From: Anaeromyxobacter sp. Fw109-5
GTDB taxonomy: Bacteria; Myxococcota; Myxococcia; Myxococcales; Anaeromyxobacteraceae
Assembly: GCF_000017505.1 (NCBI RefSeq)
Contig: NC_009675.1
Span: 3,171,001-3,235,000, forward strand
Direction: 5' to 3'
Length of the DNA stretch: 64,000 nucleotides
Shown: piece by piece, positions 1-64,000 of the stretch
How the letters are laid out: every line of letters begins with the position of its first letter
Numbering within the stretch: position 1 is the stretch's first letter
The notes under the pieces: model-generated
Databases searched by the model: none
What the model was told of the DNA's origin: nothing
What the model saw: the letters and a program-made list of their open reading frames with translations, nothing else
Made by a program: the position numbers and the translations under genes

Positions 1-688
1 AGCCGTCGCGGTTCTTGTCGAAGGGCCGGCTCGCCTGCTCCGGCGCGTCGTTCCGCTCGGAGAGCGCGCGGGCCGCGCAGAACCCGCCGATGCCGAGCGG
101 CGTGATGGTGGCCTCGCAGCCGCCCGTGATCATCACGTCGGCGAGGCCGCGCTCGATGTAGAGCGTCGCGTCGCCGATCGAGTGGTTGCCGGTCGCGCAG
201 GCGGACACCGGCGAGAAGTTCGGGCCCTTCAGGCCGTACTTCAGGCTGATCTGCCCGGGCGCCAGGTTGATGATGAGGCTCGGGATGAAGAAGGGGCCGA
301 TCTTGCGGACGCCCTTCTCGAGGAAGACCTTGTGCTCCTCCTCGATGGTCCCGAGGCCGCCGATGCCGGCGCCGACGATGGCGCCGATCCGCTCCGGGTC
401 CTCCTTCGCCATGTCGAGGCCGGAGTCCTTCATGGCCATGTCGGCCGCGGCCAGCGCGAACTGGATGAACCGGTCGTTCCGCCGCGCTTCCTTGCGATCC
501 ATGAACTTCGTGGGATCGAACCCCTTCACCTCGCCCGCGATGCGGGTCGGGAAGGTCGACGCGTCGAACAGGGTGATCGGCCCGATGCCGCTCTTCCCGG
601 CGACGAGCGCGGCCCAGGACTCCTCCACCCCGATGCCGACGGGGGAGACGAGACCGAGCCCGGTGACGACGACACGGCGCCTGCTCAT
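1..688 (-). CDS. fabF: 3-oxoacyl-ACP synthase II (FabF), 3' part beyond window
   Basis: Condensing enzyme that elongates acyl-ACP with malonyl-ACP in type II fatty acid synthesis, in the cytoplasm. The ATG at 688 gives MSRRRVVVTGLGLVSPVG, the usual KAS II N-terminus. The nucleophile is seen as C164 in VSACATG. The His residues of the Cys-His-His triad lie beyond the left edge, so about 229 of the usual 410 residues are visible. It is the last visible gene of the fab operon, 70 bp after acpP. KAS I (FabB) is less likely because the gene follows acpP, the common fabF position. Confidence 0.95.
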   Translation of the reverse strand, partial: MSRRRVVVTGLGLVSPVGIGVEESWAALVAGKSGIGPITLFDASTFPTRIAGEVKGFDPTKFMDRKEARRNDRFIQFALAAADMAMKDSGLDMAKEDPERIGAIVGAGIGGLGTIEEEHKVFLEKGVRKIGPFFIPSLIINLAPGQISLKYGLKGPNFSPVSACATGNHSIGDATLYIERGLADVMITGGCEATITPLGIGGFCAARALSERNDAPEQASRPFDKNRDG

Positions 689-758
689 GCGGTTCACCTC
701 AGGTAAAATAACCGAACTGCGCCCCGGGCGCTTCTCGCCCGGGGTCCCTCGCCTGCCG

Positions 759-1001
759 CTACTTCTTGTGCGTCGTGATGTAGTTCACCGCGTCCTGGAC
801 GGTCTTGATGTTCTCCGCCTCCTCGTCCGGGATCTCGACCTCGAACTCCTCCTCCATCGCCATGACGAGCTCGACGATGTCGAGCGAGTCGGCGCCGAGG
901 TCCTCGATGAAGCTGGAGGTGATCTTGATCTCGTCCTCGCCGACGCCCAGCTGGTCCGCGATGATGTTCTTCACCTTCTGCTCGACGTTCGCCGTGGTCA
1001 T
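759..1001 (-). CDS. acpP: acyl carrier protein
   Basis: Carries growing acyl chains on a 4'-phosphopantetheine arm. The protein has 80 residues, is strongly acidic and holds the attachment motif [10 protein letters not shown] with the modified Ser at S39. Length and sequence match housekeeping AcpP rather than a polyketide carrier. It lies 55 bp after fabG and 70 bp before fabF. A GGAGG-like ribosome site precedes the ATG. The identification is secure. Confidence 0.97.
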
Positions 1002-1056
1002 GTTCCGTCCTCCTGTGGTGTGAAGCCGTTGAAGAGCCGCGCCCGCGCGGGCGAGG

Positions 1057-1806
1057 CTACATGTACATGCCGCCGTTGACCCGCAGCACCTCGCCGGTCA
1101 CGTACGACGCCAGATCGCTCGCGAGGAACGCCACCGCGTTCGCGACGTCGTCCGCGGTCCCGAGCCGCGCGAGCGGGATGAGGTCCTGCAGCTTCGCCTT
1201 CGCGGCCTCGGGGAGCGCCGCGGTCATGTCCGTCTCGATGTAGCCCGGCGCCACCGCGTTCACGCGGACGTTGCGCGAGGCGAGCTCGCGCGCGACGGAC
1301 TTGGTGAGGCCGATCAGGCCGGCCTTCGTCGCCGCGTAGGCGGCCTGGCCGGCGTTGCCCATCTCGCCGACCACCGAGGTGAGGTTCACGATCGCCCCGC
1401 CCCGCGCCTTCATCATCGGGCGCGTGACGGCGCGCGTCAGGTTGAACGCGCCGGTGAGGTTCACCTGGAGCTGGCGGTTCCAGTCCTCGTCCTTGAGGCG
1501 CATGACGAGCTGGTCCACCGCGATGCCGGCGTTGTTCACGAGGACGTGCAGCCCGCCCAGCTCCGCGACGATCGCCTCGACCGCCTGGTTGCAGGCGGCC
1601 GGGTCGGCGACGTCGAACCGGTAGAGCTTGGCCTTCGGCGCCCCCGCCTGCTGGACGAGCGCGAGCGCCTCCGCGGCGGCCGCCTCGTTGCCCGCGTAGT
1701 TGAGCGCCACGTTCGCGCCGCCCCTCGCGAGGGCGACCGCGACGGCGCGCCCGATGCCGCGGGAGGCCCCGGTCACGAGCGCGGTCTTGCCGGTGAAGTC
1801 GAACAT
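1057..1806 (-). CDS. fabG: 3-oxoacyl-ACP reductase FabG
   Basis: NADPH-dependent reduction of 3-oxoacyl-ACP, the first reduction of each elongation cycle. The 249-residue SDR fold shows the cofactor loop TGASRGIG (12-19), the NNAG motif near 91, and the catalytic S144, Y157 and K161 in a YAATK context. The open frame extends far upstream, but [13 protein letters not shown] at 1806 is the natural SDR start and lies 11 bp after the fabD stop. Its place in a fab operon supports FabG over other SDRs. Confidence 0.96.
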
Positions 1807-1817
1807 CCCCTCTCCTC

Positions 1818-2759
1818 TCACGCCGCGAGGGCGGCGAGCGTCTTCTCCAGCGACGCGCCGTCCTCGACGTTCCAGGTCTCGACGCTGCGGTCGATGCGCT
1901 TCGCGAGGCCGGACAGCACCTTCCCCCGCCCCACCTCGACCACGCGGGTGACGCCCTGCCGGACGAGCTCCTCGACGCACTCGATCCAGCGCACCGGGGC
2001 CGTCACCTGCTCGACGAGGAGCGGCACGATCCGCCCGGCGTCGGCGTTCGGCCTCGCCTCGACGTTCGTCACCACCGGGCAGCGCGGCGCCGCCCAGGGG
2101 ATCTCCCGCAGCACGGGCTCGAGCCGCGCCTTCACCGGCGCCATGAGGGCGCAGTGGAAGGGGGCGGACACCGGGAGGGGGAGCACGCGCTTGGCCCCGG
2201 CCTCCTTGAGGCGCACCCCGGCCTGCTCCACGGCGCCCGCGGCCCCGGCGATGACGGTCTGGGCCGGCTCGTTGTAGTTCGCGGGCGAGACGACCGCGCC
2301 CGTCTCGGCCGCCACCGCCGCGCAGATCTCGCGCACCTTGGCCGGGTCGAGCCCGAGCACGGCGCTCATCGCGCCCTCGCCGGCCGGCACCGCCTCCTGC
2401 ATGAACGTGCCGCGCGCGCGGACCGCCTTCGCGGCCGCCGCGGCGCCGCACGCGCCCGCGGCGACGAGCGCGGAGTACTCCCCGAGCGAGTGGCCGGCCA
2501 CGAGCGCGGGGACGACGCCGCGCGCCGCGAGGACCGCGGCGGCCGCGGCGGACACGGTCAGGATGGACGGCTGGGTGTTGGCGGTGAGGCGGAGCCGGTC
2601 CTCCGGCCCCTCGAAGCAGAGCGCGGAGAGCCGCTCGCCGAGGGCGGCGTCCACCGCCTCGAACACGGCGCGCGCCTCGGGGAACCGATCGTGGAGGTCC
2701 TTGCCCATGCCCACGGCCTGCGACCCCTGGCCGGGGAAGACGAATGCGAGCTTGCCCAT
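1818..2759 (-). CDS. fabD: malonyl-CoA:ACP transacylase
   Basis: Transfers malonyl from CoA to ACP, supplying the extender unit for FabH and FabF. The protein has 313 residues and starts MGKLAFVFPGQGSQ, the family signature. The Ser nucleophile is S91 in GHSLGEYSA and the partner His is H202 in APFHCALM. The start at 2759 was chosen because the PGQGSQ motif sits 9 residues in; the frame is open further upstream without homology. It begins 20 bp after the fabH stop and ends 11 bp before fabG. Confidence 0.96.
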   Translation of the reverse strand: MGKLAFVFPGQGSQAVGMGKDLHDRFPEARAVFEAVDAALGERLSALCFEGPEDRLRLTANTQPSILTVSAAAAAVLAARGVVPALVAGHSLGEYSALVAAGACGAAAAAKAVRARGTFMQEAVPAGEGAMSAVLGLDPAKVREICAAVAAETGAVVSPANYNEPAQTVIAGAAGAVEQAGVRLKEAGAKRVLPLPVSAPFHCALMAPVKARLEPVLREIPWAAPRCPVVTNVEARPNADAGRIVPLLVEQVTAPVRWIECVEELVRQGVTRVVEVGRGKVLSGLAKRIDRSVETWNVEDGASLEKTLAALAA

Positions 2760-2779
2760 CGCCGTGCCGTTCTCCTCGC

Positions 2780-3760
2780 CTACCACCGCACGACGCTGGC
2801 GCCCCACGCCATGCCGCCGCCGATCGCCATCATCAGGATCACGTCGCCCGGCTTGAACCAGCCGGCCCGGTTCGCCTCGTCCAGCGTCATCGGCACGCTC
2901 GCCGCCGAGGTGTTGCCGTACTTCTCGAGGTTCATCCAGCACTTCGAGGCGGGGAGCTCGAGCCGCTGGAGCGTCGCGTCCAGGATCCGCTTGTTCGCCT
3001 GGTGCGCGATGACGTAGGTCACGTCGCCCGGGGTGAGCTTCTCCGCCGCGAGCACCTCGCGGCAGCTCTCCTCGAGCGCGCGCACCGCGACCCGGAACAC
3101 CTCGCGGCCGTTCATCTTCACGAAGTGCGACTTGTCCCGGAGGACCTTCTCCGAGATCGGCTCGCGCGAGCCGCCGCCGGGCTGGAAGAGGATGGGGACC
3201 AGCGCGCCGTCCGAGTGGAGCCGCGTCGTGAGGATGCCGCGGCTCGGGTCGTCGGTGGGCTTCAGCACCATCGCGCCCGCGCCGTCGCCGAAGAGGATGC
3301 ACGTGTTGCGATCGGTCCAGTCGGTGATGCGCGTGAGGGTGTCGGCCCCGACCACGAGCGCGTTCTTCACCGCGCCGCTCGCCACGTATCGATCGGCGAC
3401 CGACAGCGCGTAGAGCGAGCCGGCGCAGGCGGCGGACACGTCGAACGCGAACGCCTTCTTGTTCCCCAGCCGGCCCTGGAGGACCGCGGCGGCGGAGGGG
3501 AACGGGTAGTCGGGCGTGATGGTGCCGACCACGATCGCCTCGACGTCCTTGGGATCCAGGGAGGCCGCCTCGCACGCGCGGACGGCCGCCTTCACGGCGA
3601 GGTCGCTCGTCGCCTCGTCGGGGGACGCCACGTGACGCTCGCGGATGCCGGTCCGCTCGACGATCCAGTCGTCGCTCGTCTCGACCATCTTCTCGAGGTC
3701 ACGGTTCGTCAGGACCTTCTCGGGCGCGTAGGAACCGGTGCCGGCGATGAACGATCGCAT
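2780..3760 (-). CDS. fabH: 3-oxoacyl-ACP synthase III (FabH)
   Basis: Starts fatty acid synthesis by condensing acyl-CoA with malonyl-ACP. The 326 residues carry the KAS III Cys-His-Asn triad: C112 in SAACAGS, H253 in AHQANKR and N283 in YGNTSAAS. The motif WIVERTGIRERH near 32-43 is also typical. The gene lies 14 bp after plsX. Whether it prefers acetyl-CoA or the branched primers common in myxobacteria cannot be told from sequence alone. Confidence 0.96.
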   Translation of the reverse strand: MRSFIAGTGSYAPEKVLTNRDLEKMVETSDDWIVERTGIRERHVASPDEATSDLAVKAAVRACEAASLDPKDVEAIVVGTITPDYPFPSAAAVLQGRLGNKKAFAFDVSAACAGSLYALSVADRYVASGAVKNALVVGADTLTRITDWTDRNTCILFGDGAGAMVLKPTDDPSRGILTTRLHSDGALVPILFQPGGGSREPISEKVLRDKSHFVKMNGREVFRVAVRALEESCREVLAAEKLTPGDVTYVIAHQANKRILDATLQRLELPASKCWMNLEKYGNTSAASVPMTLDEANRAGWFKPGDVILMMAIGGGMAWGASVVRW

Positions 3761-3774
3761 GTCTTCCTTTCGAA

Positions 3775-4854
3775 TCAGGCGTCGTGCGACGAGGCGCGGC
3801 GCGGAGGGGGTGGCCTCGCGGCGCGGCCGGCGGCGCCCTCGAGGAGCGCCTCCGACGGCGCGACCGCGCGGGCGATCTCGTCTACGAAGTGGGCGCGGGC
3901 GGCGTCCCGGGCCCGGTGGATGGCGTTCTCGATCGCGATCGCGTCCGAGCGTCCGTGGGAGATGAAGCCGACGCCGTTCACGCCCACCAGCGGCGCGCCG
4001 CCGACCTCGCGCCAGTCGAGGCGCTTCTTCATGCCGTCGAGCGCGGCCTTGGAGAGCATCCCGCCGATGGCGGAGACGGCGGTGGAGCGGAGCGCGCGCT
4101 TCAGGTACTCGCCCACCACCTTCGCGGTCCCCTCCATCGTCTTGAGCGCGACGTTGCCGGTGAAGCCGTCGGTGACGATGACGTCCACCTCGCCGGTGAG
4201 GAGATCGCGCCCCTCGCAGTAGCCCACGAACTGGAGGGGGGCGTGCCGGAGCGCGGCGGCGGCGGCGCGGGTGAGGTCCGTCCCCTTCGACTCCTCCTCG
4301 CCGTTCGCGAGGATGGCGACCTTCGGGCGGGCGACGCCCACGACGCGCCGGGCGTAGACCTCGCCCATCAGCGCGAACTGGACGAGGTGGATGGGCTTGC
4401 AGTCCACCACCGCGCCCATGTCGAGCAGGATCGAGGAGCCCTTGAGCGCCGGCAGCACCGAGATGATGGCCGGCCGCTCCACGCCCTCCGGGCGGCCGAG
4501 CACGAAGATCGCGCCGGCCATCACCGCCCCGGAGTTGCCCGCCGACACCATCGCGCTCGCCCGGCCCGACTTCACGAGCTCGAAGCAGACGCGGATGGAG
4601 TTGTCGCGCTTGCGGCGCATCGCCTGGCCGGGGTGGTCGTCCATCTCGACGACCTCGCCGGCGTGGTGCACCTCGATCGGCAGCGCGTGCCCGGCGCGAT
4701 GGCGCGCGAGCTCGTCGCGCAACCGCGCCTCGGGGCCGACCAGGAGGATCGGCAGCCCCTTACGCGCTGCGTTAATGGCGCCTTGAACGATCGCGCCCGG
4801 GGCGTGGTCGCCCCCCATCGCATCCACGGCGACGGGCGCGATCTTCCCGACCAT
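3775..4854 (-). CDS. plsX: phosphate acyltransferase PlsX
   Basis: Makes acyl-phosphate from acyl-ACP and phosphate; PlsY then uses it to acylate glycerol-3-phosphate, linking fatty acid and phospholipid synthesis. The 359 residues begin with the family signature VAVDAMGGDHAPGAIV and contain SAGNSGAVMAGA near 105 and TDGFTGNVALK near 209. The C-terminal 25 residues are Arg/Pro/Ala-rich and poorly conserved. It lies 9 bp after rpmF and 14 bp before fabH, the classical rpmF-plsX-fab order. Confidence 0.95.
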   Translation of the reverse strand: MVGKIAPVAVDAMGGDHAPGAIVQGAINAARKGLPILLVGPEARLRDELARHRAGHALPIEVHHAGEVVEMDDHPGQAMRRKRDNSIRVCFELVKSGRASAMVSAGNSGAVMAGAIFVLGRPEGVERPAIISVLPALKGSSILLDMGAVVDCKPIHLVQFALMGEVYARRVVGVARPKVAILANGEEESKGTDLTRAAAAALRHAPLQFVGYCEGRDLLTGEVDVIVTDGFTGNVALKTMEGTAKVVGEYLKRALRSTAVSAIGGMLSKAALDGMKKRLDWREVGGAPLVGVNGVGFISHGRSDAIAIENAIHRARDAARAHFVDEIARAVAPSEALLEGAAGRAARPPPPRRASSHDA

Positions 4855-4863
4855 CGGGGCTTG

Positions 4864-5043
4864 CTACGTCGCCTCGGTGATCTGCTCGCCCTTGTACGTC
4901 CCGCAGGACGGGCAAGCGCGGTGCGAGATCACCGGCTCCTTGCACTTGGGGCACTTGGTGACGTTCGCCACCTTGATCTTGAAGTTCGACGCGCGGCGGC
5001 GATCGCGGCGCATGCTGCTCGTACGCTTCTTCGGGACACCCAC
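4864..5043 (-). CDS. rpmF: 50S ribosomal protein bL32
   Basis: A 59-residue zinc-ribbon ribosomal protein. It starts at GTG (5043): the residues after it, GVPKKRTSSMRRDRRR, match the L32 N-terminus, and AAAGGAG lies 7 bases upstream. CPKC and CPSC pairs form the zinc site. The ATG ten codons further in would delete the conserved basic N-terminus. The gene sits between DUF177 and plsX, as in many bacteria, coupling ribosome and lipid synthesis. Confidence 0.95.
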   Translation of the reverse strand: MGVPKKRTSSMRRDRRRASNFKIKVANVTKCPKCKEPVISHRACPSCGTYKGEQITEAT

Positions 5044-5077
5044 GGCGTGCTCCTTTTGCTGACTGGTACGGCCGCTC

Positions 5078-5638
5078 CTACAGCTTCACGTTCTTGAGGC
5101 CCGCCCAGCGCGGATCCGGAACGTGGCGATCGCAGCCGCACTCGCGATCGTTCAAGTTGGCCCCGCACACGGGGCAGAGGCCCTTGCAGCCCTCGGTGCA
5201 CACCGGGTAGCCCGGGAGCGCGAGGAGGATCTGCTCGCGGAGGATCGGGTCGAGGTCCACGACCTTGCCCGAGTACGTGTCCTCCTCCGCCTGCCCGGGA
5301 TCGAAGCTACCGGCGACCGGACCCGTGTTCGAGTCCTTCCCGCCGTGCGTCTCGCCGGCGAGCTCCTCCGCCGGCACGAGCGTGAGCTCGAAGTCGACCG
5401 GGACGTCCAGTGAGATCGGGACGAGGCAGCGGCCGCACGCCGCCGAGAGCTCGGCCCGGGCGTGCCCCTCGACGCGGACGCGACGCTCGATCCGCTCGAG
5501 CTTCGCCTCCACGTGCGCAGGGCCCCGCGCGCGATACCCCGCGCGGTCGCCGGCGACCATCTCGTCGAGCTGCTCGCGAGCCACGTCCCAGCTGCGCCGG
5601 AGTCCGGCCTCCTTGATTTCGTCAATGTTGACGCGCAT
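5078..5638 (-). CDS. DUF177 (YceD) family protein
   Basis: First gene of the rpmF-plsX-fab operon. The 186 residues contain the DUF177 cysteine pairs: CGRC near 89 and a C-terminal CTEGCKGLCPVCGANLN zinc-binding-like segment. Family members next to rpmF have been linked to 23S rRNA maturation, but their biochemical role is not settled. The ATG at 5638 lies just downstream of a near-consensus promoter, leaving a short leader. Identification rests on the cysteine motif and on synteny. Confidence 0.88.
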   Translation of the reverse strand: MRVNIDEIKEAGLRRSWDVAREQLDEMVAGDRAGYRARGPAHVEAKLERIERRVRVEGHARAELSAACGRCLVPISLDVPVDFELTLVPAEELAGETHGGKDSNTGPVAGSFDPGQAEEDTYSGKVVDLDPILREQILLALPGYPVCTEGCKGLCPVCGANLNDRECGCDRHVPDPRWAGLKNVKL

Positions 5639-5671
5639 TTACAACGCTTCCCGAGACCAAAAAAGGGCCTC

Positions 5672-5699
5672 ATTATAGGGGTCGATCAGGCGAAGTCAA
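5672..5699 (-). promoter_or_regulatory. sigma-70 promoter of the DUF177-rpmF-plsX-fab operon
   Basis: On the minus strand, TTGACT (5699-5694) and a perfect TATAAT (5677-5672) are separated by 16 bp and lie about 35 bp upstream of the DUF177 ATG. The match is striking in such GC-rich DNA. A short A/T tract follows the -10 element. Confidence 0.8.
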
Positions 5700-5827
5700 G
5701 GCGCGCCGGGCCAAGCCGCGCGCCTTCGGCCGCCCTCCTCACCAGAAGGAGACGCCCTTCTTAACCCCCGCTCGAGGGATCTTCAGCGCGGCGAGCGGGG
5801 GCGTTCCTCCGGGCGAGACCCCTCGTC

Positions 5828-6475
5828 TCAGGGCTTCACGAGGCCGCGGGCGACCGCGAGGAGCGCCGCCTCGGCCTTCGTGGAGACGTCCATCTTCTCG
5901 TAGATCCGCTTCACGTACGTCTGCACGGTCCCCTCGGCGATCCCGAGCGCCTGCGCCACGTCCGCGTAGGTGTGGCCGTGCACGAGCAGCTGCAGCACCT
6001 CGAGCTCGCGCTTCGAGAGCGCCGGGCCGTCCTTCGCCTTCTGGTCGGGCGGGTCGCCGCGCAGCTCGGAGAGGAGCACCTTCGCGGCGCGCGGGCTGAT
6101 GGGGGCGGCGTCGCCGCTGAGCACGTCCTCCACGGCGCGGGTCAGCTCGGCGGCGTGGAACGGCTTCAGGATGTAGCCGGAGGCGCCGGCGCGCATGGCC
6201 GCGAGGACGCGCGCGGGGATGTCCACCGCGGTCAGGGCGATGCAGGCCGTCTTGGGGAGCTCGTGCCGGATGGTGGCGATGACGTCCTCGCCGCTCATCT
6301 TGGGCAGCCCGAGGTCCACGAGCGCCACGTCCGGACGCTCCCGGCGGGCGAGCGTCACCCCCTCCTCCCCGCTGGCCGCGGTGCCGCACACCTCGAAGCC
6401 GTGCGAGGTGAGGACCTGCGCGATGAGCCGGGAGACCGCCTCGTCGTCCTCCACCGCGATTGCCCGGATAGCCAT
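5828..6475 (-). CDS. NarL/FixJ-family response regulator
   Basis: Two-domain transcription regulator of 215 residues. The receiver domain (about 3-120) has the acidic pair E9/D10, the phospho-acceptor D54 in VDLGLP, and a Lys in LKPF. The C-terminal LuxR-type helix-turn-helix (about 145-210) has LSKRELEVLQLL and GTVQTYVKRIYEKM. The start at 6475 gives the natural MAIRAIAVEDDE and has a GGGGGA site just upstream; an earlier in-frame codon at 6526 has no such site. No histidine kinase is adjacent, so the input signal is unknown. Confidence 0.92.
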   Translation of the reverse strand: MAIRAIAVEDDEAVSRLIAQVLTSHGFEVCGTAASGEEGVTLARRERPDVALVDLGLPKMSGEDVIATIRHELPKTACIALTAVDIPARVLAAMRAGASGYILKPFHAAELTRAVEDVLSGDAAPISPRAAKVLLSELRGDPPDQKAKDGPALSKRELEVLQLLVHGHTYADVAQALGIAEGTVQTYVKRIYEKMDVSTKAEAALLAVARGLVKP

Positions 6476-6623
6476 GTTCCCCCAAGTCCGAAGTGGAGGC
6501 ACATCCAGCCTCCGCAAGCGGTCCATTCAGTAGCAGCCCGCGCGGTGGGGGGTCAAGAAACCCACCCCCCCTCCGAACCGGGCGCGCGAGCCGACCGCCG
6601 CCCACCCGTCCGCACACGGAAGT

Positions 6624-6664
6624 ACCTGACACCAAATGGAAATCTCGGGAGAGCTGTGTCAGGT
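6624..6664. repeat. REP-like inverted repeat, 9-bp arms
   Basis: ACCTGACAC (6624-6632) and GTGTCAGGT (6656-6664) form perfect 9-bp arms around a 23-base, unusually A/T-rich centre. It lies just upstream of the cysteine-rich lipoprotein gene. It could be a leader hairpin, an operator or an interspersed repeat. Confidence 0.45.
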
Positions 6665-6692
6665 TGCTCGCCTGGTCGCACAGGAGGCGTTC

Positions 6693-8948
6693 ATGCGAAG
6701 CGGACACGCTCGGCTCGGGCTGCTCGTCGCTGCCCTTTCCTCATTCTTCCTCGCCTGCAGCTCCGGGGGCGGCGGAAAAGATGATCCGGCGTGCACGCTC
6801 GCCGGCCTCGGGCAGGCGTGCGCAGCGCCGTCCGAGTGCTGCTCGGGCGCTTGCTCGGCCGGCATCTGCGTGCCGGACGGCTACTGTGGCGGCGAGGGCG
6901 CCGCGTGCGACGTCTCCGGGGACTGCTGCGACTCTCCCGCGGCGCTGCTCTGCAGCAGCAACGGGGTGTGCGTCGATCCTGGTGCCTGTCTCCCCGACCC
7001 AGGCGCGGCGTGCACCGCCGACGCCGACTGCTGCAGCGGGGCGTGCAACGGCGGCCACTGCGGAGAGCCTCAGGCCCCGCAGTGCAGCCTGCAGAACGAG
7101 GCGTGCACCGCCAACGACCAGTGCTGCTCCAAGACCTGCGCCTCCGGCAAGTGCACCGACTCCGGCGCCTGCACCGTGGAGGGCAGCTCGTGCGCCGCCG
7201 ACCTCGAGTGCTGCTCGAAGAACTGCCTCGGCGAGACCGCCACGGCGCGCGGCACCTGTGACCCCCGCACCTGCATCCAGGCCGGCGATCCCGCGACCCA
7301 GGCCGCGCTGTGCTGCTCGAAGACGCTCGCGGGCGGCGTCTGCCAGCCGCTCGGCTCCGACGGCACCAAGTACGCGTGCACGACGCTGGGTGAATCCTGC
7401 GGCTCGAGCGACGCCTGCTGCTCGCGCAACTGCCAGGGGGGCACCTGCGTCCCCGCCTCCTACTGCAACGCGCCTGGCGACATCTGCCTGCGCCCGCAGG
7501 ACTGCTGCTCCGGGCTCTGCACCGCCGACGGCGACGGCTCCCCCGGTCGCTGCAAGGCGCCGGACGGCGGCTGCACGCAGGACGGCGTGCCGTGCACGAA
7601 CGACTCGAACTGCTGCACCCGCAAGTGCGTGGACCTCGGCAGCGGCACCAAGGTCTGCCAGCCGGCGGGCGGCTGCCGGATGACGGGCTCGTTCTGCGAC
7701 AGCACCGACGCGTGCTGCGGCGGCACGAACGAGGCGTCTCCGGGGACGAAGGAGAGCACCTACGGCGTGTTCTGCGACGGCCCGTCCGCCAGCGACACGG
7801 CGCCCGAGTTCGACCCGAGCTCGAAGAACGATCGCACCTGCTCGAACGGGCAGAGCTGCAACCCGCCGGGCAACATCTGCGGCGCGTTCGGCGACAACGC
7901 CTCCCAGAACTGCTGCGTCCCCGGCGACTTCAACGGCAGCGGCAAGATCGTCTGCAAGCTCGACACGAACAAGATCCCCCGCTGCTTCGGTTCCGGGCCC
8001 GGCGGCGGTACCGGCACCAAGTGCCCCACCGGCTACGACTGGTCGAAGCCCGAGTGCTGCAAGCCCATCGGCGAGGTCTGCCAGATCCGCGAGCAGTGCT
8101 GCGACCTCGCGCCGTGCGTGCCCGACGGCGAGGGCGTGCTCCGCTGCGGCGGCGGGGCCGGCGGTCCGGCCTGCAGCCCGCGCGGCACCCCGTGCACGGG
8201 GACCTCGGACACGAGCTGCTGCGAGGGCACGACGTGCAAGCTCATCGCCGAGGCGGGCTACTTCTGCGCCGACTCGCAGGGCGGCGCCGGCGACTGCGTG
8301 ACGAACGGCGGCGCGTGCACCGGCCCCGGCCAGTGCTGCGCCGGCGCCTGTGACCAGGGCACCTGCCGCGTGTGCCAGGCCGAGGCCGCGAGCTGCACCG
8401 TGGACGCCGACTGCTGCAGCGGGCTCTCCTGCGACATCGAGCCCGGCGCCACCGCCGGCGCCTGCAAGGCGCCGACCTCCGGGCCGACCTGCTCCGAGTC
8501 CGGCCAGGCGTGCACGGCGACCTCGCCCTGCTGCAACGTGAACGAGGAGTGCGTCGAGGGCACCTGCGCCCCGCCGCCTCCGCTCTGCGGTGGGCTGACG
8601 CAGAGCTGCCAGACCCAGCCGTGCTGCGAGGGGCTCACCTGCGATTCGACCACGAAGGTGTGCGGCGAGCTCGCGTGCGCCGCCACCGGCACCTCGTGCA
8701 CCACGCAGAACCCGCTCTGCTGCGAGTCGGGGGCCTCCTGTCGCGCGGCGGGGAACCCGTCGCAGGAATGCACGGACGGCGCGAGCTGCGCCTGCGTGAA
8801 CCTGTCCGTCTGCGCCGAGCCCGCGGCCCCCTGCGCTCCGACGCAGACGTGCTGCGACGTGAGGCAGTACTGCGCGGAGAGCTCCTCGGTCCAGCCGTGC
8901 ACCGGGAGCAGCGCGAGCTGCGTCTGCAAGTCGCAGTCGGCGGGCTAG
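6693..8948 (+). CDS. lipoprotein of about 19 tandem cysteine-knot-like modules
   Basis: The 751-residue secreted protein starts at ATG 6693, preceded by AGGAGG. An earlier ATG at 6636 would spoil the signal peptide. Residues 1-22 look like a type II signal (hydrophobic stretch ending FLAC), with a Ser/Gly linker. Then, from about residue 34 to the end, there are some 19 modules with spacing C-x6-C-x5-CC-x3-C-x4-C, for example modules 1, 3, 4, 7 and 14; others have longer last loops. This six-Cys order with a central CC pair is that of inhibitor cystine knot peptides. I know no assigned function; surface adhesion, binding or a protease-resistant coat are possible. It is monocistronic by spacing. 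Confidence 0.85.
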   Translation: MRSGHARLGLLVAALSSFFLACSSGGGGKDDPACTLAGLGQACAAPSECCSGACSAGICVPDGYCGGEGAACDVSGDCCDSPAALLCSSNGVCVDPGACLPDPGAACTADADCCSGACNGGHCGEPQAPQCSLQNEACTANDQCCSKTCASGKCTDSGACTVEGSSCAADLECCSKNCLGETATARGTCDPRTCIQAGDPATQAALCCSKTLAGGVCQPLGSDGTKYACTTLGESCGSSDACCSRNCQGGTCVPASYCNAPGDICLRPQDCCSGLCTADGDGSPGRCKAPDGGCTQDGVPCTNDSNCCTRKCVDLGSGTKVCQPAGGCRMTGSFCDSTDACCGGTNEASPGTKESTYGVFCDGPSASDTAPEFDPSSKNDRTCSNGQSCNPPGNICGAFGDNASQNCCVPGDFNGSGKIVCKLDTNKIPRCFGSGPGGGTGTKCPTGYDWSKPECCKPIGEVCQIREQCCDLAPCVPDGEGVLRCGGGAGGPACSPRGTPCTGTSDTSCCEGTTCKLIAEAGYFCADSQGGAGDCVTNGGACTGPGQCCAGACDQGTCRVCQAEAASCTVDADCCSGLSCDIEPGATAGACKAPTSGPTCSESGQACTATSPCCNVNEECVEGTCAPPPPLCGGLTQSCQTQPCCEGLTCDSTTKVCGELACAATGTSCTTQNPLCCESGASCRAAGNPSQECTDGASCACVNLSVCAEPAAPCAPTQTCCDVRQYCAESSSVQPCTGSSASCVCKSQSAG

Positions 8949-9030
8949 CGCCGCCGCGGATCACCCTCGCATCGAACGGCCGCTCGCGCTCGCGCGGGCG
9001 GCCGTGCTGCTTCCGGGCCGGGAACGCGAA

Positions 9031-9054
9031 GGCCGCTCGCGCAGGCGAGCGGCC
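9031..9054. terminator. hairpin between convergent genes
   Basis: GGCCGCTCGC and GCGAGCGGCC form a perfect 10-bp stem with a GCAG loop in the 133-bp gap between two convergent genes. No T tract follows on either strand, so it may be a weak bidirectional terminator or a 3' end stabiliser. A second GC hairpin lies just left, near 8975-9005. Confidence 0.4.
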
Positions 9055-9081
9055 GCCGGGTCCGCGCGCTGGACGCGAGGG

Positions 9082-9327
9082 TCAGCTCTCGGGCGTCTCT
9101 CCCCCGAGCCCCTCGTCCTCGCCGACGCCCTGGAGGTCGAGCGCGATGGCGAGGAGGTACAGGGCGAGCGAGGAGGTCCCGAAGAGCTGGCCGAGGCTCA
9201 TGGCGAGCACGAGCAGCAGCGGCGATGGCCAGAAGAGTCCCGCCACCATGAGCCCGAGCGCGATCAGCGTGAGGACCGCGGAGACGAGGACCAGGCGGCG
9301 GACGGTGATCCGGGAGAGACCGATCAC
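9082..9327 (-). CDS. small membrane protein, two predicted TM helices
   Basis: The 81 residues hold two hydrophobic segments (about 10-34 and 36-66), a basic N-terminus and an acidic C-terminal tail. It starts 4 bp after the stop of the tetrahaem cytochrome gene, so it is probably co-transcribed and may be an accessory membrane subunit. I do not recognise the family. Confidence 0.65.
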   Translation of the reverse strand: MIGLSRITVRRLVLVSAVLTLIALGLMVAGLFWPSPLLLVLAMSLGQLFGTSSLALYLLAIALDLQGVGEDEGLGGETPES

Positions 9328-9331
9328 GGCG

Positions 9332-10033
9332 CTACTCCTTCCTCTCGCCGCCGGCGGACGCCGTCGGCGCGCGGCCGTTGCCGCCGTGGTTGAAAGAGCG
9401 CGGGTGGACCTGCGCGCCGCCGTGGCAGTCGACGCAGCTGGCGTCGCCGGCGCGGAGCTCCTCGATCATCCCGCCGTGCTCCTCGCGCGCGAGCCAGCTC
9501 GGCGCGGTGGTCGAGTGGCAGCGGGTGCAGCTCCCGTTCTTGAACGGCTTGTACAGGTGGATGCGGGGCCCACCCTCTCCGTACTCCCCCGAGTCCGCGT
9601 ACGCGGTGATGTAGTAGTAGAGGTGCTTGAGCCCGTTCACCTTCGTGGTCATCGCGCCGAAGAGCTGGTAGTCGGCGTGGCACGTGTAGCAGCTCTCACC
9701 GCCGAAGCTGGAGTTCCGGCTGTGGATCGCGGCGAGGCTGTTCGACTTCGGGTCCGCCGCGTCCTCGGTGTAGGGCAGCATGACGTGGCAGGAGCTGCAG
9801 AACTCCCGCTTCAGCGTGTACTCGAAGCCCGCCACGTTCCCGGTGAGCGCGACGCCGATGGGCATCACGCCGAGCCCGAACAGCAGCATGACCTTCGTGA
9901 TGCGCCCGAGCGGCGGGCGCTTCACCAGGTACCAGACGATGATGACGGCCGAGATCGCGGCCGCGACGACCGCCGTGACCTTGAGCAGCTGCTCGAGCGA
10001 GTGAATGTCTTGCACGGGATGCCTTGCTAGCAT
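9332..10033 (-). CDS. NapC/NirT-type tetrahaem cytochrome c
   Basis: Membrane-anchored quinol dehydrogenase-like cytochrome that would pass electrons from the quinone pool to periplasmic reductases. The 233 residues have two hydrophobic segments (about 15-36 and 45-65), then four CxxCH sites: CSSCH, CYTCH, CTRCH and CVDCH. The C-terminus ends in a Gly/Arg-rich tail. The start is uncertain: ATG at 10033 or a GTG 15 bases further in, which has AAGG upstream. No terminal reductase is adjacent, so the partner is unknown. It is divergent from the tRNA gene. Confidence 0.87.
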   Translation of the reverse strand: MLARHPVQDIHSLEQLLKVTAVVAAAISAVIIVWYLVKRPPLGRITKVMLLFGLGVMPIGVALTGNVAGFEYTLKREFCSSCHVMLPYTEDAADPKSNSLAAIHSRNSSFGGESCYTCHADYQLFGAMTTKVNGLKHLYYYITAYADSGEYGEGGPRIHLYKPFKNGSCTRCHSTTAPSWLAREEHGGMIEELRAGDASCVDCHGGAQVHPRSFNHGGNGRAPTASAGGERKE

Positions 10034-10152
10034 GTAGGAGGGGGTCGTTCAAGGCGGAACCGCGACATTACGCCGCACTTGGAACCGCCCTCTCCGGCCG
10101 GGCAGCGGCGAGCGGCGGGTCGGCCGAAGATCGCCGACCACCGCGAACTGCC

Positions 10153-10181
10153 TTGCCTTTCCGCCCCGCCTGCACTAGATA
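10153..10181 (+). promoter_or_regulatory. candidate promoter for tRNA-Arg
   Basis: TTGCCT (10153-10158) and TAGATA (10176-10181), 17 bp apart, end 13 bp before the first base of the tRNA. Spacing and position fit a sigma-70 stable-RNA promoter. Confidence 0.6.
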
Positions 10182-10194
10182 CGGCGGCTCGCGA

Positions 10195-10271
10195 GCGCGG
10201 TTAGCTCAGCTGGATAGAGCGTCGGCCTCCGGAGCCGAAGGCCACAGGTTCGAATCCTGTACCGCGCGCCA
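10195..10271 (+). tRNA. tRNA-Arg (anticodon CCG)
   Basis: A complete 77-base cloverleaf. The 7-bp acceptor stem pairs 10195-10201 with 10261-10267. The D arm is GCTC...GAGC, the anticodon stem is TCGGC/GCCGA with loop CTCCGGA (anticodon CCG), and the T arm contains GGTTCGAATCC. G is the discriminator base, and CCA is encoded at 10269-10271. It reads CGG, which is frequent in this GC-rich DNA. Confidence 0.97.
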
Positions 10272-10276
10272 CTCCC

Positions 10277-10316
10277 GACGGCCGGTCACCTCCTGGTGGC
10301 CGGCCGTCTCTTTTTT
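10277..10316 (+). terminator. Rho-independent terminator of tRNA-Arg
   Basis: A 14-bp stem (10277-10290 with 10295-10308, one T-G pair) with a TCCT loop is followed by TCTTTTTT. It starts six bases after the tRNA CCA end. Confidence 0.9.
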
Positions 10317-10359
10317 CGCGGGTCCCGGGACCCGGGTGGCGGCGGCGCAGGAAACGACG

Positions 10360-10390
10360 AGGGCCGGCCCGGGTTGCCCGGGCCGGCCCT
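10360..10390. terminator. 14-bp GC hairpin after the ResB-CcsA gene
   Basis: AGGGCCGGCCCGGG and its exact complement surround a TTG loop, 28 bp past the stop of the minus-strand ResB-CcsA gene. There is no clear T tract. It may end that transcript or protect its 3' end. Confidence 0.5.
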
Positions 10391-10417
10391 CCGTACCGAA
10401 CGATCGCCGAGCGCCGG

Positions 10418-12766
10418 TCAGGCCACGGCGGCCTCACGCTGCTGCCGGGCGTGCGCGTACCAGCCCCAGCCGACGAAGGCGGCCTCGGCGAGCGCCACCA
10501 GGATCATCCACTTCACCACCGGCGAGTCGCCCATGCCGTAGGAGTGGAGGCCCGTACCGAGCACGTAGTTCACGCCCAGGTACGTCATGAGGATGGTCTG
10601 GAAGGCCACGATCGACAGGGCCGCCACGCCGAACTGGCCGATGAGCTTGTCGAACCGGCCGTGGACGATCGCCATGTACGCGAGGAACGCGACGAGCGAC
10701 CAGACCTCCTTCGGATCCCAGCCCCAGTACCGGCCCCACGAGGACGCCGCCCAGATGGACCCGGTGAGGATGCCCGCGATGAGGAGGATGTTGCCGACCA
10801 GCATGTACCAGTAGTTCAGGTCGGCCATGCGGTTGGTCAGGTCCGTCCGGCGCGGCGCGAACATCGTGAAGCCGATCTGCATGTGCGCGATCACGACGCC
10901 GAGCGCGAGGACCGAGTAGCCGACCATGATGATCGGCACGTGGATCGCGAGCCAGGGCGTGCCCGAGAGCACGGGCGGCATGGGGTGGATGAACCGGTCG
11001 ATGGGCAGGAGGTCCGTGAGCGCCATGGTGAGCGCCGCCATCGCGTTCGCGTTCAGGACGACGAGGCGGTTGCGCAGCACCGGGAGGGCCACCACCGCGA
11101 AGAGGCCGACGCCCCACGCGAGGAAGAGCAGCGACTCGTACATGTTCGACGCCGGGATCCGGCCGGCGACGGCCCAGCGCATCGCGATGCCCCAGCTCAT
11201 CACCCCGAATCCGCCGAGGAGGCCTGCGAAGGCGAGGACGTCGAGGAGCCTCGACCTGCGGCTCCAGGCCACGAGGGACAGGACGAGGGCGCCGAGGAGC
11301 ACGATCCAGGCGACGCGCGTCGCGCGCACCTTCTTGTAGAGGATCTCGCGGTCGATGGCGGCGGGGCTCGGCCAGCCCTCGAGCCGCGGGCCGGTGGAGA
11401 GCGCGACGAGATCATCGACGCTGCCCATCGGCTGAGGGACGCCCCAGCGCGCCCGCGGCTGACCGGCCACGGGGATGGCGCGGAGCTTCTCCCGCTCCAG
11501 GAAGCCCTGCATCCAGACCAGCCGGCCCTCGAGCTTCTCCGCCTCGCTGAGGACGCCGGTCCGCGGGCGATCCTGCGCCGCCGCCTGCCGCGCCTGCTGC
11601 ATCAGCCCGAGCACCCGCTGGCTCGAGACCAGCTGCGAGAACGACGCGTACTTCGTGCCGCTGGGGAGCCCGACCGCGACCGCGAGCTCGGGGCTGCCGA
11701 GCTCGACCAGCGGCGTGTTGGAGGCGCGCATCGGGTCGAAGAGCCACTGCGCGACGGTGACGACCGGATCTTCGCCGTTCCAGGAGTACTTCCCCGTCAC
11801 GTTCCAGACCGCCTCGCGGGCGAGCGTGTCGAGCGGCATGGAGCGGCCGTCGTGCTGCACCGGCAGCCGGCGCATCGCGTCCACCTTCGCCCAGCCGTCC
11901 AGGGCCGCCGGAGCCTGCGCGGACGCGACGCCCGCGAACAGCGCCAGCGCCACCGCCGCGGCGGCCTTGCCCGCCCGGCCCGCGGGGCGAGGCCCGCCGG
12001 CCTCGCCGCCGTCCAGCATGCGCTCGAGCTCGGCGCGCTTGCGCGCCTCGACCATGCGCGTGCCGAGCACCACGATCATGCCCAGCACGAGGAACGTGTA
12101 GCCCACGAACACGATCGTCTGCCCGGGGTCCTTGGAGACGGAGAGGATCGTCGCCTCGCGGCGGATCTCGTTGGTCTGCGGGTCGCGGTCCTGCTGGTAG
12201 CTCGACTGGAACAGGCTGTACCCGCGGTAGTGCAGCGGGTGGTTCATGTAGATCTCGGTCGCGAACGTCTCGCCCGTCTCGCCGTCGGTGACCTGGACGC
12301 GGCTGCGGAACTGCGACGGCCGCATCGTGCCCGGGTAGTTCTCCACCTCGAAGTCGTCGAGCTTCACCGTGAACGGGAGCTTGTGAGGCGCGCCGGGCTG
12401 CCCGGCCTCGTCGAACACGGCGATCTCGCCGCCGCTGTTCCCTTCCCAGAGGCCGAGCTGCCCCTCGGTCTTGAGGAAGTACGTGAGCCCCGCCCCGATG
12501 AAGATGACGATCATCGAGGCGTGGGTGAGGACGTAGCCGATGCGGTTCTTGCCCCACGGCGCGAGGGACAGGATCGACGCGGTGACGTTCACCGCGAAGA
12601 GCCCCTGCAGCGCGAGGAACCACCAGGCGTAGTACACGGTCTGCTGAGCCACGGGCGCGCCCCTGGACGACTCGATGATCGTCCCCGCCGCGAGCCCGAC
12701 GAGCAGCAGCACGAGCAGGATCACGGCGAGCTTCAGGGAAGCGAGCTGGTTGAGGAGCCTCTTCAT
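10418..12766 (-). CDS. ccsBA: ResB-CcsA fusion, cytochrome c synthetase (system II)
   Basis: Exports haem and joins it to CxxCH motifs of cytochromes c outside the membrane. The 782-residue protein combines an N-terminal ResB-like part (TM helices near 10-35 and 55-75, a large periplasmic loop, another TM near 205-225) with a C-terminal CcsA part of about eight helices. The haem-binding WWD-type segment WGRYWGWDPKEVW is present. The start MKRLLNQLAS at 12766 has GGAGG eight bases upstream; the longer open frame is Arg-rich and unlikely. The many multihaem cytochromes in the window need such an enzyme. Single-chain CcsBA proteins are known in epsilon- and deltaproteobacteria. Confidence 0.92.
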   Translation of the reverse strand: MKRLLNQLASLKLAVILLVLLLVGLAAGTIIESSRGAPVAQQTVYYAWWFLALQGLFAVNVTASILSLAPWGKNRIGYVLTHASMIVIFIGAGLTYFLKTEGQLGLWEGNSGGEIAVFDEAGQPGAPHKLPFTVKLDDFEVENYPGTMRPSQFRSRVQVTDGETGETFATEIYMNHPLHYRGYSLFQSSYQQDRDPQTNEIRREATILSVSKDPGQTIVFVGYTFLVLGMIVVLGTRMVEARKRAELERMLDGGEAGGPRPAGRAGKAAAAVALALFAGVASAQAPAALDGWAKVDAMRRLPVQHDGRSMPLDTLAREAVWNVTGKYSWNGEDPVVTVAQWLFDPMRASNTPLVELGSPELAVAVGLPSGTKYASFSQLVSSQRVLGLMQQARQAAAQDRPRTGVLSEAEKLEGRLVWMQGFLEREKLRAIPVAGQPRARWGVPQPMGSVDDLVALSTGPRLEGWPSPAAIDREILYKKVRATRVAWIVLLGALVLSLVAWSRRSRLLDVLAFAGLLGGFGVMSWGIAMRWAVAGRIPASNMYESLLFLAWGVGLFAVVALPVLRNRLVVLNANAMAALTMALTDLLPIDRFIHPMPPVLSGTPWLAIHVPIIMVGYSVLALGVVIAHMQIGFTMFAPRRTDLTNRMADLNYWYMLVGNILLIAGILTGSIWAASSWGRYWGWDPKEVWSLVAFLAYMAIVHGRFDKLIGQFGVAALSIVAFQTILMTYLGVNYVLGTGLHSYGMGDSPVVKWMILVALAEAAFVGWGWYAHARQQREAAVA

Positions 12767-13589
12767 CGACGCAAACCTCCGAACGATCCGGCGACGCGCC
12801 GGACCTCCCGCCGTGGGCGGGCACCCGTGGACGGCACCCCTGGAGCGGGGAGCCGAGGACGTCCGCTTGCGCGAGCCGCGGGGTCCGCAGCGCGCACTTG
12901 CCATCTTCGGGCCACCCGCAGAACGTCGCGTTCAGCGTGAATAATCCGGGCAGGAATCGCCCGGAGAGCGTTCGCTCGCTGCGGCGAGCCGTCGCGAGCC
13001 CTGCGCCGCGAACGCGAGGCCTCGCTCGGGATCTCGCGGTCTTGCGTGAGATCAGCCCTGGGAGCCCCCAGGACGGCCGAGCAGAGCTGGCGCGCGCCCG
13101 GAGGCGCTTCCGGGGCTCCTCCGCCGAACCCGCCGGCTGCGCTGATGCGCTGCGTCGGCGGGTTTCCGAGGGCCCAGCGCACGATCTGCGCGGCCACACC
13201 CGCCGTTCGCCCTCGGCGCGCCGGAAGCGCCGCTCGAGAGCGCGGCCCCCCTGCCCTCCCACGCGGCGGGAGCGAAGGGAGGGAGGACTCCGGCAGCGCG
13301 GGAGGACAGGAGGCCGGCACGCGGGAGCAGCACGGCCCGGAGGCGGAGCCGCTCGCGCGCCCGGGTAAGGGAGACCGCCCGCGAGGCCGTCGCGCTGAGG
13401 TGCGCGCGGCCCGCAGGATCACGGCGTCCGGTACCGCGGGGTTCCCGTCTAGCTTGGGGATCGCGGACGAGGTCCGCCACCGGCACGACGCGGACCGCGT
13501 CGCTGGTGGCCGGGGAGCTCGTCGCGTGCTGCGGGTGGGGGGGGCGGCGCGTGCGCCGGATGCCGGCGCAGCGCCGCCCGCCACGATGA
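12767..13589. other. 823-bp intergenic region, no supported gene
   Basis: Several frames stay open here, as expected at this GC content, but none has a family signature, a ribosome site or a plausible protein composition. It contains a stem-loop of AACCCGCCG and CGGCGGGTT near 13127-13167. It separates the start of ccsBA from the end of the NfnAB fusion, both on the minus strand, so the ccsBA promoter should lie at its left end. An untranslated RNA cannot be excluded. Confidence 0.5.
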
Positions 13590-16500
13590 CTACAGGAGCC
13601 CCGGCTTGCCCTGCTTCCAGCGCTCGAACTCGGTGGTGAGCAGGGCGACGTGCTCCCGCTCCTCCGCGGCGAGCTCCTTGTAGAGCTGGCGCTCGGCCGA
13701 CCCGGGCGCGGTCTTCTCGGCGCGCTCGTCGAAGAACTTCACCGCGCGCTCCTCGAACGCGATCGCGATCCGGAACAGGTTCGCCGGGTCCTCGGGGCGG
13801 CTCGCGATGCCCGCGTAGACCGCGGCGCGCTCCACCTTGAAGTCCGCCGACGGCGCCGGCACCTCCGCGTGGTAGCGGCGGGAGAGCGTCGCCATGTGCT
13901 CCTGCTCCATGACGGCGAACTTCCCGAACAGCTCCTTCAGCACCGGGTCCGACGTCTCCTTGGCAGCCCGGCCGTAGAACGCCATGCCGCCGAGCTCGAT
14001 CTCGAAGGCGACGCGGATGGCGTCCTGCGCCGCGGCGTCCTCGACCCTGCCGCGCTCCAGGGCGGCGAGCTTGCCGCCGCACGCGGGGCACATGCCGTAC
14101 GGGAAGGCGAAGCCCTCGCTCACCTTGCCGCAGTCGTCGCAGCGCCACTGGAGCGTCGAGCCGGCGCAGCAGACGTACGCCTCGTCGCCCTCCACGGGCC
14201 GGTGGCACTTCGGGCAGGTGGCCCCGGGGGTCTCGAACGCCCCGGCGACGGCGGAGGCGCCGGCGAAGCGCGCGGTCTCCGGGAGCGGCGTCGGCGGCTG
14301 GAACGCCGCGATGTCCTCCTTGCTGAGCGGCCACTTCTTGCCGGTGGAGAGGTACGTCGCGATCGACCTCGCCGCGCGGCGGCCCGCGCCCATCGCGAGG
14401 ATCACCGTCGCGCCGCCGGTGACGATGTCACCGCCCGCGAACACGCCCGGGAGGTTCGTCGTCTGCGTCGAGTCGAGCTGGCCGTCGTCCGCGGCGATGT
14501 TGCCCCACTTGTTGAGCGCGAGGCCCGGCGTGGACTGCGTGACGATGGGGTTCGCCTTGGTCCCGAGGGCGACGATGACGGTGTCGCAGTCGAGGTCCTT
14601 GAACTTGCCCGTGGGCATCGGCTTGCGGCGCCCCTTCTCGTCCGGATCGCCGAGGACCATCTCCTCGACCTTCATGCCCTTCACGTTGCCGTCGGCGTCC
14701 GCGTAGACCTCCACCGGCGCGTGGAGGAAGAAGAACTCGATGCCCTCCTCCTTCGCGTGGCGGATCTCCTCGATGCGGGCCGGCGCCTCCGCCTCGGTGC
14801 GGCGGTAGACGCAGCGGACGGTCGGCGCGCCGAGCCGCTTCGCGACGCGCAGGCAGTCCATGGCGGTGTTGCCGGCGCCGATGACGGCGACGCTCTTGCC
14901 GAGGGTGATGGGCGTGTCCTTGAACGGGAACACGTTGCCGCCCATCAGGTTCACGCGGGTGAGGAACTCGTTCGCCGAGTAGACCTGGCTCGCGGACTCG
15001 CCGGGGATGTTCATGAACGCCGGCGCGCCCGCGCCGACCCCGAGGAACACCGCGTCGTAGCCCTTCTCCATGAGCTGCGGGACGGTGAAGGTCTTGCCGA
15101 TGACCTTGTTGGTCTCGATCTTCACGCCCTGGTCGACGAGCTGCTTCACCTCGCGGTCGATGATCTCGCGCGGGAGGCGGAACGGCGGGATGCCGTACTG
15201 GAGCACGCCGCCCACCACGTGCAGCGCCTCGAAGACGGTCACGTCGGCGCCGTACTTCACGAGGTCGGCGGCGGCGGCGAGGCCGGCGGGGCCGGAGCCG
15301 CAGATCGCGACCTTGCCGAGCTTCTCGGCGAAGCGCGGGGGCGAGACGGGCTTCGACTTCGCGTTGTCACCCACGAAGCGCTCGAGGCGGCCGATGCCCA
15401 CCGACTCGACCTTCTTGGCGATCACGCACTGGGCCTCGCACTGCGACTCCTGCGGGCAGACGCGGCCGCAGATCGAGGGGAAGGCGTTCGCCTGCTTGAT
15501 GACCTCCAGGGCGCCGTCGAAGTCGCGGACCACCACGTGCTTGATGAAGCCCGGGATGTCGATCTGGACGGGGCAGCCGGAGACGCAGGTCGGCTTCGCG
15601 CACTGGATGCAGCGCTCGGCCTCCTGGAGCGCGTCCTCGAGGCCGTAGCCGAGGTTCACCTCCTTGAAGTTGCGCGACCGCTCGAGCGCGTCCCGCTCGG
15701 GCATGTGCGTCTGCTTCGGGAGGAGGTCCTTGATCTTGCGGTAGTTCTTCTTGTTCTCCTCGAAGAGCTGCTTCTCGAGGTTGCAGACGTGCGCGTAGTC
15801 CTCGCTCGCGCGCTGCTCCTGGCTCTTGAAGCGCTTCTGCCGGGAGAGGAGCTCCTTGAAGTCGACCTTGTGGCCGTCGAAGTCCGGCCCCTCGACGCAG
15901 GCGAACGCGACCTTGCCGCCCACCGTCACGCGGCAGGAGCCGCACATGCCGGTGCCGTCCACCATGATGGCGTTCAGCGACACCATGGTCTTCACGCCGA
16001 ACGGCCGCGTGGTCTCGACGCAGGCGTTCATCATCGGGAGGGGCCCGATGGCGACGACGAGGTCGGGCCTGTCCTTCTCGAGGATCTCCTTCAGCGCCGC
16101 GGTGACGAAGCCGGGCTTGCCGTAGGAGCCGTCGTCCGTGCAGACGACGAGGTCGTCGCAGTACTTCCCGAACTTGTCCTCCCAGAACACGAGGTCCTTG
16201 TTCCGGAAGCCGATGATGCCGGTGGTGCGGTTCCCCGCCTCCTTGAAGGAGCGGAGCTGCGGGTACACCGGCGCGACGCCCAGGCCGCCGCCGACGAGGA
16301 CGACGTGCCCGTACTTCTCGATGTGCTGCGGCAGGCCGAGCGGGCCGACGAAGTCGATGAAGCTGTCGCCCTGCTTGAAGTCCGTCATCATCTCCCGGGT
16401 CGTCTTGCCGAGCGTCTGGACGACCATGGTGATGGTCCCGGCCTTGCGATCGTAGTCGGCGACCGTCAGCGGGATGCGCTCGCCGCCCTCGCGGAGGCGG

Positions 16501-16607
16501 AGCATGACGAAGTGACCGGGCTCGGCGGAGGCGGCGACGTCGGGGGCCTCGACCTCCCAGAGGAAGGTCGTGTCGGAAAAGGCTTCGCGGCGGACGATCT
16601 TGTACAT
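13590..16607 (-). CDS. NfnA-NfnB-rubrerythrin-like triple fusion
   Basis: A 1005-residue protein. Residues 1-260 resemble NfnA (ferredoxin:NADP oxidoreductase alpha): flavin motif RIPLTVADYD, NAD-site GGGLGVAP, and [2Fe-2S] ligands D218, C222, C225, C237. Residues 320-765 resemble NfnB/GltD: two cysteine sets (C333, C336, C341, C345; C380, C384, C390, C394), FAD site GSGPAGLAAAADL and NADPH site GAGNTAMD. Residues 795-845 hold four cysteine pairs of rubredoxin or zinc-ribbon type. Residues 862-995 are ferritin-like with E869, E901xxH904, E952 and E983xxH986. The start MYKIVRREAF was chosen by homology. NfnAB bifurcates electrons between NADH, ferredoxin and NADPH; the last domain suggests peroxide reduction. 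That coupling is inference. Confidence 0.9.
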   Translation of the reverse strand: MYKIVRREAFSDTTFLWEVEAPDVAASAEPGHFVMLRLREGGERIPLTVADYDRKAGTITMVVQTLGKTTREMMTDFKQGDSFIDFVGPLGLPQHIEKYGHVVLVGGGLGVAPVYPQLRSFKEAGNRTTGIIGFRNKDLVFWEDKFGKYCDDLVVCTDDGSYGKPGFVTAALKEILEKDRPDLVVAIGPLPMMNACVETTRPFGVKTMVSLNAIMVDGTGMCGSCRVTVGGKVAFACVEGPDFDGHKVDFKELLSRQKRFKSQEQRASEDYAHVCNLEKQLFEENKKNYRKIKDLLPKQTHMPERDALERSRNFKEVNLGYGLEDALQEAERCIQCAKPTCVSGCPVQIDIPGFIKHVVVRDFDGALEVIKQANAFPSICGRVCPQESQCEAQCVIAKKVESVGIGRLERFVGDNAKSKPVSPPRFAEKLGKVAICGSGPAGLAAAADLVKYGADVTVFEALHVVGGVLQYGIPPFRLPREIIDREVKQLVDQGVKIETNKVIGKTFTVPQLMEKGYDAVFLGVGAGAPAFMNIPGESASQVYSANEFLTRVNLMGGNVFPFKDTPITLGKSVAVIGAGNTAMDCLRVAKRLGAPTVRCVYRRTEAEAPARIEEIRHAKEEGIEFFFLHAPVEVYADADGNVKGMKVEEMVLGDPDEKGRRKPMPTGKFKDLDCDTVIVALGTKANPIVTQSTPGLALNKWGNIAADDGQLDSTQTTNLPGVFAGGDIVTGGATVILAMGAGRRAARSIATYLSTGKKWPLSKEDIAAFQPPTPLPETARFAGASAVAGAFETPGATCPKCHRPVEGDEAYVCCAGSTLQWRCDDCGKVSEGFAFPYGMCPACGGKLAALERGRVEDAAAQDAIRVAFEIELGGMAFYGRAAKETSDPVLKELFGKFAVMEQEHMATLSRRYHAEVPAPSADFKVERAAVYAGIASRPEDPANLFRIAIAFEERAVKFFDERAEKTAPGSAERQLYKELAAEEREHVALLTTEFERWKQGKPGLL

Positions 16608-16659
16608 CGGGGTTTCGATGCCTCCCTGAGGGTGACGAAGGGCTGCGCGCGGCAGCGCG

Positions 16660-16689
16660 GTCGTAGCAGCCACCGCACTGGGGCGTCAA
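16660..16689 (-). promoter_or_regulatory. candidate promoter of the NfnAB fusion
   Basis: On the minus strand, TTGACG (16689-16684) and TACGAC (16665-16660) are 18 bp apart and end about 52 bp upstream of the MYK start. The -10 match is weak. Confidence 0.45.
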
Positions 16690-16786
16690 GGGGAGGTCCG
16701 CGAAATTCCTTGGCTATTTCCTGACGGAACGGGTCCACATTCGGCGCTCGCGCCGCGTGATGGGCGGAGCGAGCGGCCAGGTCGCG

Positions 16787-17672
16787 TCAGGGGGCGAGCT
16801 CGAAGGCGAGATCGTCGTGGTCGGCGAACGGCCCGATCGAGCAGGCCTCCTGCGGCGCTGACGCGTCGCGATAGACCGCCCGCACCGCCTGGACGTCTCC
16901 GGGGTCGAGCACGAGGGTGGCCGTGAGCGTCTGCGGACCGGCGCTCGCCGGCACGAGCGCTGCCACCGGTGTCCAGACCGGGCGGAGCGCCAGCGCGTCG
17001 GCGGTGTACCAGAGGTCGACCGCGTCGGTCGCCCACGTCTCGGCCCCGAACACGTCCACCTCGACGAGGACCTCCTCCGCGAAGACCACGTCGTCGTGAT
17101 CGTCGTACAGGCCGGAGACGACGCGGCGCGTCTGCGCCCCGCCCTCCTCGGTCCGAGCCACGGTCGTGCCGCACGGGCCGCGCGCGCCGCCGTAACGGAA
17201 GCGCGCGCGGAGCGCCTGCAGGCCGGGCGGGCGGCACGACGAGCGTCGTCGAGAGCACCTGCTCCCCGGCGCAGGCCGGCTGGAGCGTCGCGAGGTGACG
17301 CCAGGCCGGCGAGTCGGCTCGCGTCGCGTGGTACAGGTCCAGCGCATCGCCGTCGAACGGGTGCGCCGCGAACACCGTCACCTCGACGCGCACGGCGGCG
17401 CCAGGCGTGAGCTCGCGCCCGTCCTCGGTCCGGAGCTCGATCCGCTCGATGGACTCGTCCACCCGGTAGGCGCCCGCGTCGCCGTCCGGGCAGGACGAGG
17501 CGATGGTGCTCGGGGCGTAGGGCTCCGGGCCGAGCGTGTCGCGGCCCTGCACGAGCGTGCCCGTGTCGCAGAAGCTCGTCGGCTCGAGGCAGGCCGGCGC
17601 CGAGCGCGCCGCCGGGGTCGCTCTCGTCGTGCCGAGGGCCCCGCGTTCGCGGGAGCACACCCGCAGTGTCAA
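16787..17672 (-). pseudogene. duplicated-domain secreted-type protein, frameshifted
   Basis: Two frames together encode two copies of a beta-rich unit of about 90 residues. The first (frame from 17672) has VRVEVTVFAAHPFDGDALDL and ends at VVPPA. The second (frame of the distal part) has VLVEVDVFGAETWATDAVDL and a matching VLDPGDVQAVRAVYR end. Reading passes from one frame to the other in a GC run near 17221-17232; removing one C there restores VPPAGLQALRARFRY, which matches the second repeat. The start is unclear (TTG or GTG only, no evident signal peptide). It is either a recent pseudogene or a sequencing error. Function unknown. Confidence 0.6.
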
Positions 17673-17784
17673 GGACGAACAGTCAACTAATGGCGATCAC
17701 TGCACGTGTACGTGCCGGAGCCGCGCGGGTGGGTTAGGGGTCGCGCGCACCCCTGTGCGAGGTGCACGCACGGCGGCGCTCGCT

Positions 17785-18894
17785 ATGCTCTCGATGATGC
17801 CCGCCCGCGAACGCGCCCCCCGCTCTCGGTCCCCGCGCCGCCGCACGCCCGTCGTGACCTGGGCGCTCGCCGCAGCGAACGTCTCGTTCTTCGCGCTCGT
17901 CCTCTCCCGCGGCGATGCGGCGGATCCGGAGCTGCTCGTCCGGCTCGGCGCGCTGGAGCGGAGTCGCGTGTGGGCGGGGGAGCCCTGGCGTCTCGTCACG
18001 GCGGGCTTCCTGCACGGCGGCTGGCACCACCTCGCCATGAACCTGGGCGCCCTGCTCCTCGCCGGCCCCATCGTCGAGCGGGGGCTCGGCCCGGCCCGCT
18101 TCCTGGGCCTCTACCTCGCGAGCGTCGTGGGCGCCTCGGCCGCATCGCTCCTCGCGCACGACGCGGTGGTGGCGGGCGCGTCGGGAGGGGTGTTCGGGGT
18201 GGTGGGCGCCCTGCTCGTCCTGGAGCTGCGCCACGCGGGGAGCGCGCGGCGCTTCGTCGCCGCGCCGCATACGATCGCCGTCCTCGGCGCGCTGGCCGCC
18301 GGCTTCCTCGCCTCGCGCCTCTTCCCCGCGCGCCTCCCGTCGGACGACTTCGCGCACGCCGGCGGGCTCGTCGCCGGCGCCGCCGCCGCGTGGCTCCTCA
18401 CGCGCCCCGCCCCGCGGACCGCTGCGCCCTGGGCGGCGCTCGGCCTCGCCTTCGCGGCGGCGGTGCTCCTCGCCGTCTGGCCCCGCCCGGGGGCGACGCG
18501 GTTCCAGGCGGCCGAGCTCGAGGGCGCGCTCCACGCCGCGCTCCGCCGCGAGGACGCGGCCGAGGCGCGGCGGCTCCTCGCCATCGCGGAGGCGCGGGGC
18601 CAGCGGTCGCCCGCGCTCGACTACCTCCGCGCGCTGGTGCAGGCGCACGACGGAGAGCTGGAGGGGGCGCTGCGGGCGCTGCGCGAGCTCGCGGCGCGCG
18701 CCGGCGACCCGCTCGGCGAGGACGCCCGCCGCTCCGCCGCCCGCGTGGCGCGGATCCTCGCCGACCGCCACGCGAGCGGCCTCGGGCGGCCCCAGGATGC
18801 GGCGCGCGGGCTCGCCTATCTGGAGGAGTCCTGCGCGCTCGGCGACGCGCGGAGCTGCCGCGACGCGGCCGCGAGCCGCGCGGCGCGGCGATGA
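17785..18894 (+). CDS. rhomboid-family intramembrane serine protease with C-terminal extension
   Basis: About 369 residues; nearby ATGs at 17794 and 17797 are also possible. The rhomboid core (about 20-215) has HGGWHHLAMNL near 77-87, the catalytic S133 in GASGGVFG and H191 in FAHAGGL, in six helices. Residues 230-369 form a soluble Ala/Arg-rich helical tail that looks TPR or Sel1-like (AARGLAYLEESCALGDARSC). Such tails may present substrates. It converges on yjbQ with an 8-bp gap. Confidence 0.88.
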   Translation: MLSMMPARERAPRSRSPRRRTPVVTWALAAANVSFFALVLSRGDAADPELLVRLGALERSRVWAGEPWRLVTAGFLHGGWHHLAMNLGALLLAGPIVERGLGPARFLGLYLASVVGASAASLLAHDAVVAGASGGVFGVVGALLVLELRHAGSARRFVAAPHTIAVLGALAAGFLASRLFPARLPSDDFAHAGGLVAGAAAAWLLTRPAPRTAAPWAALGLAFAAAVLLAVWPRPGATRFQAAELEGALHAALRREDAAEARRLLAIAEARGQRSPALDYLRALVQAHDGELEGALRALRELAARAGDPLGEDARRSAARVARILADRHASGLGRPQDAARGLAYLEESCALGDARSCRDAAASRAARR

Positions 18895-18901
18895 GCGACG
18901 A

Positions 18902-19339
18902 TCACTCGCCGATGGCCTTCAGGACCACGCGCTTGCGCCGGCGCCCGTCGAACTCGTAGTAAAAGACCTGCTGCCACGGGCCCAGGTCGAGCTTCCCCTT
19001 CGTCACGGGGAGGATCACCTGGTGCCCGACGAGCAGGTTCTTGAGGTGCGCGTCGCCGTTGTCCTCGCCGCTCCGGTGGTGGCGGTAGTCCGGCCCGGGC
19101 GTGCGGTCGTCCGCGGACGGCCCCGGCGCGAGCCGCTGCACCCACTCCTCGATGTCGGCGTGCAGCCCGGGCTCGTCGTCGTTCACGAAGACCGCCGCCG
19201 TGATGTGCATGGCGGACACGAGGACCATGCCCTCCGCGAGGCCGCTCTCGCGGACGAACGCCTCCACCTCGTCGGTGATGCGCACGAGCCCTCGGCGGCG
19301 GGGAAGCTCGAACCAGAGGTACTTGGTGTGACTCTTCAT
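18902..19339 (-). CDS. yjbQ: YjbQ / UPF0047 family protein
   Basis: The 145 residues match the small UPF0047 fold: [16 protein letters not shown] near 44-59, the His-rich [14 protein letters not shown] near 87-100, GHQ, and the C-terminal [13 protein letters not shown]. Family members have weak thiamine-phosphate synthase activity, but their physiological role is not settled. The ATG at 19339 was chosen because homologous sequence begins at [13 protein letters not shown]; the frame extends upstream without it. Confidence 0.9.
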
Positions 19340-19538
19340 GGACGAGAGCGTAGCCCCGGTCCGGTCGCATCGCCCGACGGCGTGCGACCCGCCCGGCTCG
19401 AACGGGGAACGGTCCGGGGGGGGCACCGGGTGAATCCCCGAGGGTTCGCCCGGAGCGTCCCGCGCCCAGGGGTGAGGCGCTCGCGGTACTTGTGGCGCGA
19501 CGCCGGCCGCGAGATGGTCGTTCCCACCGGAGGCGATC

Positions 19539-19991
19539 ATGTCCGCGGACTGGACGCCAGAGCTCGCGGTGAACCACCCCCAGCTCGACGAGGAGCACGT
19601 CGAGATCTTCCGCCTGCTGGAGGCCGCCGCGCGGTCGCTCGACGGCACGCGGGAGGCGGCGGAGCGCGCCGTCAGCATCCTCGCCGACGCCATCGTCGAG
19701 AACCTCGTGTCCGAGGAGCGTCTGATGGAGGAGACGTTCTACCCGGACCGCTCGAGGCATCGGGCCGCGCACGAGCTGTTCATGGCGGACTTCGCGAGCA
19801 TGCGGGACGAGCTGCGCGAGAAGGGCCCGACGCCGCTCGTGGAGGTCTGGCTCGGCACGCGGCTCCCGGAGTGGCTCCGCTTCCACATCCGCGTGAACGA
19901 CGCGCCGCTCGCCGCGCACCTCGCCCGCCGCCGCCCGTCCGAGCCCGGCGACGCGCGATGGAGCCGGACGGGTACGCACCGGGTGTCCTGA
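19539..19991 (+). CDS. bacteriohemerythrin-like protein with one His ligand replaced
   Basis: A 150-residue four-helix protein of the O2-binding hemerythrin family. A good GGAGG site precedes the ATG. Ligands seen are H20, E59, H74, H78, H116 and D121 in the expected HxxxE, HxxxH and HxxxxD arrangement. The His expected four residues before E59 is N55. The site may therefore bind iron in an altered way or sense something other than O2. The last 25 residues are Arg/Pro-rich. No signalling domain is fused. Confidence 0.85.
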
Positions 19992-20022
19992 GCTCGCGGT
20001 GGCGACGCAGGCGACGGGAGGT

Positions 20023-21609
20023 TCACCGCGCGTCCGCCTCCGCCGGCGCGCCGAGGAGCTCGTCCACCTCCGCGCGCAGGAGCCAGTCCTCCGGGAACTC
20101 CGCCGCGGCGTCGCGGATGGCGATGAGCCGCTCGCGCGCCGCGGTCCCTGCCTCACGCAGCCGCCGCACCTCGGCGTAGAGCGCCGCCAGCCGCGGCGGG
20201 AGCGCCTCGGCCTTGCGCGCCCGGGCCCGCGCCTCGCCCTCTCCCTCGGCGAAGGACGACAGCTCCCCGAACCAGCGATCCCACGCCCCCGGATCGGCGG
20301 GCCCCCCCGCCACGGAGCGGAGGTCCTCGGAGACGAAGAGGAGGGCCCAGGAGGGGAGCTCGAGCGGGCGACCGGCGACCGCGCCGCGCAGGTTCACCAC
20401 CTCGCCTCCCCCCACCGCGAACCCCTGCAGCGCGAGGCCCGACGAGAGCGCCACGTCGAACGCGCCGCGCTCCGGGAGCGCCGCCCGCCCGAACGCGACG
20501 ACCACGTCGCCCTGCCAGGGCTTCCCCTCCGCCACGCCGCCGCGCGACACGAGCACCGGCCCGTCGAGCCGCGCGAGCGCGCGGCGGAGCCCCGGCGCGG
20601 CCTCGCCCGTGCCGTCGACGCACGCCACCACCCGCCCCGAGAGCTCGCGCCCCGCGGAGAGGACGAGGTGGTTCACGGAGCGGGCCCGGCGCGCCTCCTC
20701 GAGGCCGTGATCGCCGCCGCGCTTCCAGGACAGCGTCGCCGCGAACCCGTCGAGGACCTCGAAGAGCTGATCGAAGTCGCGCGCCACGAAGAGCTGCGGC
20801 TGCATCCGCGTGATGTCGTAGGCGAGGTCCGCACACGCGGCGGTGAGCGGGAGCTTCTCCACCGCGGGCGTGAGGCAGTGGACGGCCTCGCCGATGGAGG
20901 AGAGCAGCCCGGCGCCGTAGAGCCGCGGCGCGTCGAGCGCGCCCACCAGCCCGTACTCGGCGGTCCACCAGTAGAGCCGGCTCGCCCGCGTGGACTCCGA
21001 GGCGTACCGGACGCTCGCCGCGGCCGCGGCGAGGCGCTGCTCGGCGAGGGCGACCTCCTCCTCTCCGGCGGTCGGATCCTCCTTCACGACGGACAGGTTG
21101 CGGATCGCCTCGAACACGGCCTGGTCCTCGGCCGAGGCGATCGCGCGGAACCCCACCTCGCCGGCGCGCCGCAGGTACTCGGCGTAGGTCGGGTCCGCGA
21201 TGAAGGGGGCGTGGCCGGCGCTCTCGTGGACGATGTCGGGCGCCGGCGTGTACTCGATGTGCTCGTGCGTCCGGATGTCGGCGGCGATGGCGAGGACGCG
21301 CCGGCTCTGCAGCTCGGTGAAGACCGCGGGCGGGATGAACCCGCGCACGGCGACCGCCGCCCAGCCGGCGCGCGCGAGCCGCTCGTTCATCTCGTCGAGG
21401 CGGGGGATGCGCTCGACGTCGATGCCGGTGGCCTCGAGCCCGGCGAGGTAGCGCGGGTGCGCCCGGGACCGGAGGTGGGCGGTGAGCCGGCGCAGGATGT
21501 GGCGCCACACGGCGTGGTCGCGCGGCGTGTACGCCTCGTAATCCTGGGTCACGACGAACCGGCGCAGGTGCGGCGGGAGACCGGCGATGGCGCGCTCGGT
21601 GGGGGTCAT
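20023..21609 (-). CDS. aromatic amino acid hydroxylase (phenylalanine 4-monooxygenase-like)
   Basis: Non-haem iron, pterin-dependent enzyme that would convert phenylalanine to tyrosine. In the 528-residue protein the iron triad is H128 and H133 in HESAGH plus E218 in WWTAEYG. The catalytic domain covers about 20-330. Residues 330-528 are an extra C-terminal region not found in the short (about 260-residue) bacterial PhhA. The ATG at 21609 starts the conserved MTPTERAIAGLPPHLRRFV. No pterin-recycling gene is beside it. Tryptophan hydroxylation is an alternative. Confidence 0.87.
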   Translation of the reverse strand: MTPTERAIAGLPPHLRRFVVTQDYEAYTPRDHAVWRHILRRLTAHLRSRAHPRYLAGLEATGIDVERIPRLDEMNERLARAGWAAVAVRGFIPPAVFTELQSRRVLAIAADIRTHEHIEYTPAPDIVHESAGHAPFIADPTYAEYLRRAGEVGFRAIASAEDQAVFEAIRNLSVVKEDPTAGEEEVALAEQRLAAAAASVRYASESTRASRLYWWTAEYGLVGALDAPRLYGAGLLSSIGEAVHCLTPAVEKLPLTAACADLAYDITRMQPQLFVARDFDQLFEVLDGFAATLSWKRGGDHGLEEARRARSVNHLVLSAGRELSGRVVACVDGTGEAAPGLRRALARLDGPVLVSRGGVAEGKPWQGDVVVAFGRAALPERGAFDVALSSGLALQGFAVGGGEVVNLRGAVAGRPLELPSWALLFVSEDLRSVAGGPADPGAWDRWFGELSSFAEGEGEARARARKAEALPPRLAALYAEVRRLREAGTAARERLIAIRDAAAEFPEDWLLRAEVDELLGAPAEADAR

Positions 21610-21874
21610 CGATCCTCGCTCCCTCCTTCGGAGAAGGTTGCTCCCGCCGCTCGCCCGCGGAAGCGCACCGCGGCGGCGAGACACCGTCGCCCCCTCGATT
21701 AACCGGCGGGCCGGCAGGCGCCAGGTCCCGCGCGCGATTCCGGGGGACGCAGCGCGCCCTCGCGGCCCGGCCTCGCCGGGCGCGCCGTCGCGTGGCCCCC
21801 GAACGAGCCGTCCTCCGTCGCGGGGTTTCTGCTGTGCTCCTCGTCCCACACGGCGCGAGACGGGAGAGCACCCG

Positions 21875-23155
21875 ATGGCCCATCACGCTTCGCGGTCCTC
21901 CGTCTACCGGCGGCTCACGGACCGGCTGAACCGCTCCCCGCAGGGCGCGCCGCCCTCGGAGACCCTCTTCGAGATCCTGCGGCTGCTGTTCAGCGAGCGC
22001 GAGGCGGAGCTCGTCTCCGTCTTGCCGCTCAAGCCCTTCACCGTGGCGAGGGCCGCGGCCGCGTGGAAGACGACCGAGGCGGAGGCGCAGCGCGTGCTCG
22101 AGACGCTCGCCTCGCGCGCGCTGCTCGTGGACCTCGAGGGGAAGGACGGCGTCCGCTACGTCCTGCCGCCGCCGATGGCGGGGTTCTTCGAGTTCTCGAT
22201 GATGCGCGTGCGGAGCGACCTCGACCAGAAGGCGCTCGCCGAGCTGTTCTACCAGTATCTCAACGTCGAGGAGGACTTCGTCCGGGCGCTGTTCGCGGGC
22301 GGGGAGACTCAGCTCGGGCGGACGTTCGTGAACGAGCCGGCGCTGGGAGACGACGACGCGCTGCACGTGCTCGACTTCGAGCGCGCGAGCGAGGTGATCC
22401 GGACGGCGACGCACCGGGCCGTCGGCCTGTGCTACTGCCGCCACAAGATGCAGCACCTCGGCCGCGCCTGCGACGCGCCGCAGGACATCTGCATGACGTT
22501 CAACCTCTCCGCCGCCGCGCTCGTCCGGCACGGGCACGCGCGCGCCGTGGACGTGGCCGAGGGGCTCGAGCTCCTCCAGCAGGCGTACGAGCGGGACCTC
22601 GTGCAGTTCGGCGAGAACGTGCGGGAGTCGGTGAACTTCATCTGCAACTGCTGCGGCTGCTGCTGCGAGGCGATGATCGCCGCCCGCCGGTTCGCGGTGA
22701 TGCACCCCATCCACACGACCGCGTTCCTCCCGGCGGTGGAGGAGAGCGCCTGCAACGGCTGCGAGAAGTGCGTCCGCGTCTGCCCCGTGGAGGCGATGAG
22801 CGCCGTGTCGGCGAACGACCCGCGCCACCCGAAGAGGACCGTCGCGCGCCTCGACGAGGACCGGTGCCTCGGCTGTGGCGTGTGCGTCCGCGCCTGCGCG
22901 CCCCGGGCGATCGCCCTGCGCCCCCGCGCGAGCCGCCGGCTCACTCCGCTCAACGGCGCGCACCGCGCCGTGCTGATGGCGATCGAGCGCGGCAAGCTCC
23001 AGGACCTCGTGTTCGACGATCGGCTGCTCTTCAGCCACCGTGCGCTCGCGGCGCTCCTCGGCGCCGTCCTCCGGCTGCCCCCCGCCAAGCGGCTCCTCGC
23101 GACCGAGCAGGTGCGGTCCCGCTACCTCGAGGCCCTCTGCAGGCGCTTCGCGTGA
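21875..23155 (+). CDS. 4Fe-4S dicluster ferredoxin-like protein with winged-helix-like N-terminus
   Basis: 426 residues; the start has GGGAGA upstream. Residues 25-110 resemble a winged-helix (FTVARAAAAWKTTEAEAQRVLETL). The middle contains CYCRHKMQ and an unusual FICNCCGCCCEAM run near 250. Residues 285-350 hold two ferredoxin cysteine sets, CNGCEKCVRVCPVEA and CLGCGVCVRACAPRA. Similar proteins are annotated only as Fe-S or ferredoxin proteins; electron transfer or redox sensing is plausible. It is divergent from the hydroxylase across 265 bp. Confidence 0.85.
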   Translation: MAHHASRSSVYRRLTDRLNRSPQGAPPSETLFEILRLLFSEREAELVSVLPLKPFTVARAAAAWKTTEAEAQRVLETLASRALLVDLEGKDGVRYVLPPPMAGFFEFSMMRVRSDLDQKALAELFYQYLNVEEDFVRALFAGGETQLGRTFVNEPALGDDDALHVLDFERASEVIRTATHRAVGLCYCRHKMQHLGRACDAPQDICMTFNLSAAALVRHGHARAVDVAEGLELLQQAYERDLVQFGENVRESVNFICNCCGCCCEAMIAARRFAVMHPIHTTAFLPAVEESACNGCEKCVRVCPVEAMSAVSANDPRHPKRTVARLDEDRCLGCGVCVRACAPRAIALRPRASRRLTPLNGAHRAVLMAIERGKLQDLVFDDRLLFSHRALAALLGAVLRLPPAKRLLATEQVRSRYLEALCRRFA

Positions 23156-23164
23156 GTGACCCGC

Positions 23165-24688
23165 CTACGCCGGGGAGACGCGTCCTCCCCCGATGCGCCA
23201 GCGCTCCGCCCGCGGAGGCCCCTCCACCCCTCCTCTCCCCACGCCGAGGACCCGCTCCGCGAACGCGTCGTCGTGCGTCACGAGCAGGATCGCGCCGGGG
23301 TACTCCTCCAGCGCGGCTTCGAGCCGCTCCACCGTGGGCAGGTCCAGGTGGTTGGTCGGCTCGTCGAGCACGAGCGCCCAGGCGTGGCGCCCGAGCCCGA
23401 GCGCGAGGAGGAGCTTGCGCGCCTCTCCCGGCGACGGGTCGCACGAGGCGAGGAGCCGCGCCGGATCGCTCCCGAGCGCCGCCACGAGCGAGAGCACTCG
23501 CCCCTTCACGTCCGGCGCGAGCCTCCGCACCTCGTCGAGGAGCCGGGTCCCCGCGCCCGCGGGCAGCTCCTGCGGCAGGTGGAGGAGCCGCTCGCCCGGG
23601 AGGGTCGAGCCGGCGAGGAGCGCCTCGACGAGGGTCGTCTTGCCCGCCCCGTTCGGCCCCTCGAGCCGTACGCGCGCCTCTCGCGCGAGCCGCACGTGGA
23701 CGTCGCGCAGCACGGGCGCGGGGCCGGCGCGGAGCACCTCCGCGTCGAGCGAGAGCAGCACCGGCCGCGGCGCGCGCTCGAAGCCGAGCCGGATGGTGCG
23801 GCCGAGCTCGGCGTCGGGCACGTCAGGGATGGCCTCCTCCGCGCGCCGAGCCGCCGAGCGGAGCCGGTTCACGTCCCCTCCGAGCCGGTCCTCCGCCCAG
23901 GCGCGGAGCGTCTTCGCGCCGAGCGTCCGTCCGTCACGGTCCTTCGGATCGCGCCGGCGCCCGCTCTGCGAACGCTCCGCCGCCTCGCGCTCGCGGCGCG
24001 CCTCGTCGAGCTTCCGCGCGGCGCCGCGCGCCGCCTCCTGGGCGGCGCCGCGCCGCTCCCACGCGGCGCCGAGCTCCGACTCCCACGCCGCGCGCGCGGC
24101 GCCGTACGGCAGGAGCCAGAGCCGCGCCTCGCCCCGGTGGAGCCGCAGCGTGCGCGGCGCGATCGCCTCGAGGAGCGTGCGGTCATGGGAGACCACCACC
24201 CCCACCCCGCGGAAGCGGCGCAGCGCCGCGACGAGCATGGCCCGCGCCTCCGCGTCGGCGTGGTTCGTCGGCTCGTCGAGGAGCAGCACGTCGGGCTCGG
24301 CCGCGAGCGCCGCGCCGATCTGCCAGCGCTTTCGCTCACCGGGGGAGAGCGTCTCCCAGCGCGAGAGGTCCTCCGGCGCGAGCGCCAGCGACGCCCGCAG
24401 GCGGCGAGCGGGGCCGTCGTCGCGCGCCGCGAGGAGGGGCGGCTCCGCGCCCGGACGGTGCACCTCCTGCGGGCAGACGGCGACGATCGCGCCGCCGGGG
24501 TCGAGGCGCACGCGGCCGGCGTCCGGCGCGAGCGCGCCCGAGAGCAGCGCGAGCAGCGTCGACTTGCCGGCGCCGTTCTCGCCCACGAGGGCGGTCCAGC
24601 CGGACGGGAGGACGAGATCGACGTCGGAGAGGACGGGTGCGGCGTCCGCGTAGGCGAACGCGAGCCGCTCGAGGCGGACGGAGGGCAT
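23165..24688 (-). CDS. ABC-F family ATPase
   Basis: A 507-residue soluble protein with two ABC domains and no membrane segments. Domain 1 has Walker A GENGAGKST, signature LSPGERKRW and LLLDEPTNHAD. Domain 2 has GPNGAGKTT, SPGEARKL and LVLDEPTNHLD. A charged helical linker lies between, with a short Lys/Arg-rich part. ABC-F proteins act on ribosomes (translation factors or antibiotic protection). The compact linker does not point to a known resistance class. The start MPSVRLERLAF at 24688 is set by homology. Confidence 0.92.
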   Translation of the reverse strand: MPSVRLERLAFAYADAAPVLSDVDLVLPSGWTALVGENGAGKSTLLALLSGALAPDAGRVRLDPGGAIVAVCPQEVHRPGAEPPLLAARDDGPARRLRASLALAPEDLSRWETLSPGERKRWQIGAALAAEPDVLLLDEPTNHADAEARAMLVAALRRFRGVGVVVSHDRTLLEAIAPRTLRLHRGEARLWLLPYGAARAAWESELGAAWERRGAAQEAARGAARKLDEARREREAAERSQSGRRRDPKDRDGRTLGAKTLRAWAEDRLGGDVNRLRSAARRAEEAIPDVPDAELGRTIRLGFERAPRPVLLSLDAEVLRAGPAPVLRDVHVRLAREARVRLEGPNGAGKTTLVEALLAGSTLPGERLLHLPQELPAGAGTRLLDEVRRLAPDVKGRVLSLVAALGSDPARLLASCDPSPGEARKLLLALGLGRHAWALVLDEPTNHLDLPTVERLEAALEEYPGAILLVTHDDAFAERVLGVGRGGVEGPPRAERWRIGGGRVSPA

Positions 24689-24957
24689 CTGGCTGCTCCA
24701 GGACGGGCCGTGCGCCACGCGGGGATCGCGGGCGCGGGGGACGAGAGGGCCTCGGGTTCCGGAGCTAGGCGAGCATGGACGCACCGCGCGAGCGGCGCGG
24801 AGACTTTCTAGCCCGACCGCGCGCCTCGGGCAACCGCGAGGCAGATCGGCCGGCGCGCCGGTAGGGAACGCTCGCACGTCCGGGCGAGCCCCACGCTCCT
24901 GGGACCTAGACGCGCTTGCCCCACGGGGGTGGGCGCGGTTATCCACCGGGCGAGCGG

Positions 24958-25326
24958 ATGAGCCCCGAGCCTCCCAGGATCCTCGTCGTGGACGACAGCG
25001 CCGCCCTGCGGGAGAACCTGCAGGAGTGCCTGGAGCTGGAGGGCTACGCCGTCAGCGTCGCCAAGGACGGCGTGCACGCGCTCGAGCGGCTCGCGGAGGA
25101 GCCGCCCCCGTCCGTGGTGCTCCTCGATCTCGCCATGCCCGGCATCGACGGCCGCGAGCTGGTGGCGCGCATCCGCGCGAACCCGCGGCTCGCGGGCGTG
25201 CGCATCGTGATGTCGAGCGGGCACACCGCGCCTCGCATGCGCGAGGGGATCGCCTTCGACGCCTTCCTCGCCAAGCCCTTCGGCGTGGACGAGCTGCTCG
25301 CCGCGCTGCGGCGCGTGCGCGGGTGA
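24958..25326 (+). CDS. single-domain response regulator (receiver only)
   Basis: 122 residues forming only a receiver domain, with D12/D13, the phospho-acceptor D57 in LLDLAMPG, S86 in MSSGH and a Lys in LAKPF near 109. There is no output domain, so it probably acts by protein contact or phosphotransfer. No kinase is adjacent. It is divergent from the ABC-F gene across 269 bp. Confidence 0.9.
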   Translation: MSPEPPRILVVDDSAALRENLQECLELEGYAVSVAKDGVHALERLAEEPPPSVVLLDLAMPGIDGRELVARIRANPRLAGVRIVMSSGHTAPRMREGIAFDAFLAKPFGVDELLAALRRVRG

Positions 25327-25327
25327 G

Positions 25328-25377
25328 AACCGGGCGCCGCGGACGCGCTGCGAGACGCGGCGCGGGCACCCGGTCTT
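25328..25377. terminator. imperfect hairpin between convergent genes
   Basis: ACCGGG...CGCCGCG and CGCGGCG...CCCGGT flank a loop between the receiver gene and the convergent lipoprotein gene; TCTTCT follows on the plus strand. A plausible terminator for the receiver gene. Confidence 0.45.
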
Positions 25378-25452
25378 CTCCGTCGCGCGTGGCGGGAGCC
25401 TCGATCCGCAGAGGCGCGCCACGCGGACGCCGGCGGGAACGGAGCGCTGGAC

Positions 25453-25980
25453 CTAGTCGAAGACGCAGAAGCCGCCGTAGTTCAGGATTCCGTCGATGCA
25501 CGCCGCGATGGCGAGCTGATCGTTGCGGTTCTCGGGGCGGCAGTCGGCGATCTCCGCCTCGATCTCCCAGGCCTGGCACTCAGGCTGGCCGCCGCCGCAC
25601 TGGCCGGGGCACTGGATCCCGTTCGATCCCTGGCCGATCGTCGGGTTGCTCAGCTGCAGCGCGACCCAGAACTTCTGGAGCACGTCGCCCGACGCGCACG
25701 TCGCGGGACATCCCTCGCGATCCTGGCCGGCGTTCGCGGAGGTGGGCCCCACGAAGCACTCGCACATGTCGGCGCAGGAGGTGAAGCCGTAGAAGTCGTT
25801 GCACTGGTCGTCGGTCGCCGTGCTCGCGCCGCCGCACCAGAAGCCCGGGGTGAACCCTTCGCACGTGACGACGTGCTCCGCCGTCGACTGCTCCAGAGAC
25901 GAGTCGCTCGCGGTGCCGCCGCACGCCGCGAGAGCAGCCGCCGCGAACAGCGCAATCATACCCTGCGTATAACCCCTCAT
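25453..25980 (-). CDS. cysteine-rich lipoprotein, unknown function
   Basis: 175 residues beginning with a type II signal peptide (MRGYTQG..., lipobox LAAC at C20) and a GGGGA ribosome site. The mature part has about 14 Cys, including CNDFYGFTSCADMCECF and CPGQCGGGQPEC, and Ala/Asp-rich helices. It is likely disulfide-stabilised and exported. I do not recognise a family. It is monocistronic, convergent with the receiver gene. Confidence 0.75.
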   Translation of the reverse strand: MRGYTQGMIALFAAAALAACGGTASDSSLEQSTAEHVVTCEGFTPGFWCGGASTATDDQCNDFYGFTSCADMCECFVGPTSANAGQDREGCPATCASGDVLQKFWVALQLSNPTIGQGSNGIQCPGQCGGGQPECQAWEIEAEIADCRPENRNDQLAIAACIDGILNYGGFCVFD

Positions 25981-26439
25981 CGCGCATCCCCTTCGGTGGT
26001 TGGGTGGAACGGGCCTAAGCTGCGTCGGAACGTGGATGGCGGTGAATGATTGTGATGGGTCGTTCCCCAATACTGCCCGCTCTTTGCGCCGACCCCTCGT
26101 CACGCGCCGTGACCGAGTGACAGGTCTGGCCGAGTGAACGCACCGAGCCAGGGCAGCCCGATGACCGCCTGGTTCCAGGCGCCCCGCGGCCGGTGGACTC
26201 GAGCGCGAGGAGCGCCGCCACCAGGCGACGCCGAGCACGTCCAGCGGAACCCGGACCCCGACGATGTCACCAGAGCTGCCCGAGCTCCTGGCGCGCGTCG
26301 TCCTTCAGATGCGCATCGGTGGCGTCCGCCGATCGCCTTCGCGCTCCGGCGCCTCGACGCCGCCGGGCAGGCAGGCAGGCGCCCCGTCGCACGGACGCGC
26401 CTCGTCGATGCGCTGGACGGGACGCTCGCGCTCGAGACG
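25981..26439. other. 459-bp intergenic region, no supported gene
   Basis: Lies between the lipoprotein start and the norB stop, both on the minus strand. Open frames exist on both strands but none has a good start or family motif. A minus-strand stretch near 26130-26260 reads protein-like in two different frames (AWNQAVIGLPWLGAF and VRVPLDVLGVAWW) and might be a decayed gene fragment. The promoter of the lipoprotein gene should lie in 25985-26120. Confidence 0.4.
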
Positions 26440-27798
26440 TCAGGCCGCCGGCGCCGCGCCCCGCGCCGCTTCGTCCGGGGGCGACCGCAGCGTGAGCAGG
26501 TCCCACGCGATGATCGCCGCGCCCGCGAGCACCAGCAGGCCGTGCAGGAAGACGAGGAGCATCCAGAAGCGGATCGGCTCCTGGGAGACGATGTACGGCT
26601 CGCCTCGCATGCGCTCGAGATAGGACTGGAGGACCCCGGCGACGGAGAAGGCGAGGCTCATGCCGACGAGGCCGAAGCTCGCCGCCCAGAAGCCCACCTG
26701 GCCTCGGCGCTCGCGGAAGCGTCCGCCCGGCAGGGCCCTGAGCCGCGGGATCGCGAAGTAGAAGAAGGTGAGGTTCACGAGCACGTACGCTCCGTAGAAG
26801 GCGAGGTGGCCGTGCGAGACGGTCACCTGGCTGCCGTGCGTGTAGTAGTTGATCTGCGGGAGCGTGTGCGCGAGGCCGAAGAGCCCCGCCCCCACGAAGT
26901 GGAGCACCGCCATGCCGATCAGGAGCGTCCACGTGAGCCGAGGCTCGAGCTTGCGGCCGCCCTCGCGCTCCGCGCGGAACGTGTCCCAGAGCATGAGGAG
27001 GATGGGCAGCGGCTCGAGCGCGGAGAAGACGCCGCCCACCCACAGCCAGTACCTGGGGGTACCGAGCCAGTAGTAGTGGTGGCCGGTGCCCGCGATGCCG
27101 GTGAAGAGGAACAGGCCGAGCTCGACGTAGAGCCACTTCTCGACGACGCGCCGCTCCACGCCCGTGAGGTGGATGAGCATGAACGCCACCAGCGCCGCGG
27201 TGACGAGCTCCCACGCCCCCTCCACCCACAGGTGGATCACCCACCACCAGTAATACCAGTCGGTGGCGAGGTTCCGGTAGAAGGGGATGCCGAACAGGTA
27301 GAGGACGGCGAGAAACACGAGGCCGGCGAGCAGGCTCCCCTGCGTCACCGTGAACCGGCGCGCGAGGAGCATCGTCGCTCCGACGTTGCCGAGGAACATG
27401 AGCGCGCCGGCGACGACGAGCAGATCCAGCGGCCGCGGGATCTCGAGGAGCGGCCTCCCCTGGGTCCACCCGAAGAGGAACCCGACGATCGCGACGACGC
27501 CGGTGCCGGTCAGGACGACGAGCTGCGCGATCGCGAGCTTCGGCGAGGCGAGCTCTCTCCCGGTCTCCTCCGGCACCATGTAGTAGGTCGCGCCCATGAA
27601 GCCGAGCAGCAGCCAGAGCACGAGCAGGTTCGTGTGGATGGCCCGGGCGGTCGAGAAGGGGAACACGTCGACGAACCCCTGCGGCAGCGTGAAGAAGTAG
27701 CTGAAGGCGAGGAAGAGGCCGAGGAGCACCTGCGCGACGAAGAGGAGGAGCGCGACGACGAAGTAGGGGTACGCCACCCGCTGGCTCTGGTAGTTCAC
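26440..27798 (-). CDS. norB: nitric oxide reductase catalytic subunit NorB
   Basis: Reduces two NO to N2O in the cytoplasmic membrane. 452 residues in about 12 helices. Haem and FeB ligands are visible: AIHTNLLVLW for low-spin haem b, WVIHLWVEGAWE (His plus the Glu typical of cNor), GTGHHYYW, and HGHLAFYGAYV. It starts at GTG 27798, overlapping the norC stop by four bases (GTGA), so translation is coupled. The short N-terminus, without a fused cytochrome domain, shows the cNor type that needs NorC. norQ and norD are not nearby. Confidence 0.95.
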   Translation of the reverse strand: MNYQSQRVAYPYFVVALLLFVAQVLLGLFLAFSYFFTLPQGFVDVFPFSTARAIHTNLLVLWLLLGFMGATYYMVPEETGRELASPKLAIAQLVVLTGTGVVAIVGFLFGWTQGRPLLEIPRPLDLLVVAGALMFLGNVGATMLLARRFTVTQGSLLAGLVFLAVLYLFGIPFYRNLATDWYYWWWVIHLWVEGAWELVTAALVAFMLIHLTGVERRVVEKWLYVELGLFLFTGIAGTGHHYYWLGTPRYWLWVGGVFSALEPLPILLMLWDTFRAEREGGRKLEPRLTWTLLIGMAVLHFVGAGLFGLAHTLPQINYYTHGSQVTVSHGHLAFYGAYVLVNLTFFYFAIPRLRALPGGRFRERRGQVGFWAASFGLVGMSLAFSVAGVLQSYLERMRGEPYIVSQEPIRFWMLLVFLHGLLVLAGAAIIAWDLLTLRSPPDEAARGAAPAA

Positions 27799-28514
27799 GG
27801 CACCCTCCCCCGCGCTGCGAGGCTCACCACCAGCTCCCCGATCATCTGCCGCTGGCCCTTCGAGAGGTGGCCATAGGCCGGCATGGTCGTGCCCGGCTGC
27901 TGGCGCTGCGGGTCCTCGAGGAACTCCGCGACGTACGCCGCGTCTCGCCGGCCGCCGATCCACTCGAGGCGCGGCCCGATGCGCTCCCCCTCCGCGCCGA
28001 GCGCGTGGCACTGGAGGCAGCTCTCCTGCTTCAGCAGCGCGGCTCCGGGCGAGAGGAGCCCGCCGGCGAGGAGCCGCTCGGTGGAGCGCTTCCAGGCGCG
28101 CTCCGAGTCCTGCGGCGGCCAGTCGTTGTTCTCGATGCCATCGACCCAGCGGAGGAAGCGGACCATCCCGTCGAGCTCGGCCGCCGAGAGCCGCTGCTGC
28201 GGCATCTTGCGATAGGACGCGCGGAACACCTGCTCGGGATGGGCGAGCCGCCGGCGGATGCCCTCCTCGCCGATGCGGGCGTGGGCGCGCGTCAGGTCCG
28301 GCGCGTAGTAGCCCCCGAAGCCGAGGATGGTGTGGCAGTCGTTGCAGTTGCGCGCCTCGAAGGCACGCTTGCCTGCCACGACCTGCTCGTCGAGCGCGTC
28401 GGCGTTCGTGAGGCGATCGAACTCCCTGTGAGTGTCGACGGTGAGGGCGAGGAACAGGGCGGCCGACGTGAGCGTACCGACCCAGAAGACGACCTTCGAC
28501 TGGCCTTCGGTCAT
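27795..28514 (-). CDS. norC: NorC-like subunit with a second haem c domain
   Basis: Electron-entry subunit of NO reductase. 239 residues: N-terminal TM anchor (8-26), then a NorC domain with C57-C60-H61 followed by TILGFGGYYAPDLT, the NorC signature, and likely Met ligand M104. A second cytochrome c domain follows, with C166-C169-H170 and Met ligand M211 in TTMPAY. Canonical NorC has about 150 residues and one haem. The extra domain may accept electrons from soluble cytochromes. ATG at 28514; it overlaps norB by four bases. Confidence 0.92.
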   Translation of the reverse strand: MTEGQSKVVFWVGTLTSAALFLALTVDTHREFDRLTNADALDEQVVAGKRAFEARNCNDCHTILGFGGYYAPDLTRAHARIGEEGIRRRLAHPEQVFRASYRKMPQQRLSAAELDGMVRFLRWVDGIENNDWPPQDSERAWKRSTERLLAGGLLSPGAALLKQESCLQCHALGAEGERIGPRLEWIGGRRDAAYVAEFLEDPQRQQPGTTMPAYGHLSKGQRQMIGELVVSLAARGRVP

Positions 28515-28904
28515 GACCCGGTCTCCCCTCCGCCGCGCCGCGGCGGGTTCGCCCACGGTACGGGAGCCCGAGCGGCCGCCGAGCCGGGAGGGAGGGTTCC
28601 GTCGAGCCGGTGACCTCGCGAGAGGCGCGCGGCTCCGGTCGCTCTCGACCCGATCGCTGGTCGGGGTGCGGCACACCGCCGCGGCTCGCCGAGCAGGACG
28701 AGACGCAACGGCGGCGCAGCGTCATCGGTTCACGGTACGTGACCACCGGCGCCCCGAGCAGCGCGTGGTCTCCCGCGCGATCCGTGGCTACCCGAGCGTA
28801 CGGCGGTTCGTCCTCCGGGACGGTGGGTGAAGCCGTGGAGAGGGCAGGCCCGCCCTCTCGCGAGACGCCCTCGCTGAACCGCCGCCCTCGAAGGGAGAGG
28901 CATC
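28515..28904. other. 390-bp divergent intergenic region with operator-like dyad
   Basis: It separates norCB from the MauG-like gene and should hold both promoters. TCACG-GTA-CGTGA at 28730-28742 is a perfect 5-bp dyad with a 3-base centre. No FNR/DNR box (TTGAT-N4-ATCAA) is visible. The regulator is not identified. Confidence 0.4.
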
Positions 28905-30260
28905 ATGGGACTGCCGTGGTTCGCCCTCGTCGCGTTCTTCCTGTTGGCTCCCGCGCTCGCGCGGGCGGACGGGCTCGCTCCGCTCGAGGAGCTCGGCCGG
29001 CGGTTGCTCTTCGACGCGGGGCTCTCGACTCCGCCAGGCCAGTCCTGCGCGACCTGCCACGATCCCGCGGTGGGGTGGACGGGGCCCGACTCCGAGCAGA
29101 ACTACGATACGGCGGTCTACCCGGGCGCCGTAGCCGAGCGCTTCGGGAATCGGAAGCCGCCCTCTGCGGCCTACCTCGGCTTCACGCCGATCCTCCACCG
29201 CTGCGGTGGCGGGGACGGGACGTGCGGCGGCGGAATGGGCGGCGGCGGGATGGGCGGTGGCGGTATGGGCGGTGGCGGCATGATGTCGCCGGGCGACGTC
29301 GTCGGCGGCCTGTTCTGGGATGGCCGCGCCACCGGCTGGACCCTGGGCGATCCCCTCGCGGAGCAGGCGATGGGGCCGTTCCTGAACCCCCTCGAGCAGA
29401 ACGCCCCCAACGCGAGGTACGTGTGCCTCCGCGTCCGCGCCGCCGATTACGCGGGCCTCTTCGAGGAGGTCTGGGGAGCCGGCTCGCTCGACTGCGTGAA
29501 GGACGTGGACGGCACGTACGAGCGGATCGCCCGCTCCATCGCCGCCTACGAGCGGTCCGCCGAGGTGAACCCCTTCAGCTCGAGGTTCGACCGGTTCTGG
29601 GATGCCTCCAGGGGCCGCATGCCCGCCGTCTGGGCCATCAACGGGATGAACTGGACCCGCTTCCGCGGCCGGGGCCTCACCGACCTGGAGCTGCAAGGGC
29701 TCGCGGTCTTCAACACCAAGGGGAACTGCTCGGTGTGCCACCCGCTCCGCCCGATGGCCGGCAGCGAGTACCCGCTCTTCACGGACTTCCGCTACCACAA
29801 CCTCGGGATGCCGAAGAACCCGCGGAACCCGTTCTACGAGCTCCCGCGCGTGTGGAACCCCGACGGCGCCGGCTGGATCGACCTGGGCCTGGGCGGGTTC
29901 CTGGAGACCGTCGACGATCCCGAGCTGCGCGCCCTCGCCGCCGAGAGCTACGGCAAGCACAAGACGCCGACCCTGCGCAACCTCGAGAAGCGCCCCTCCC
30001 CCGAGTTCGTCAAGGCGTACGGCCACAACGGCTGGTTCAAGAGCGTCGCCGCGGTCGTCCACTTCTACAACCTTCGCGACGCGCTCCCCGGGTGCGACGC
30101 GGCGGGCGTGCCCGCGGTGGATTGCTGGCCGGCTCCGGAGGTGGCGGAGAACGTCGACCGCGTCAACCTGGGCAATCTCGGGCTGACGCCACCCGAGGGG
30201 ATGGCGCTCCTGGCCTTCCTGAAGACGCTGGACGACGAGGAGCCCCTCGCCTCGGAGTGA
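28905..30260 (+). CDS. MauG/CcpA-type dihaem protein with Gly/Met repeat
   Basis: 451 residues with a Sec signal peptide (1-22, ending ALARA). Two haem sites, C48-C51-H52 and C275-C278-H279, in the layout of dihaem cytochrome c peroxidases and MauG. Residues 107-127 form four GGGGM-like repeats inserted before the conserved GLFWDGRA segment. Good ribosome site (GGGAGAGG). Peroxide reduction or radical protein oxidation are family roles; the substrate is unknown. The Met-rich loop could bind copper. Confidence 0.9.
   Translation: MGLPWFALVAFFLLAPALARADGLAPLEELGRRLLFDAGLSTPPGQSCATCHDPAVGWTGPDSEQNYDTAVYPGAVAERFGNRKPPSAAYLGFTPILHRCGGGDGTCGGGMGGGGMGGGGMGGGGMMSPGDVVGGLFWDGRATGWTLGDPLAEQAMGPFLNPLEQNAPNARYVCLRVRAADYAGLFEEVWGAGSLDCVKDVDGTYERIARSIAAYERSAEVNPFSSRFDRFWDASRGRMPAVWAINGMNWTRFRGRGLTDLELQGLAVFNTKGNCSVCHPLRPMAGSEYPLFTDFRYHNLGMPKNPRNPFYELPRVWNPDGAGWIDLGLGGFLETVDDPELRALAAESYGKHKTPTLRNLEKRPSPEFVKAYGHNGWFKSVAAVVHFYNLRDALPGCDAAGVPAVDCWPAPEVAENVDRVNLGNLGLTPPEGMALLAFLKTLDDEEPLASE
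29226..29285. repeat. 15-bp tandem repeat, four copies, in coding DNA
   Basis: Four adjacent copies of a GGCGGTGGCGG-ATG-like unit encode the Gly/Met loop. Copies differ only at third codon positions. Such arrays can change length by slippage in steps of five residues without a frameshift. Confidence 0.75.
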
Positions 30261-30265
30261 GGAGG

Positions 30266-30279
30266 GGCGTCCGGACGCC
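30266..30279. terminator. palindrome between convergent genes
   Basis: GGCGTCCGGACGCC is a perfect 14-bp palindrome in the 22-bp gap between the MauG-like and DUF1015 stops. A small bidirectional terminator is possible; there is no T tract. Confidence 0.3.
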
Positions 30280-30282
30280 ACC

Positions 30283-31497
30283 CTAGAACGCGTGCACGAA
30301 CAGCCCGGAGCGCAGCTTCGGCTCGAACCACGTGCTCTTCGGCGGCATGAGCTTGCCCGCGTCCGAGACCGCGATGAGCTGCTCGATGCGCGTGGGGAAG
30401 AGGTGCAGGGCGAGCGACCAGCCCTCCTCCTTCACGCGCCGCTCGAGCTCCTCGTGGCCGCGGATCCCGCCGACGAAGTCGACGTCCCTCGAGGTGCGCG
30501 GGTCGGCGATGCCGAAGATGGGCGCGAGGAGCTGGTCCTGGGCGATGGCGCAGTCGAGCGACGCGACCGGGTCGTGCGCCGGGTACGACCCCGGCCGCAC
30601 CCGGGCGTGATACCAGCTCCCCGCAGCGTAGACGCCGAAGGCGAGCGGGCCGGGCGGGCGCGGGTCGCTCGCCGGCGAGACGTCCATCACCTTGCCGATC
30701 TGCGCGAGCAGCTCCCCCGCGGTGCGTCCGCGCGGGTCCCGCACCAGCCGGTTGTAGGCGAGGATCTGCATCTGGTCGTGGGGGAACACGACCGCGAGGA
30801 AGGCGCCGTGCTCGCCGGGCTGGCCGGCCCGCTTCGCGTGGACGCGCGAGGCCGCGGCGGAGCGGTGGTGGCCGTCGGCGACGTAGAGCGCGGGGACGGC
30901 GGCGAAGAGCGCCTCGAGCCGGGCGCCGATGGCGGCGGGGACGACCCAGAGCTGGTGGGCGACGCCGTCGGGCGTCACGAGGTCGTACTCCGGCGCCGCG
31001 CGCTTCACCTCCTCGACGGCGCGGTCGATCTCCGGCGCGGCCCGGTAGGTGAGGAACACCGGCTCGTCGTGCGCGGAGAGCGTGTCGATGTGGCGGACGC
31101 GATCGTCCTCCTTGTCGGCGCGCGTCTTCTCGTGCTTCTTGATGGCGTCCCGGTCGTACTCCTCGACCGACGCGCACGCCACGAGCCCCGTCTGGCGGTG
31201 CGCGCCCATCCGCTGGGCGTACACGTAGAAGCGCGGCTCGGCCTCCTCGCGCAGCACGCCGCGCCGGACGAGCTCGCGGAGGTTCTCCGCCCCCTTCGCG
31301 TACACCGCGTCGGCGTGCTCGTCGGTGCCCTCCGGCAGGTCGATCTCGGGCCGCGAGACGCGGAGGAAGCTGTCGGCGTTCCCCTTCGCGAGCGCGCGCG
31401 CCTCGCGCGTCGAGACCACGTCGTACGGAGGCGAGGCGACGTGCGCTGCGAGATCGGCGGGCGGGCGGAGCGCCCGGAACGGCTTCAGGGTGGCCAT
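30283..31497 (-). CDS. DUF1015 family protein
   Basis: 404 residues, cytoplasmic, with the family features: N-terminal FRALRPPADLAAHVASPPYDV, the conserved YAQRMGAHRQTGLVA near 92-106, and VADGHHRSAAA near 204-214. DUF1015 proteins are widespread in bacteria and archaea and lack an assigned activity. ATG at 31497. It may share an operon with the zinc-ribbon gene 61 bp upstream on the same strand. Confidence 0.88.
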   Translation of the reverse strand: MATLKPFRALRPPADLAAHVASPPYDVVSTREARALAKGNADSFLRVSRPEIDLPEGTDEHADAVYAKGAENLRELVRRGVLREEAEPRFYVYAQRMGAHRQTGLVACASVEEYDRDAIKKHEKTRADKEDDRVRHIDTLSAHDEPVFLTYRAAPEIDRAVEEVKRAAPEYDLVTPDGVAHQLWVVPAAIGARLEALFAAVPALYVADGHHRSAAASRVHAKRAGQPGEHGAFLAVVFPHDQMQILAYNRLVRDPRGRTAGELLAQIGKVMDVSPASDPRPPGPLAFGVYAAGSWYHARVRPGSYPAHDPVASLDCAIAQDQLLAPIFGIADPRTSRDVDFVGGIRGHEELERRVKEEGWSLALHLFPTRIEQLIAVSDAGKLMPPKSTWFEPKLRSGLFVHAF

Positions 31498-31558
31498 GCG
31501 ATCCTCCGGCGGGCCGGTCGTTCTAGCAGAACGCGGCGCTCGTCGCCCGGATCACGCC

Positions 31559-31780
31559 TCACCCCCACAGCTTGTCGTCGCGGGTCGGCAGCACGCGGCC
31601 GCAGATCGCGCAGATCTTCACCCGCGCTCCCGTCGTGGCGTGCCGGCCGTCCGCGTAGCTGTGATCGCACTCGTCGAGCAGCTTCGCCTCCTCCGCGCGG
31701 AGCGCGGCGAGCATGCCCTCGTGCTTCGCGATCTCCGCCCGCAGCGCGTCGCGGCGGGCGAGCCGTTCCGTCTGAGTCAC
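31559..31780 (-). CDS. small coiled-coil/zinc-ribbon-like protein
   Basis: 73 residues. It starts at GTG (31780), with GGGAGG seven bases upstream. Residues 1-36 are a charged helix (ERLARRDALRAEIAKHEGML), then C38 and CAICG near 58-62, with His near 40, could bind a metal. It lies 61 bp upstream of the DUF1015 gene. Function unknown. Confidence 0.7.
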   Translation of the reverse strand: MTQTERLARRDALRAEIAKHEGMLAALRAEEAKLLDECDHSYADGRHATTGARVKICAICGRVLPTRDDKLWG

Positions 31781-32108
31781 GGCGTGCCTCCCGAAGAGTG
31801 AAGCTCCAGTGTACGCCAGCCGGCGCGCCGTCGGAAATGCGCCAGGCGGACCGGGCTTCCGGCCGCATCCCTTGCGGCACCCTCCCCGCGTCCAACGCGA
31901 ACCGCGCAAGCCGTTCGCCCGGGCGCTCGGCCTCCCGGCAGCGCGGGTTCGCCGCGACGCTGCGTACGTGCCTGTCCCGCCTGAGCTACGACATCGGCGC
32001 CTCGCGCCCGCGCACAGGGACGTACCCTGGCGGGGCACGCTCGTTGCTACGGGTGAAGGGCCTCGCGCCCGCGAGGTCCCGTCGCGGCCGCCCACGCCGG
32101 GAGCTTCG
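31781..32108. other. 328-bp divergent intergenic region
   Basis: Lies between the small zinc-ribbon gene and the first multihaem lipoprotein. No convincing promoter hexamers, dyad or gene were seen. The frames that stay open are Arg/Pro-rich and lack ribosome sites. Confidence 0.5.
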
Positions 32109-33473
32109 ATGGCCGCCACCAGACTTTCGCTCTGCTGCCTCGCGACCGCCGCGCTCGCCGCCGCCGGCTGCGAGGGCACCGCCCGTCCCATCGCGGACCA
32201 CGGGTTCACCGCGGGAGATGCCTGCACCCTCTGCCACGGCGATGCGGCCCGCCAGGTGGACGCGCCGATCGTCCAGGCCGCTCCGGCGACGGGCGCGCAC
32301 CTCGCCCATCTGCAGGGCTCGACCTTCCGCGACCCCATCGACTGCGCGGAGTGCCACCCGATCCCCGCCAACGTCTCGCACGCGAACGAGGAGGTGGACT
32401 TCCGGTTCGGCGAGCTCGCGAGCGCGCGCGGCGTCACGCCGTCCTACGTCGACGCGAGCGGGACCTGCACGACCGCGTGCCATGGCGCGGCGCCCTCCCC
32501 CGCCTGGACGTCGAATCCGGCGCTCGGCTGCACGAGCTGTCACGGCTACCCACCCGCGTCTGCGCCCCACGACGCGACGACGCAGGCGTGCGCCACCTGC
32601 CACCCGGGCACGGTCCTCGCGACGGGCGAGCTGAACCGCTCCTCGAAGCTCCACCTCGACGGCAAGGTCGACGCCGGAGCGTTCCACGGCGCCACCTGGG
32701 CGAGCCCGGCGGAGCACGGTCGCGCGGCGATGACGGAGCTCCGCGGCGGCTGCGCGGGATGCCACGGAGCGGACCTGGCCGGCGGCAGCTCCGGCGCGTC
32801 CTGCACCGGCTGTCACGACGCGGCGGGCCACGCCGGATGGGCCACCGAGTGCACCTTCTGCCACGGAGATCCGGCGAGCGGTCGCGCCTCGCCGCCCGTG
32901 GACACGCAGGGGCGGAGCGACGCGTCGAGGGTGTCGGTCGGGACCCACGCCTCGCATCTCGGGACGGCGATCGCGGCTCCGATCGCCTGCGACGCGTGCC
33001 ACCCGTCGCGCGGCGACGTCCGGACGGACGCGGCGCATCTGGACGGGGACGGCGTCGCGGAGGTCGTCTTCGGAGGCGTGGCCACCACCGGCGGCACGAC
33101 GCCGGCGTACGCGCGGGCGAGCGCGACGAGCGCCACCTGCGCCTCCACGTATTGCCACGGCCGCTTCTCCGGGGGCGTGAACGGCGGCTCCGGGGCCACG
33201 GTGAGCTGGACGAGCACCACCCAGGTGACCTGCACGTCCTGCCACGGGAACCCGCCGGGCTCCGGAGAGCACTCGAAGCACGTGTCGGGCGTGGGGATGG
33301 CGTGCGCGAACTGCCACGACGCGGCTTTCCCGTCACTGCACGTGAATGGCGCGAAGGACGTCCGGCTCGGCGGCACCCTTCGCGGCAGCTCCGTGACGGG
33401 CGCCTGGTCGCCGGTCTCCCGCTCGTGCTCGGGGCTCAACCAGACGGCCTGCCACGGCACGAAGTCCTGGTAG
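32109..33473 (+). CDS. multihaem c-type lipoprotein, CxxCH plus spaced CxnCH sites
   Basis: 454 residues with a lipoprotein signal (C21 in LAAAGC) and GGGAGC before the ATG. Ten CxxCH sites: CTLCH, CAECH, CTSCH, CATCH, CAGCH, CTGCH, CTFCH, CDACH, CTSCH and CANCH. Three more sites have longer spacing: CTTACH, CASTYCH and CSGLNQTACH. The layout matches the Geobacter-type CxxxxCH/CxxCH repeat family of outer-surface cytochromes. It probably moves electrons through or outside the outer membrane. It pairs with the next gene, 205 bp downstream on the same strand. Confidence 0.9.
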   Translation: MAATRLSLCCLATAALAAAGCEGTARPIADHGFTAGDACTLCHGDAARQVDAPIVQAAPATGAHLAHLQGSTFRDPIDCAECHPIPANVSHANEEVDFRFGELASARGVTPSYVDASGTCTTACHGAAPSPAWTSNPALGCTSCHGYPPASAPHDATTQACATCHPGTVLATGELNRSSKLHLDGKVDAGAFHGATWASPAEHGRAAMTELRGGCAGCHGADLAGGSSGASCTGCHDAAGHAGWATECTFCHGDPASGRASPPVDTQGRSDASRVSVGTHASHLGTAIAAPIACDACHPSRGDVRTDAAHLDGDGVAEVVFGGVATTGGTTPAYARASATSATCASTYCHGRFSGGVNGGSGATVSWTSTTQVTCTSCHGNPPGSGEHSKHVSGVGMACANCHDAAFPSLHVNGAKDVRLGGTLRGSSVTGAWSPVSRSCSGLNQTACHGTKSW

Positions 33474-33678
33474 CGGTCCGCCTGACCGTGAACGAGCCGT
33501 GGAGCCCGGGTGGGTCGCCGCGCACCGGTCCCGCGCGTCCGCGACGCGCGCCAGATCGGTGCTTCGGCGTATACTCTTGAGCGCGGTCAACGAGGATCCG
33601 CCGCACCGAGTGCATCCTCCGGCATCTCGCCGGGCCCGCTCTCGGGCTCGCGTCCCGCTCTCCCGAGGTCCGACCGAC

Positions 33679-34689
33679 ATGCCCAACCAGCGATTCGCCC
33701 TGCTCGCCCTCGCCGCGGGCGCGATCACGCTCGCCGCGTGCGACGAGGCTCGCACGATCGACGCGCCCGAAACCTCGAGCGCCGCTTCGTGCAGCATCTG
33801 TCACGGCTTCCCTCCGCCGGCGCCGCACCCGCAGTCCCAGAGCTGCTCCACCTGCCACCCGGCGACGGTCGATGCCGAGAACCGGATCATCCCGGGCGGC
33901 CCGCACGCGAACGGCGTGATCGACGTTACCTTCGGACACCCTGACGGCTACGTCGCGAGCCACAGCGGCGACGCCATCGCCGACATCCAGAGCTGCGCGG
34001 TGTGCCACGGTTCGGGCTACGACGGGGGCATCGCCCAGGTCTCCTGCAACGCCTGTCACCAGGCGGCGCTCCAGATCCAGAGCTGGCAGTCCAACTGCAC
34101 GTTCTGCCACGGGACCCGCGACCCCGCGTTCACGTTCGACGACCTCGCGAAGGCGGCGCCGCCGCAGGGCGTGCGCCAGGGCACCGCGACCACGGATCCG
34201 CAGGTCGGCGCGCACCAGAAGCACCTCGGGAACGGGAGCGTCCTGTCGAACGGCTTCCAGTGCCAGACCTGCCACCCGCTGAACGGCGGCCTCGCCCACC
34301 TCGACGGGAACGTTCCGGTGGAGTTCGGCGCCCTCCCGCTCGCTTCGGCCGAGGGCGTGACGCCGACGTTCACGAAGGCGACGCAGACCTGCGCGGTGTA
34401 CTGCCACGGCTCGACGCTCGAGGGCGGGACGGCGCCGCAGCCTGTCTGGACGGCTTCCCTGGCCTGCAACTCGTGCCACGGCCTCCCGCCCGACTCTGGA
34501 CCCGAGGCGCTCCCCACCGCGCACCGGTTGCACGCCGTGGACTTCGGGGTCGGTTGCGGCGCGTGCCACGCGGGCTACGACGCGGCGTCCGTCAACAAGG
34601 CCACGCACGTGAACGGCACCCGTGAGGTCGTCTTCGCCGGCGTGACCATCAACGGCTGGGACTGCGGGACCTGCCACGCGCTCCGGTAG
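33679..34689 (+). CDS. nonahaem-type c lipoprotein
   Basis: 336 residues. The lipobox LAAC sits at C21 after MPNQRFALLALAAGAITLAAC. Nine CxxCH sites: CSICH, CSTCH, CAVCH, CNACH, CTFCH, CQTCH, CNSCH, CGACH, CGTCH. In addition, CAVYCH has three intervening residues. It shares motifs (HLDGN/HVNGT before VEFG/VVFAG, CHGxPP) with the upstream cytochrome, so the two likely arose by duplication. A TATACT at 33570-33575 could be part of its own promoter. Likely exported electron carrier. Confidence 0.9.
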   Translation: MPNQRFALLALAAGAITLAACDEARTIDAPETSSAASCSICHGFPPPAPHPQSQSCSTCHPATVDAENRIIPGGPHANGVIDVTFGHPDGYVASHSGDAIADIQSCAVCHGSGYDGGIAQVSCNACHQAALQIQSWQSNCTFCHGTRDPAFTFDDLAKAAPPQGVRQGTATTDPQVGAHQKHLGNGSVLSNGFQCQTCHPLNGGLAHLDGNVPVEFGALPLASAEGVTPTFTKATQTCAVYCHGSTLEGGTAPQPVWTASLACNSCHGLPPDSGPEALPTAHRLHAVDFGVGCGACHAGYDAASVNKATHVNGTREVVFAGVTINGWDCGTCHALR

Positions 34690-34713
34690 GCGGGAGCACT
34701 GCGCGCGGTGATC

Positions 34714-34748
34714 GAGGGCCGGGGGTGCACCCCGGCCCTCTTCTTTTC
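34714..34748 (+). terminator. Rho-independent terminator after the multihaem genes
   Basis: An 11-bp stem, GAGGGCCGGGG (34714-34724) with CCCCGGCCCTC (34730-34740), has a GTGCA loop and is followed by TTCTTTTC. Confidence 0.85.
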
Positions 34749-34801
34749 GACCCACCTGTGGCGAAGTCTCCCCGTGCACAGCTTCGCGATGGGGGAACGC
34801 C

Positions 34802-35683
34802 ATGGCGAAGCGCGAGGACCCGCGGAAAGCGGGTGACAAGCCGCCGTATCCGAAGCAGCAGCAGGCGACGCCCGGCTCCGAGGCCGAGATGCGGCCGCGC
34901 CCGGACTTCGGCGAGGAGAGCTACCGCGGGCACGGCCGGCTGAAGGACCGGGTGGCGATCGTGACGGGCGGCGACAGCGGGATCGGCCGCGCCGTGTCCC
35001 TCGCGTTCGCGCGCGAGGGCGCGCACGTGGTCGTCTCCTACCTGGACGAGCACGAGGACGCGGCCGAGACGAGGCGCGTCGTCGAGGCCGCCGGGCGCAC
35101 CTGCCTCACCATCCCCGGCGACATCGGCGACGAGGCGCACTGCGAGCGGATCGTGAAGGAGACCCTCGAGCGGCTGGGGCGGCTCGACGTCCTCGTGAAC
35201 AACGCGGCGTTCCAGGGCCGCGCCGTCGAGCGCTTCGAGGACCTGGACGCGGCGCGCGTGGAGCGCACGTTCCGCACGAACGTCCTCGCGATGTTCCACC
35301 TCGTGCGCGCCGCCCTCCCGCACCTGAACCCGGGCTCGGTGGTCATCAACTCGACGTCCATCCAGGCGTACCACCCCAACCCGCAGATCCCGGACTACGC
35401 CACCACGAAGGGCGCGATCCGAACCTTCACCCAGGGGCTCGCGAAGGAGCTCACCGCCCGCGGCGTCCGCGTGAACGCCGTGGCGCCCGGGCCGATCTGG
35501 ACCCCGCTCATCCCGCAGTCCTTCGACGAGGAGAAGACCTCGAGGCACGGGGAGAGCGCGCCGCTCTCGCGGGCGGGCCAGCCGGCGGAGGTCGCGGCCG
35601 TCTTCGTCTTCCTCGCCTCGGACGAGTCGAGCTACGTGAGCGGCGAGGTGGTGGGCGTCACCGGCGGCTCGCCCCTCGCGTGA
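34802..35683 (+). CDS. short-chain dehydrogenase/reductase (YghA-like)
   Basis: 293 residues. Residues 1-45 are a Pro/Lys-rich N-terminal extension typical of the general-stress SDR group (YghA, YdaD). The Rossmann core has TGGDSGIGRAV near 55-65, NNAA near 139, and the Ser-Tyr-Lys triad in NSTSIQ...DYATTK. It ends in the usual SYVSGEVVGVTGG. The preferred substrate is unknown. ATG at 34802 with a GGGGGAA site. Confidence 0.9.
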   Translation: MAKREDPRKAGDKPPYPKQQQATPGSEAEMRPRPDFGEESYRGHGRLKDRVAIVTGGDSGIGRAVSLAFAREGAHVVVSYLDEHEDAAETRRVVEAAGRTCLTIPGDIGDEAHCERIVKETLERLGRLDVLVNNAAFQGRAVERFEDLDAARVERTFRTNVLAMFHLVRAALPHLNPGSVVINSTSIQAYHPNPQIPDYATTKGAIRTFTQGLAKELTARGVRVNAVAPGPIWTPLIPQSFDEEKTSRHGESAPLSRAGQPAEVAAVFVFLASDESSYVSGEVVGVTGGSPLA

Positions 35684-35774
35684 GGGTCGTCGCCGGCAGA
35701 CAGGGTCGGGCGCTCCGCTCGGGACCCCCCGCGCGGCCCTGCCCCGCCCGCCCGGCCGGTCCCAAGTTTCGCCC

Positions 35775-36953
35775 GTGCAGGCCTCGCGGCGCGATCGTCT
35801 CGCCTCCCTCACCGGGCTCCGCTTCGCGGCCGCGCTCGGCATCCTGCTCTACCATCACGGCGGCCCGCTCGTGGCGGGGCTCCCGGCATGGGTGGAGCGG
35901 GTCCGCACGGGCGGCCACGTCTGGGTCGGGCTCTTCTACGTGCTCTCCGGGTTCGTGCTGGCCTGGGCGAACCCGCTGCCGATGGGGCCCTCGGAGCGGC
36001 GGACGTTCTACGTCGCGCGCTTCGCGCGCCTCTATCCGGCGTATCTCCTCGCCTTCGTGCTCATCGCCCCGTTCGCCCTCGAGCGCTGGGAGGGCGGTGG
36101 CTCCGTCGCGCTCTCTAAGGCGGCGATCGTCGCGACCGCGTGCCTGCTGCTCGTGCAGGCCTGGGCGACGCCCCTCGCGCGGCTGTGGAACCCCCCGGGC
36201 TGGTCGACGTCGGTGGTCGCCGCGTTCTACGCCGCGTTCCCGTTCCTGGCGGCGCGGCTCGCGCGCCTCTCCCGGCGCGGGCTCGCGCTCGCGGCGCTGG
36301 GAGCGTGGGCGTCGAGCCTCTCGCTGCCGCTCCTCTACCTGGCGCTGCGCCCCGACGGGGAGGTCCCGCCCGGCGCGCTCACCTGGGAGGAGCCTTTCTG
36401 GCTGGAGTCGCTGAAGTTCCACCCCGTCGCCCGCGCCGGCGAGTTCGCCTTCGGCGTCGCCCTCGGCCTGCTGCATCACCGCGGGCTCGCGCTCGGCCGC
36501 GCGGGGGGCGCCGCCGCCGTGGCGGCGCTCGGCGCGCTGGGGGTGCTCCTCGCGTGGGGGGGCGCGCCGTACGTGCTCCTGCACAACGGGCTCTCCGTGC
36601 CGCTGTTCGCGATCGCGCTCCTCGGCCTCGCGTCCGGCCACGGCGGGACCGCCCGGCTCCTCTCGACGCCCGCGGCCCGGGCGCTCGGGGACGCGAGCTT
36701 CGCGCTCTACGCGCTGCAGGAGCCGCTCTGGCTCTGGGCGCGCCGGCTCCTCGCCGAGGATCCCCTGGGCGCGCCGGGCGCCGCGTTCGTGGCGGGCTGG
36801 GCGCTGTTCGCGATCGCCTTCTCCGTGCTCGTGTCGCGCACGCTCGAGCGCCCCGCGCGGCGCGCCCTCCGGGCGCTCCTCGGCGGTGAGCGGGCGCGCG
36901 AGCCGTCGGTCCGGTCGTCGGCCGAGGCGATCGCGCCCGCCGAGCGGCGCTAG
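35775..36953 (+). CDS. acyltransferase family 3 membrane protein
   Basis: 392 residues, about ten TM helices. It starts at GTG 35775; the N-terminal LTGLRFAAALGILLYHH carries the family's conserved Arg and His. VGLFYVLSGFVLAW and FYVARFARLYPAYLL also match. Members O-acetylate or acylate surface sugars; the acceptor here is unknown. Its stop overlaps the stop of the opposite-strand DUF6132-like gene (CTAG). Confidence 0.88.
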   Translation: MQASRRDRLASLTGLRFAAALGILLYHHGGPLVAGLPAWVERVRTGGHVWVGLFYVLSGFVLAWANPLPMGPSERRTFYVARFARLYPAYLLAFVLIAPFALERWEGGGSVALSKAAIVATACLLLVQAWATPLARLWNPPGWSTSVVAAFYAAFPFLAARLARLSRRGLALAALGAWASSLSLPLLYLALRPDGEVPPGALTWEEPFWLESLKFHPVARAGEFAFGVALGLLHHRGLALGRAGGAAAVAALGALGVLLAWGGAPYVLLHNGLSVPLFAIALLGLASGHGGTARLLSTPAARALGDASFALYALQEPLWLWARRLLAEDPLGAPGAAFVAGWALFAIAFSVLVSRTLERPARRALRALLGGERAREPSVRSSAEAIAPAERR

Positions 36954-37198
36954 CCCGGACCCGCCCCGTCCGCGCCCGCCTCGCGCCCGCGGTCCCGCTG
37001 CTCGCGGCGCGGCCCGGGAAGCCCCACCACCCCGCCCGCGAAGCCGAAGAACAGCGCCGCCGTCCCGACGTTCGAGGTGAGCGGGCACGTCCCCGTGTTG
37101 CAGCCGATGAAGAAGGCATACGCGGCCCCGGCGGCCGCCCCCAGCCCGGCCCCGGCCGCGGTCCGCCAGTGCCTGGCGGCGAAGGTTCGAGCGTTCAT
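36950..37198 (-). CDS. DUF6132-like small membrane protein
   Basis: 82 residues. Two hydrophobic segments surround the signature FIGCNTGTCPLTSN (about 30-43), as in small proteins often found near sulfur and redox genes. ATG at 37198. The C-terminal 20 residues are charged. Divergent from the dihaem peroxidase-like gene; function unknown. Confidence 0.72.
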   Translation of the reverse strand: MNARTFAARHWRTAAGAGLGAAAGAAYAFFIGCNTGTCPLTSNVGTAALFFGFAGGVVGLPGPRREQRDRGREAGADGAGPG

Positions 37199-37307
37199 CG
37201 GTCGTTGGAGCCTCCGGCGCGGCTGGAGATTCACCCTGCTCGTCCTGGGGCTGCGACCGCCGTTCCGCTTGACCGGGCGCCCGCGCCAGCCTTCTCTAGC
37301 CGCGCCC

Positions 37308-38402
37308 ATGGACCGTGTCCCCGTCCTCGCGCTCCTCGCCCTGGCGCTCGCGGCCTGCCGCTCCGCGGAGGTGCGTCCCGCGTCCGGCCCGGCCTCGCCG
37401 CCCGCCTGGGAGGCGGAGAACCCCGTCCGCCCACTCCCGGCCGCTCCGCTCGGCAGCCCGGCCGACTTCTCGAGCGTGCCCTGGGTCACCCCGGAGAAGG
37501 TCCGGCTCGGCCGCTGGCTCTTCTACGATGCCCGGCTCAGCGCCGACGGGACGATCTCCTGCGCCACCTGCCATCGCCCCGAGCACGCCTTCTCCGAGCC
37601 GACCGCCGTCTCGACCGGCATCGGCGGCCGCCAGGGCCGCCGGAAGTCGCCGCCCATCCTGAACGCCGCGTGGCCGGTGTACCCCCGGTACTTCTGGGAC
37701 GGACGCGCCTCGAGCCTCGCGGAGCAGGCCAGGGGTCCGCTCGAGAACGAGGTCGAGATGGGCAACACGCTCGAGCACGTGGTGCTCACCGTCTCGCGCG
37801 TCGCCGGCTACGCCCCGTACTTCCGCGAGGCGTTCGGCGACCCCGGCGTCGACATCGCGCGGGTGAGCGAGGCGATCGCCGCCTACGAGGCGACCCGGCT
37901 GTCGGGGAACTCCCGGTACGATCGCTTCGCCGCGGGCGACGAGTCGGCGCTCGGCCCGGACGAGCGGCGCGGGATGGAGCTGTTCTTCGGGCGGGCGCAG
38001 TGCGCGCAGTGCCACCTCGGCCCCAGCCTCTCCGACGCGCAGTTCCACAACCTCGGCGTCGGCTGGCGGCCGCCAGACCCCTACGTGGAAGCGCCCATCG
38101 CGGGCTTCGCGGACAAGGGCCGCTACGAGGTGACCGGCGACCAGAAGGACGTGGGCGCGTTCAAGACGCCGACCCTGCGCGACTGCTCGAAGCACGCGCC
38201 GTACATGCACGACGGCTCCATGGCGACGCTCGAGGAGGCGGTGCTGCACTACTGGCGAGGCGGGTTCCCGAACCCGTGGCTCTCCGAGCGGATGACGCCG
38301 GTCCCGATGTCGCGCGGCGACCTGGAGGCGCTCGTCGCCTTCCTGCGCGCGCTCGACGGCGAGGGGTACGCCGACGTCGCCCCGCGATCTTTCCCGCAGT
38401 AA
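37308..38402 (+). CDS. dihaem cytochrome c peroxidase-like lipoprotein
   Basis: 364 residues with lipobox LAAC at C17. Haem sites are C85-C88-H89 (CATCHRPEHAFSE) and C232-C235-H236 (CAQCHLGP). It also has the family segments RKSPPILNAAWPVYPRYFWDGRA and FKTPTLRDCSKHAPYMHDGSMATLEE. It is closer to classical CcpA than the protein at 28.9 kb. Likely periplasmic peroxide reduction with a cytochrome donor. The ATG at 37308 fits the signal peptide. Confidence 0.92.
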   Translation: MDRVPVLALLALALAACRSAEVRPASGPASPPAWEAENPVRPLPAAPLGSPADFSSVPWVTPEKVRLGRWLFYDARLSADGTISCATCHRPEHAFSEPTAVSTGIGGRQGRRKSPPILNAAWPVYPRYFWDGRASSLAEQARGPLENEVEMGNTLEHVVLTVSRVAGYAPYFREAFGDPGVDIARVSEAIAAYEATRLSGNSRYDRFAAGDESALGPDERRGMELFFGRAQCAQCHLGPSLSDAQFHNLGVGWRPPDPYVEAPIAGFADKGRYEVTGDQKDVGAFKTPTLRDCSKHAPYMHDGSMATLEEAVLHYWRGGFPNPWLSERMTPVPMSRGDLEALVAFLRALDGEGYADVAPRSFPQ

Positions 38403-38408
38403 CGCCGC

Positions 38409-38424
38409 AGACCTGATTGGTGAC
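38409..38424. repeat. left copy of a 16-bp inverted pair around the IS
   Basis: AGACCTGATTGGTGAC matches, in inverted orientation, 40095-40110 at 14 of 16 positions. It directly follows AGTAACGCCGC (38398-38408), of which an exact direct copy is at 40112-40122. Confidence 0.6.
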
Positions 38425-38540
38425 CAGTCGGGCGGCCGCCGGCGTCCCTGAGCAGCGCCGCAGGGTTGAGGTCCAAGCCGATCCACGACCCGGCGTGCGC
38501 AAGTTCGCACGCTGATCTCACCGAGGGTACGAAGAAAGAG

Positions 38541-38570
38541 CGGCGGGTGATCCTAGCCGATCACCCGCCG
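38541..38570. repeat. 12-bp perfect inverted repeat before the IS
   Basis: CGGCGGGTGATC (38541-38552) pairs with GATCACCCGCCG (38559-38570) around CTAGCC. It lies 16 bp outside the left IS end and could be a terminator-like hairpin or part of the insertion target. Confidence 0.55.
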
Positions 38571-38586
38571 CGAACGGCCTGTCGCT

Positions 38587-39954
38587 GGGTAGGAGCCCGG
38601 CGTGAGCCAACGACCCCGAGATCTTACGGGAGGAGATCGGTGAGGGAAAGACGAGTTCGCCGGGTGGCCGGGCTGCTGCGTGCCCGCCTCCCGGAGCTGG
38701 ACCTTGAGGCGGTGCCCGACGTCCGCGCCAGGGAGGGACGCTGGTCGCTGGCGGAGATCCTCACGGGGGTCCTTCTCGGCATCGTGGCCGGGGCGCGGAG
38801 CTTGGCCGAGGCCGAGGAGCTGACCGACGGGATGAGCCCCGCGGCACGCCGGCTCGCCAGCGTGCCACGACGGCTTCCGGACACCACGGCGCGCGACGCG
38901 CTCTGCGCCGTGCCGCTCGACGGGCTTCGCGCGGCGCTGCACCGGCTCGTGCGGGCCGCGTGGCGCCGCAAAGCGCTCACGCCGGTGGACCTGCCGGTCG
39001 GGGTGGTCGCGCTCGACGGCAAGGTCACGGCGTTGCCGACGCTGAACCATCCGCTCATCCAGAACCAGCACCCCGACGTCGGGCTGCCCTACGGCCTCGC
39101 CCGCACGGTCACCTGCGCGCTCGTCTCGGCGCCGGGGCGGCCGTGCATCGACGCGGTCCCGATCCCGGCGGAGACGAACGAGGCGGGTCACTTCCAGCAC
39201 GTCCTCGCGGGCCTCGTTGAGACCTACGGCGCGTTGTTCCAGGTGGTGACCTACGACGCGGGCGCGCTGTCCGAAGCCAACGGCGCTGCGGTAGTCGCGG
39301 CGGGCAAGGACTACGTGTTCGCCCTAAAGAACGATCACTTCACGATGGTGAAGCTCGCGACCGAGCTGCTCGACCCGCACGAGATCGCGGCGCGGCGCGA
39401 GGACGTCCTCGACAACGCGACGACGGCAACGCGCGAGATCCAGATCCTCGCCGTGGACCCGAGCCACGGATACGGCGCGGGCAAAGGGCCCGAGGAGTCG
39501 GTCTGGTCGCATGCGAGGACCTTCCTGCGCGTGACCTCGACGGTGCGCCGCTCCGGCGTCGTGATCGAGCGTGACAGTCGGCTCTTCGTGTCGAGCCGAG
39601 CGGCCGACCAGCTCACGCCGGACCAGTGGCTCCAGGTCGTTCGCGCGCACTGGGGTGTCGAGAACAACAACCACCACACGCTCGACACCGCCTTCGCCGA
39701 GGACGAGCGGCCGTGGATCGCCGCCGACGCGAACGGCATGCTGGCGGTGCTCCTGCTCCGCCGCATCGCGTACACGCTGCTCGCGCTCTTCCGGGCGGTG
39801 ACGCTCCGCTCGGACGACCACCGCGCGATGCGCTGGCTCGCCCTGCTGCGCTGGGTGCGCGACGCGCTCATCGTCCTCTCCGCGGAGCACGTCGAGAACC
39901 TGCGTCTTCGCTCGCTCGCCGTCGCCACACGCTGACATCGCCGGGCTCCTACCC
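38587..39954 (+). mobile_element. ISAs1-family insertion sequence
   Basis: A 1368-bp element bounded by perfect 16-bp inverted repeats, GGGTAGGAGCCCGGCG at 38587-38602 and its complement at 39939-39954. It holds one transposase gene. No convincing target-site duplication is seen directly outside the repeats, so the true ends may differ by some bases or the flanks may have changed. Confidence 0.88.
38640..39935 (+). CDS. ISAs1-family transposase
   Basis: 431 residues from GTG 38640, which has GGGAGGAG just upstream; the longer open frame reaches outside the IS. The N-terminus has the family's DUF4277/DDE-associated segment (DVRAREGRWSLAEILTGVLLG). DDE candidates are D in VVALDGKVTA, D in VVTYDAGALS, and E in HWGVENNNHHTLDTAF, with a following EDE. 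Length and motifs are complete, so the copy may be active. Confidence 0.92.
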   Translation: MRERRVRRVAGLLRARLPELDLEAVPDVRAREGRWSLAEILTGVLLGIVAGARSLAEAEELTDGMSPAARRLASVPRRLPDTTARDALCAVPLDGLRAALHRLVRAAWRRKALTPVDLPVGVVALDGKVTALPTLNHPLIQNQHPDVGLPYGLARTVTCALVSAPGRPCIDAVPIPAETNEAGHFQHVLAGLVETYGALFQVVTYDAGALSEANGAAVVAAGKDYVFALKNDHFTMVKLATELLDPHEIAARREDVLDNATTATREIQILAVDPSHGYGAGKGPEESVWSHARTFLRVTSTVRRSGVVIERDSRLFVSSRAADQLTPDQWLQVVRAHWGVENNNHHTLDTAFAEDERPWIAADANGMLAVLLLRRIAYTLLALFRAVTLRSDDHRAMRWLALLRWVRDALIVLSAEHVENLRLRSLAVATR

Positions 39955-40094
39955 GCGGCGAGCGAACATCGAAGGGACCTGAGGGCGGGCGGCGGGCGCG
40001 TCGGCGCCGGCCGGCTGCGGCCGCTGCTTGCCTCGACGTCCAGGCCGACCGCCGGCCCGGCACCCCGGAACGAGAGCCTAACCCTGGGATCGGC

Positions 40095-40122
40095 GTGACC
40101 GATCAGGTCTGAGTAACGCCGC
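40095..40122. repeat. right copy of the inverted 16-mer plus direct 11-mer
   Basis: GTGACCGATCAGGTCT (40095-40110) is the inverted partner of 38409-38424, and AGTAACGCCGC (40112-40122) is an exact direct copy of 38398-38408. Together they bracket the IS at a distance of about 140-180 bp. Confidence 0.6.
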
Positions 40123-40135
40123 CGCGGCGGTCGGC

Positions 40136-41008
40136 GTGTCAGACCGCCTTGCGAGACTGCGGCTCGTGCGACGCTTCGTCACGCTCGATCTCGAGACCGT
40201 CCCCGACGAGGCGCTCGTCCGCGCGGTGGACGGTGAGCCCACCCGCCCGTACCCGGAGCAGCTCCGCCGCGTCCTCGCCGACCGGCGCGCCCGGACCGGC
40301 GGCAAGAGCGACTTCCTGCCCCTGCCCTACCACCGCCCGGTGGCGGGCTGTCTCCTCGAGGCGGTGGAGGACGGCGGGATCGTCCGGGTGGCGGACGTGT
40401 CGGCCTGGACCGATCGGCGCGGCGACGAGGCGTCGTTCCTCGCGCAAACCTGGGAGCGGGTCGCCGGAGCCGCGCTCGTGACCTTCCACGGGAAGGGCTT
40501 CGACCTCCCCGTGCTCGAGCTGCGCTCGCTGAAGCACTCCGTCCCGACGCCCGCCTGGTTCTCCGCCGGCCGGCGGCCGGGCGCGAACGATCACTTCGAC
40601 CTGAAGGAGCTGCTCTCGGCGCACGGCTCCGGCGGCGCCGCGCCGCTGGATCTCTACGCGAAGCTCGTCGGCCTCCCCGGCAAGGAGGACGTCGCGGGCG
40701 AGGACGTGCAGGCGCTCTACGCAACCGGCGCGCTCGACCGCATCGCCGCGTACTGCATGACGGACGTGGTGCAGACGTTCCTGCTGTTCCTGCGCTACCG
40801 GCTGCTCGAGGGCTCGCTCTCGCCCGACGGCTACGCTGAGAGCGCCGCCCTCGCGCGGGCGGCGCTGCCGTCGCTGTTCCGGCGCCGCTTGCCGCTGGGC
40901 GAGCACGCGGCGCTCGACGGCTTCCTCGAGCGCTGCGCGCCGTTCTTCGGTGAACGGGCCCTGACGTTCCGCCCGCCCTTCGACAGGCTCACGGCGAGCG
41001 GGGCCTGA
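40136..41008 (+). CDS. PolB-like 3'-5' exonuclease domain protein
   Basis: 290 residues. The DnaQ-fold Exo I motif is TLDLETVPD near 16-24, Exo II is LVTFHGKGFDLPVLE near 114-128, and the Exo III-like motif is YCMTDVVQTFLL near 206-217. It matches the stand-alone predicted exonuclease related to DNA polymerase B. The start is uncertain (GTG 40136, or an internal GTG twelve codons on). Its last residues (PFDRLTASGA) are encoded by one copy of the CTTCGACAGGCTC repeat. Confidence 0.82.
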   Translation: MSDRLARLRLVRRFVTLDLETVPDEALVRAVDGEPTRPYPEQLRRVLADRRARTGGKSDFLPLPYHRPVAGCLLEAVEDGGIVRVADVSAWTDRRGDEASFLAQTWERVAGAALVTFHGKGFDLPVLELRSLKHSVPTPAWFSAGRRPGANDHFDLKELLSAHGSGGAAPLDLYAKLVGLPGKEDVAGEDVQALYATGALDRIAAYCMTDVVQTFLLFLRYRLLEGSLSPDGYAESAALARAALPSLFRRRLPLGEHAALDGFLERCAPFFGERALTFRPPFDRLTASGA

Positions 41009-41058
41009 CCCTTCGACAGGCTCGGGGCGACCCTTCGACAGGCTCAGGGTGAGCGGGG
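40976..41058. repeat. three copies of a CCCTTCGACAGGCTC repeat
   Basis: Copies start at 40976, 41009 and 41031; the full unit is CCCTTCGACAGGCTCAGGGT followed by GAGCGGG. The first copy lies inside the 3' end of the exonuclease gene and the other two after it. This is a known type of interspersed repeat in many GC-rich bacteria. Confidence 0.8.
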
Positions 41059-41074
41059 GTGACGTCCGCGCGGG

Positions 41075-41206
41075 CTACTTGGGCGCGCGCTTCGCCTTGC
41101 GCTTGCGCTTCACGGACAGGGCGCGCTTGCGGGTGGCGGTGGTGCGCTTGAGCTTCGAGCGGTTCGCGACCTTGCGCTTCGAGCGGTTCCCCTTCTGTGC
41201 GGGCAT
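41075..41206 (-). CDS. 43-residue highly basic protein next to topoisomerase VI
   Basis: A small open frame with ATG at 41206 and an excellent GGAGGG site five bases upstream. Of 43 residues, 11 are Lys and 9 Arg; none is acidic. It contains two related NRSK-K/L-R segments and ends in a Lys/Arg run. The composition suggests a nucleic-acid-binding peptide (ribosomal, nucleoid or H1-tail-like). It lies 69 bp after the topoisomerase VI A gene on the same strand. No family recognised. Confidence 0.7.
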   Translation of the reverse strand: MPAQKGNRSKRKVANRSKLKRTTATRKRALSVKRKRKAKRAPK

Positions 41207-41275
41207 GCGTCCCTCCTGGATGCGTGTGAGCGCGGGAGTGTCGCCGCGGGGGCGTGCGGCGTCAACTCCGCTGGC

Positions 41276-42379
41276 CTACTCGAGCCAGTCCCGATCGCGC
41301 AGCTTCCTCGGCAGGTACTCCTCGGTGATGAAGCTGATGCCGCGCCGGGACAGCGCCTCGAGCTCGTACTTCTGCCCGGAGTGGACCATCTCCTCGATCT
41401 CGCGCTGCCACTTGGGCCGCTGGAACCAGGGGTAGGCGAGCATCTGCTTCGCCCGCGCGTTGTCCTGGTCGTTCATCTTGATGGCGACGTTGTCGGGGAG
41501 CTTGTACGTCGCCTTGTCGAACGAAGAGAGGCCGATGAAGCGCGCGTCCGGCACCGCCATGCGCATGGACTCGTAGGCCAGGTTGATCGAGCCCTGCTTC
41601 ATGACCGAGTAGATGTAGAAGCCCCACGGATCGTTGTCGACGAGGACGTACACCGGCAGCTTCAGCTCGGTGTGCAGCCGCTGCACGAGCCGGCGCACGC
41701 CGCGCGGCGGCTGCCCCTGCCCCGTGACGATGACGCACTTCTCGCGCTGCCAGAACTTGTCCTCGTTGAAGCGCCGCCAGACCGCGTCCTTCTCGATGAG
41801 CAGGACGTACTTGGCCTCGGTCTTCGTGAACTGGACGACGTGCTCCTCCACGATGGAGGGCACCGACCAGCCGCCCGACCCCATGCGGCGCAGGTCGATG
41901 GTGTCGCCCGAGTCGCGGATGGTCATGGGGCCGACCATCGAGCCGCGGCCGGTGGCGAAGAGGTGCAGCTCCTCGCGGAGCGAGTCGATGGCGACCTCGA
42001 GGTCCTCGATGATCGGATCGGACTCCTCCTGCTCCTCGAAGGTGTTCTGCTTCGTCTCCCCGAGGGTGTGCTTCGTCATGTAGTACAGGTCGCGGATGCT
42101 CGTCGTCTTGCCGGAGTCGATGAGCTCCTTGCAGGCCTCCGAGACGAGGAAGGTCTGCATGAACTTCTTCGCCATCGAGACGTTGAAGAAGTAGCGCTTC
42201 TGCTTCTGCGAGCCGAGCTCGATGAGGCGCCGCCGCTCGTTGAACTTCACGTTGGCGAGCGAGCGGATCGGGATCTCGACGAAGGGGTTCTTGCCCCCCT
42301 TCACGCTCCGCACGACCGAGTCGGCGAGCTTCTCGATCTTCTGGACGGTCTTCTTGTCGATGGCGTCGAGGCGCGGCAT
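41276..42379 (-). CDS. top6A: DNA topoisomerase VI subunit A (Spo11-like)
   Basis: Cleaves both DNA strands in the type IIB topoisomerase. 367 residues: winged-helix CAP domain with the catalytic tyrosine in SIRDLYYMTKHT (Y99 or Y100), and a Toprim domain with E196 in LLIEKDAVW and D248/D250 in VLVDNDPWG. The C-terminal PDNVAIKMNDQDNARAKQML also matches. It lies 3 bp after the B subunit. The enzyme is archaeal and plant-wide but scattered in bacteria. Confidence 0.95.
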   Translation of the reverse strand: MPRLDAIDKKTVQKIEKLADSVVRSVKGGKNPFVEIPIRSLANVKFNERRRLIELGSQKQKRYFFNVSMAKKFMQTFLVSEACKELIDSGKTTSIRDLYYMTKHTLGETKQNTFEEQEESDPIIEDLEVAIDSLREELHLFATGRGSMVGPMTIRDSGDTIDLRRMGSGGWSVPSIVEEHVVQFTKTEAKYVLLIEKDAVWRRFNEDKFWQREKCVIVTGQGQPPRGVRRLVQRLHTELKLPVYVLVDNDPWGFYIYSVMKQGSINLAYESMRMAVPDARFIGLSSFDKATYKLPDNVAIKMNDQDNARAKQMLAYPWFQRPKWQREIEEMVHSGQKYELEALSRRGISFITEEYLPRKLRDRDWLE

Positions 42380-42382
42380 GGC

Positions 42383-44476
42383 TTACTCCTGCTCCTCCTG
42401 CTCCGCCCGCCGCGGGCGCTTCGCGATCTTCTTCGACGCCTCCTCGAGGGCGGCGTCCTGCTCGGCCAGCTCCTGCTCGGTGACGCGGTCGGCGAGGCGG
42501 AGGAACTCGCGCTTGATGGGCTCCGGGCTCTTCCTGGTGATCCGGCCGATCGCGTGCGCGACCTCCTGGATGTAGAGCTCGAAGATGCTGCGGCGCTGCG
42601 CCTGGTAGTCCGCGTGCTGCTTCTTGCGGATGTGCGCGGCGAGCTTGCGGCCGCACTCCTGGGCCGCGAGCTGGATCTCCCGGATGATCTCGGGGTAGTG
42701 CGCGACCGCCTCCTTCGCCTCGCTCGTGAACGGCACCCACACCGAGGCGATGTGGACGAGGAGCGCCATCGGGCCGACCGGCAGCGCGCCCTTGGGCTGC
42801 GAGAGGAGGTAGTTCCGCCAGTCCGTCTTGGCGATGGCGTCCGTCATGCCGCAGGCGCCGCGCTGGAAGAGGAGCGGCACGCGGTTCGCGAAGCGGAAGA
42901 GCTCGATGGTCTTGTCGGCCGGCCAGGAGCCGCCGTAGGCGAGCCCGACCTCCACCTGGAAGGGATTGCCGCGATAGACCTTGGGCGGGCGGGTGACCGT
43001 CGCGATGAAGTAGTTGTGCCCCTTGATCTTCTCGACGCCCTCCTCGGGCGGCGCGTCGGGCACCTCGGGCGCGGCGGCCTTGGCCTGCTTCTCCTTCCGG
43101 GAGGTCTTCTTCTTCGCCGCGTGGTCGAGATCGAGCTGCTCGTCCGTCTCCGGCCCCTCGGTCTCGATGACGTTCAGGAAGGAGATGAGCCCGCGCTTCA
43201 TGAGCTCGTCGCCGATGGGCGACAGGCAGTTCGTCGGCGGGTTCATGATCTTCGTCGCGCCGATCGCCTTGTGCAGCTTGTCCGCCACCGCGCGGTCCGC
43301 GGCCACGTCGCGGGGGCGCACCCGGCCCTTGAAGCCGGCGCGCTTCACGATCTCGTCGGCCACCTGTCCGGACACGCGCGAGAAGGCGGTCTGGAGGAAG
43401 CCCTTCACGTCGTGCGCCTTCGAGTCCGACGCCATCAGCATGAGCGCGCCGAGCTCCACGCCGTGCGGGTGCGGCTTGATCTCGCTGGCCTCCTTGGGCA
43501 GCTCCTCGGTCGCGCGCGGGAAGGAGATGCGCTCCTGGCGCGGCCGGACGTAGTGCACCGTCGCGTGCGGGTTCGAGAGCGCGGTGTGCTCGACGTAGCG
43601 GTTCACGAACCGCTGCCCGGTCTGCCAGTTCGCGACGATCTCGAGCTCGACCCGGGTGCCGTGCTCCAGGTGCCACTCGTCGAGCTGGCGGTCCTCGGTG
43701 ACGACCGGGTTGTTCTTCCGCGTGTCGATCTGGATCTCGAAGTAGTGCGCCGGCTTCCCCTTGCCGGTGCGCGACGTGACGCGGATGGGCTGGCCCGTCG
43801 TCAGCTGGCCGTACATCGCCGCCGCGCTGATGCCGATGCCCTGCTGGCCGCGCGACTGCTTCAGCCGGTGGAACTTCGAGCCGTAGAGGAGCTTCCCGAA
43901 GATCTTCGGCGCCTGCGCCTTCACGATCCCGGGGCCGTTGTCCTCGATGACGACGACGAAGCGGCCCTCACCCTTGGTGAGCTCCCCCTCCCCCTTCGGC
44001 CCGAGGGCGAGGTCGCGGACCTCGATGGTCACCTCGGGGAGGATGCCGGCCTCCTCGCAGGCGTCGAGCGAGTTGTCGACGGCCTCCTTGATGGTGGTGA
44101 GGAGGGCCTTCGAGGGGTTGTCGAACCCGAGGAGGTGGCGGTTCTTGGTGAAGAACTCCGAGATCGAGATCTCGCGCTGCTTCGCCGCCATCTGCTCGGC
44201 GGTGGCGCGGCGCCGCGGCCGCGCGGCGGCGGGAGCCTCCGCCTCGGCCAGCTCCGCGACGGGGTCGGGCGCGATCGCCGGCAGCTCCGGCTCCAGCTCT
44301 GGCGCCGCGGCTCGCCGCGACCTGCGCGCCGCGGGAGCGGGCGCTGCCTTCGCCGCCCTCCCGGCGCTGCGCCGGGGGGGCGCCGGCTCGAGCTGGACGA
44401 GCTCGAGCTGCGCCTTCTCGGCCTTCGCCGCGGGCTTCCCCTTCCCCTTCGCCGCCGTCGCCTTCCGAGATGCCAT
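42383..44476 (-). CDS. top6B: DNA topoisomerase VI subunit B (GHKL ATPase)
   Basis: ATP-driven gate and strand-passage subunit. 697 residues. After a disordered Ala/Lys/Pro/Arg-rich N-terminal extension (1-95), the GHKL fold has E131 and N135 in EAVDNSLDA, VIEDNGPGI and SRGQQGIGIS. A helix-two-turn-helix and transducer region follow, with an acidic/Lys-rich insertion near 450-480. Archaeal B subunits are about 530 residues, so the tail and insertion are additions. Adjacent to the A subunit. Confidence 0.95.
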   Translation of the reverse strand: MASRKATAAKGKGKPAAKAEKAQLELVQLEPAPPRRSAGRAAKAAPAPAARRSRRAAAPELEPELPAIAPDPVAELAEAEAPAAARPRRRATAEQMAAKQREISISEFFTKNRHLLGFDNPSKALLTTIKEAVDNSLDACEEAGILPEVTIEVRDLALGPKGEGELTKGEGRFVVVIEDNGPGIVKAQAPKIFGKLLYGSKFHRLKQSRGQQGIGISAAAMYGQLTTGQPIRVTSRTGKGKPAHYFEIQIDTRKNNPVVTEDRQLDEWHLEHGTRVELEIVANWQTGQRFVNRYVEHTALSNPHATVHYVRPRQERISFPRATEELPKEASEIKPHPHGVELGALMLMASDSKAHDVKGFLQTAFSRVSGQVADEIVKRAGFKGRVRPRDVAADRAVADKLHKAIGATKIMNPPTNCLSPIGDELMKRGLISFLNVIETEGPETDEQLDLDHAAKKKTSRKEKQAKAAAPEVPDAPPEEGVEKIKGHNYFIATVTRPPKVYRGNPFQVEVGLAYGGSWPADKTIELFRFANRVPLLFQRGACGMTDAIAKTDWRNYLLSQPKGALPVGPMALLVHIASVWVPFTSEAKEAVAHYPEIIREIQLAAQECGRKLAAHIRKKQHADYQAQRRSIFELYIQEVAHAIGRITRKSPEPIKREFLRLADRVTEQELAEQDAALEEASKKIAKRPRRAEQEEQE

Positions 44477-44612
44477 TGCCGGGCTAACCTCGCGATATCG
44501 CCTGGGGCGGCTTTAGCACGGCGCGCCCACGCGCGCGAGAAAGCATCGGCGTGGCGGGCTCCTGACCGATCGCTCCGTTGACGGCGCCGCCCGGGTGGTT
44601 ACGTACGAGGTC

Positions 44613-45542
44613 ATGGCCTGGAACGAAGCGACGACGCCTCGCGGGATGCCGCGCGCCAGCGGCGGGTTCGGACGCAACTACGTCAAGACCGCCATGCTGA
44701 TGGCCTTCCTCATCGCGATCCTCGCGATCGGCGGCCAGATGGTCGGCGGCACCGGCGGGATGCTCCTCTTCGGCGCCATCGGCCTCGTGTTCAACCTCCT
44801 GTCGTACTGGTTCTCGGACCGGATCGCGCTCATGGCGCATCGCGCCCAGCCGGTCACGCGCGAGCAGCTCCCCGACGTCTACGAGATCGTCGAGCGGCTC
44901 ACGCGCAAGGCGGGCATCCCGATGCCCCGCGTGTTCGTCATCCCCTCCGCGACCCCCAACGCCTTCGCGACCGGCCGCAACCCGAGCCACTCCGCGGTGG
45001 CGGTGACGCAGGGCATCCTCGGGATCCTCGACAAGCGGCAGCTCGAGGGGGTCCTCGCGCACGAGCTCGCGCACGTGCGGAACCGCGACGTGCTCATCGC
45101 CACGATCGCCGCCGCGGTCGCGGGGCTCATCGCCTCGCTCGGCCACATGATCCAGTGGGGCGCCATCTTCGGCGGCTTCGGCGGCCGCTCCGACGACGAG
45201 CGCGGCAACGTCTTCGCGGCGCTCGCCTGGGCGCTGCTCGCGCCCATCATCGCCCTGATCGTGCAGCTCGCGGTGTCTCGCTCGCGCGAGTTCGGCGCGG
45301 ACGCGTCGGGCGCGGAGCTGACCGGCGACCCCGACGCCCTGGCGGAGGCGCTCCTCGCGCTCGAGCGCGGCAACGAGGTCCGGCCCTACGCCTACGGCGG
45401 CCCGGCCACGGCGCACCTGTTCATCGTGAACCCGTTCCGCGGCGCGGGCGGGAAGATGCTCCAGCTCTTCTCGACGCACCCGCCCATCGAGGCGCGCGTG
45501 GAGCGGCTGAGGCAGATGCGCCGCGGCGTCCGCTACGGGTAG
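44613..45542 (+). CDS. htpX: HtpX-type membrane zinc metalloprotease
   Basis: Membrane protein quality control. 309 residues from ATG 44613 (an in-frame GTG at 44595 is possible). Two N-terminal TM helices, the zinc site H150-E151-xx-H154 in VLAHELAHVRNRD, two further hydrophobic segments, and downstream E in SRSREFGADASGAEL. It ends FSTHPPIEARVERLRQM as in the family. Divergent from top6B. Confidence 0.94.
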   Translation: MAWNEATTPRGMPRASGGFGRNYVKTAMLMAFLIAILAIGGQMVGGTGGMLLFGAIGLVFNLLSYWFSDRIALMAHRAQPVTREQLPDVYEIVERLTRKAGIPMPRVFVIPSATPNAFATGRNPSHSAVAVTQGILGILDKRQLEGVLAHELAHVRNRDVLIATIAAAVAGLIASLGHMIQWGAIFGGFGGRSDDERGNVFAALAWALLAPIIALIVQLAVSRSREFGADASGAELTGDPDALAEALLALERGNEVRPYAYGGPATAHLFIVNPFRGAGGKMLQLFSTHPPIEARVERLRQMRRGVRYG

Positions 45543-45548
45543 CGCGGC

Positions 45549-45661
45549 GCACGATCTCGGGCCTGCGACGGGGGTGCTCGCTCCTTCCGGCTGCGGCGTA
45601 CGAAAGCAGTACGCCTCGCCGGGCGTCGCTGCGCTTCCCCGTCTCGGCTCCGATTTCGTGC
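45549..45661. repeat. nested inverted repeat in convergent gap
   Basis: Core hairpin GGCGTAC-GAAAGCA-GTACGCC (45595-45615). An outer, imperfect pair runs from GCACGA (45549) to TCGTGC (45661), including GACGGGG and CCCCGTC. It fills the 150-bp gap between htpX and a convergent lipoprotein gene. It may be a REP-type element and also act as a terminator. Confidence 0.55.
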
Positions 45662-45691
45662 GCCTCGTGAACGCCTGCGCTCCGACGCGCG

Positions 45692-46165
45692 CTACAGACC
45701 GCTCGAGAACGTCGAGGCGAAAGCGCAGCTCGACGGACCCGACGCGACCGTGAGCGTGCCCATCGAGCGCAGCTGGTCGGTCTGCGCGTCGTACACGAGG
45801 AGGTCGTAGGTGCCAGGCTGCGAAGGGGCGCGGACGGCGCACTCCAGCGGCGCGCTCTGGCACAGCGGCGTCGGCGTCGAACAGCTCGACACGTCCTCGC
45901 ACGCCTCCACGGTGGGATCGAGCTGGATGTATTGGCTCGCGAGCGCCGCGGAGTCGTCCACGTCGCACTGCGCGCCGGTCTGGTTGCAGGTGGGGCACAG
46001 CCGGACGCCGACGTTCACGGTCGCGCCGGGAGCCACCGTGCAGCTCTCCACCGCGTCCACCTTCGCGACGGTCTCCGTGGGACAGCCCGAGGTGACCTCG
46101 CCGCAGCCGGAGAGTCCGAGCGCGGCGGCACAGGCGGGGATGGCGATCATGCGGCGGAGCTTCAT
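45692..46165 (-). CDS. putative lipoprotein, unknown function
   Basis: 157 residues with a GAGGAGG ribosome site and a type II signal (C21 in LGLSGC). The mature part has about ten Cys and a CPTCNQTGAQC segment, then an Ig-like stretch (SQPGTYDLLVYDAQTDQ). No known family. It lies 26 bp after the dehydrogenase gene on the same strand and may be co-transcribed. Confidence 0.72.
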   Translation of the reverse strand: MKLRRMIAIPACAAALGLSGCGEVTSGCPTETVAKVDAVESCTVAPGATVNVGVRLCPTCNQTGAQCDVDDSAALASQYIQLDPTVEACEDVSSCSTPTPLCQSAPLECAVRAPSQPGTYDLLVYDAQTDQLRSMGTLTVASGPSSCAFASTFSSGL

Positions 46166-46191
46166 TCCCGTTTCCTCCTCGCCCGGGCCGC

Positions 46192-47220
46192 TCACGGCTC
46201 GAGCACGATCTTCCCGAACTGCGCACGCTCGCCGAGGAGCGCCTGTCCCTTGACGGCGTCGGCGAGCGGCAGCGTCCGGTCCACCACGGGCCGGAGCTTC
46301 CCCTCGCCCACGAAGCGCAGCACCTGCACCAGCTCGGCGGCAGTGCCCATCGTCGACCCCAGGATGGAGAGCTGCCGGAAGAACACGTGGCGGAGGTCCG
46401 TGAGCGGGTCGTACCCGGTCGTCGCCCCCACCGTGACGATCCTGCCCCCGATCCCGGCGGAGAGGATCGACTTTTCCCAAGTCTTCTTCCCGACGTGCTC
46501 GAAGACCACCTCCACCCCCCGCTTGTCGGTGAGCCGCCTCACCTCCTGGACGAAGTCCTGGGTCTCGTAATTCACGACCTCGTCGGCCCCGAGCGCCTTC
46601 GCCCGGCGGAGCTTCTCGTCGGACCCTGCCGTGGCGATGACGCGCGCGCCGAGGAGCTTCGCGATCTGCACGGCCGCGACGCCCACGCCGGAGCCGGCGG
46701 CGTGCACGAGCACCGTCTCACCCAGCCGTAGCCGGGCGCGCGCGACGAGCGCGTGCCAGGCGGTCATGAACGTGAGGGGGACCGCGGCGGCCTCGACGAA
46801 CGAGAGGTTCGCGGGCTTGGGCAGGACGTTCCGGGCGGGGACCGCGAGCCTCTCCGCCATCCCGCCGGAGACGTGCTCGCCCAGGATGGCGTAGCGGCGG
46901 CAGAGGTTCTCGTCGCCGGAGAGGCACCGCTCGCATCGGCCGCAGCCGAGGCTCGGGTTCACCACCACCGCGTCCCCGACCTTCACGCCCTCCACGCCAG
47001 CGCCGATCGCCTCCACCGCTCCGGCGACGTCCGACCCGAGCACGTGCGGGAAGGCGAGCTTCAGGCCCGGCCAGCCCTTCCGCACCCAGATGTCGAGGTG
47101 GTTGAGGGCAGCCGCCTTCACCGCGACGACCACCTCTCCCGGCCTCGGGGTGGGGTCGGGCAGCTCGACGAGGCTCACGACCTCCGGGCCGCCGTGCTCG
47201 CGGATCGCGATCGCCTTCAT
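46192..47220 (-). CDS. zinc-type medium-chain dehydrogenase/reductase
   Basis: 342 residues of the MDR superfamily. It has GHE-like HVLGSDVAGAVEAIG near 59-73, the structural zinc cysteines CGRCERCLSGDENLC near 93-107, and the cofactor site HAAGSGVGVAAVQIAKLLGA near 163-182. The catalytic zinc ligands are only partly canonical (N40 where Cys is usual), so it is closer to quinone or alkenal reductases. NADPH is likely. The substrate is unknown. Confidence 0.88.
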   Translation of the reverse strand: MKAIAIREHGGPEVVSLVELPDPTPRPGEVVVAVKAAALNHLDIWVRKGWPGLKLAFPHVLGSDVAGAVEAIGAGVEGVKVGDAVVVNPSLGCGRCERCLSGDENLCRRYAILGEHVSGGMAERLAVPARNVLPKPANLSFVEAAAVPLTFMTAWHALVARARLRLGETVLVHAAGSGVGVAAVQIAKLLGARVIATAGSDEKLRRAKALGADEVVNYETQDFVQEVRRLTDKRGVEVVFEHVGKKTWEKSILSAGIGGRIVTVGATTGYDPLTDLRHVFFRQLSILGSTMGTAAELVQVLRFVGEGKLRPVVDRTLPLADAVKGQALLGERAQFGKIVLEP

Positions 47221-47235
47221 GTCTCCTCCGGGGAC

Positions 47236-47673
47236 TCAGGGAGTGGGCTGGCCGCGCAGGAATCGGCTCGCGCAGATCTTCGCATCGAGCGCGCTGGGAT
47301 TGTCGCCCCACGCGGGGTCCTGACGCATCACCCGCATCTCGCACACCAGCCAGCAGCCGCTGACCTCGCACAGCCCCGGGTCCACCGGGTACCAGTAGAA
47401 GAAGACCTGGCACTGCGGATTCTCCTGGCTGGACGGCGCACAGGTGTCGTTGCCGCCCATCGGCGCGAGCTGAGCGATGCACACCGGACCCCCGACGATC
47501 GGGAGGTCTCCGCTCCGAGGGAACTTCTGCTGCGCGTCGCGGAGCGTGGCTCCCTCGGCGACGAGCGCCCGGCACTCCGCGGCGACGCGGTCGAACTCCT
47601 CCTCCTCGCGGCTCTTCCCGCACGCCGCGGAGACGAGGAGCAGCGCGAGCGCGAGCGGCCGGCGAGCGAGCAC
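47236..47673 (-). CDS. putative lipoprotein, unknown function
   Basis: 145 residues from GTG 47673, giving a type II signal (C18 in VSAAC); the start is not certain, as another GTG lies 27 bases upstream. Mature part: Glu-rich start, then paired cysteines (CIAQLAPMGGNDTC, CEVSGCWLVC). It lies 15 bp upstream of the dehydrogenase gene on the same strand. Function unknown. Confidence 0.65.
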   Translation of the reverse strand: MLARRPLALALLLVSAACGKSREEEEFDRVAAECRALVAEGATLRDAQQKFPRSGDLPIVGGPVCIAQLAPMGGNDTCAPSSQENPQCQVFFYWYPVDPGLCEVSGCWLVCEMRVMRQDPAWGDNPSALDAKICASRFLRGQPTP

Positions 47674-47860
47674 GCGTCCACGATGGCATCCACCGCTCAC
47701 GGTCGCCACGCGCTTGTGGGGCGCACGGCTACCCGCCACGGACCCGTCGTCACGGGCGGCCGCGCCGCCGGGCGTGGCTCCGCCGGACGGCGGGGGAGCG
47801 AGGCCCGGGGACCCCGCCGGGGCGCGCCACGCGTCCCTCACAGCGCGCTACCATTCGCGC

Positions 47861-48274
47861 GTGCTCGTCCGCGTCGACGTCGTCCCGATCGTCCTCGAGA
47901 TGCGCCGCGTGATCGTCGCCGAGATCATCGGCGGCTATCACGGACAGGCCCAGCTCGGCCGCTGGTGGCTCCCCTCCGGCGTGCTCGAGGAGGGCGAGCA
48001 GCCCGGCGAAGCGGCGCGCCGCATCGTGAGGACGCAGCTCGGCCTCGAGCTCGAGGGCGTCGTCGTGGTCGGCGTGCGGGCCGCGCCGGTCGGCGACGAG
48101 CGTCACCTCGCGCTCGTCCTCGCCGGCGCCGTCACGGGCGGCGAGCCCGCCCTCGGCCCATCCGTCTCCGGGTTCGCCGCCAGGACGCTCGCCGAGCTGC
48201 CGGACCAGGTGGGGTTCTGGCATCGGGACGACGTCGCGGTGCTCGTCGCGCGCTACGAGAAGCTGCGGGGCTGA
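47861..48274 (+). CDS. Nudix-fold protein with degenerate Nudix box
   Basis: 137 residues from GTG 47861. The fold is supported by WWLPSGVLEEGEQPGEAARRIVRTQLGLELEG near 36-67. The box begins properly (G-x5-E-x7-R), but the REUxEE core reads R-I-V-R-T-Q, losing the metal-binding glutamates. It may therefore bind a nucleotide without hydrolysing it, or may have lost function. Start and promoter are not clear. Confidence 0.65.
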   Translation: MLVRVDVVPIVLEMRRVIVAEIIGGYHGQAQLGRWWLPSGVLEEGEQPGEAARRIVRTQLGLELEGVVVVGVRAAPVGDERHLALVLAGAVTGGEPALGPSVSGFAARTLAELPDQVGFWHRDDVAVLVARYEKLRG

Positions 48275-48442
48275 CCGGGCGGCGGGACGACCCTTCTCAG
48301 CCTGCCCTCCTGCCCGGCGCGCGTCGGGCCACCGCGCACCGGGAAGCCTGTCCACCCGACCACGCTCCTCGAGCGGGGCACTCCATGCGTCCGATGGCGC
48401 CGCCCGACCCTAGGCGGATCATCGCGCGAGGAGGGTCGGGAG

Positions 48443-48619
48443 ATGCCCGTCTACGAGTTCTTCTGCCGCCGCTGCCAGAAGCCGTTCACCGAGGTGATGC
48501 ACGTCTCGGAGCACGACGCAGGCGTCGCGGAGTGCCCCGGGTGCCACCGCAAGGACGAGGTGGAGAAGCGGATGTCCACGTTCACCGCCGTGACGAGCCG
48601 GAAGTCCGCCGGGCTGTAG
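48443..48619 (+). CDS. FmdB-family zinc-ribbon protein
   Basis: 58 residues. It begins MPVYEFFCRRCQKPFTEVM and has a second pair CPGCHRKDEVEKRMSTFTAV: two cysteine pairs forming one zinc ribbon, as in FmdB-type regulatory proteins. A GAGGAGGG site lies about 15 bases before the ATG. Binding partner unknown. Confidence 0.85.
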   Translation: MPVYEFFCRRCQKPFTEVMHVSEHDAGVAECPGCHRKDEVEKRMSTFTAVTSRKSAGL

Positions 48620-48676
48620 CGCGCTCCGCGGCTCGTCACCCCGAGTCATGGCGCGTCCGCGAGGCCCCTCCGCCGC

Positions 48677-49099
48677 TCAGCGCTCGACGAGCCGGATCGG
48701 CTCGCCCTCGGCCACGTGCCGCATGGCCGCGGAGTTCATGCAGTAGCGCCGCCCGGTGGGCGGCGGGCCGTCGGGGAAGACATGGCCGAGGTGCCCGTCG
48801 CAGCGGGCGCAGCGCACCTCGGTGCGCCGCATCCCGTACGAGCCATCCTCGATCTCGACGACCGCGTCGGCCGCCACGGGCTCGGTGAAGGACGGCCAGC
48901 CGGTCCCCGACTCGAACTTCCGGCCGGCGGGGAAGAGGGGATTGCCGCAGCCGGCGCACACGTAGGTACCCGGGTCCTTCGTGCCGAGGAAGCAGCCCGT
49001 GTACGGGCGCTCCGTGCCGTGGCGCCGGAGCACCTGGTACTCCTCGGGGGAGAGCCGCCTCTTCCACTCCTCGTCGCTCAGGATCAGCTTGCCGGCCAT
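48677..49099 (-). CDS. msrB: peptide-methionine (R)-S-oxide reductase
   Basis: Repairs methionine-R-sulfoxide in proteins. 140 residues; the catalytic C120 is in RRYCMNSAAM, the zinc ligands are C48, C51, C97 and C100, and FESGTGWPSF is conserved. No signal peptide, so cytoplasmic. Divergent from the peroxiredoxin gene, which suggests joint oxidative-stress function. Confidence 0.95.
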   Translation of the reverse strand: MAGKLILSDEEWKRRLSPEEYQVLRRHGTERPYTGCFLGTKDPGTYVCAGCGNPLFPAGRKFESGTGWPSFTEPVAADAVVEIEDGSYGMRRTEVRCARCDGHLGHVFPDGPPPTGRRYCMNSAAMRHVAEGEPIRLVER

Positions 49100-49241
49100 G
49101 CGGTCGGACCTCCGCGATCGCGGCTCGCCTCCGGGAGGAGGCAGCGCCGCCCGGTCATAACGGCGCACCCATCCGCTCGCCCCGGCGAGCGCGTTGCCCG
49201 CCCGGCCGGGGACCGCTAGGAAGTCCGTCGGAGAGACCCCG

Positions 49242-49733
49242 ATGAAGATCCCGATCCTCGCGATGCTGCTCGGCTCCGCCGCCCTGAAGGTCGGCGACAA
49301 GGCCCCCGACTTCACGCTGCCCGACACCGAGGGCGAGCCGGTCAACCTCTCGAAGCTGCTCGAGAAGGGCCCGGTGATCCTCGCCTTCTACCCGAAGGCG
49401 TTCACCCCCGGTTGCACGAAGCAGAACGCGAACTTCCGCGACCGCTACGCCGACGTCACCGCCAAGGGCGCCCAGGTGATAGGCATCTCGACCGACGACG
49501 TCGAGACGCAGCGGCGGTTCAAGGCGGAGATGAAGCTCCCCTACCCGCTCCTGTCGGACGCGGGCGGCAAGGTCGCGAAGCAGTACGCCGGGACGATGGC
49601 GGTGGTGGGGGTCGCGAACCGGGCCAACTTCGTCATCGCCCAGGACGGGACGGTGAAGGAGATCGTCGAGGGCGGCGACGCGACCGATCCGGCCGCCGCC
49701 ATCGCGGCGTGCCCGCTGAGGAAGGGATCGTGA
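49242..49733 (+). CDS. peroxiredoxin (AhpC/TSA, Bcp-like)
   Basis: 163 residues. Peroxidatic C58 is in [13 protein letters not shown]. The resolving Cys found five residues later in E. coli Bcp is absent (N-A-N-F follows); C157 near the C-terminus is the only other Cys. The first 15 residues are hydrophobic and might be an export signal. The ATG overlaps no other start. Its stop overlaps the next ATG by one base (TGATG). Confidence 0.9.
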
Positions 49734-49951
49734 TGAAGCTCGTCGACGCGCTCGTCGCGGGGGCCCGGCGACGCCTCCTCGGCATCTCTCCGGAGGAGAT
49801 CCGCTACACCTTCGAGGACGTCCGCGCCGAGATCCGCGCCGTCCGCGCGGAGCTGAAGCAGGAGCTGGAGGCCGTCCGCAAGGACATCGACTCGCTGCCT
49901 TCGCGCCAGGACCGGCCCGCCGGCCCCGAGATCCCGGTGGCGGAGGCGTGA
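49733..49951 (+). CDS. small coiled-coil protein behind peroxiredoxin
   Basis: 72 residues. It starts within the peroxiredoxin stop (TGATG), so translation is coupled. Residues 24-54 form a charged amphipathic helix (VRAEIRAVRAELKQELEAV); the last 15 are Pro-rich. It could be a partner of the peroxiredoxin. No family recognised. It abuts the ygfZ stop from the other strand. Confidence 0.65.
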   Translation: MKLVDALVAGARRRLLGISPEEIRYTFEDVRAEIRAVRAELKQELEAVRKDIDSLPSRQDRPAGPEIPVAEA

Positions 49952-50863
49952 TCAGAGGTCGGGCTCCTCCACGATCACCCGCCGGACCGTGGCGGGCTGG
50001 CCTCCGGCGTCCACGACCGCGCCGGGCTTCCAGTGAGCGCGCCGCAGGTAGCCGAGACCGAGGCGTCCCTCGGGCGTGTCGGCGGCGCTCGTCACCACGC
50101 CGACCTCCTGCCCCCCCGCCGTGAGCTTCGTGCCGGGACCCGCCCCGCCGGGCAGCGCGAGCTGCACCAGGCCGCGCTGGAGGTGGCCGCGGGCGGTGGC
50201 GCGCAGCACGACCTCCTGGCCGATGTAGCAGCCCTTCGAGAACGAGATCGCCGCGCGCGTGAGCCCGGCCTCCATGGGCAGGCGCGAGGCGTCCATGTCC
50301 GCGCCGAAGCGGGGCACGGCCGCGAGGATCCGCAGCGCCTCGAGCTCGCCTTCGTCGAGCGCGACGGCCCCCTCGGCGAGGAGCTCGGCGCGGAGCGCCT
50401 CCGCCTCGTGCGGGGGGAGGAGCACGTCGGCGCCCGGCGCCCCGCGCCGCTCGTGGGCGATCCGCGGCGCCTCCGGGACGCGTCCCGTCAGCCGCCGCGC
50501 CGCCTCCGGTCCGAGCACCGGCACGACGCGCAGCGCCTCGGAGAGGTCCTCGAACACGACCTCGTCCATGATGACCAGCCGCTCGAGGTGGACCTGCGCG
50601 TCGGGCTGCGCGCGCGGGTCGAGATCGAGCAGGATCCCGTCCTCGCGGGCGAGGACGTGTCCCTCGGCGACGAGGTGGCCCTTCGCGCTGAGGAACGTCG
50701 CGTACGCGGACTCGCCCGGCCGGAGCCGGGCGAGGTCCTGCGTGGACATGCGGTGCAGGTAGTCCTGCGCGTCCTTGCCGGTGGCGCGCAGGACCGCGCG
50801 CGGCTGGACCGGCCCGACCGCGCAGGCCTCCCGGGCGGCGCGGAGCTTCTCGGCGAGCGTCAT
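49952..50863 (-). CDS. ygfZ: YgfZ/GcvT-like folate-binding protein
   Basis: 303 residues with the family motif KGCYIGQEVVLR near 227-238, which carries the conserved Cys. YgfZ uses tetrahydrofolate and supports Fe-S cluster assembly and repair. The ATG at 50863 gives MTLAEKLRAAREACAVG; an earlier start at 50902 adds 13 unconserved residues. Many Fe-S proteins in the window may depend on it. Confidence 0.92.
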   Translation of the reverse strand: MTLAEKLRAAREACAVGPVQPRAVLRATGKDAQDYLHRMSTQDLARLRPGESAYATFLSAKGHLVAEGHVLAREDGILLDLDPRAQPDAQVHLERLVIMDEVVFEDLSEALRVVPVLGPEAARRLTGRVPEAPRIAHERRGAPGADVLLPPHEAEALRAELLAEGAVALDEGELEALRILAAVPRFGADMDASRLPMEAGLTRAAISFSKGCYIGQEVVLRATARGHLQRGLVQLALPGGAGPGTKLTAGGQEVGVVTSAADTPEGRLGLGYLRRAHWKPGAVVDAGGQPATVRRVIVEEPDL

Positions 50864-50957
50864 CACGGCGGAACGAATAGCGTCCCGCGAGACGGCGCTC
50901 AAGCCCGAGCCGCCTCCGCCGGCGTCCCGGTCCCCGAGGTCCCCACGAGCGGGTGCC

Positions 50958-51383
50958 TCAGCGCGCCGCCAGCGCCACGGGCCGGAGCTCGCCGACGCGC
51001 GCGATCACCTGCCCGGTCGCGTCGCTCGCCTCGAAGCGGACCGGGACCCGGACGCGGCGCGCGACCGGGACGCCCGCGAGATCCGTGGCGGGCGTCCATA
51101 CGCAGCGCGAGAGCGCCCCCCGGAACTGGGTGTCGAGGCCGCGCCCGACGTGCGCGTCGGAGGCGACTCCCCAGATCTCGCCGTCGGCCGAGACCGTGAA
51201 CTCCAGGGACGTCGTGTCCGGCAGGTGCCCGAGCATCGCGCGCGGGATCCGCATCGACTCCGCGAGGCAGCCGGGCCGCCGCTCCGCGGGACGGGACAGC
51301 GTGACCTGCGGCTCCTCGGCCGCGGCGAGTCCGGCCGCGAGCAGGACCCCCGCGATGGCGAGCTTGGTGAACGGGAGCGTCAT
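50958..51383 (-). CDS. secreted TonB C-terminal-like protein
   Basis: 141 residues with a Sec signal peptide (1-22). The mature part resembles the TonB C-terminal fold (LEFTVSADGEIWGVA...FRGALSRCVWTPA...RVRVPVRFE), without a membrane anchor or Pro-rich arm. Probably periplasmic; exact role unknown. Monocistronic. Confidence 0.75.
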   Translation of the reverse strand: MTLPFTKLAIAGVLLAAGLAAAEEPQVTLSRPAERRPGCLAESMRIPRAMLGHLPDTTSLEFTVSADGEIWGVASDAHVGRGLDTQFRGALSRCVWTPATDLAGVPVARRVRVPVRFEASDATGQVIARVGELRPVALAAR

Positions 51384-51459
51384 GGCTTCGTCCTCCTGAT
51401 GGACGGGGGCGCGAAGCGCGACGATGTGACGCGGGCGCGCGGGTTCCCCCGCGGGGACC

Positions 51460-52320
51460 TCAGCCGCGCTCGGTGAGGAGCACGCCCGCGAGCACCATCG
51501 CGCCGCCCGCGAGGAACGGTCCGGTGAGCCGCTCGCCGTACGCCGCCCAGGCGAGGAGCGCGGTGAGCACCGGCTGCAGGTTCGACCAGATCGCGACCCG
51601 GCTCGCCTGGGCCCGCGACAGCGCCCAGTAGTACAGCAGGTACGCCACGACGCTCGTCAGCACGACGAGGTAGCCGAGGCTCGCCCAGCCGAGCGGCGTG
51701 AGGCGCGTGAAGCGGTCCAGGTCGGAGAGCGCGAGCCCGATCGGCAGGTAGAGCAGCGTCCCCATCACCACCGCCGCGGCGGTCGCGACGACGGCGCCGT
51801 GGCGCTCGGCGTAGACCTTGCCTCCGACCGCGAAGATCGCCCAGGCGATGACGGCGAGCAGGATGAGCAGGTCGCCGGCGAGCATCCGCGACGAGCCGCC
51901 CAGCGAGACCGCCCCGCGGGCGCCGAGCACGACGAGGACGCCGGCGAAGGCGACCGTGATGCCGCCCACCTTGAGCGCCGTCGCGCGCTCACCGAGCCGC
52001 AGGCGCGCGATGAGGAACACGAAGATGGGCGTGAGCGCGTACAGGAGCGCGGCGTGGCCGGGCGTGGAGAGGGCGAGCCCGGCGAGGAAGAAGCCCTGGT
52101 TGAGCGGCACCGCCACGAAGCCGAGCACGGCGAGGCCGAGCAGATCCTTGCGAGGGATCCGCGCGCGCCTGCGCCAGAGGATCGCGCCGAACACGAGCCC
52201 CGCGAGCGTGAAGCGCGCGAGCGCGACCTCCCACGGCGGCAGCTCGTCGAGCAAGCGCTTCGCCGCGAGGTAGGTCCCGGCCGAGATGGCCGAGTGGAGG
52301 AGCATCACGAGGTGGACCAC
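51460..52320 (-). CDS. EamA/DMT-family transporter
   Basis: 286 residues, ten predicted TM helices in two EamA repeats. The first repeat ends with LRLGERATALKVGGITVAFAGVLVV and the second with AAYGERLTGPFLAGGAMVLAGVLL, the usual E-R-x-T end of each half. Starts at GTG 52320. Likely exports a small metabolite; the substrate cannot be inferred. Confidence 0.9.
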   Translation of the reverse strand: MVHLVMLLHSAISAGTYLAAKRLLDELPPWEVALARFTLAGLVFGAILWRRRARIPRKDLLGLAVLGFVAVPLNQGFFLAGLALSTPGHAALLYALTPIFVFLIARLRLGERATALKVGGITVAFAGVLVVLGARGAVSLGGSSRMLAGDLLILLAVIAWAIFAVGGKVYAERHGAVVATAAAVVMGTLLYLPIGLALSDLDRFTRLTPLGWASLGYLVVLTSVVAYLLYYWALSRAQASRVAIWSNLQPVLTALLAWAAYGERLTGPFLAGGAMVLAGVLLTERG

Positions 52321-52361
52321 GGGCGTCCTGGGCGGTTGCGGGTGCGGACTCTAATCGAGGG

Positions 52362-53405
52362 CTACGCCGGGCGCATCCCCGCCCGCCGGGCGAGCTCGTC
52401 GAGCGCCCAGCGTGCCGCCGCCCGGACGCCCTCGTGCGGGCTCGCGAGGTGGGCGCGCACCGCCTCGAGCCGGCGCGGATCCCCCTCGCGACCCGCCGCG
52501 AGGAGCGCGTTCCGCACGAGGCCGTCGTGGCGCGCGCGGGCGAGCGCGGTGCCGTAGAAGCGGCGCCGGTACTCCTCCTCGGTGAGCGCGAGGAGCTCGT
52601 CGATGCCGAGCGCCGTCTGCTCGGGCCTCGGCGCGAGGCCGGGGTCGACGGCGGCGTCGGGGTGGCGGTTCCAGGGGCAGACCGTCTGGCACGCGTCGCA
52701 GCCGAACACCCAGCGCCCGAGCCGCCCGGCGAGCTCGTCCGGGACGGCGCCGCGGCGCTCGATGGTCCAGAACGAGATGCAGCGGCGCGCGTCCACGAGC
52801 CCGGGCGCCGGGATCGCGCCGGTGGGGCACGCCGACAGGCACGCGTCGCAGCTGCCGCAGCGCTCCGGGTGCGGGGCGTCGGGCTCGAGCTCGCGATCGA
52901 GGAGCACCGTCGCGAGCAGCACCCAGCTCCCGTAGCGCTCCGTGATGAGGCAGCCGTTCTTGCCCACCCAGCCGAGGCCGGCCCGCTCCGCCCAGGCCTT
53001 CTCCATCACCGGCGCGAGGTCGCTCGACGCGAACGTGCGCACCTCCGGGTCGCGCGCCCGCAGCTCGGCGACGAGCCCCTTCAGCTTCCCCCTCATCACC
53101 GCGTGGTAGTCGCGGCCTCGCGCGTAGCGGGCGACCTCGCCCGCCCCCGCGGGCGGCTCCGCGCCGGCGCCGTCGTAGCCGAGCGCGAGCGCGACGACGC
53201 TCCGGGCGCCGGGCAGGAGCCGCGACGGATCGAGCCGCTCCTCCCGCTGCGTCCGCAGCCAGACCATGTCGGCCTCGGCGCCGGCGGCGAGCATCCGGTC
53301 GAGCGGGCCGGGGTCGAGCCGCTCCGCGCGGGCGATGCCGCAGGCCGCGAACCCGCAGCGGCGGGCGGCGTCCTTCACGGAGGCGGCGTCGAGGGGCTGG
53401 CTCAC
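52362..53405 (-). CDS. queG: epoxyqueuosine reductase QueG
   Basis: Last step of queuosine synthesis in tRNA; a cobalamin and Fe-S enzyme. 347 residues. The two [4Fe-4S] sets are CGSCDACLSACPTGAI and FGCDACQTVCPWN, with CISFWTIE between. RGRDYHAVMRGKL, and GLGWVGKNG, are conserved. A C-terminal HEAT-like helical part (about 290-340) is normal for the family. Confidence 0.95.
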   Translation of the reverse strand: MSQPLDAASVKDAARRCGFAACGIARAERLDPGPLDRMLAAGAEADMVWLRTQREERLDPSRLLPGARSVVALALGYDGAGAEPPAGAGEVARYARGRDYHAVMRGKLKGLVAELRARDPEVRTFASSDLAPVMEKAWAERAGLGWVGKNGCLITERYGSWVLLATVLLDRELEPDAPHPERCGSCDACLSACPTGAIPAPGLVDARRCISFWTIERRGAVPDELAGRLGRWVFGCDACQTVCPWNRHPDAAVDPGLAPRPEQTALGIDELLALTEEEYRRRFYGTALARARHDGLVRNALLAAGREGDPRRLEAVRAHLASPHEGVRAAARWALDELARRAGMRPA

Positions 53406-53553
53406 GCGGGGTCCTTCTTAATCCAGTATCGCTCCTGGTTCCCCCGAGCCTGCCGGATCTCCGCGAGCCGGAGCGGCGCGCGCGATCGAGCGATCGACCC
53501 TGGGTGTGGCCGAAAACTGGCGATATCGATCGGCCGCCCTACGATTCGCCGAT

Positions 53554-54402
53554 ATGGCTCGACGCCTCGATCTTCACGCGTGGGATGGGCTGCCGAACAC
53601 GGCTGAGCAGGGGAAGGGATGGGCGCTCGTGCAGGGGGACTGCATCGAGGCGCTCGAGGCGCTGCCCCCTCACTCGGTGGACGTGGCCTTCGCCGATCCC
53701 CCGTACATGCTCTCGAACGGCGGCACCACCTGCCAGAGCGGCCGGCGCACCAGCGTGAACAAGGGGCAGTGGGACGCCTCCCGCGGCGTCGTCGAGGACC
53801 ACGCGTTCCAGACGCGCTGGCTCACGGCGGTGCGGCGGGTGCTGAAGCCGAGCGGCACGCTGTGGGTGTCGGGCACGCAGCACGTGATCTTCTCGATCGG
53901 GTTCGCGATGCAGGAGCTCGGCTATCACCTGCTCAACACGATCACCTGGTACAAGCCGAACGCCTCGCCCAACCTGGCCTGCCGCTTCTTCACGCACTCC
54001 ACCGAGATCCTCCTCTGGGCGAGCCCGATGAGGACGCGGCCGCTCGGTCACCGCTTCAACTACAAGGCGATGAAGGCGGAGAACGGCGGCAAGCAGATGC
54101 GGGATCTCTGGCAGATCCCGGCGCCGGAGGGCGACCAGGTCGTCTGGAGCGTGCCGACGCCCGGCCCGCGAGAGAAGGTCCACGGCCGTCACCCCACCCA
54201 GAAGCCGCTCGCGCTGCTCGAGCGCGTCCTCGCCTCGAGCGCGGCGGCCGGCGACCTGGTGCTGGATCCGTTCTCGGGCTCGGGCACCACCGGCGTCGCA
54301 GCGGTCAAGGCAGGATGCCGCTTCCTGGGCCTCGAGCGGGACCCGGCCTACGTCGATCTGGCGGCCAGGCGCATGCGCGCCGCCCAGCTCGACCCGGAAT
54401 GA
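53554..54402 (+). CDS. beta-class DNA methyltransferase, orphan
   Basis: Transfers methyl to adenine N6 or cytosine N4. 282 residues from ATG 53554 (GTG 53506 is possible). DPPY is at 48-51, followed by MLSNGGTTCQSG, VNKGQWD and RVLKPSGTLWVSG. The SAM-binding DPFSGSGTTGVAAVKAG comes after, so the order is beta (RsrI/DpnA-like). HPTQKPLALLERVL is conserved. No restriction enzyme is beside it; a regulatory methyltransferase is likely. The target site cannot be predicted. Confidence 0.9.
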   Translation: MARRLDLHAWDGLPNTAEQGKGWALVQGDCIEALEALPPHSVDVAFADPPYMLSNGGTTCQSGRRTSVNKGQWDASRGVVEDHAFQTRWLTAVRRVLKPSGTLWVSGTQHVIFSIGFAMQELGYHLLNTITWYKPNASPNLACRFFTHSTEILLWASPMRTRPLGHRFNYKAMKAENGGKQMRDLWQIPAPEGDQVVWSVPTPGPREKVHGRHPTQKPLALLERVLASSAAAGDLVLDPFSGSGTTGVAAVKAGCRFLGLERDPAYVDLAARRMRAAQLDPE

Positions 54403-54447
54403 GGTAGACTCCGCGCCCCTCGCGGTGTCGACCTAGGAACGCTTCCG

Positions 54448-55311
54448 GTGGATACACTCACACCCGTGACACCTTCTGCGGCAGAGGCGCTCGCTCCACT
54501 GCTGGGCCTCGTCGCGTTCCTCCTCTCGACGCTGGTCTACTACTCGATCAAGGCCGCGATCTTCGGGCGCAAGCGCGAGGCCTACATCGAGAATCGCCAG
54601 CGGTCGATCCTCGCCAAGCTGTTCCAGGAATGGTGGATCTGGCTCTGGACGCCGGTCGAGCGGTTCTGCCTGCGGCTGAGGCTCTCCCCCGACGCCATCA
54701 CGACCGCGGCGACCTTCGTCGTGGCGGTCTCGGCCGTGCTCATCGCCTCCGGCCACTTCTCCAGCGGCGGCTGGGTGTTCCTGGCGGGCTCGAGCTTCGA
54801 CTTCATCGACGGACGCGTGGCGCGCGCCACCGGCCGGGTGAGCCGGGCCGGAGCGTTCCTCGACTCGACGCTCGACCGCGTCGGTGAGCTGTTCGTGTTC
54901 GGCGGGCTCGCCGTCGCGTACCGGCAGTCGTGGGTGCTCTTCGCCGCGCTCCTCGCGGCGGGGGCTGCGACCCTCGTCTCCTACGCGCGCGCCCGCGGCG
55001 AGGCGGTGAACGCCGGCGACACCGTCAAGATCGGGGGCATGCAGCGGCCGGAGCGGATCGTCCTCACCGGCATCCCCTGCGCGCTCTCCCCGATCTCCGA
55101 CCTCCTGTTCGGCGCGGGCGCGGGCCGCAACGTGGTCGCGGGCGCCCTCACGGTGCTCGCGGTGCTCACCACGCTGACCGCGATCCGCCGGACCTGGTCC
55201 ATCTACCACGCGCTGCGCCTGCAGGACCCGACGCCCGCCCAGCCCCCCTTCCGCCTCGCCGACGTGTTCGGGCTCGAGAGCGCGCGCAGCAAGAAGAAGG
55301 CGGCGCGGTAG
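54448..55311 (+). CDS. CDP-alcohol phosphatidyltransferase family protein
   Basis: Membrane phospholipid head-group transfer from CDP-diacylglycerol. 287 residues starting at GTG 54448. The signature DxxDGxxAR-x8-G-x3-D-x3-D is complete in DFIDGRVARATGRVSRAGAF and DSTLDR. Six or so TM helices. The alcohol substrate (inositol phosphate, glycerol phosphate or other) is not told by sequence. The C-terminal tail is Lys/Arg-rich. Confidence 0.9.
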   Translation: MDTLTPVTPSAAEALAPLLGLVAFLLSTLVYYSIKAAIFGRKREAYIENRQRSILAKLFQEWWIWLWTPVERFCLRLRLSPDAITTAATFVVAVSAVLIASGHFSSGGWVFLAGSSFDFIDGRVARATGRVSRAGAFLDSTLDRVGELFVFGGLAVAYRQSWVLFAALLAAGAATLVSYARARGEAVNAGDTVKIGGMQRPERIVLTGIPCALSPISDLLFGAGAGRNVVAGALTVLAVLTTLTAIRRTWSIYHALRLQDPTPAQPPFRLADVFGLESARSKKKAAR

Positions 55312-55522
55312 GCCCTCCGTCCCTCCGCGCCGGCCGTTCCCGCCCCGCGAGCGGGCAGATCGGCCGCCCGCCACGAGCGCCCATCGTTAAGATCGAGGGG
55401 GAGGGGCGCTCCAGCCGGCGCCCCGGACACCATCGAATGCGCTCGACGCCTGACCTTACACCCTTCACCGACCGGCGCGCGGCGATTGCCGCCCCCCTGG
55501 TCGCATGGTAGGAGGGGGAGCC

Positions 55523-56617
55523 GTGAGAGGCCCGCCCCCCCGCCACCCCGACGAGCAGCGGGAGCAGCTCCCAGCCGTCGAGGGCGTGATCGCCGACGCC
55601 GCCGAGCTCCGGCCCGGGAACCGCGTCGTGTACCCGAACCAGGGCGTCTGCGAGGTCGTGGGCGTCGAGGAGAAGGACATCGCCGGGCAGAAGCTCCAGC
55701 TCGTGCGGATGCGGCGCGAGGAGGATGGCGCCGCGGTCCTCGTCCCCAGGAACAAGGTGCCGTCCATCGGGCTCCGCCGCGTCGCCACGGGCGAGCAGAT
55801 CGAGGGCGTGTTCCACTTCCTCGCGGCGCAGTTCGAGGATCCCGAGCTCGACTGGAAGGTGCGCCACCGCGACAACGCCGATCGGCTCATCGCCGGTGGC
55901 GTGCTCGGCGTGGCGGAGGTCGTGAAGGGGCTCCACTCGCTCTCGCGCATCCGCCCCCTGCCCGCGAAGGAGCGCGAGCAGTACGACAACGCCCGCCACC
56001 TGCTCGTGCACGAGGTCGCCGTGTCCCTCGGCGTCCCGCCCGCGCTCGCGGAGGACTACATCGACTACGCGTTGATGCCGCCCGCCGGCGTCAAGTTCGA
56101 CCTGAAGCCGCCGCCGACGCCGGTCCTCCTCCCCTCCCGACCGAAGCGCCGCCGGCCCGCTGCGGCCGAGGAGGAGGGCATCGAGGATCTCGGGCTCGGG
56201 GAGCTGGGCCTTGGTGAGCTCGAGCTCGGCGAGGCGCTCGAGGGCGTGCCCGAGGTCGGCGAGGCCGCGGAGCCGGGCGCGGAGGCAGAGGGCGCGGAGG
56301 GCGCACCGGCCGAGGAGGGCGCCGAGGCCGCGCCGGAGGAGGCGGAGGCCGAGGAGGAGGCGGCGGCCCCCGCGCGGAAGGCGCGCAAGGCAGCGGCTCC
56401 CCGGGCCGAGAAGCGCGAGGCGAAGCCCGCCTCCGCGAAGGAGCCGCGCAAGAAGCCCGAGAAGCCCGAGAAGGCCGAGAAGCCGGAGAAGCCGGCCAAG
56501 CACGCCAGGGCCGAGAAGAAGCCGGCCGCGAAGAAGGCGCCGGCGAAGAAGGTCGAGAAGCCGGCGAAGAAGCCGGCCGCGAAGCCCGCGGCGAAGCGCG
56601 GAGGAAAGAAGAAGTGA
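55523..56617 (+). CDS. carD: CarD-type regulator with histone H1-like tail
   Basis: 364 residues from GTG 55523, preceded by AGGAGGGGGA; the ATG 18 bases earlier lies within that site. The N-terminal CdnL-like RNA-polymerase-binding domain (about 28-190) has PGNRVVYPNQGVCEVVGVE and a helical bundle. Then a Glu/Ala/Gly-rich acidic stretch (about 215-280), and a basic Lys/Pro/Ala tail (about 280-364) with KPEK and PAAKK repeats. M. xanthus CarD has AT hooks (RGRP) there; none are seen here, so the tail is H1-like. Overlaps the next gene by four bases (GTGA). A global transcription regulator by family. Confidence 0.93.
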   Translation: MRGPPPRHPDEQREQLPAVEGVIADAAELRPGNRVVYPNQGVCEVVGVEEKDIAGQKLQLVRMRREEDGAAVLVPRNKVPSIGLRRVATGEQIEGVFHFLAAQFEDPELDWKVRHRDNADRLIAGGVLGVAEVVKGLHSLSRIRPLPAKEREQYDNARHLLVHEVAVSLGVPPALAEDYIDYALMPPAGVKFDLKPPPTPVLLPSRPKRRRPAAAEEEGIEDLGLGELGLGELELGEALEGVPEVGEAAEPGAEAEGAEGAPAEEGAEAAPEEAEAEEEAAAPARKARKAAAPRAEKREAKPASAKEPRKKPEKPEKAEKPEKPAKHARAEKKPAAKKAPAKKVEKPAKKPAAKPAAKRGGKKK

Positions 56618-57159
56618 TCCGCGTCGTCACGATCGACAAGATCGATCCCGCCGACATGGCGTTCCTCACGGCCACCCTGTACCGGGCGTTCGGCCTCGGG
56701 ACCGAGCACGCGGGCGACCGCCCCATGCCCCAGGACGCCGAGGAGAAGGACGGCCGCGTCGACGCCGTGAAGTTCCTGCAGGAGGTCGCGCCCGTCCGCA
56801 CCTTCGCGGACGACAAGGTGCTCTACATCACCGCCGCGCCGCTGGCGCTCCCGCCCGGACCGCTCGGTGAGCCGCCGTGCTGGGGCTTCGCCCAGTACGG
56901 CGGCGAGCGGGCGGTGATCAGCCTCTCGCGGCTCCCCGCGCGCGGCGTGACCGAGGCGTCGATCGAGATCTGGCGCCGCAGGCTCGCCCGCGAGGCGATC
57001 CACGCGATCGGCCACCTCTGGGACCTGCACCACTGCTACGACGCGAAGTGCGCGATGCACCCATCGTGGTCACCCGCGCTGCCCGCGAATCCCGAGATGG
57101 AGCTGGACGCGTTCTGCCGCGAGAAGAGCGAGCGCCGCATCCGGCTCGCCAAGACGTGA
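56614..57159 (+). CDS. carG: CarG-like archaemetzincin homologue without catalytic Glu
   Basis: 181 residues from GTG 56614, translationally coupled to carD. The zinc motif of archaemetzincins, HExxHxxGxxHC-x4-CxM, is read here as H130-A131-I-G-H134, D137, H140-C141, C146, M148, with C168 later. Ala replaces the catalytic Glu and Asp the Gly. In M. xanthus the carD neighbour CarG is a zinc-bound, non-proteolytic partner of CarD; location and motif support the same role. The metal site should remain, but peptidase activity is unlikely. Confidence 0.88.
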   Translation: MIRVVTIDKIDPADMAFLTATLYRAFGLGTEHAGDRPMPQDAEEKDGRVDAVKFLQEVAPVRTFADDKVLYITAAPLALPPGPLGEPPCWGFAQYGGERAVISLSRLPARGVTEASIEIWRRRLAREAIHAIGHLWDLHHCYDAKCAMHPSWSPALPANPEMELDAFCREKSERRIRLAKT

Positions 57160-57172
57160 TCCTCCACCGAGC

Positions 57173-58189
57173 GTGACCGGGGACCCCGACAGTCCGGGCA
57201 CCCGCGGCGCCGGACTCGCGCGCCGGGTCGCCGCGGGCGCGGTGCGCGGCGCCGCGGCGGGCCTCGCGCGCGGCCGCGCAGGCCTCGCCCGCGCCTGGCG
57301 CCGCCGCCCTCCCCTCCCGCGCGCCACCGCGATCGCCTTCGCGGCCGGGGCCGCCGCGCTGGGTGCCCACGGGATCCTCTTCCAGGCCGGCCTCCCCGCA
57401 CGCCTTCCATCGCGGCTGGACTGGACCGCCGCGCGCGTGCTGCTCGAGCGCGACGCCCGGCCTGGCGACGCGGTCGCGCTCGCGCCCGCGTGGGTCGAGC
57501 GCGCCCGGGAGGTCCTGCCGCCCGGCCTCCCCGTGCTCGCCCGCGCCGGTCGCGGCGAGGACCTCCCCGGCGTCCGGCGGGTGTGGCTCGTCTCGCTCCC
57601 GCGCGCGCCCGGCTACGACTGGAGCACGGAGGTCGCGCTCGTCTCGCGCGCCGCCCGCTCGACGCCGGCGCAGAGCCTCGGCGCGCTCGAGGTGACGCGC
57701 CACGAGCTCGCCCGCCCTACCCTGCCCCTCGCGTTCCTCCCGGACCGGCTCGCGCAGGCCGAGGTCTCGCTGGGCGGCGCGCCCTGCGCGGCGGACGGCG
57801 CCGCGTTCGTCTGCGGGCCTGCCGGCCTCCGCGTCGAGCGCACGGTGCGCGAGGTGGACGGAGTGCCGCGCCCCTGTCTGTCGGCGTCGCTCGACGCGCC
57901 GCCCGGCGCACCGCTCGCGCTCGCCTTCCCGGGCGTGCCGCTCGCGCGCGCGGTCCGAGGCCACGCCGGCGTCGCCGGGGGGCGCGGGACCTCCCCCGGC
58001 GCGTCGGTGCGGATCGCCGTCCACGTGGATGGCGAGGAGGCTGGGGCCGCCGAGGTCGCCGCCGGCCCGTTCGAGCCCTTCGAGATCGACACCGCGCACC
58101 TGCCCCCCGGCTTCCACCTGGTGACGCTCGTCCTCACCTCGCCCGGCGCGCCCGGCACCCTCTGCCTCGACGCGGAGACGCTCCCGTGA
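57173..58189 (+). CDS. membrane-anchored envelope protein, unknown function
   Basis: 338 residues from GTG 57173, 13 bp after carG. The N-terminus is Arg/Ala/Gly-rich and then has one TM helix (about 43-65). The rest is soluble, beta-rich and probably periplasmic, with a late FEIDTAHLPPGFHLVTLVL segment. Its stop overlaps the next start (GTGA), so it probably acts with the following membrane glycosyltransferase-like protein. I do not recognise the family. Confidence 0.7.
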   Translation: MTGDPDSPGTRGAGLARRVAAGAVRGAAAGLARGRAGLARAWRRRPPLPRATAIAFAAGAAALGAHGILFQAGLPARLPSRLDWTAARVLLERDARPGDAVALAPAWVERAREVLPPGLPVLARAGRGEDLPGVRRVWLVSLPRAPGYDWSTEVALVSRAARSTPAQSLGALEVTRHELARPTLPLAFLPDRLAQAEVSLGGAPCAADGAAFVCGPAGLRVERTVREVDGVPRPCLSASLDAPPGAPLALAFPGVPLARAVRGHAGVAGGRGTSPGASVRIAVHVDGEEAGAAEVAAGPFEPFEIDTAHLPPGFHLVTLVLTSPGAPGTLCLDAETLP

Positions 58190-59808
58190 TCGGGCTCCCG
58201 CGAACCCAGCCCGGTCCGCGGGCCCTGGCCGCCGCCGCAGCGCTCGCGACCTGCGCCGCGCTCGCGCCGCTGGCGCACGCCCCTGGGATTTCCCGTGACG
58301 AGGGCCGCGTGATGGGAGGCGCGGTGGGGGAGGTGCGCGCCGCGCCGCTCGCGCCGCTGCCGACCCCGGACGTCACCGCGCCGGAGCCACCGCTCGGGCG
58401 CGCGGCGGCGAGGACCGCGCACGGGCTCTTCTCCCGGCTGGGCGCGGGCCACGTGCGCTCCCTCCGGCTCGGCACGGTGGCCTTCGCGGCGGGCCTCTCG
58501 GCGCTGCTCGCGATCGCGGGGCACGGGCTCGCCGGCGGCGCCGGGGCGATCCTGGCGCTGCTGCTCTTCTGGCTCGTGCCGCGGCACCTTCACGCCGGAC
58601 TGCTCGCGACCCCGGACGTCGCCGCGGCGGCGCTGTGGCTCGCCACGGCCTGGGCCTACCGGCTCGCGCAGCGGGCGGAGCGCCCCGCGACGCGACGGGC
58701 GGCGGCCGCCGGCGCTGGGCTCCTGCTCGGCGCCGCGCTCACCGCCCGCACCGACGCCTGGCTCCTCCTCGCCGCGCTCGCGCTGCACGCCCTCGTCGCG
58801 CCCCGCCTCGCGGGACCGTCGCGCCCCGCAGAGGAAACCGCCGCGCAGGGTTCACCCGCCGCCCGCGGGCGCGGGGGGCTGCTCGCGCTCGCCGCGATGG
58901 CCCTCCTCGGCCCGGCGCTCCTCGTCGCCTCCTGGCCCTGGCTCTGGGCCGACGTCCCCGCGCGGCTCGCCGCGGCGTTCGCGCCGGGGCGCGCGCCGGC
59001 GTCGGGTGCGTGGGACTTCCTCGGCGCAGCGCTCGCCGGCCGCCCGCCGGCGCGCTACGCGCTCGTGGTGACGTCGCTCACGCTGCCCGCGGCGGTCCTG
59101 TGGACGTACGGGGGCGGCCTGCTGCACGCCCTCGCCCGCGCGGTTCGCGCGCTCGCCCGCCGCGATATGGATGCGCGCGACGACCTGCTCCTCGCGCTCG
59201 CCGCGGCCGCGCCGTTCGTCGCCTCGACCGCGGGGGTCGCGCCGCTCGCCGCGGGAGTTCGCCCGTGGCTGCCGGCGATGCCCTTCCTCGCCCTGCTCGG
59301 CGCGCGCGCGCTCGTCGTGGCCGCCTCCTGGGCCTGGGCGGCGCGGCGGGGCCCGCTGCTCGCCGCCCTGGCGGTGCTCGTGCTCTGGCCGGCGCTCCGG
59401 CAGACGATCCACGCGTTCCCGGCGGGCGCCTCCGCGTGGAACGAGCTCGCCGGCGGCGCGCCCGGGGCCGCCTCCCTCGGCATGCAGCGGCAGGACGGCG
59501 GCGAGGCGGCGGCCGCCGTGCTCGACCTGGTCAATGAGCGCTCGCGCCGCGGCGCCCGGATCTGGTGGCCGCGCACGGCGCCCGAGGCCGTGAACGCCTG
59601 GACGCGCGACGGGCGGCTGCGGGCGGACCTCTCCCGCGCCGACGGACCCGAGCTGGCCGATCTCGCGGTCGTCGCGCTCGACGGGGCGAGCCGGGACGAC
59701 GAGTACCGCGCGTGGGCGGCCCTGCGGACGGCGCGGGCGTCCGCCGGCGCGTATCTCGACGAGGTGCCCCTGGTCCTCGTCTATGCCCGCGGCGGCGCCT
59801 GGCGCTGA
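58186..59808 (+). CDS. ArnT/PMT-like membrane glycosyltransferase candidate
   Basis: 540 residues from GTG 58186, overlapping the previous stop by four bases. About 10-12 TM helices, with an acidic pair in the first outer loop (ISRDEGRVMGG), as in GT-C enzymes using lipid-linked sugars (PMT_2/ArnT). The C-terminal part (about 430-540) is soluble and Ala/Arg-rich. Substrate and acceptor unknown; the GT-C call rests on topology and the acidic loop. Confidence 0.7.
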   Translation: MIGLPRTQPGPRALAAAAALATCAALAPLAHAPGISRDEGRVMGGAVGEVRAAPLAPLPTPDVTAPEPPLGRAAARTAHGLFSRLGAGHVRSLRLGTVAFAAGLSALLAIAGHGLAGGAGAILALLLFWLVPRHLHAGLLATPDVAAAALWLATAWAYRLAQRAERPATRRAAAAGAGLLLGAALTARTDAWLLLAALALHALVAPRLAGPSRPAEETAAQGSPAARGRGGLLALAAMALLGPALLVASWPWLWADVPARLAAAFAPGRAPASGAWDFLGAALAGRPPARYALVVTSLTLPAAVLWTYGGGLLHALARAVRALARRDMDARDDLLLALAAAAPFVASTAGVAPLAAGVRPWLPAMPFLALLGARALVVAASWAWAARRGPLLAALAVLVLWPALRQTIHAFPAGASAWNELAGGAPGAASLGMQRQDGGEAAAAVLDLVNERSRRGARIWWPRTAPEAVNAWTRDGRLRADLSRADGPELADLAVVALDGASRDDEYRAWAALRTARASAGAYLDEVPLVLVYARGGAWR

Positions 59809-59942
59809 GAGGGCTGTCCAGAGCTCCCCTCCCGTCGCCGGGCGAACGATCCGCTGCGCATCGCTGCGTTGCTTGCGTCTCGCCTAACAACCCTGCGAGC
59901 GGCGCGCTTGCCCGCCCGCCTCCCGCGCGCTAGGAGCTGCCC

Positions 59943-61220
59943 GTGCCCTCCCACCGCAAGATGCTCGTGGCCGTGCTCGCCGGCGCCAGTCTCGGGATCG
60001 CCGCGAACGCGCTCGGCACCGGGAGCCCCTGGCTCGACGTCGCGGTGAAGGACGTCGCGCAGCCGCTCGGCCAGCTCTTCATCCGGCTCCTCTTCATGCT
60101 GGTCGTGCCCCTCCTCTTCTCGGCGCTGGTGCTCGGCGTGTCCGATCTCGACCTGCGTCAGCTCGGGCGGCTCGGGGCGCGGATGTTCGGGTACACGGCC
60201 GCGGTCTCGGCCATCGCCGTGCTGATCGGCGTGACGCTCGTGAACGTGCTCGGGCCGGGGCGAGGGATGCCCGACGCTGTCCGGGAGATCGCCCGCGTCG
60301 CCGCGCCGGTGAAGCCCGCGTCGACCCCCGGCGGAGACACCGTCGCGACGTTCGTCGTGGGGCTCGTGCCCGACAACCCGGTGAAGGCTGCGGCCACGGG
60401 CGACCTCATCGGCCTCATCGTCTTCTCGCTCCTGTTCGGGATCGCGCTCGCGCTCACCGACACCGCGCCCGCGCGCCGGCTGCGCGAGACGATCCAGGGG
60501 CTGTACGACGTCACCATGAAGCTCATCGAGGGCGTGCTCAAGCTCGCGCCCCTCGGGGTCGGCGCCCTGCTCTTCGTCATGACGGCTCGGCTCGGGGTGG
60601 CGGTGATCCGGCCCGTCGCCGCGTACGTCGGCGTCGTCGTCCTCGGCCTCGCGCTCCACACGCTCGTGGTGTACTCGCTCTCGGTCCGCTTCCTCGGGGG
60701 GATGAGCCCCCGCGCGTTCTTCGCGGGCTCGCGGCTCGCGATGGTGACCGCGTTCTCGACGGCCTCGTCCTCGGCCACGCTGCCGACCGCGCTGCGCGTC
60801 GCGGAGGAGAGCCTGCGCCTGCCCCGCCACGTCGCGCGCTTCGTCCTCACCGCGGGCTCCGCGATGAACCAGAACGGCAGCGCGCTCTTCGAGGGCGTCA
60901 CCGTGCTGTTCCTCGCGCAGGTCTACGGCGTGGAGCTCTCGCTCGGGCAGCAGGCCATCGCGGTGGGGATCGCCGTGCTCGCCGGGATCGGCACCGCCGG
61001 GATCCCGGCCGCGTCGCTGCCCTTCATCGCGATGATCCTGGGGATCGTCGGCGTTCCGGTCGAGGGGATCGGCCTCATCCTCGGCGTGGACCGCTTCCTC
61101 GACATGTGCCGGACCACCGTCAACGTCACGGGGGATCTGGCCGCCGCGGTGTTCGTCGCCCGCGGCGAGGACGCCCTGGCCACGGCGGAGGCCGGGCCCC
61201 CGCCGGATCAGGCCGCGTAG
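59943..61220 (+). CDS. dicarboxylate/amino acid:cation symporter (DAACS)
   Basis: 425 residues from GTG 59943. Family motifs: the hairpin serines TASSSATLPTAL near 275-286, and MNQNGSALFEGVTVLFLAQ near 306-324 for cation binding. GIPAASLPFIAMILG and VDRFLDMCRTTVNVTGD follow. Imports glutamate, aspartate or C4-dicarboxylates with Na+ or H+. Its end overlaps the usp gene on the other strand by 13 bases. Confidence 0.93.
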   Translation: MPSHRKMLVAVLAGASLGIAANALGTGSPWLDVAVKDVAQPLGQLFIRLLFMLVVPLLFSALVLGVSDLDLRQLGRLGARMFGYTAAVSAIAVLIGVTLVNVLGPGRGMPDAVREIARVAAPVKPASTPGGDTVATFVVGLVPDNPVKAAATGDLIGLIVFSLLFGIALALTDTAPARRLRETIQGLYDVTMKLIEGVLKLAPLGVGALLFVMTARLGVAVIRPVAAYVGVVVLGLALHTLVVYSLSVRFLGGMSPRAFFAGSRLAMVTAFSTASSSATLPTALRVAEESLRLPRHVARFVLTAGSAMNQNGSALFEGVTVLFLAQVYGVELSLGQQAIAVGIAVLAGIGTAGIPAASLPFIAMILGIVGVPVEGIGLILGVDRFLDMCRTTVNVTGDLAAAVFVARGEDALATAEAGPPPDQAA

Positions 61221-61675
61221 AGCGCGCCGTCCGGCTCGGGCGCGGGCACCCGCGGACGGACCACGAGCACGGGGCACCTCGCCTCGCGCGCGACGCGCGC
61301 CGCCACCGAGCCGAGGCGGCGATGTCCCATCGCGCTGCGGCCGCGCGCCCCCAGGACGAGGAGCTCCGCCCCGCCCTGGCCCGCGCGCCTCAGGATCTCC
61401 TCCGCCGGGTCGCCCAGGAGGAGCTCCGCGCGCGCCGGCGCGCCTGCCCGCAGCTCCGCCTCCGCTCGCCACACCGCGAGGTCGCGCTGCAGGTCCACCG
61501 CCGCGACGGCGAACGCCGCCGGCGAAGGCGGGACCTCCTCCGCCGCGATCGCGTGAACGTGCAGGATCGTGAGCTCGGCGCCCAGCCAGCGCGCGAGCTC
61601 CGCCGCCTCGACGAGCGCGAGCAGCGACTCCTCGGAGAAGTCGATGGCGCACCAGATTCGTTCGCATGCGACCAT
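61208..61675 (-). CDS. universal stress protein UspA family
   Basis: 155 residues, GGGAGGTGA before the ATG at 61675. UspA fold: CAIDFSEESLLAL near 9-21 and LVLGARGRSAMGHRRLGSVA near 105-124, matching the ATP-binding G-x2-G-x9-G-S/T motif. Cytoplasmic. It lies 44 bp after a second usp gene, and the two are about equally distant in sequence, so a duplication. Confidence 0.92.
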   Translation of the reverse strand: MVACERIWCAIDFSEESLLALVEAAELARWLGAELTILHVHAIAAEEVPPSPAAFAVAAVDLQRDLAVWRAEAELRAGAPARAELLLGDPAEEILRRAGQGGAELLVLGARGRSAMGHRRLGSVAARVAREARCPVLVVRPRVPAPEPDGALYAA

Positions 61676-61719
61676 CGCCGTCACCTCCCGCCGGGCCGCC
61701 GCGCGCCTGCGCCCGGGCG

Positions 61720-62208
61720 CTACGTGTGCTGCGCCGCCTCCGCGGCGACCTCCCGCGCGTCGTCGCGCCTGCGCGCCCGCGCGACGAGTACGGGACAGGG
61801 GGCCTCGCGGAGCACGCGCTCCGCGACCGAGCCCAGGACGAACCGCCGGAGGCCCCGGCGCCCGTGAGTGCCGAGCACGAGGAGATCCGGCCCGTGGCCT
61901 TCCGCCCAGCGGACGATCTCGGAGGCCGGATCCCCGACCACCGCCGTCGCGCTCACGGAGCGTCCGAGCCGCTGCTCCGCGTCCTCGCGCCAGCCGGCGA
62001 GGCTGCGCTCCATCTCGTCGGCCGCCATCAGCGCGATCTCGGCGGGCGAGGCGATCACGTCGGACGGCTGGGGGGGCGGCGGGACGTGCACGTGCAGCAG
62101 GGTCACCTCGGCGCCGGTGCGCCGCGCCTGCTCCACCGCCTCCTCCAGCGCGAGCCTCGACGGATCCGAGAAGTCCACCGCGCAGCAGATCTTCTTCCAC
62201 TCGCTCAT
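61720..62208 (-). CDS. universal stress protein UspA family
   Basis: 162 residues, AGGAGG upstream of the ATG at 62208. CAVDFSDPSRLALEEA near 9-24 and LVLGTHGRRGLRRFVLGSVA near 112-131 give the ATP-binding motif. The C-terminal 20 residues are Arg/Ala-rich. Probably transcribed with the following usp gene. Divergent from the Lon-like gene. Confidence 0.93.
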   Translation of the reverse strand: MSEWKKICCAVDFSDPSRLALEEAVEQARRTGAEVTLLHVHVPPPPQPSDVIASPAEIALMAADEMERSLAGWREDAEQRLGRSVSATAVVGDPASEIVRWAEGHGPDLLVLGTHGRRGLRRFVLGSVAERVLREAPCPVLVARARRRDDAREVAAEAAQHT

Positions 62209-62553
62209 GGTCCGCCTCCTCCTCGCCTGCGGCGGGGTCGGCCCGACGTCCCCACGCGATGCTACGCCTCCGGCACGGCGCCACGGCCGACGAGACGGGT
62301 CGCCCCGCCGGTACGATCGACCCGCCCGCTGCGCGCCGGCCCGCTCGTTCGCTCGTGCGCGAGACGCCGCCCGCGGCAGCGGACCGCGCCCTCGCGAGCG
62401 GCCCCCTGCGGGCGAACACCCAACGTCCGGCGTTGCGTGCCCGCGCCACGGCGGGACGATCGTCGTCGTCGACCGCCGTGGCGCTCTCGTGGTCGGCGGC
62501 GCCGCGTCGCTGGGCGAGCTGGAGCGCCGGTCACGAACGCGCCGAGGGAAGCC
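62209..62553. other. 345-bp divergent intergenic region with 11-bp hairpin
   Basis: Separates the usp pair from the LonB-like gene. CGCCACGGCGG (62444-62454) and CCGCCGTGGCG (62473-62483) form a perfect 11-bp stem with an 18-base loop, about 70 bp before the LonB-like ATG. No clear promoter hexamers or heat-shock element seen. Confidence 0.45.
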
Positions 62554-64000
62554 ATGCCGATCGCCCCGCTGTCCGCGACGTCGCTCCGTCCTGCCGGGCT
62601 CGCCCCCGGGATGTCGTTCGAGACCACCGCCGAGCTCGAGGACCTCGAGGGTCCCCTCGGGCAGGCCCGCGCGACCGAGGCGCTCCGGCTCGCGGTGTCG
62701 CTGGGCGGCGAGGGCTACAACGCCTACGTGATGGGGCCGCCCGGCGCGGGCAAGCGCACGTTCGTGATGCGCATGCTCGGCCGCACCGCGCTCGAGGCGC
62801 CGACGCCGTCCGACTGGTGCTACGTGAACGACTTCGCCGATCCTCGCCGGCCGGGACGGATCGAGCTGGCGCCCGGGCGCGGGCGCCAGCTGCGCGCGGA
62901 CCTGGACCGGTTCGGCGCCGGGCTCCGCGACGTCCTGCCGGCGGCGTTCGAGAGCCGCGACCACCGCGCCCGGGTGCACGTGCTCGAGCAGGAGCTGGAG
63001 GAGGCCCGCGAGGCCCCGGTGAACGAGGTGCGGCGGCGCGCCGAGGCGCGCGGGGTCGCGCTCCTGCACGGGCCCATCGGGTTCGCGTTCGCTCCGGTGA
63101 AGGACGGCGAGATCGTCGGGCCGGACGCGTTCCACACGCTGCCCCTGGAGGTGCAGGAACGGTTGAAGCGGGACATCGGCGAGCTGCAGAACCAGCTCGC
63201 CGACGTGCTGCGGGCCATGCCGGACCTCGAGCGGCGCCACCGGGAACGCCTGAAGGAGGTGAACGGCACGTTGACCGCCCGCGTCGCCGACGAGCTGCTC
63301 CACGAGCTGCGGCGGCGCTACGCGGACGCCTCCGCCGTCCTCGCGCACCTCGACGCGATCCGGGCGGACCTGGTCGAGCGGGTCCACGAGCTGCTCGCCG
63401 CCATCGAGGGCACCAACGAGATCCCGTCCGCGCTGCGCAAGCTCCTCGCCGACACCCCGTTCCTGCGCCGCTACGGGGCGAACGTGATGGCCGATCACGC
63501 CGAGCGCGCCGGCGCACCCGTCGTCCACGAGGACCTGCCGTCGCTCTCGAACCTCGCGGGACACGTGGAGCACCACGCGCACCTCGGCACGCTCGTGACC
63601 GACTTCAGCCTGGTCCGCCCGGGCGCCCTCCACCGCGCCAACGGCGGCTACCTCGTGCTCGACGCGCGCAAGGTCCTCGTCCAGCCCTTCGCGTGGGACG
63701 CGCTCAAGCGGGCCCTGCGCGCGCGGGAGATCCGGATCGACCCTCCGGAGCGGCTGCTCGGGCTGATGGGCACCTCGACGCTCGAGCCCCAGCCGATCCC
63801 CCTGCAGACGAAGGTCGTGCTCCTCGGTGACCGCGCGCTGTACCAGCTCCTGTCGATCCTCGATCCCGAGTTTCCGCAGCTCTTCAAGGTCGAGGTGGAC
63901 TTCGACGACGAGCTCCCCCGCTCCCCGGAGCGCGACCGCGAGTTCGCGCGATTCGTCGCCACCGTCGCCCGCCGCGAGGGGCTGCCTCCCTTCGAGCGCG
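62554..64000 (+). CDS. LonB-like AAA+ protease, N-terminal part, cut by window end
   Basis: 482 residues visible from ATG 62554 (GAGGGA upstream). Matches the AAA_32 group of ATP-dependent Lon-type proteases: LGQARATEALRLAVSL near 35-50, a P-loop GPPGAGKRTF near 60-69, ADPRRPGRIELAPGRGR near 91-107, and the long helical insertion (110-260). The Walker B-like GGYLVLDARKVL lies near 365. The protease Ser/Lys dyad would lie beyond the right edge. No TM helix seen. Likely protein quality control, next to stress genes. Confidence 0.88.
   Translation, partial: MPIAPLSATSLRPAGLAPGMSFETTAELEDLEGPLGQARATEALRLAVSLGGEGYNAYVMGPPGAGKRTFVMRMLGRTALEAPTPSDWCYVNDFADPRRPGRIELAPGRGRQLRADLDRFGAGLRDVLPAAFESRDHRARVHVLEQELEEAREAPVNEVRRRAEARGVALLHGPIGFAFAPVKDGEIVGPDAFHTLPLEVQERLKRDIGELQNQLADVLRAMPDLERRHRERLKEVNGTLTARVADELLHELRRRYADASAVLAHLDAIRADLVERVHELLAAIEGTNEIPSALRKLLADTPFLRRYGANVMADHAERAGAPVVHEDLPSLSNLAGHVEHHAHLGTLVTDFSLVRPGALHRANGGYLVLDARKVLVQPFAWDALKRALRAREIRIDPPERLLGLMGTSTLEPQPIPLQTKVVLLGDRALYQLLSILDPEFPQLFKVEVDFDDELPRSPERDREFARFVATVARREGLPPFER

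What the first reader, a model, noticed from the sequence alone, without database searches (positions are those of the whole stretch)
6693..8948. Lipoprotein with about 19 tandem cystine-knot-like modules
Seen: modules with the six-Cys order C-C-CC-C-C, often with spacing 6-5-0-3-4, repeated over some 715 residues behind a lipoprotein signal; some modules carry longer last loops or an extra pair. Known: this order is the hallmark of inhibitor cystine knots (conotoxins, spider toxins, knottins). Inference: a long surface fibre or coat of stable knots, perhaps for binding or defence. Long tandem arrays of knots in bacteria are not something I know as described.
Basis: partly seen in the sequence, partly recalled or inferred. 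Interest (0 to 1): 0.75.

Follow-up and report, generated by a model that had tools for sequence, protein, structure and literature searches.

The report
Lipoprotein chain of 19 cystine knots
A soil bacterium (most likely Anaeromyxobacter) encodes a membrane-anchored protein built almost wholly of 19 tiny disulfide knots in a row, of the kind known from spider and cone-snail toxins; relatives occur in about four in ten sampled genomes of its phylum, with no description found and an unknown job.

Summary
Window 6693-8948 (+) encodes a 751-aa lipoprotein with 119 cysteines. Every one can be assigned: C22 is the lipid-bearing Cys, 19 modules hold 112, and three extra pairs hold six. Twelve strict C-x6-C-x5-CC stretches occur against 0.07 expected. 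The knot reading holds up in four indirect ways. (1) Module profiles retrieve from the PDB almost only inhibitor cystine knots (ICKs). (2) Homologues hit seven ICK-type families in Pfam. (3) A three-module AlphaFold model (pLDDT 83) superposes on ICK peptides, with weak E-values. (4) In 94 proteins, degenerate modules lose cysteines only as pair 1+4 or pair 2+5, as knot connectivity predicts. No disulfide was observed directly. The gene is not an orphan: homologues occur in 80 of 195 Myxococcota genomes, mostly single copy, with a conserved six-module core and variable numbers of modules on both sides (about 14 in Myxococcaceae, 19-25 near Anaeromyxobacter, 33 in one metagenome-assembled genome). 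Function is inferred only: most likely a protease-resistant, membrane-tethered multivalent binding array. A toxin polyprotein or a metal store fit poorly. I found no description of such bacterial arrays in the papers I could search.

The parts
6693..8948 (+). CDS, 751 aa lipoprotein with 19 tandem six-Cys (ICK-type) modules
   Evidence: orthologues
6680..6686 (+). ribosome-binding site (AGGAGG region) upstream of ATG 6693; about 60 bp of the surrounding leader nearly identical in three congeners
6693..6758 (+). lipoprotein signal, MRSGHARLGLLVAALSSFFLA|C22 (acylated Cys), Ser at +2
   Evidence: lipobox found automatically in 67 of 90 homologues
6759..6791 (+). short Gly/Ser-rich linker (longer low-complexity linker in Myxococcaceae homologues)
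6792..6869 (+). module 1 (Cys spacing 8-5-0-3-4)
6885..6971 (+). module 2 (6-5-0-7-5)
6987..7061 (+). module 3 (7-5-0-3-4)
7083..7154 (+). module 4 (6-5-0-3-4)
7170..7259 (+). module 5 (6-5-0-3-10)
7272..7343 (+). module 6, degenerate: Cys 2 and Cys 5 lost together
7377..7448 (+). module 7, first module of the conserved central core (6-5-0-3-4)
7464..7553 (+). module 8 (6-5-0-3-10), core
7572..7658 (+). module 9 (6-5-0-3-9), core; its counterpart has lost Cys 1+4 together in L040, L047 and L061
7674..7841 (+). module 10 (6-5-0-18-21), core
7857..7985 (+). module 11 (6-10-0-12-9), core, most conserved non-Cys residues (GNICG, ASQNCC, CKxDxNGxxRC)
8022..8057 (+). extra Cys pair C444/C455 in conserved CPTGYDxxxPxC insert between modules 11 and 12
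8058..8147 (+). module 12 (6-5-0-4-9), core, CQFxDQCC motif in homologues
8172..8267 (+). module 13 (6-7-0-4-9)
8295..8366 (+). module 14 (6-5-0-3-4)
8373..8465 (+). module 15 (6-5-0-4-10)
8490..8567 (+). module 16 (6-5-0-5-4)
8586..8663 (+). module 17 (6-4-0-4-6)
8676..8795 (+). module 18 (6-6-0-5-9) with extra pair C699/C701
8811..8945 (+). module 19 (6-5-0-5-8) with extra pair C743/C745 and C-terminus

Best explanation
The gene makes an exported lipoprotein whose mature chain is a string of 19 small ICK (knottin) domains held to the membrane by a lipid at C22. Disulfides are formed outside the cytoplasm, probably by the genome's VKOR-type enzymes. The outer modules (1-6, 13-19), which conserve little beyond Cys, act as a stable spacer whose length varies between species; the conserved core (modules 7-12) carries the specific function. 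I think the most likely role is a protease-resistant, multivalent binding tether at the outer membrane: knottin loops bind an extracellular partner such as a polysaccharide, a protease or the surface of another cell, and repetition gives reach and avidity. Shown directly: gene anatomy, repeat count, purifying selection, homologues across the phylum, the conserved core, VKOR without DsbB. Supported indirectly: the knot fold and 1-4/2-5/3-6 pairing. Inferred: outer-membrane and surface location, tether shape, binding role. My confidence is about 0.88 for the ICK array and about 0.4 for the surface-binding role; the figure given is for the whole statement.
For: ICK fold: the 15-module profile finds 32 PDB sequences at E<=1, nearly all knottins, best omega-atracotoxin-Hv1a at 0.0011; the three-module profile finds single and double ICK toxins and Dickkopf-4. 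Homologues hit Conotoxin_I2 (12 of 17, best 5e-10), Toxin_12 (11 of 17), UPF0506, Toxin_29, Omega-toxin, Toxin_21 and Toxin_18 in Pfam. AlphaFold of modules 7-9: pLDDT 82.8. Foldseek's leading matches are ICK peptides and colipase (hairpinless Hv1a mutant 25 residues at 0.8 A, target TM 0.84; nemertide 0.7 A; SOTI-III 1.6-1.8 A), though E is no better than 0.22; VIA-align lists mostly ICK peptides at Z 2.2-3.3. Spacing: 1155 of 1184 modules in 94 proteins lie within a published ICK range (range from PMC6889267). Paired loss: every degenerate four-Cys module of module-like layout between intact modules lacks Cys 1+4 or Cys 2+5, in about 8 separate cases. Family: 80 of 195 Myxococcota genomes, 8 of 9 in the genus, more than 50 invariant or nearly invariant Cys columns in 66 aligned homologues, core conservation and variable module numbers. 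Disulfide machinery: VKOR found twice, DsbB not found.
Against: No ligand, expression or localisation data. The full-length AlphaFold model is poor (pLDDT 52.6, six sequences), so overall shape is unknown. Model coordinates were not readable, so S-S distances were not measured. Foldseek E-values are weak, as expected for 25-residue folds. The window protein falls below Pfam cut-offs, and a shared Cys pattern can arise by convergence. The degenerate-module cases were counted by eye and are few.
Confidence: 0.5

Rival explanations
1. A purely structural spacer or coat: the knots are stiff, protease-proof beads with no binding function of their own, like a stalk or a surface layer of the cell.
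For: Module number varies between species on both sides of the core, and the outer modules conserve little beyond Cys. TraA Cys-rich repeats in Myxococcus were proposed to be a rigid stalk (PMC3325183).
Against: There is no head domain for a stalk to carry: the array is the whole protein. The core keeps many non-Cys residues (8 of 23, 11 of 29 and 8 of 24 columns at 80% or more in the counterparts of modules 9, 11 and 12), more than a mere spacer needs.
Confidence: 0.25
2. A polyprotein that is cut into free knottin peptides acting as antimicrobial or anti-predator toxins.
For: Modules resemble venom ICK peptides in profile searches; linkers are mostly short and separate the modules cleanly.
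Against: Only one dibasic site (RK) in the mature chain, 38 K/R against 76 D/E. Conserved lipid anchor. No partner gene conserved beside it in both Myxococcus and Anaeromyxobacter neighbourhoods.
Confidence: 0.07
3. A metal-binding or redox-buffer protein (metallothionein-like thiolate store, or an aid to electron transfer; a multihaem NapC/NirT-type cytochrome gene lies nearby at 9332-10033).
For: Very high Cys content; neighbouring cytochrome and cytochrome assembly genes; Anaeromyxobacter is a metal reducer (general knowledge).
Against: Exported lipoprotein with VKOR present; Cys spacing is that of ICKs; CxC occurs only in the extra pairs near the C-terminus and there is no CxxC array; paired Cys loss; neighbours differ in Myxococcus.
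Confidence: 0.06
4. A related disulfide-rich fold of the Dickkopf/colipase type with another pairing, rather than true ICK.
For: Colipase appears in Foldseek and Dickkopf-4 in the profile search; Dickkopf_N in one homologue at E 0.017.
Against: Single six-Cys units match single ICK peptides end to end, and pair losses fit 1-4 and 2-5.
Confidence: 0.07

Closest known systems
Inhibitor cystine knot (knottin) peptides, e.g. omega-atracotoxin-Hv1a, conotoxins, nemertide alpha-1, SOTI-III (a plant trypsin inhibitor)
   Same: Six-Cys order, spacing, predicted fold, inferred pairing
   Different: Those are single secreted eukaryotic peptides; here 19 units form one bacterial lipoprotein
Double-ICK toxins (DkTx, Hi1a, remipede Xt3a) and the SCREP concept (PMC6262176)
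   Same: Tandem ICK units in one chain; Xt3a is the best PDB hit of the three-module profile
   Different: Two domains against 19, venom against membrane anchor; the SCREP survey found bacterial entries, but ICK was not among its 20 commonest folds and its main text names no Myxococcota
Myxococcus TraA Cys-rich repeats (TIGR04201, PMC3325183)
   Same: Cys-rich tandem repeats in an exported myxobacterial surface protein, proposed as a stalk
   Different: TraA has a PA14 domain and MYXO-CTERM, and its repeats have three invariant Cys; no TIGR04201 match in this family
Dickkopf N-terminal / colipase domains
   Same: Disulfide-rich fold with a similar Cys order; weak hits
   Different: Single units here match single ICK peptides; only one of 17 homologues hits Dickkopf_N

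Membership tests
Inhibitor cystine knot (knottin) fold | Six Cys in order with published ICK spacing | tested here: met
   18 complete modules in the window, of which modules 1 and 10 exceed the quoted range slightly; 1155 of 1184 family modules within the range quoted in PMC6889267
Inhibitor cystine knot (knottin) fold | Disulfides 1-4, 2-5, 3-6 observed | not testable with these tools
   Model coordinates not readable; no biochemical data
Inhibitor cystine knot (knottin) fold | Evolutionary proxy: bonded Cys are lost together | tested here: met
   Only pairs 1+4 and 2+5 lost in module-like remnants, about 8 separate cases counted by eye; pair 3+6 never seen lost, so inferred by elimination
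Inhibitor cystine knot (knottin) fold | Small beta fold superposing on solved ICKs | tested here: met
   AlphaFold pLDDT 82.8; best superpositions 0.7-1.8 A over 25-35 residues, but Foldseek E >= 0.22 and Z 2-3.3
Any one Pfam ICK toxin family (Toxin_12, Conotoxin_I2) | Score over the curated cut-off | tested here: not met
   Window protein 14.9 bits against 21 for Toxin_12 and 9.5 against 27 for Conotoxin_I2; homologues reach E 5e-10 for Conotoxin_I2, but their bit scores were not shown
TraA-type Cys-rich repeat (TIGR04201) | Match to the NCBIfam model | tested here: not met
   No NCBIfam match for the window protein; among 17 members only one weak unrelated hit
Bacterial lipoprotein | Signal peptide with lipobox ending in Cys | tested here: met
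   FFLA|C in the window; lipobox recognised in 67 of 90 homologues, several of the rest being truncated or missed by the script
Bacterial lipoprotein | Lipid modification and outer-membrane location | not testable with these tools
   Ser at +2 fits outer-membrane sorting by the E. coli rule (general knowledge); myxobacterial rules uncertain
SCREP (secreted Cys-rich repeat protein) | Exported Cys-rich tandem repeat | tested here: met

The most novel reading that the evidence does not exclude
Myxococcota possess a widespread, undescribed class of membrane-anchored poly-knottins whose conserved core knots bind a specific extracellular partner: an independent bacterial use of the venom-type fold at up to about 30 units per chain.
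Probability: 0.4. Interest if true: 0.8.

Novelty: new variant of a known kind. Interest (0 to 1): 0.6.

Why it matters
Cystine knots are known mostly as small eukaryotic peptides; one PDB-wide prediction scan found only 3 positive chains among 80,664 bacterial ones (PMC4491269). A conserved bacterial lipoprotein made of a dozen to thirty knots would add a large natural set of knot loops, ask how an exported chain with about 59 disulfides folds correctly with VKOR and no DsbB, and offer a gene whose knockout in Myxococcus is directly testable.

Tried and rejected
PHROGs, NCBIfam and a single-sequence PDB search gave nothing for the window protein. No plasmid record matches. A first automatic scan for paired Cys loss was confounded by other four-Cys repeats and by parsing, and showed other pair types too; it was replaced by the parse, read by eye. 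hmmsearch local alignment could not show modules lacking end Cys. Gene calling by GC frame plot picked antisense frames over the array because TGC codons distort position 2, so neighbourhood calls are rough. Neighbourhoods give no partner conserved across families. Of 151 genomes sampled from the phylum of locus L042 (titled Chloroflexi) only that genome itself matched the three-module profile; no other phylum was sampled this way. The full-length fold is of low confidence and was not used. Literature searches found no description of these arrays; the library is open-access only.

Full report
Setting. The window is G000:C1:3171001-3235000 of a single 5,277,990-base contig; the window has about 73% GC.

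The gene. An ATG at 6693, with GGAGG just upstream, opens a 751-aa frame to 8948. An in-frame ATG at 6636 exists, but the ribosome-binding site and the signal peptide favour 6693. About 60 bp of leader is nearly identical in two congeners. GC at position 3 is 0.95. The protein starts with a lipoprotein signal ending FFLA|C22.

Counting. There are 119 Cys. Strict C-x6-C-x5-CC occurs 12 times against 0.07 in shuffles. Full assignment gives 19 modules: 18 with six Cys and module 6 with four. Adding C22 and three extra pairs (C444/C455, C699/C701, C743/C745) accounts for every Cys. The pairing of these extra Cys with each other is assumed.

Family. The protein has a match in 8 of 9 genomes of the genus; the one without is 66% complete. 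With a Myxococcus-type homologue as query, 80 of 195 Myxococcota genomes match at 1e-8, most with one gene. In 66 aligned homologues more than 50 Cys columns are invariant or nearly so. Modules 7-12 form a core with conserved non-Cys residues, highest in the counterparts of modules 9, 11 and 12. Modules on both sides of it vary in number: 6 CC units before the GGCRM module in most homologues, 8-10 in Anaeromyxobacter relatives and 17 in L040. dN/dS of 0.2-0.7 with Cys almost unchanged shows purifying selection.

Is it a cystine knot? Sequence: the module profile against the PDB returns 32 sequences at E<=1, almost all ICK peptides; a three-module profile returns single and double ICK toxins and Dickkopf-4. 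Among 17 homologues, Pfam hits are ICK-type families plus Dickkopf_N, although the window protein alone is under the cut-offs. Structure: AlphaFold of modules 7-9 has pLDDT 83, and Foldseek's leading matches are ICK peptides and colipase, with good superposition but weak E-values. Evolution: in 1184 parsed modules of 94 proteins the first loop is six residues in 1168, and 97.6% fit a published ICK range. Shuffled proteins parsed the same way give about 78 modules.

Paired cysteine loss. I read by eye all leftover groups of three or more Cys that lie between intact modules. Those of module layout lack either Cys 1+4 (L040, L047, L061, L056, the pair L155/L156, and the repeated four-Cys units of L042) or Cys 2+5 (the window with L004 and L006, L155/L156, L053). 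No other pair type was seen. The remaining four-Cys groups are a C-rich insert after module 11 and units of L063, which I judged not to be degenerate modules. Counting about eight separate cases, chance membership in the three knot pairs would be (3/15)^8 = 2.6e-6; this assumes independence and equal chances, and the choice of cases was mine, so it is a guide only. Pair 3+6 is inferred by elimination. An earlier automatic scan without this care gave a noisy picture with other pair types.

Disulfide making. The genome has two VKOR matches and no DsbB match.

Context. The gene lies divergent to a LuxR-type response regulator (5828-6526, -). Downstream on the other strand are a NapC/NirT-type multihaem cytochrome (9332-10033) and a fused cytochrome c assembly gene (10418-12904). 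The response regulator and cytochrome also flank the gene in two congeners, but in Myxococcus the neighbours are different (gene calls there are rough). So context does not tell the function.

Function. Inferred. A tethered multivalent binder explains the anchor, the conserved core and the variable flanks best. A bare spacer, a cleaved toxin polyprotein and a metal store fit less well, for the reasons given under rivals.

Novelty. Tandem ICKs are known as pairs in venoms, and Cys-rich repeat proteins in bacteria have been catalogued in general (PMC6262176). I found no description of long knot arrays in bacteria in the open-access library, which does not prove there is none.

Noticed in passing
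G000:C1:4054685-4055251 (L002/L003/L030), outside the window: A second lipoprotein of the same genome carries a few of the Cys modules at its N-terminus followed by PKD/Ig-like domains; similar genes in congeners (L014, L018).
   Followed up: partly
L042 (genome titled Chloroflexi), ORF of 983 aa: Alternating six-Cys and four-Cys units (the latter lacking Cys 1+4), the four-Cys unit seen eleven times; no lipobox recognised.
   Followed up: partly
L037 and L038, ORFs of about 1200 aa: Long exported proteins with an acidic low-complexity linker and a different Cys-rich repeat before the six-Cys modules.
   Followed up: no
window 6620-6692: Leader region nearly identical in two congeners, with conserved GGGTCAAGAAACCC further upstream (about 6550); possible regulatory element shared with the divergent response regulator gene.
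   Followed up: no
L040, ORF of 1136 aa: 33 CC units with nearly identical neighbouring repeats, suggesting recent tandem duplication.
   Followed up: no
window 10195-10271 (+): tRNA-Arg (ccg) gene between the cytochrome and cytochrome-assembly genes.
   Followed up: no
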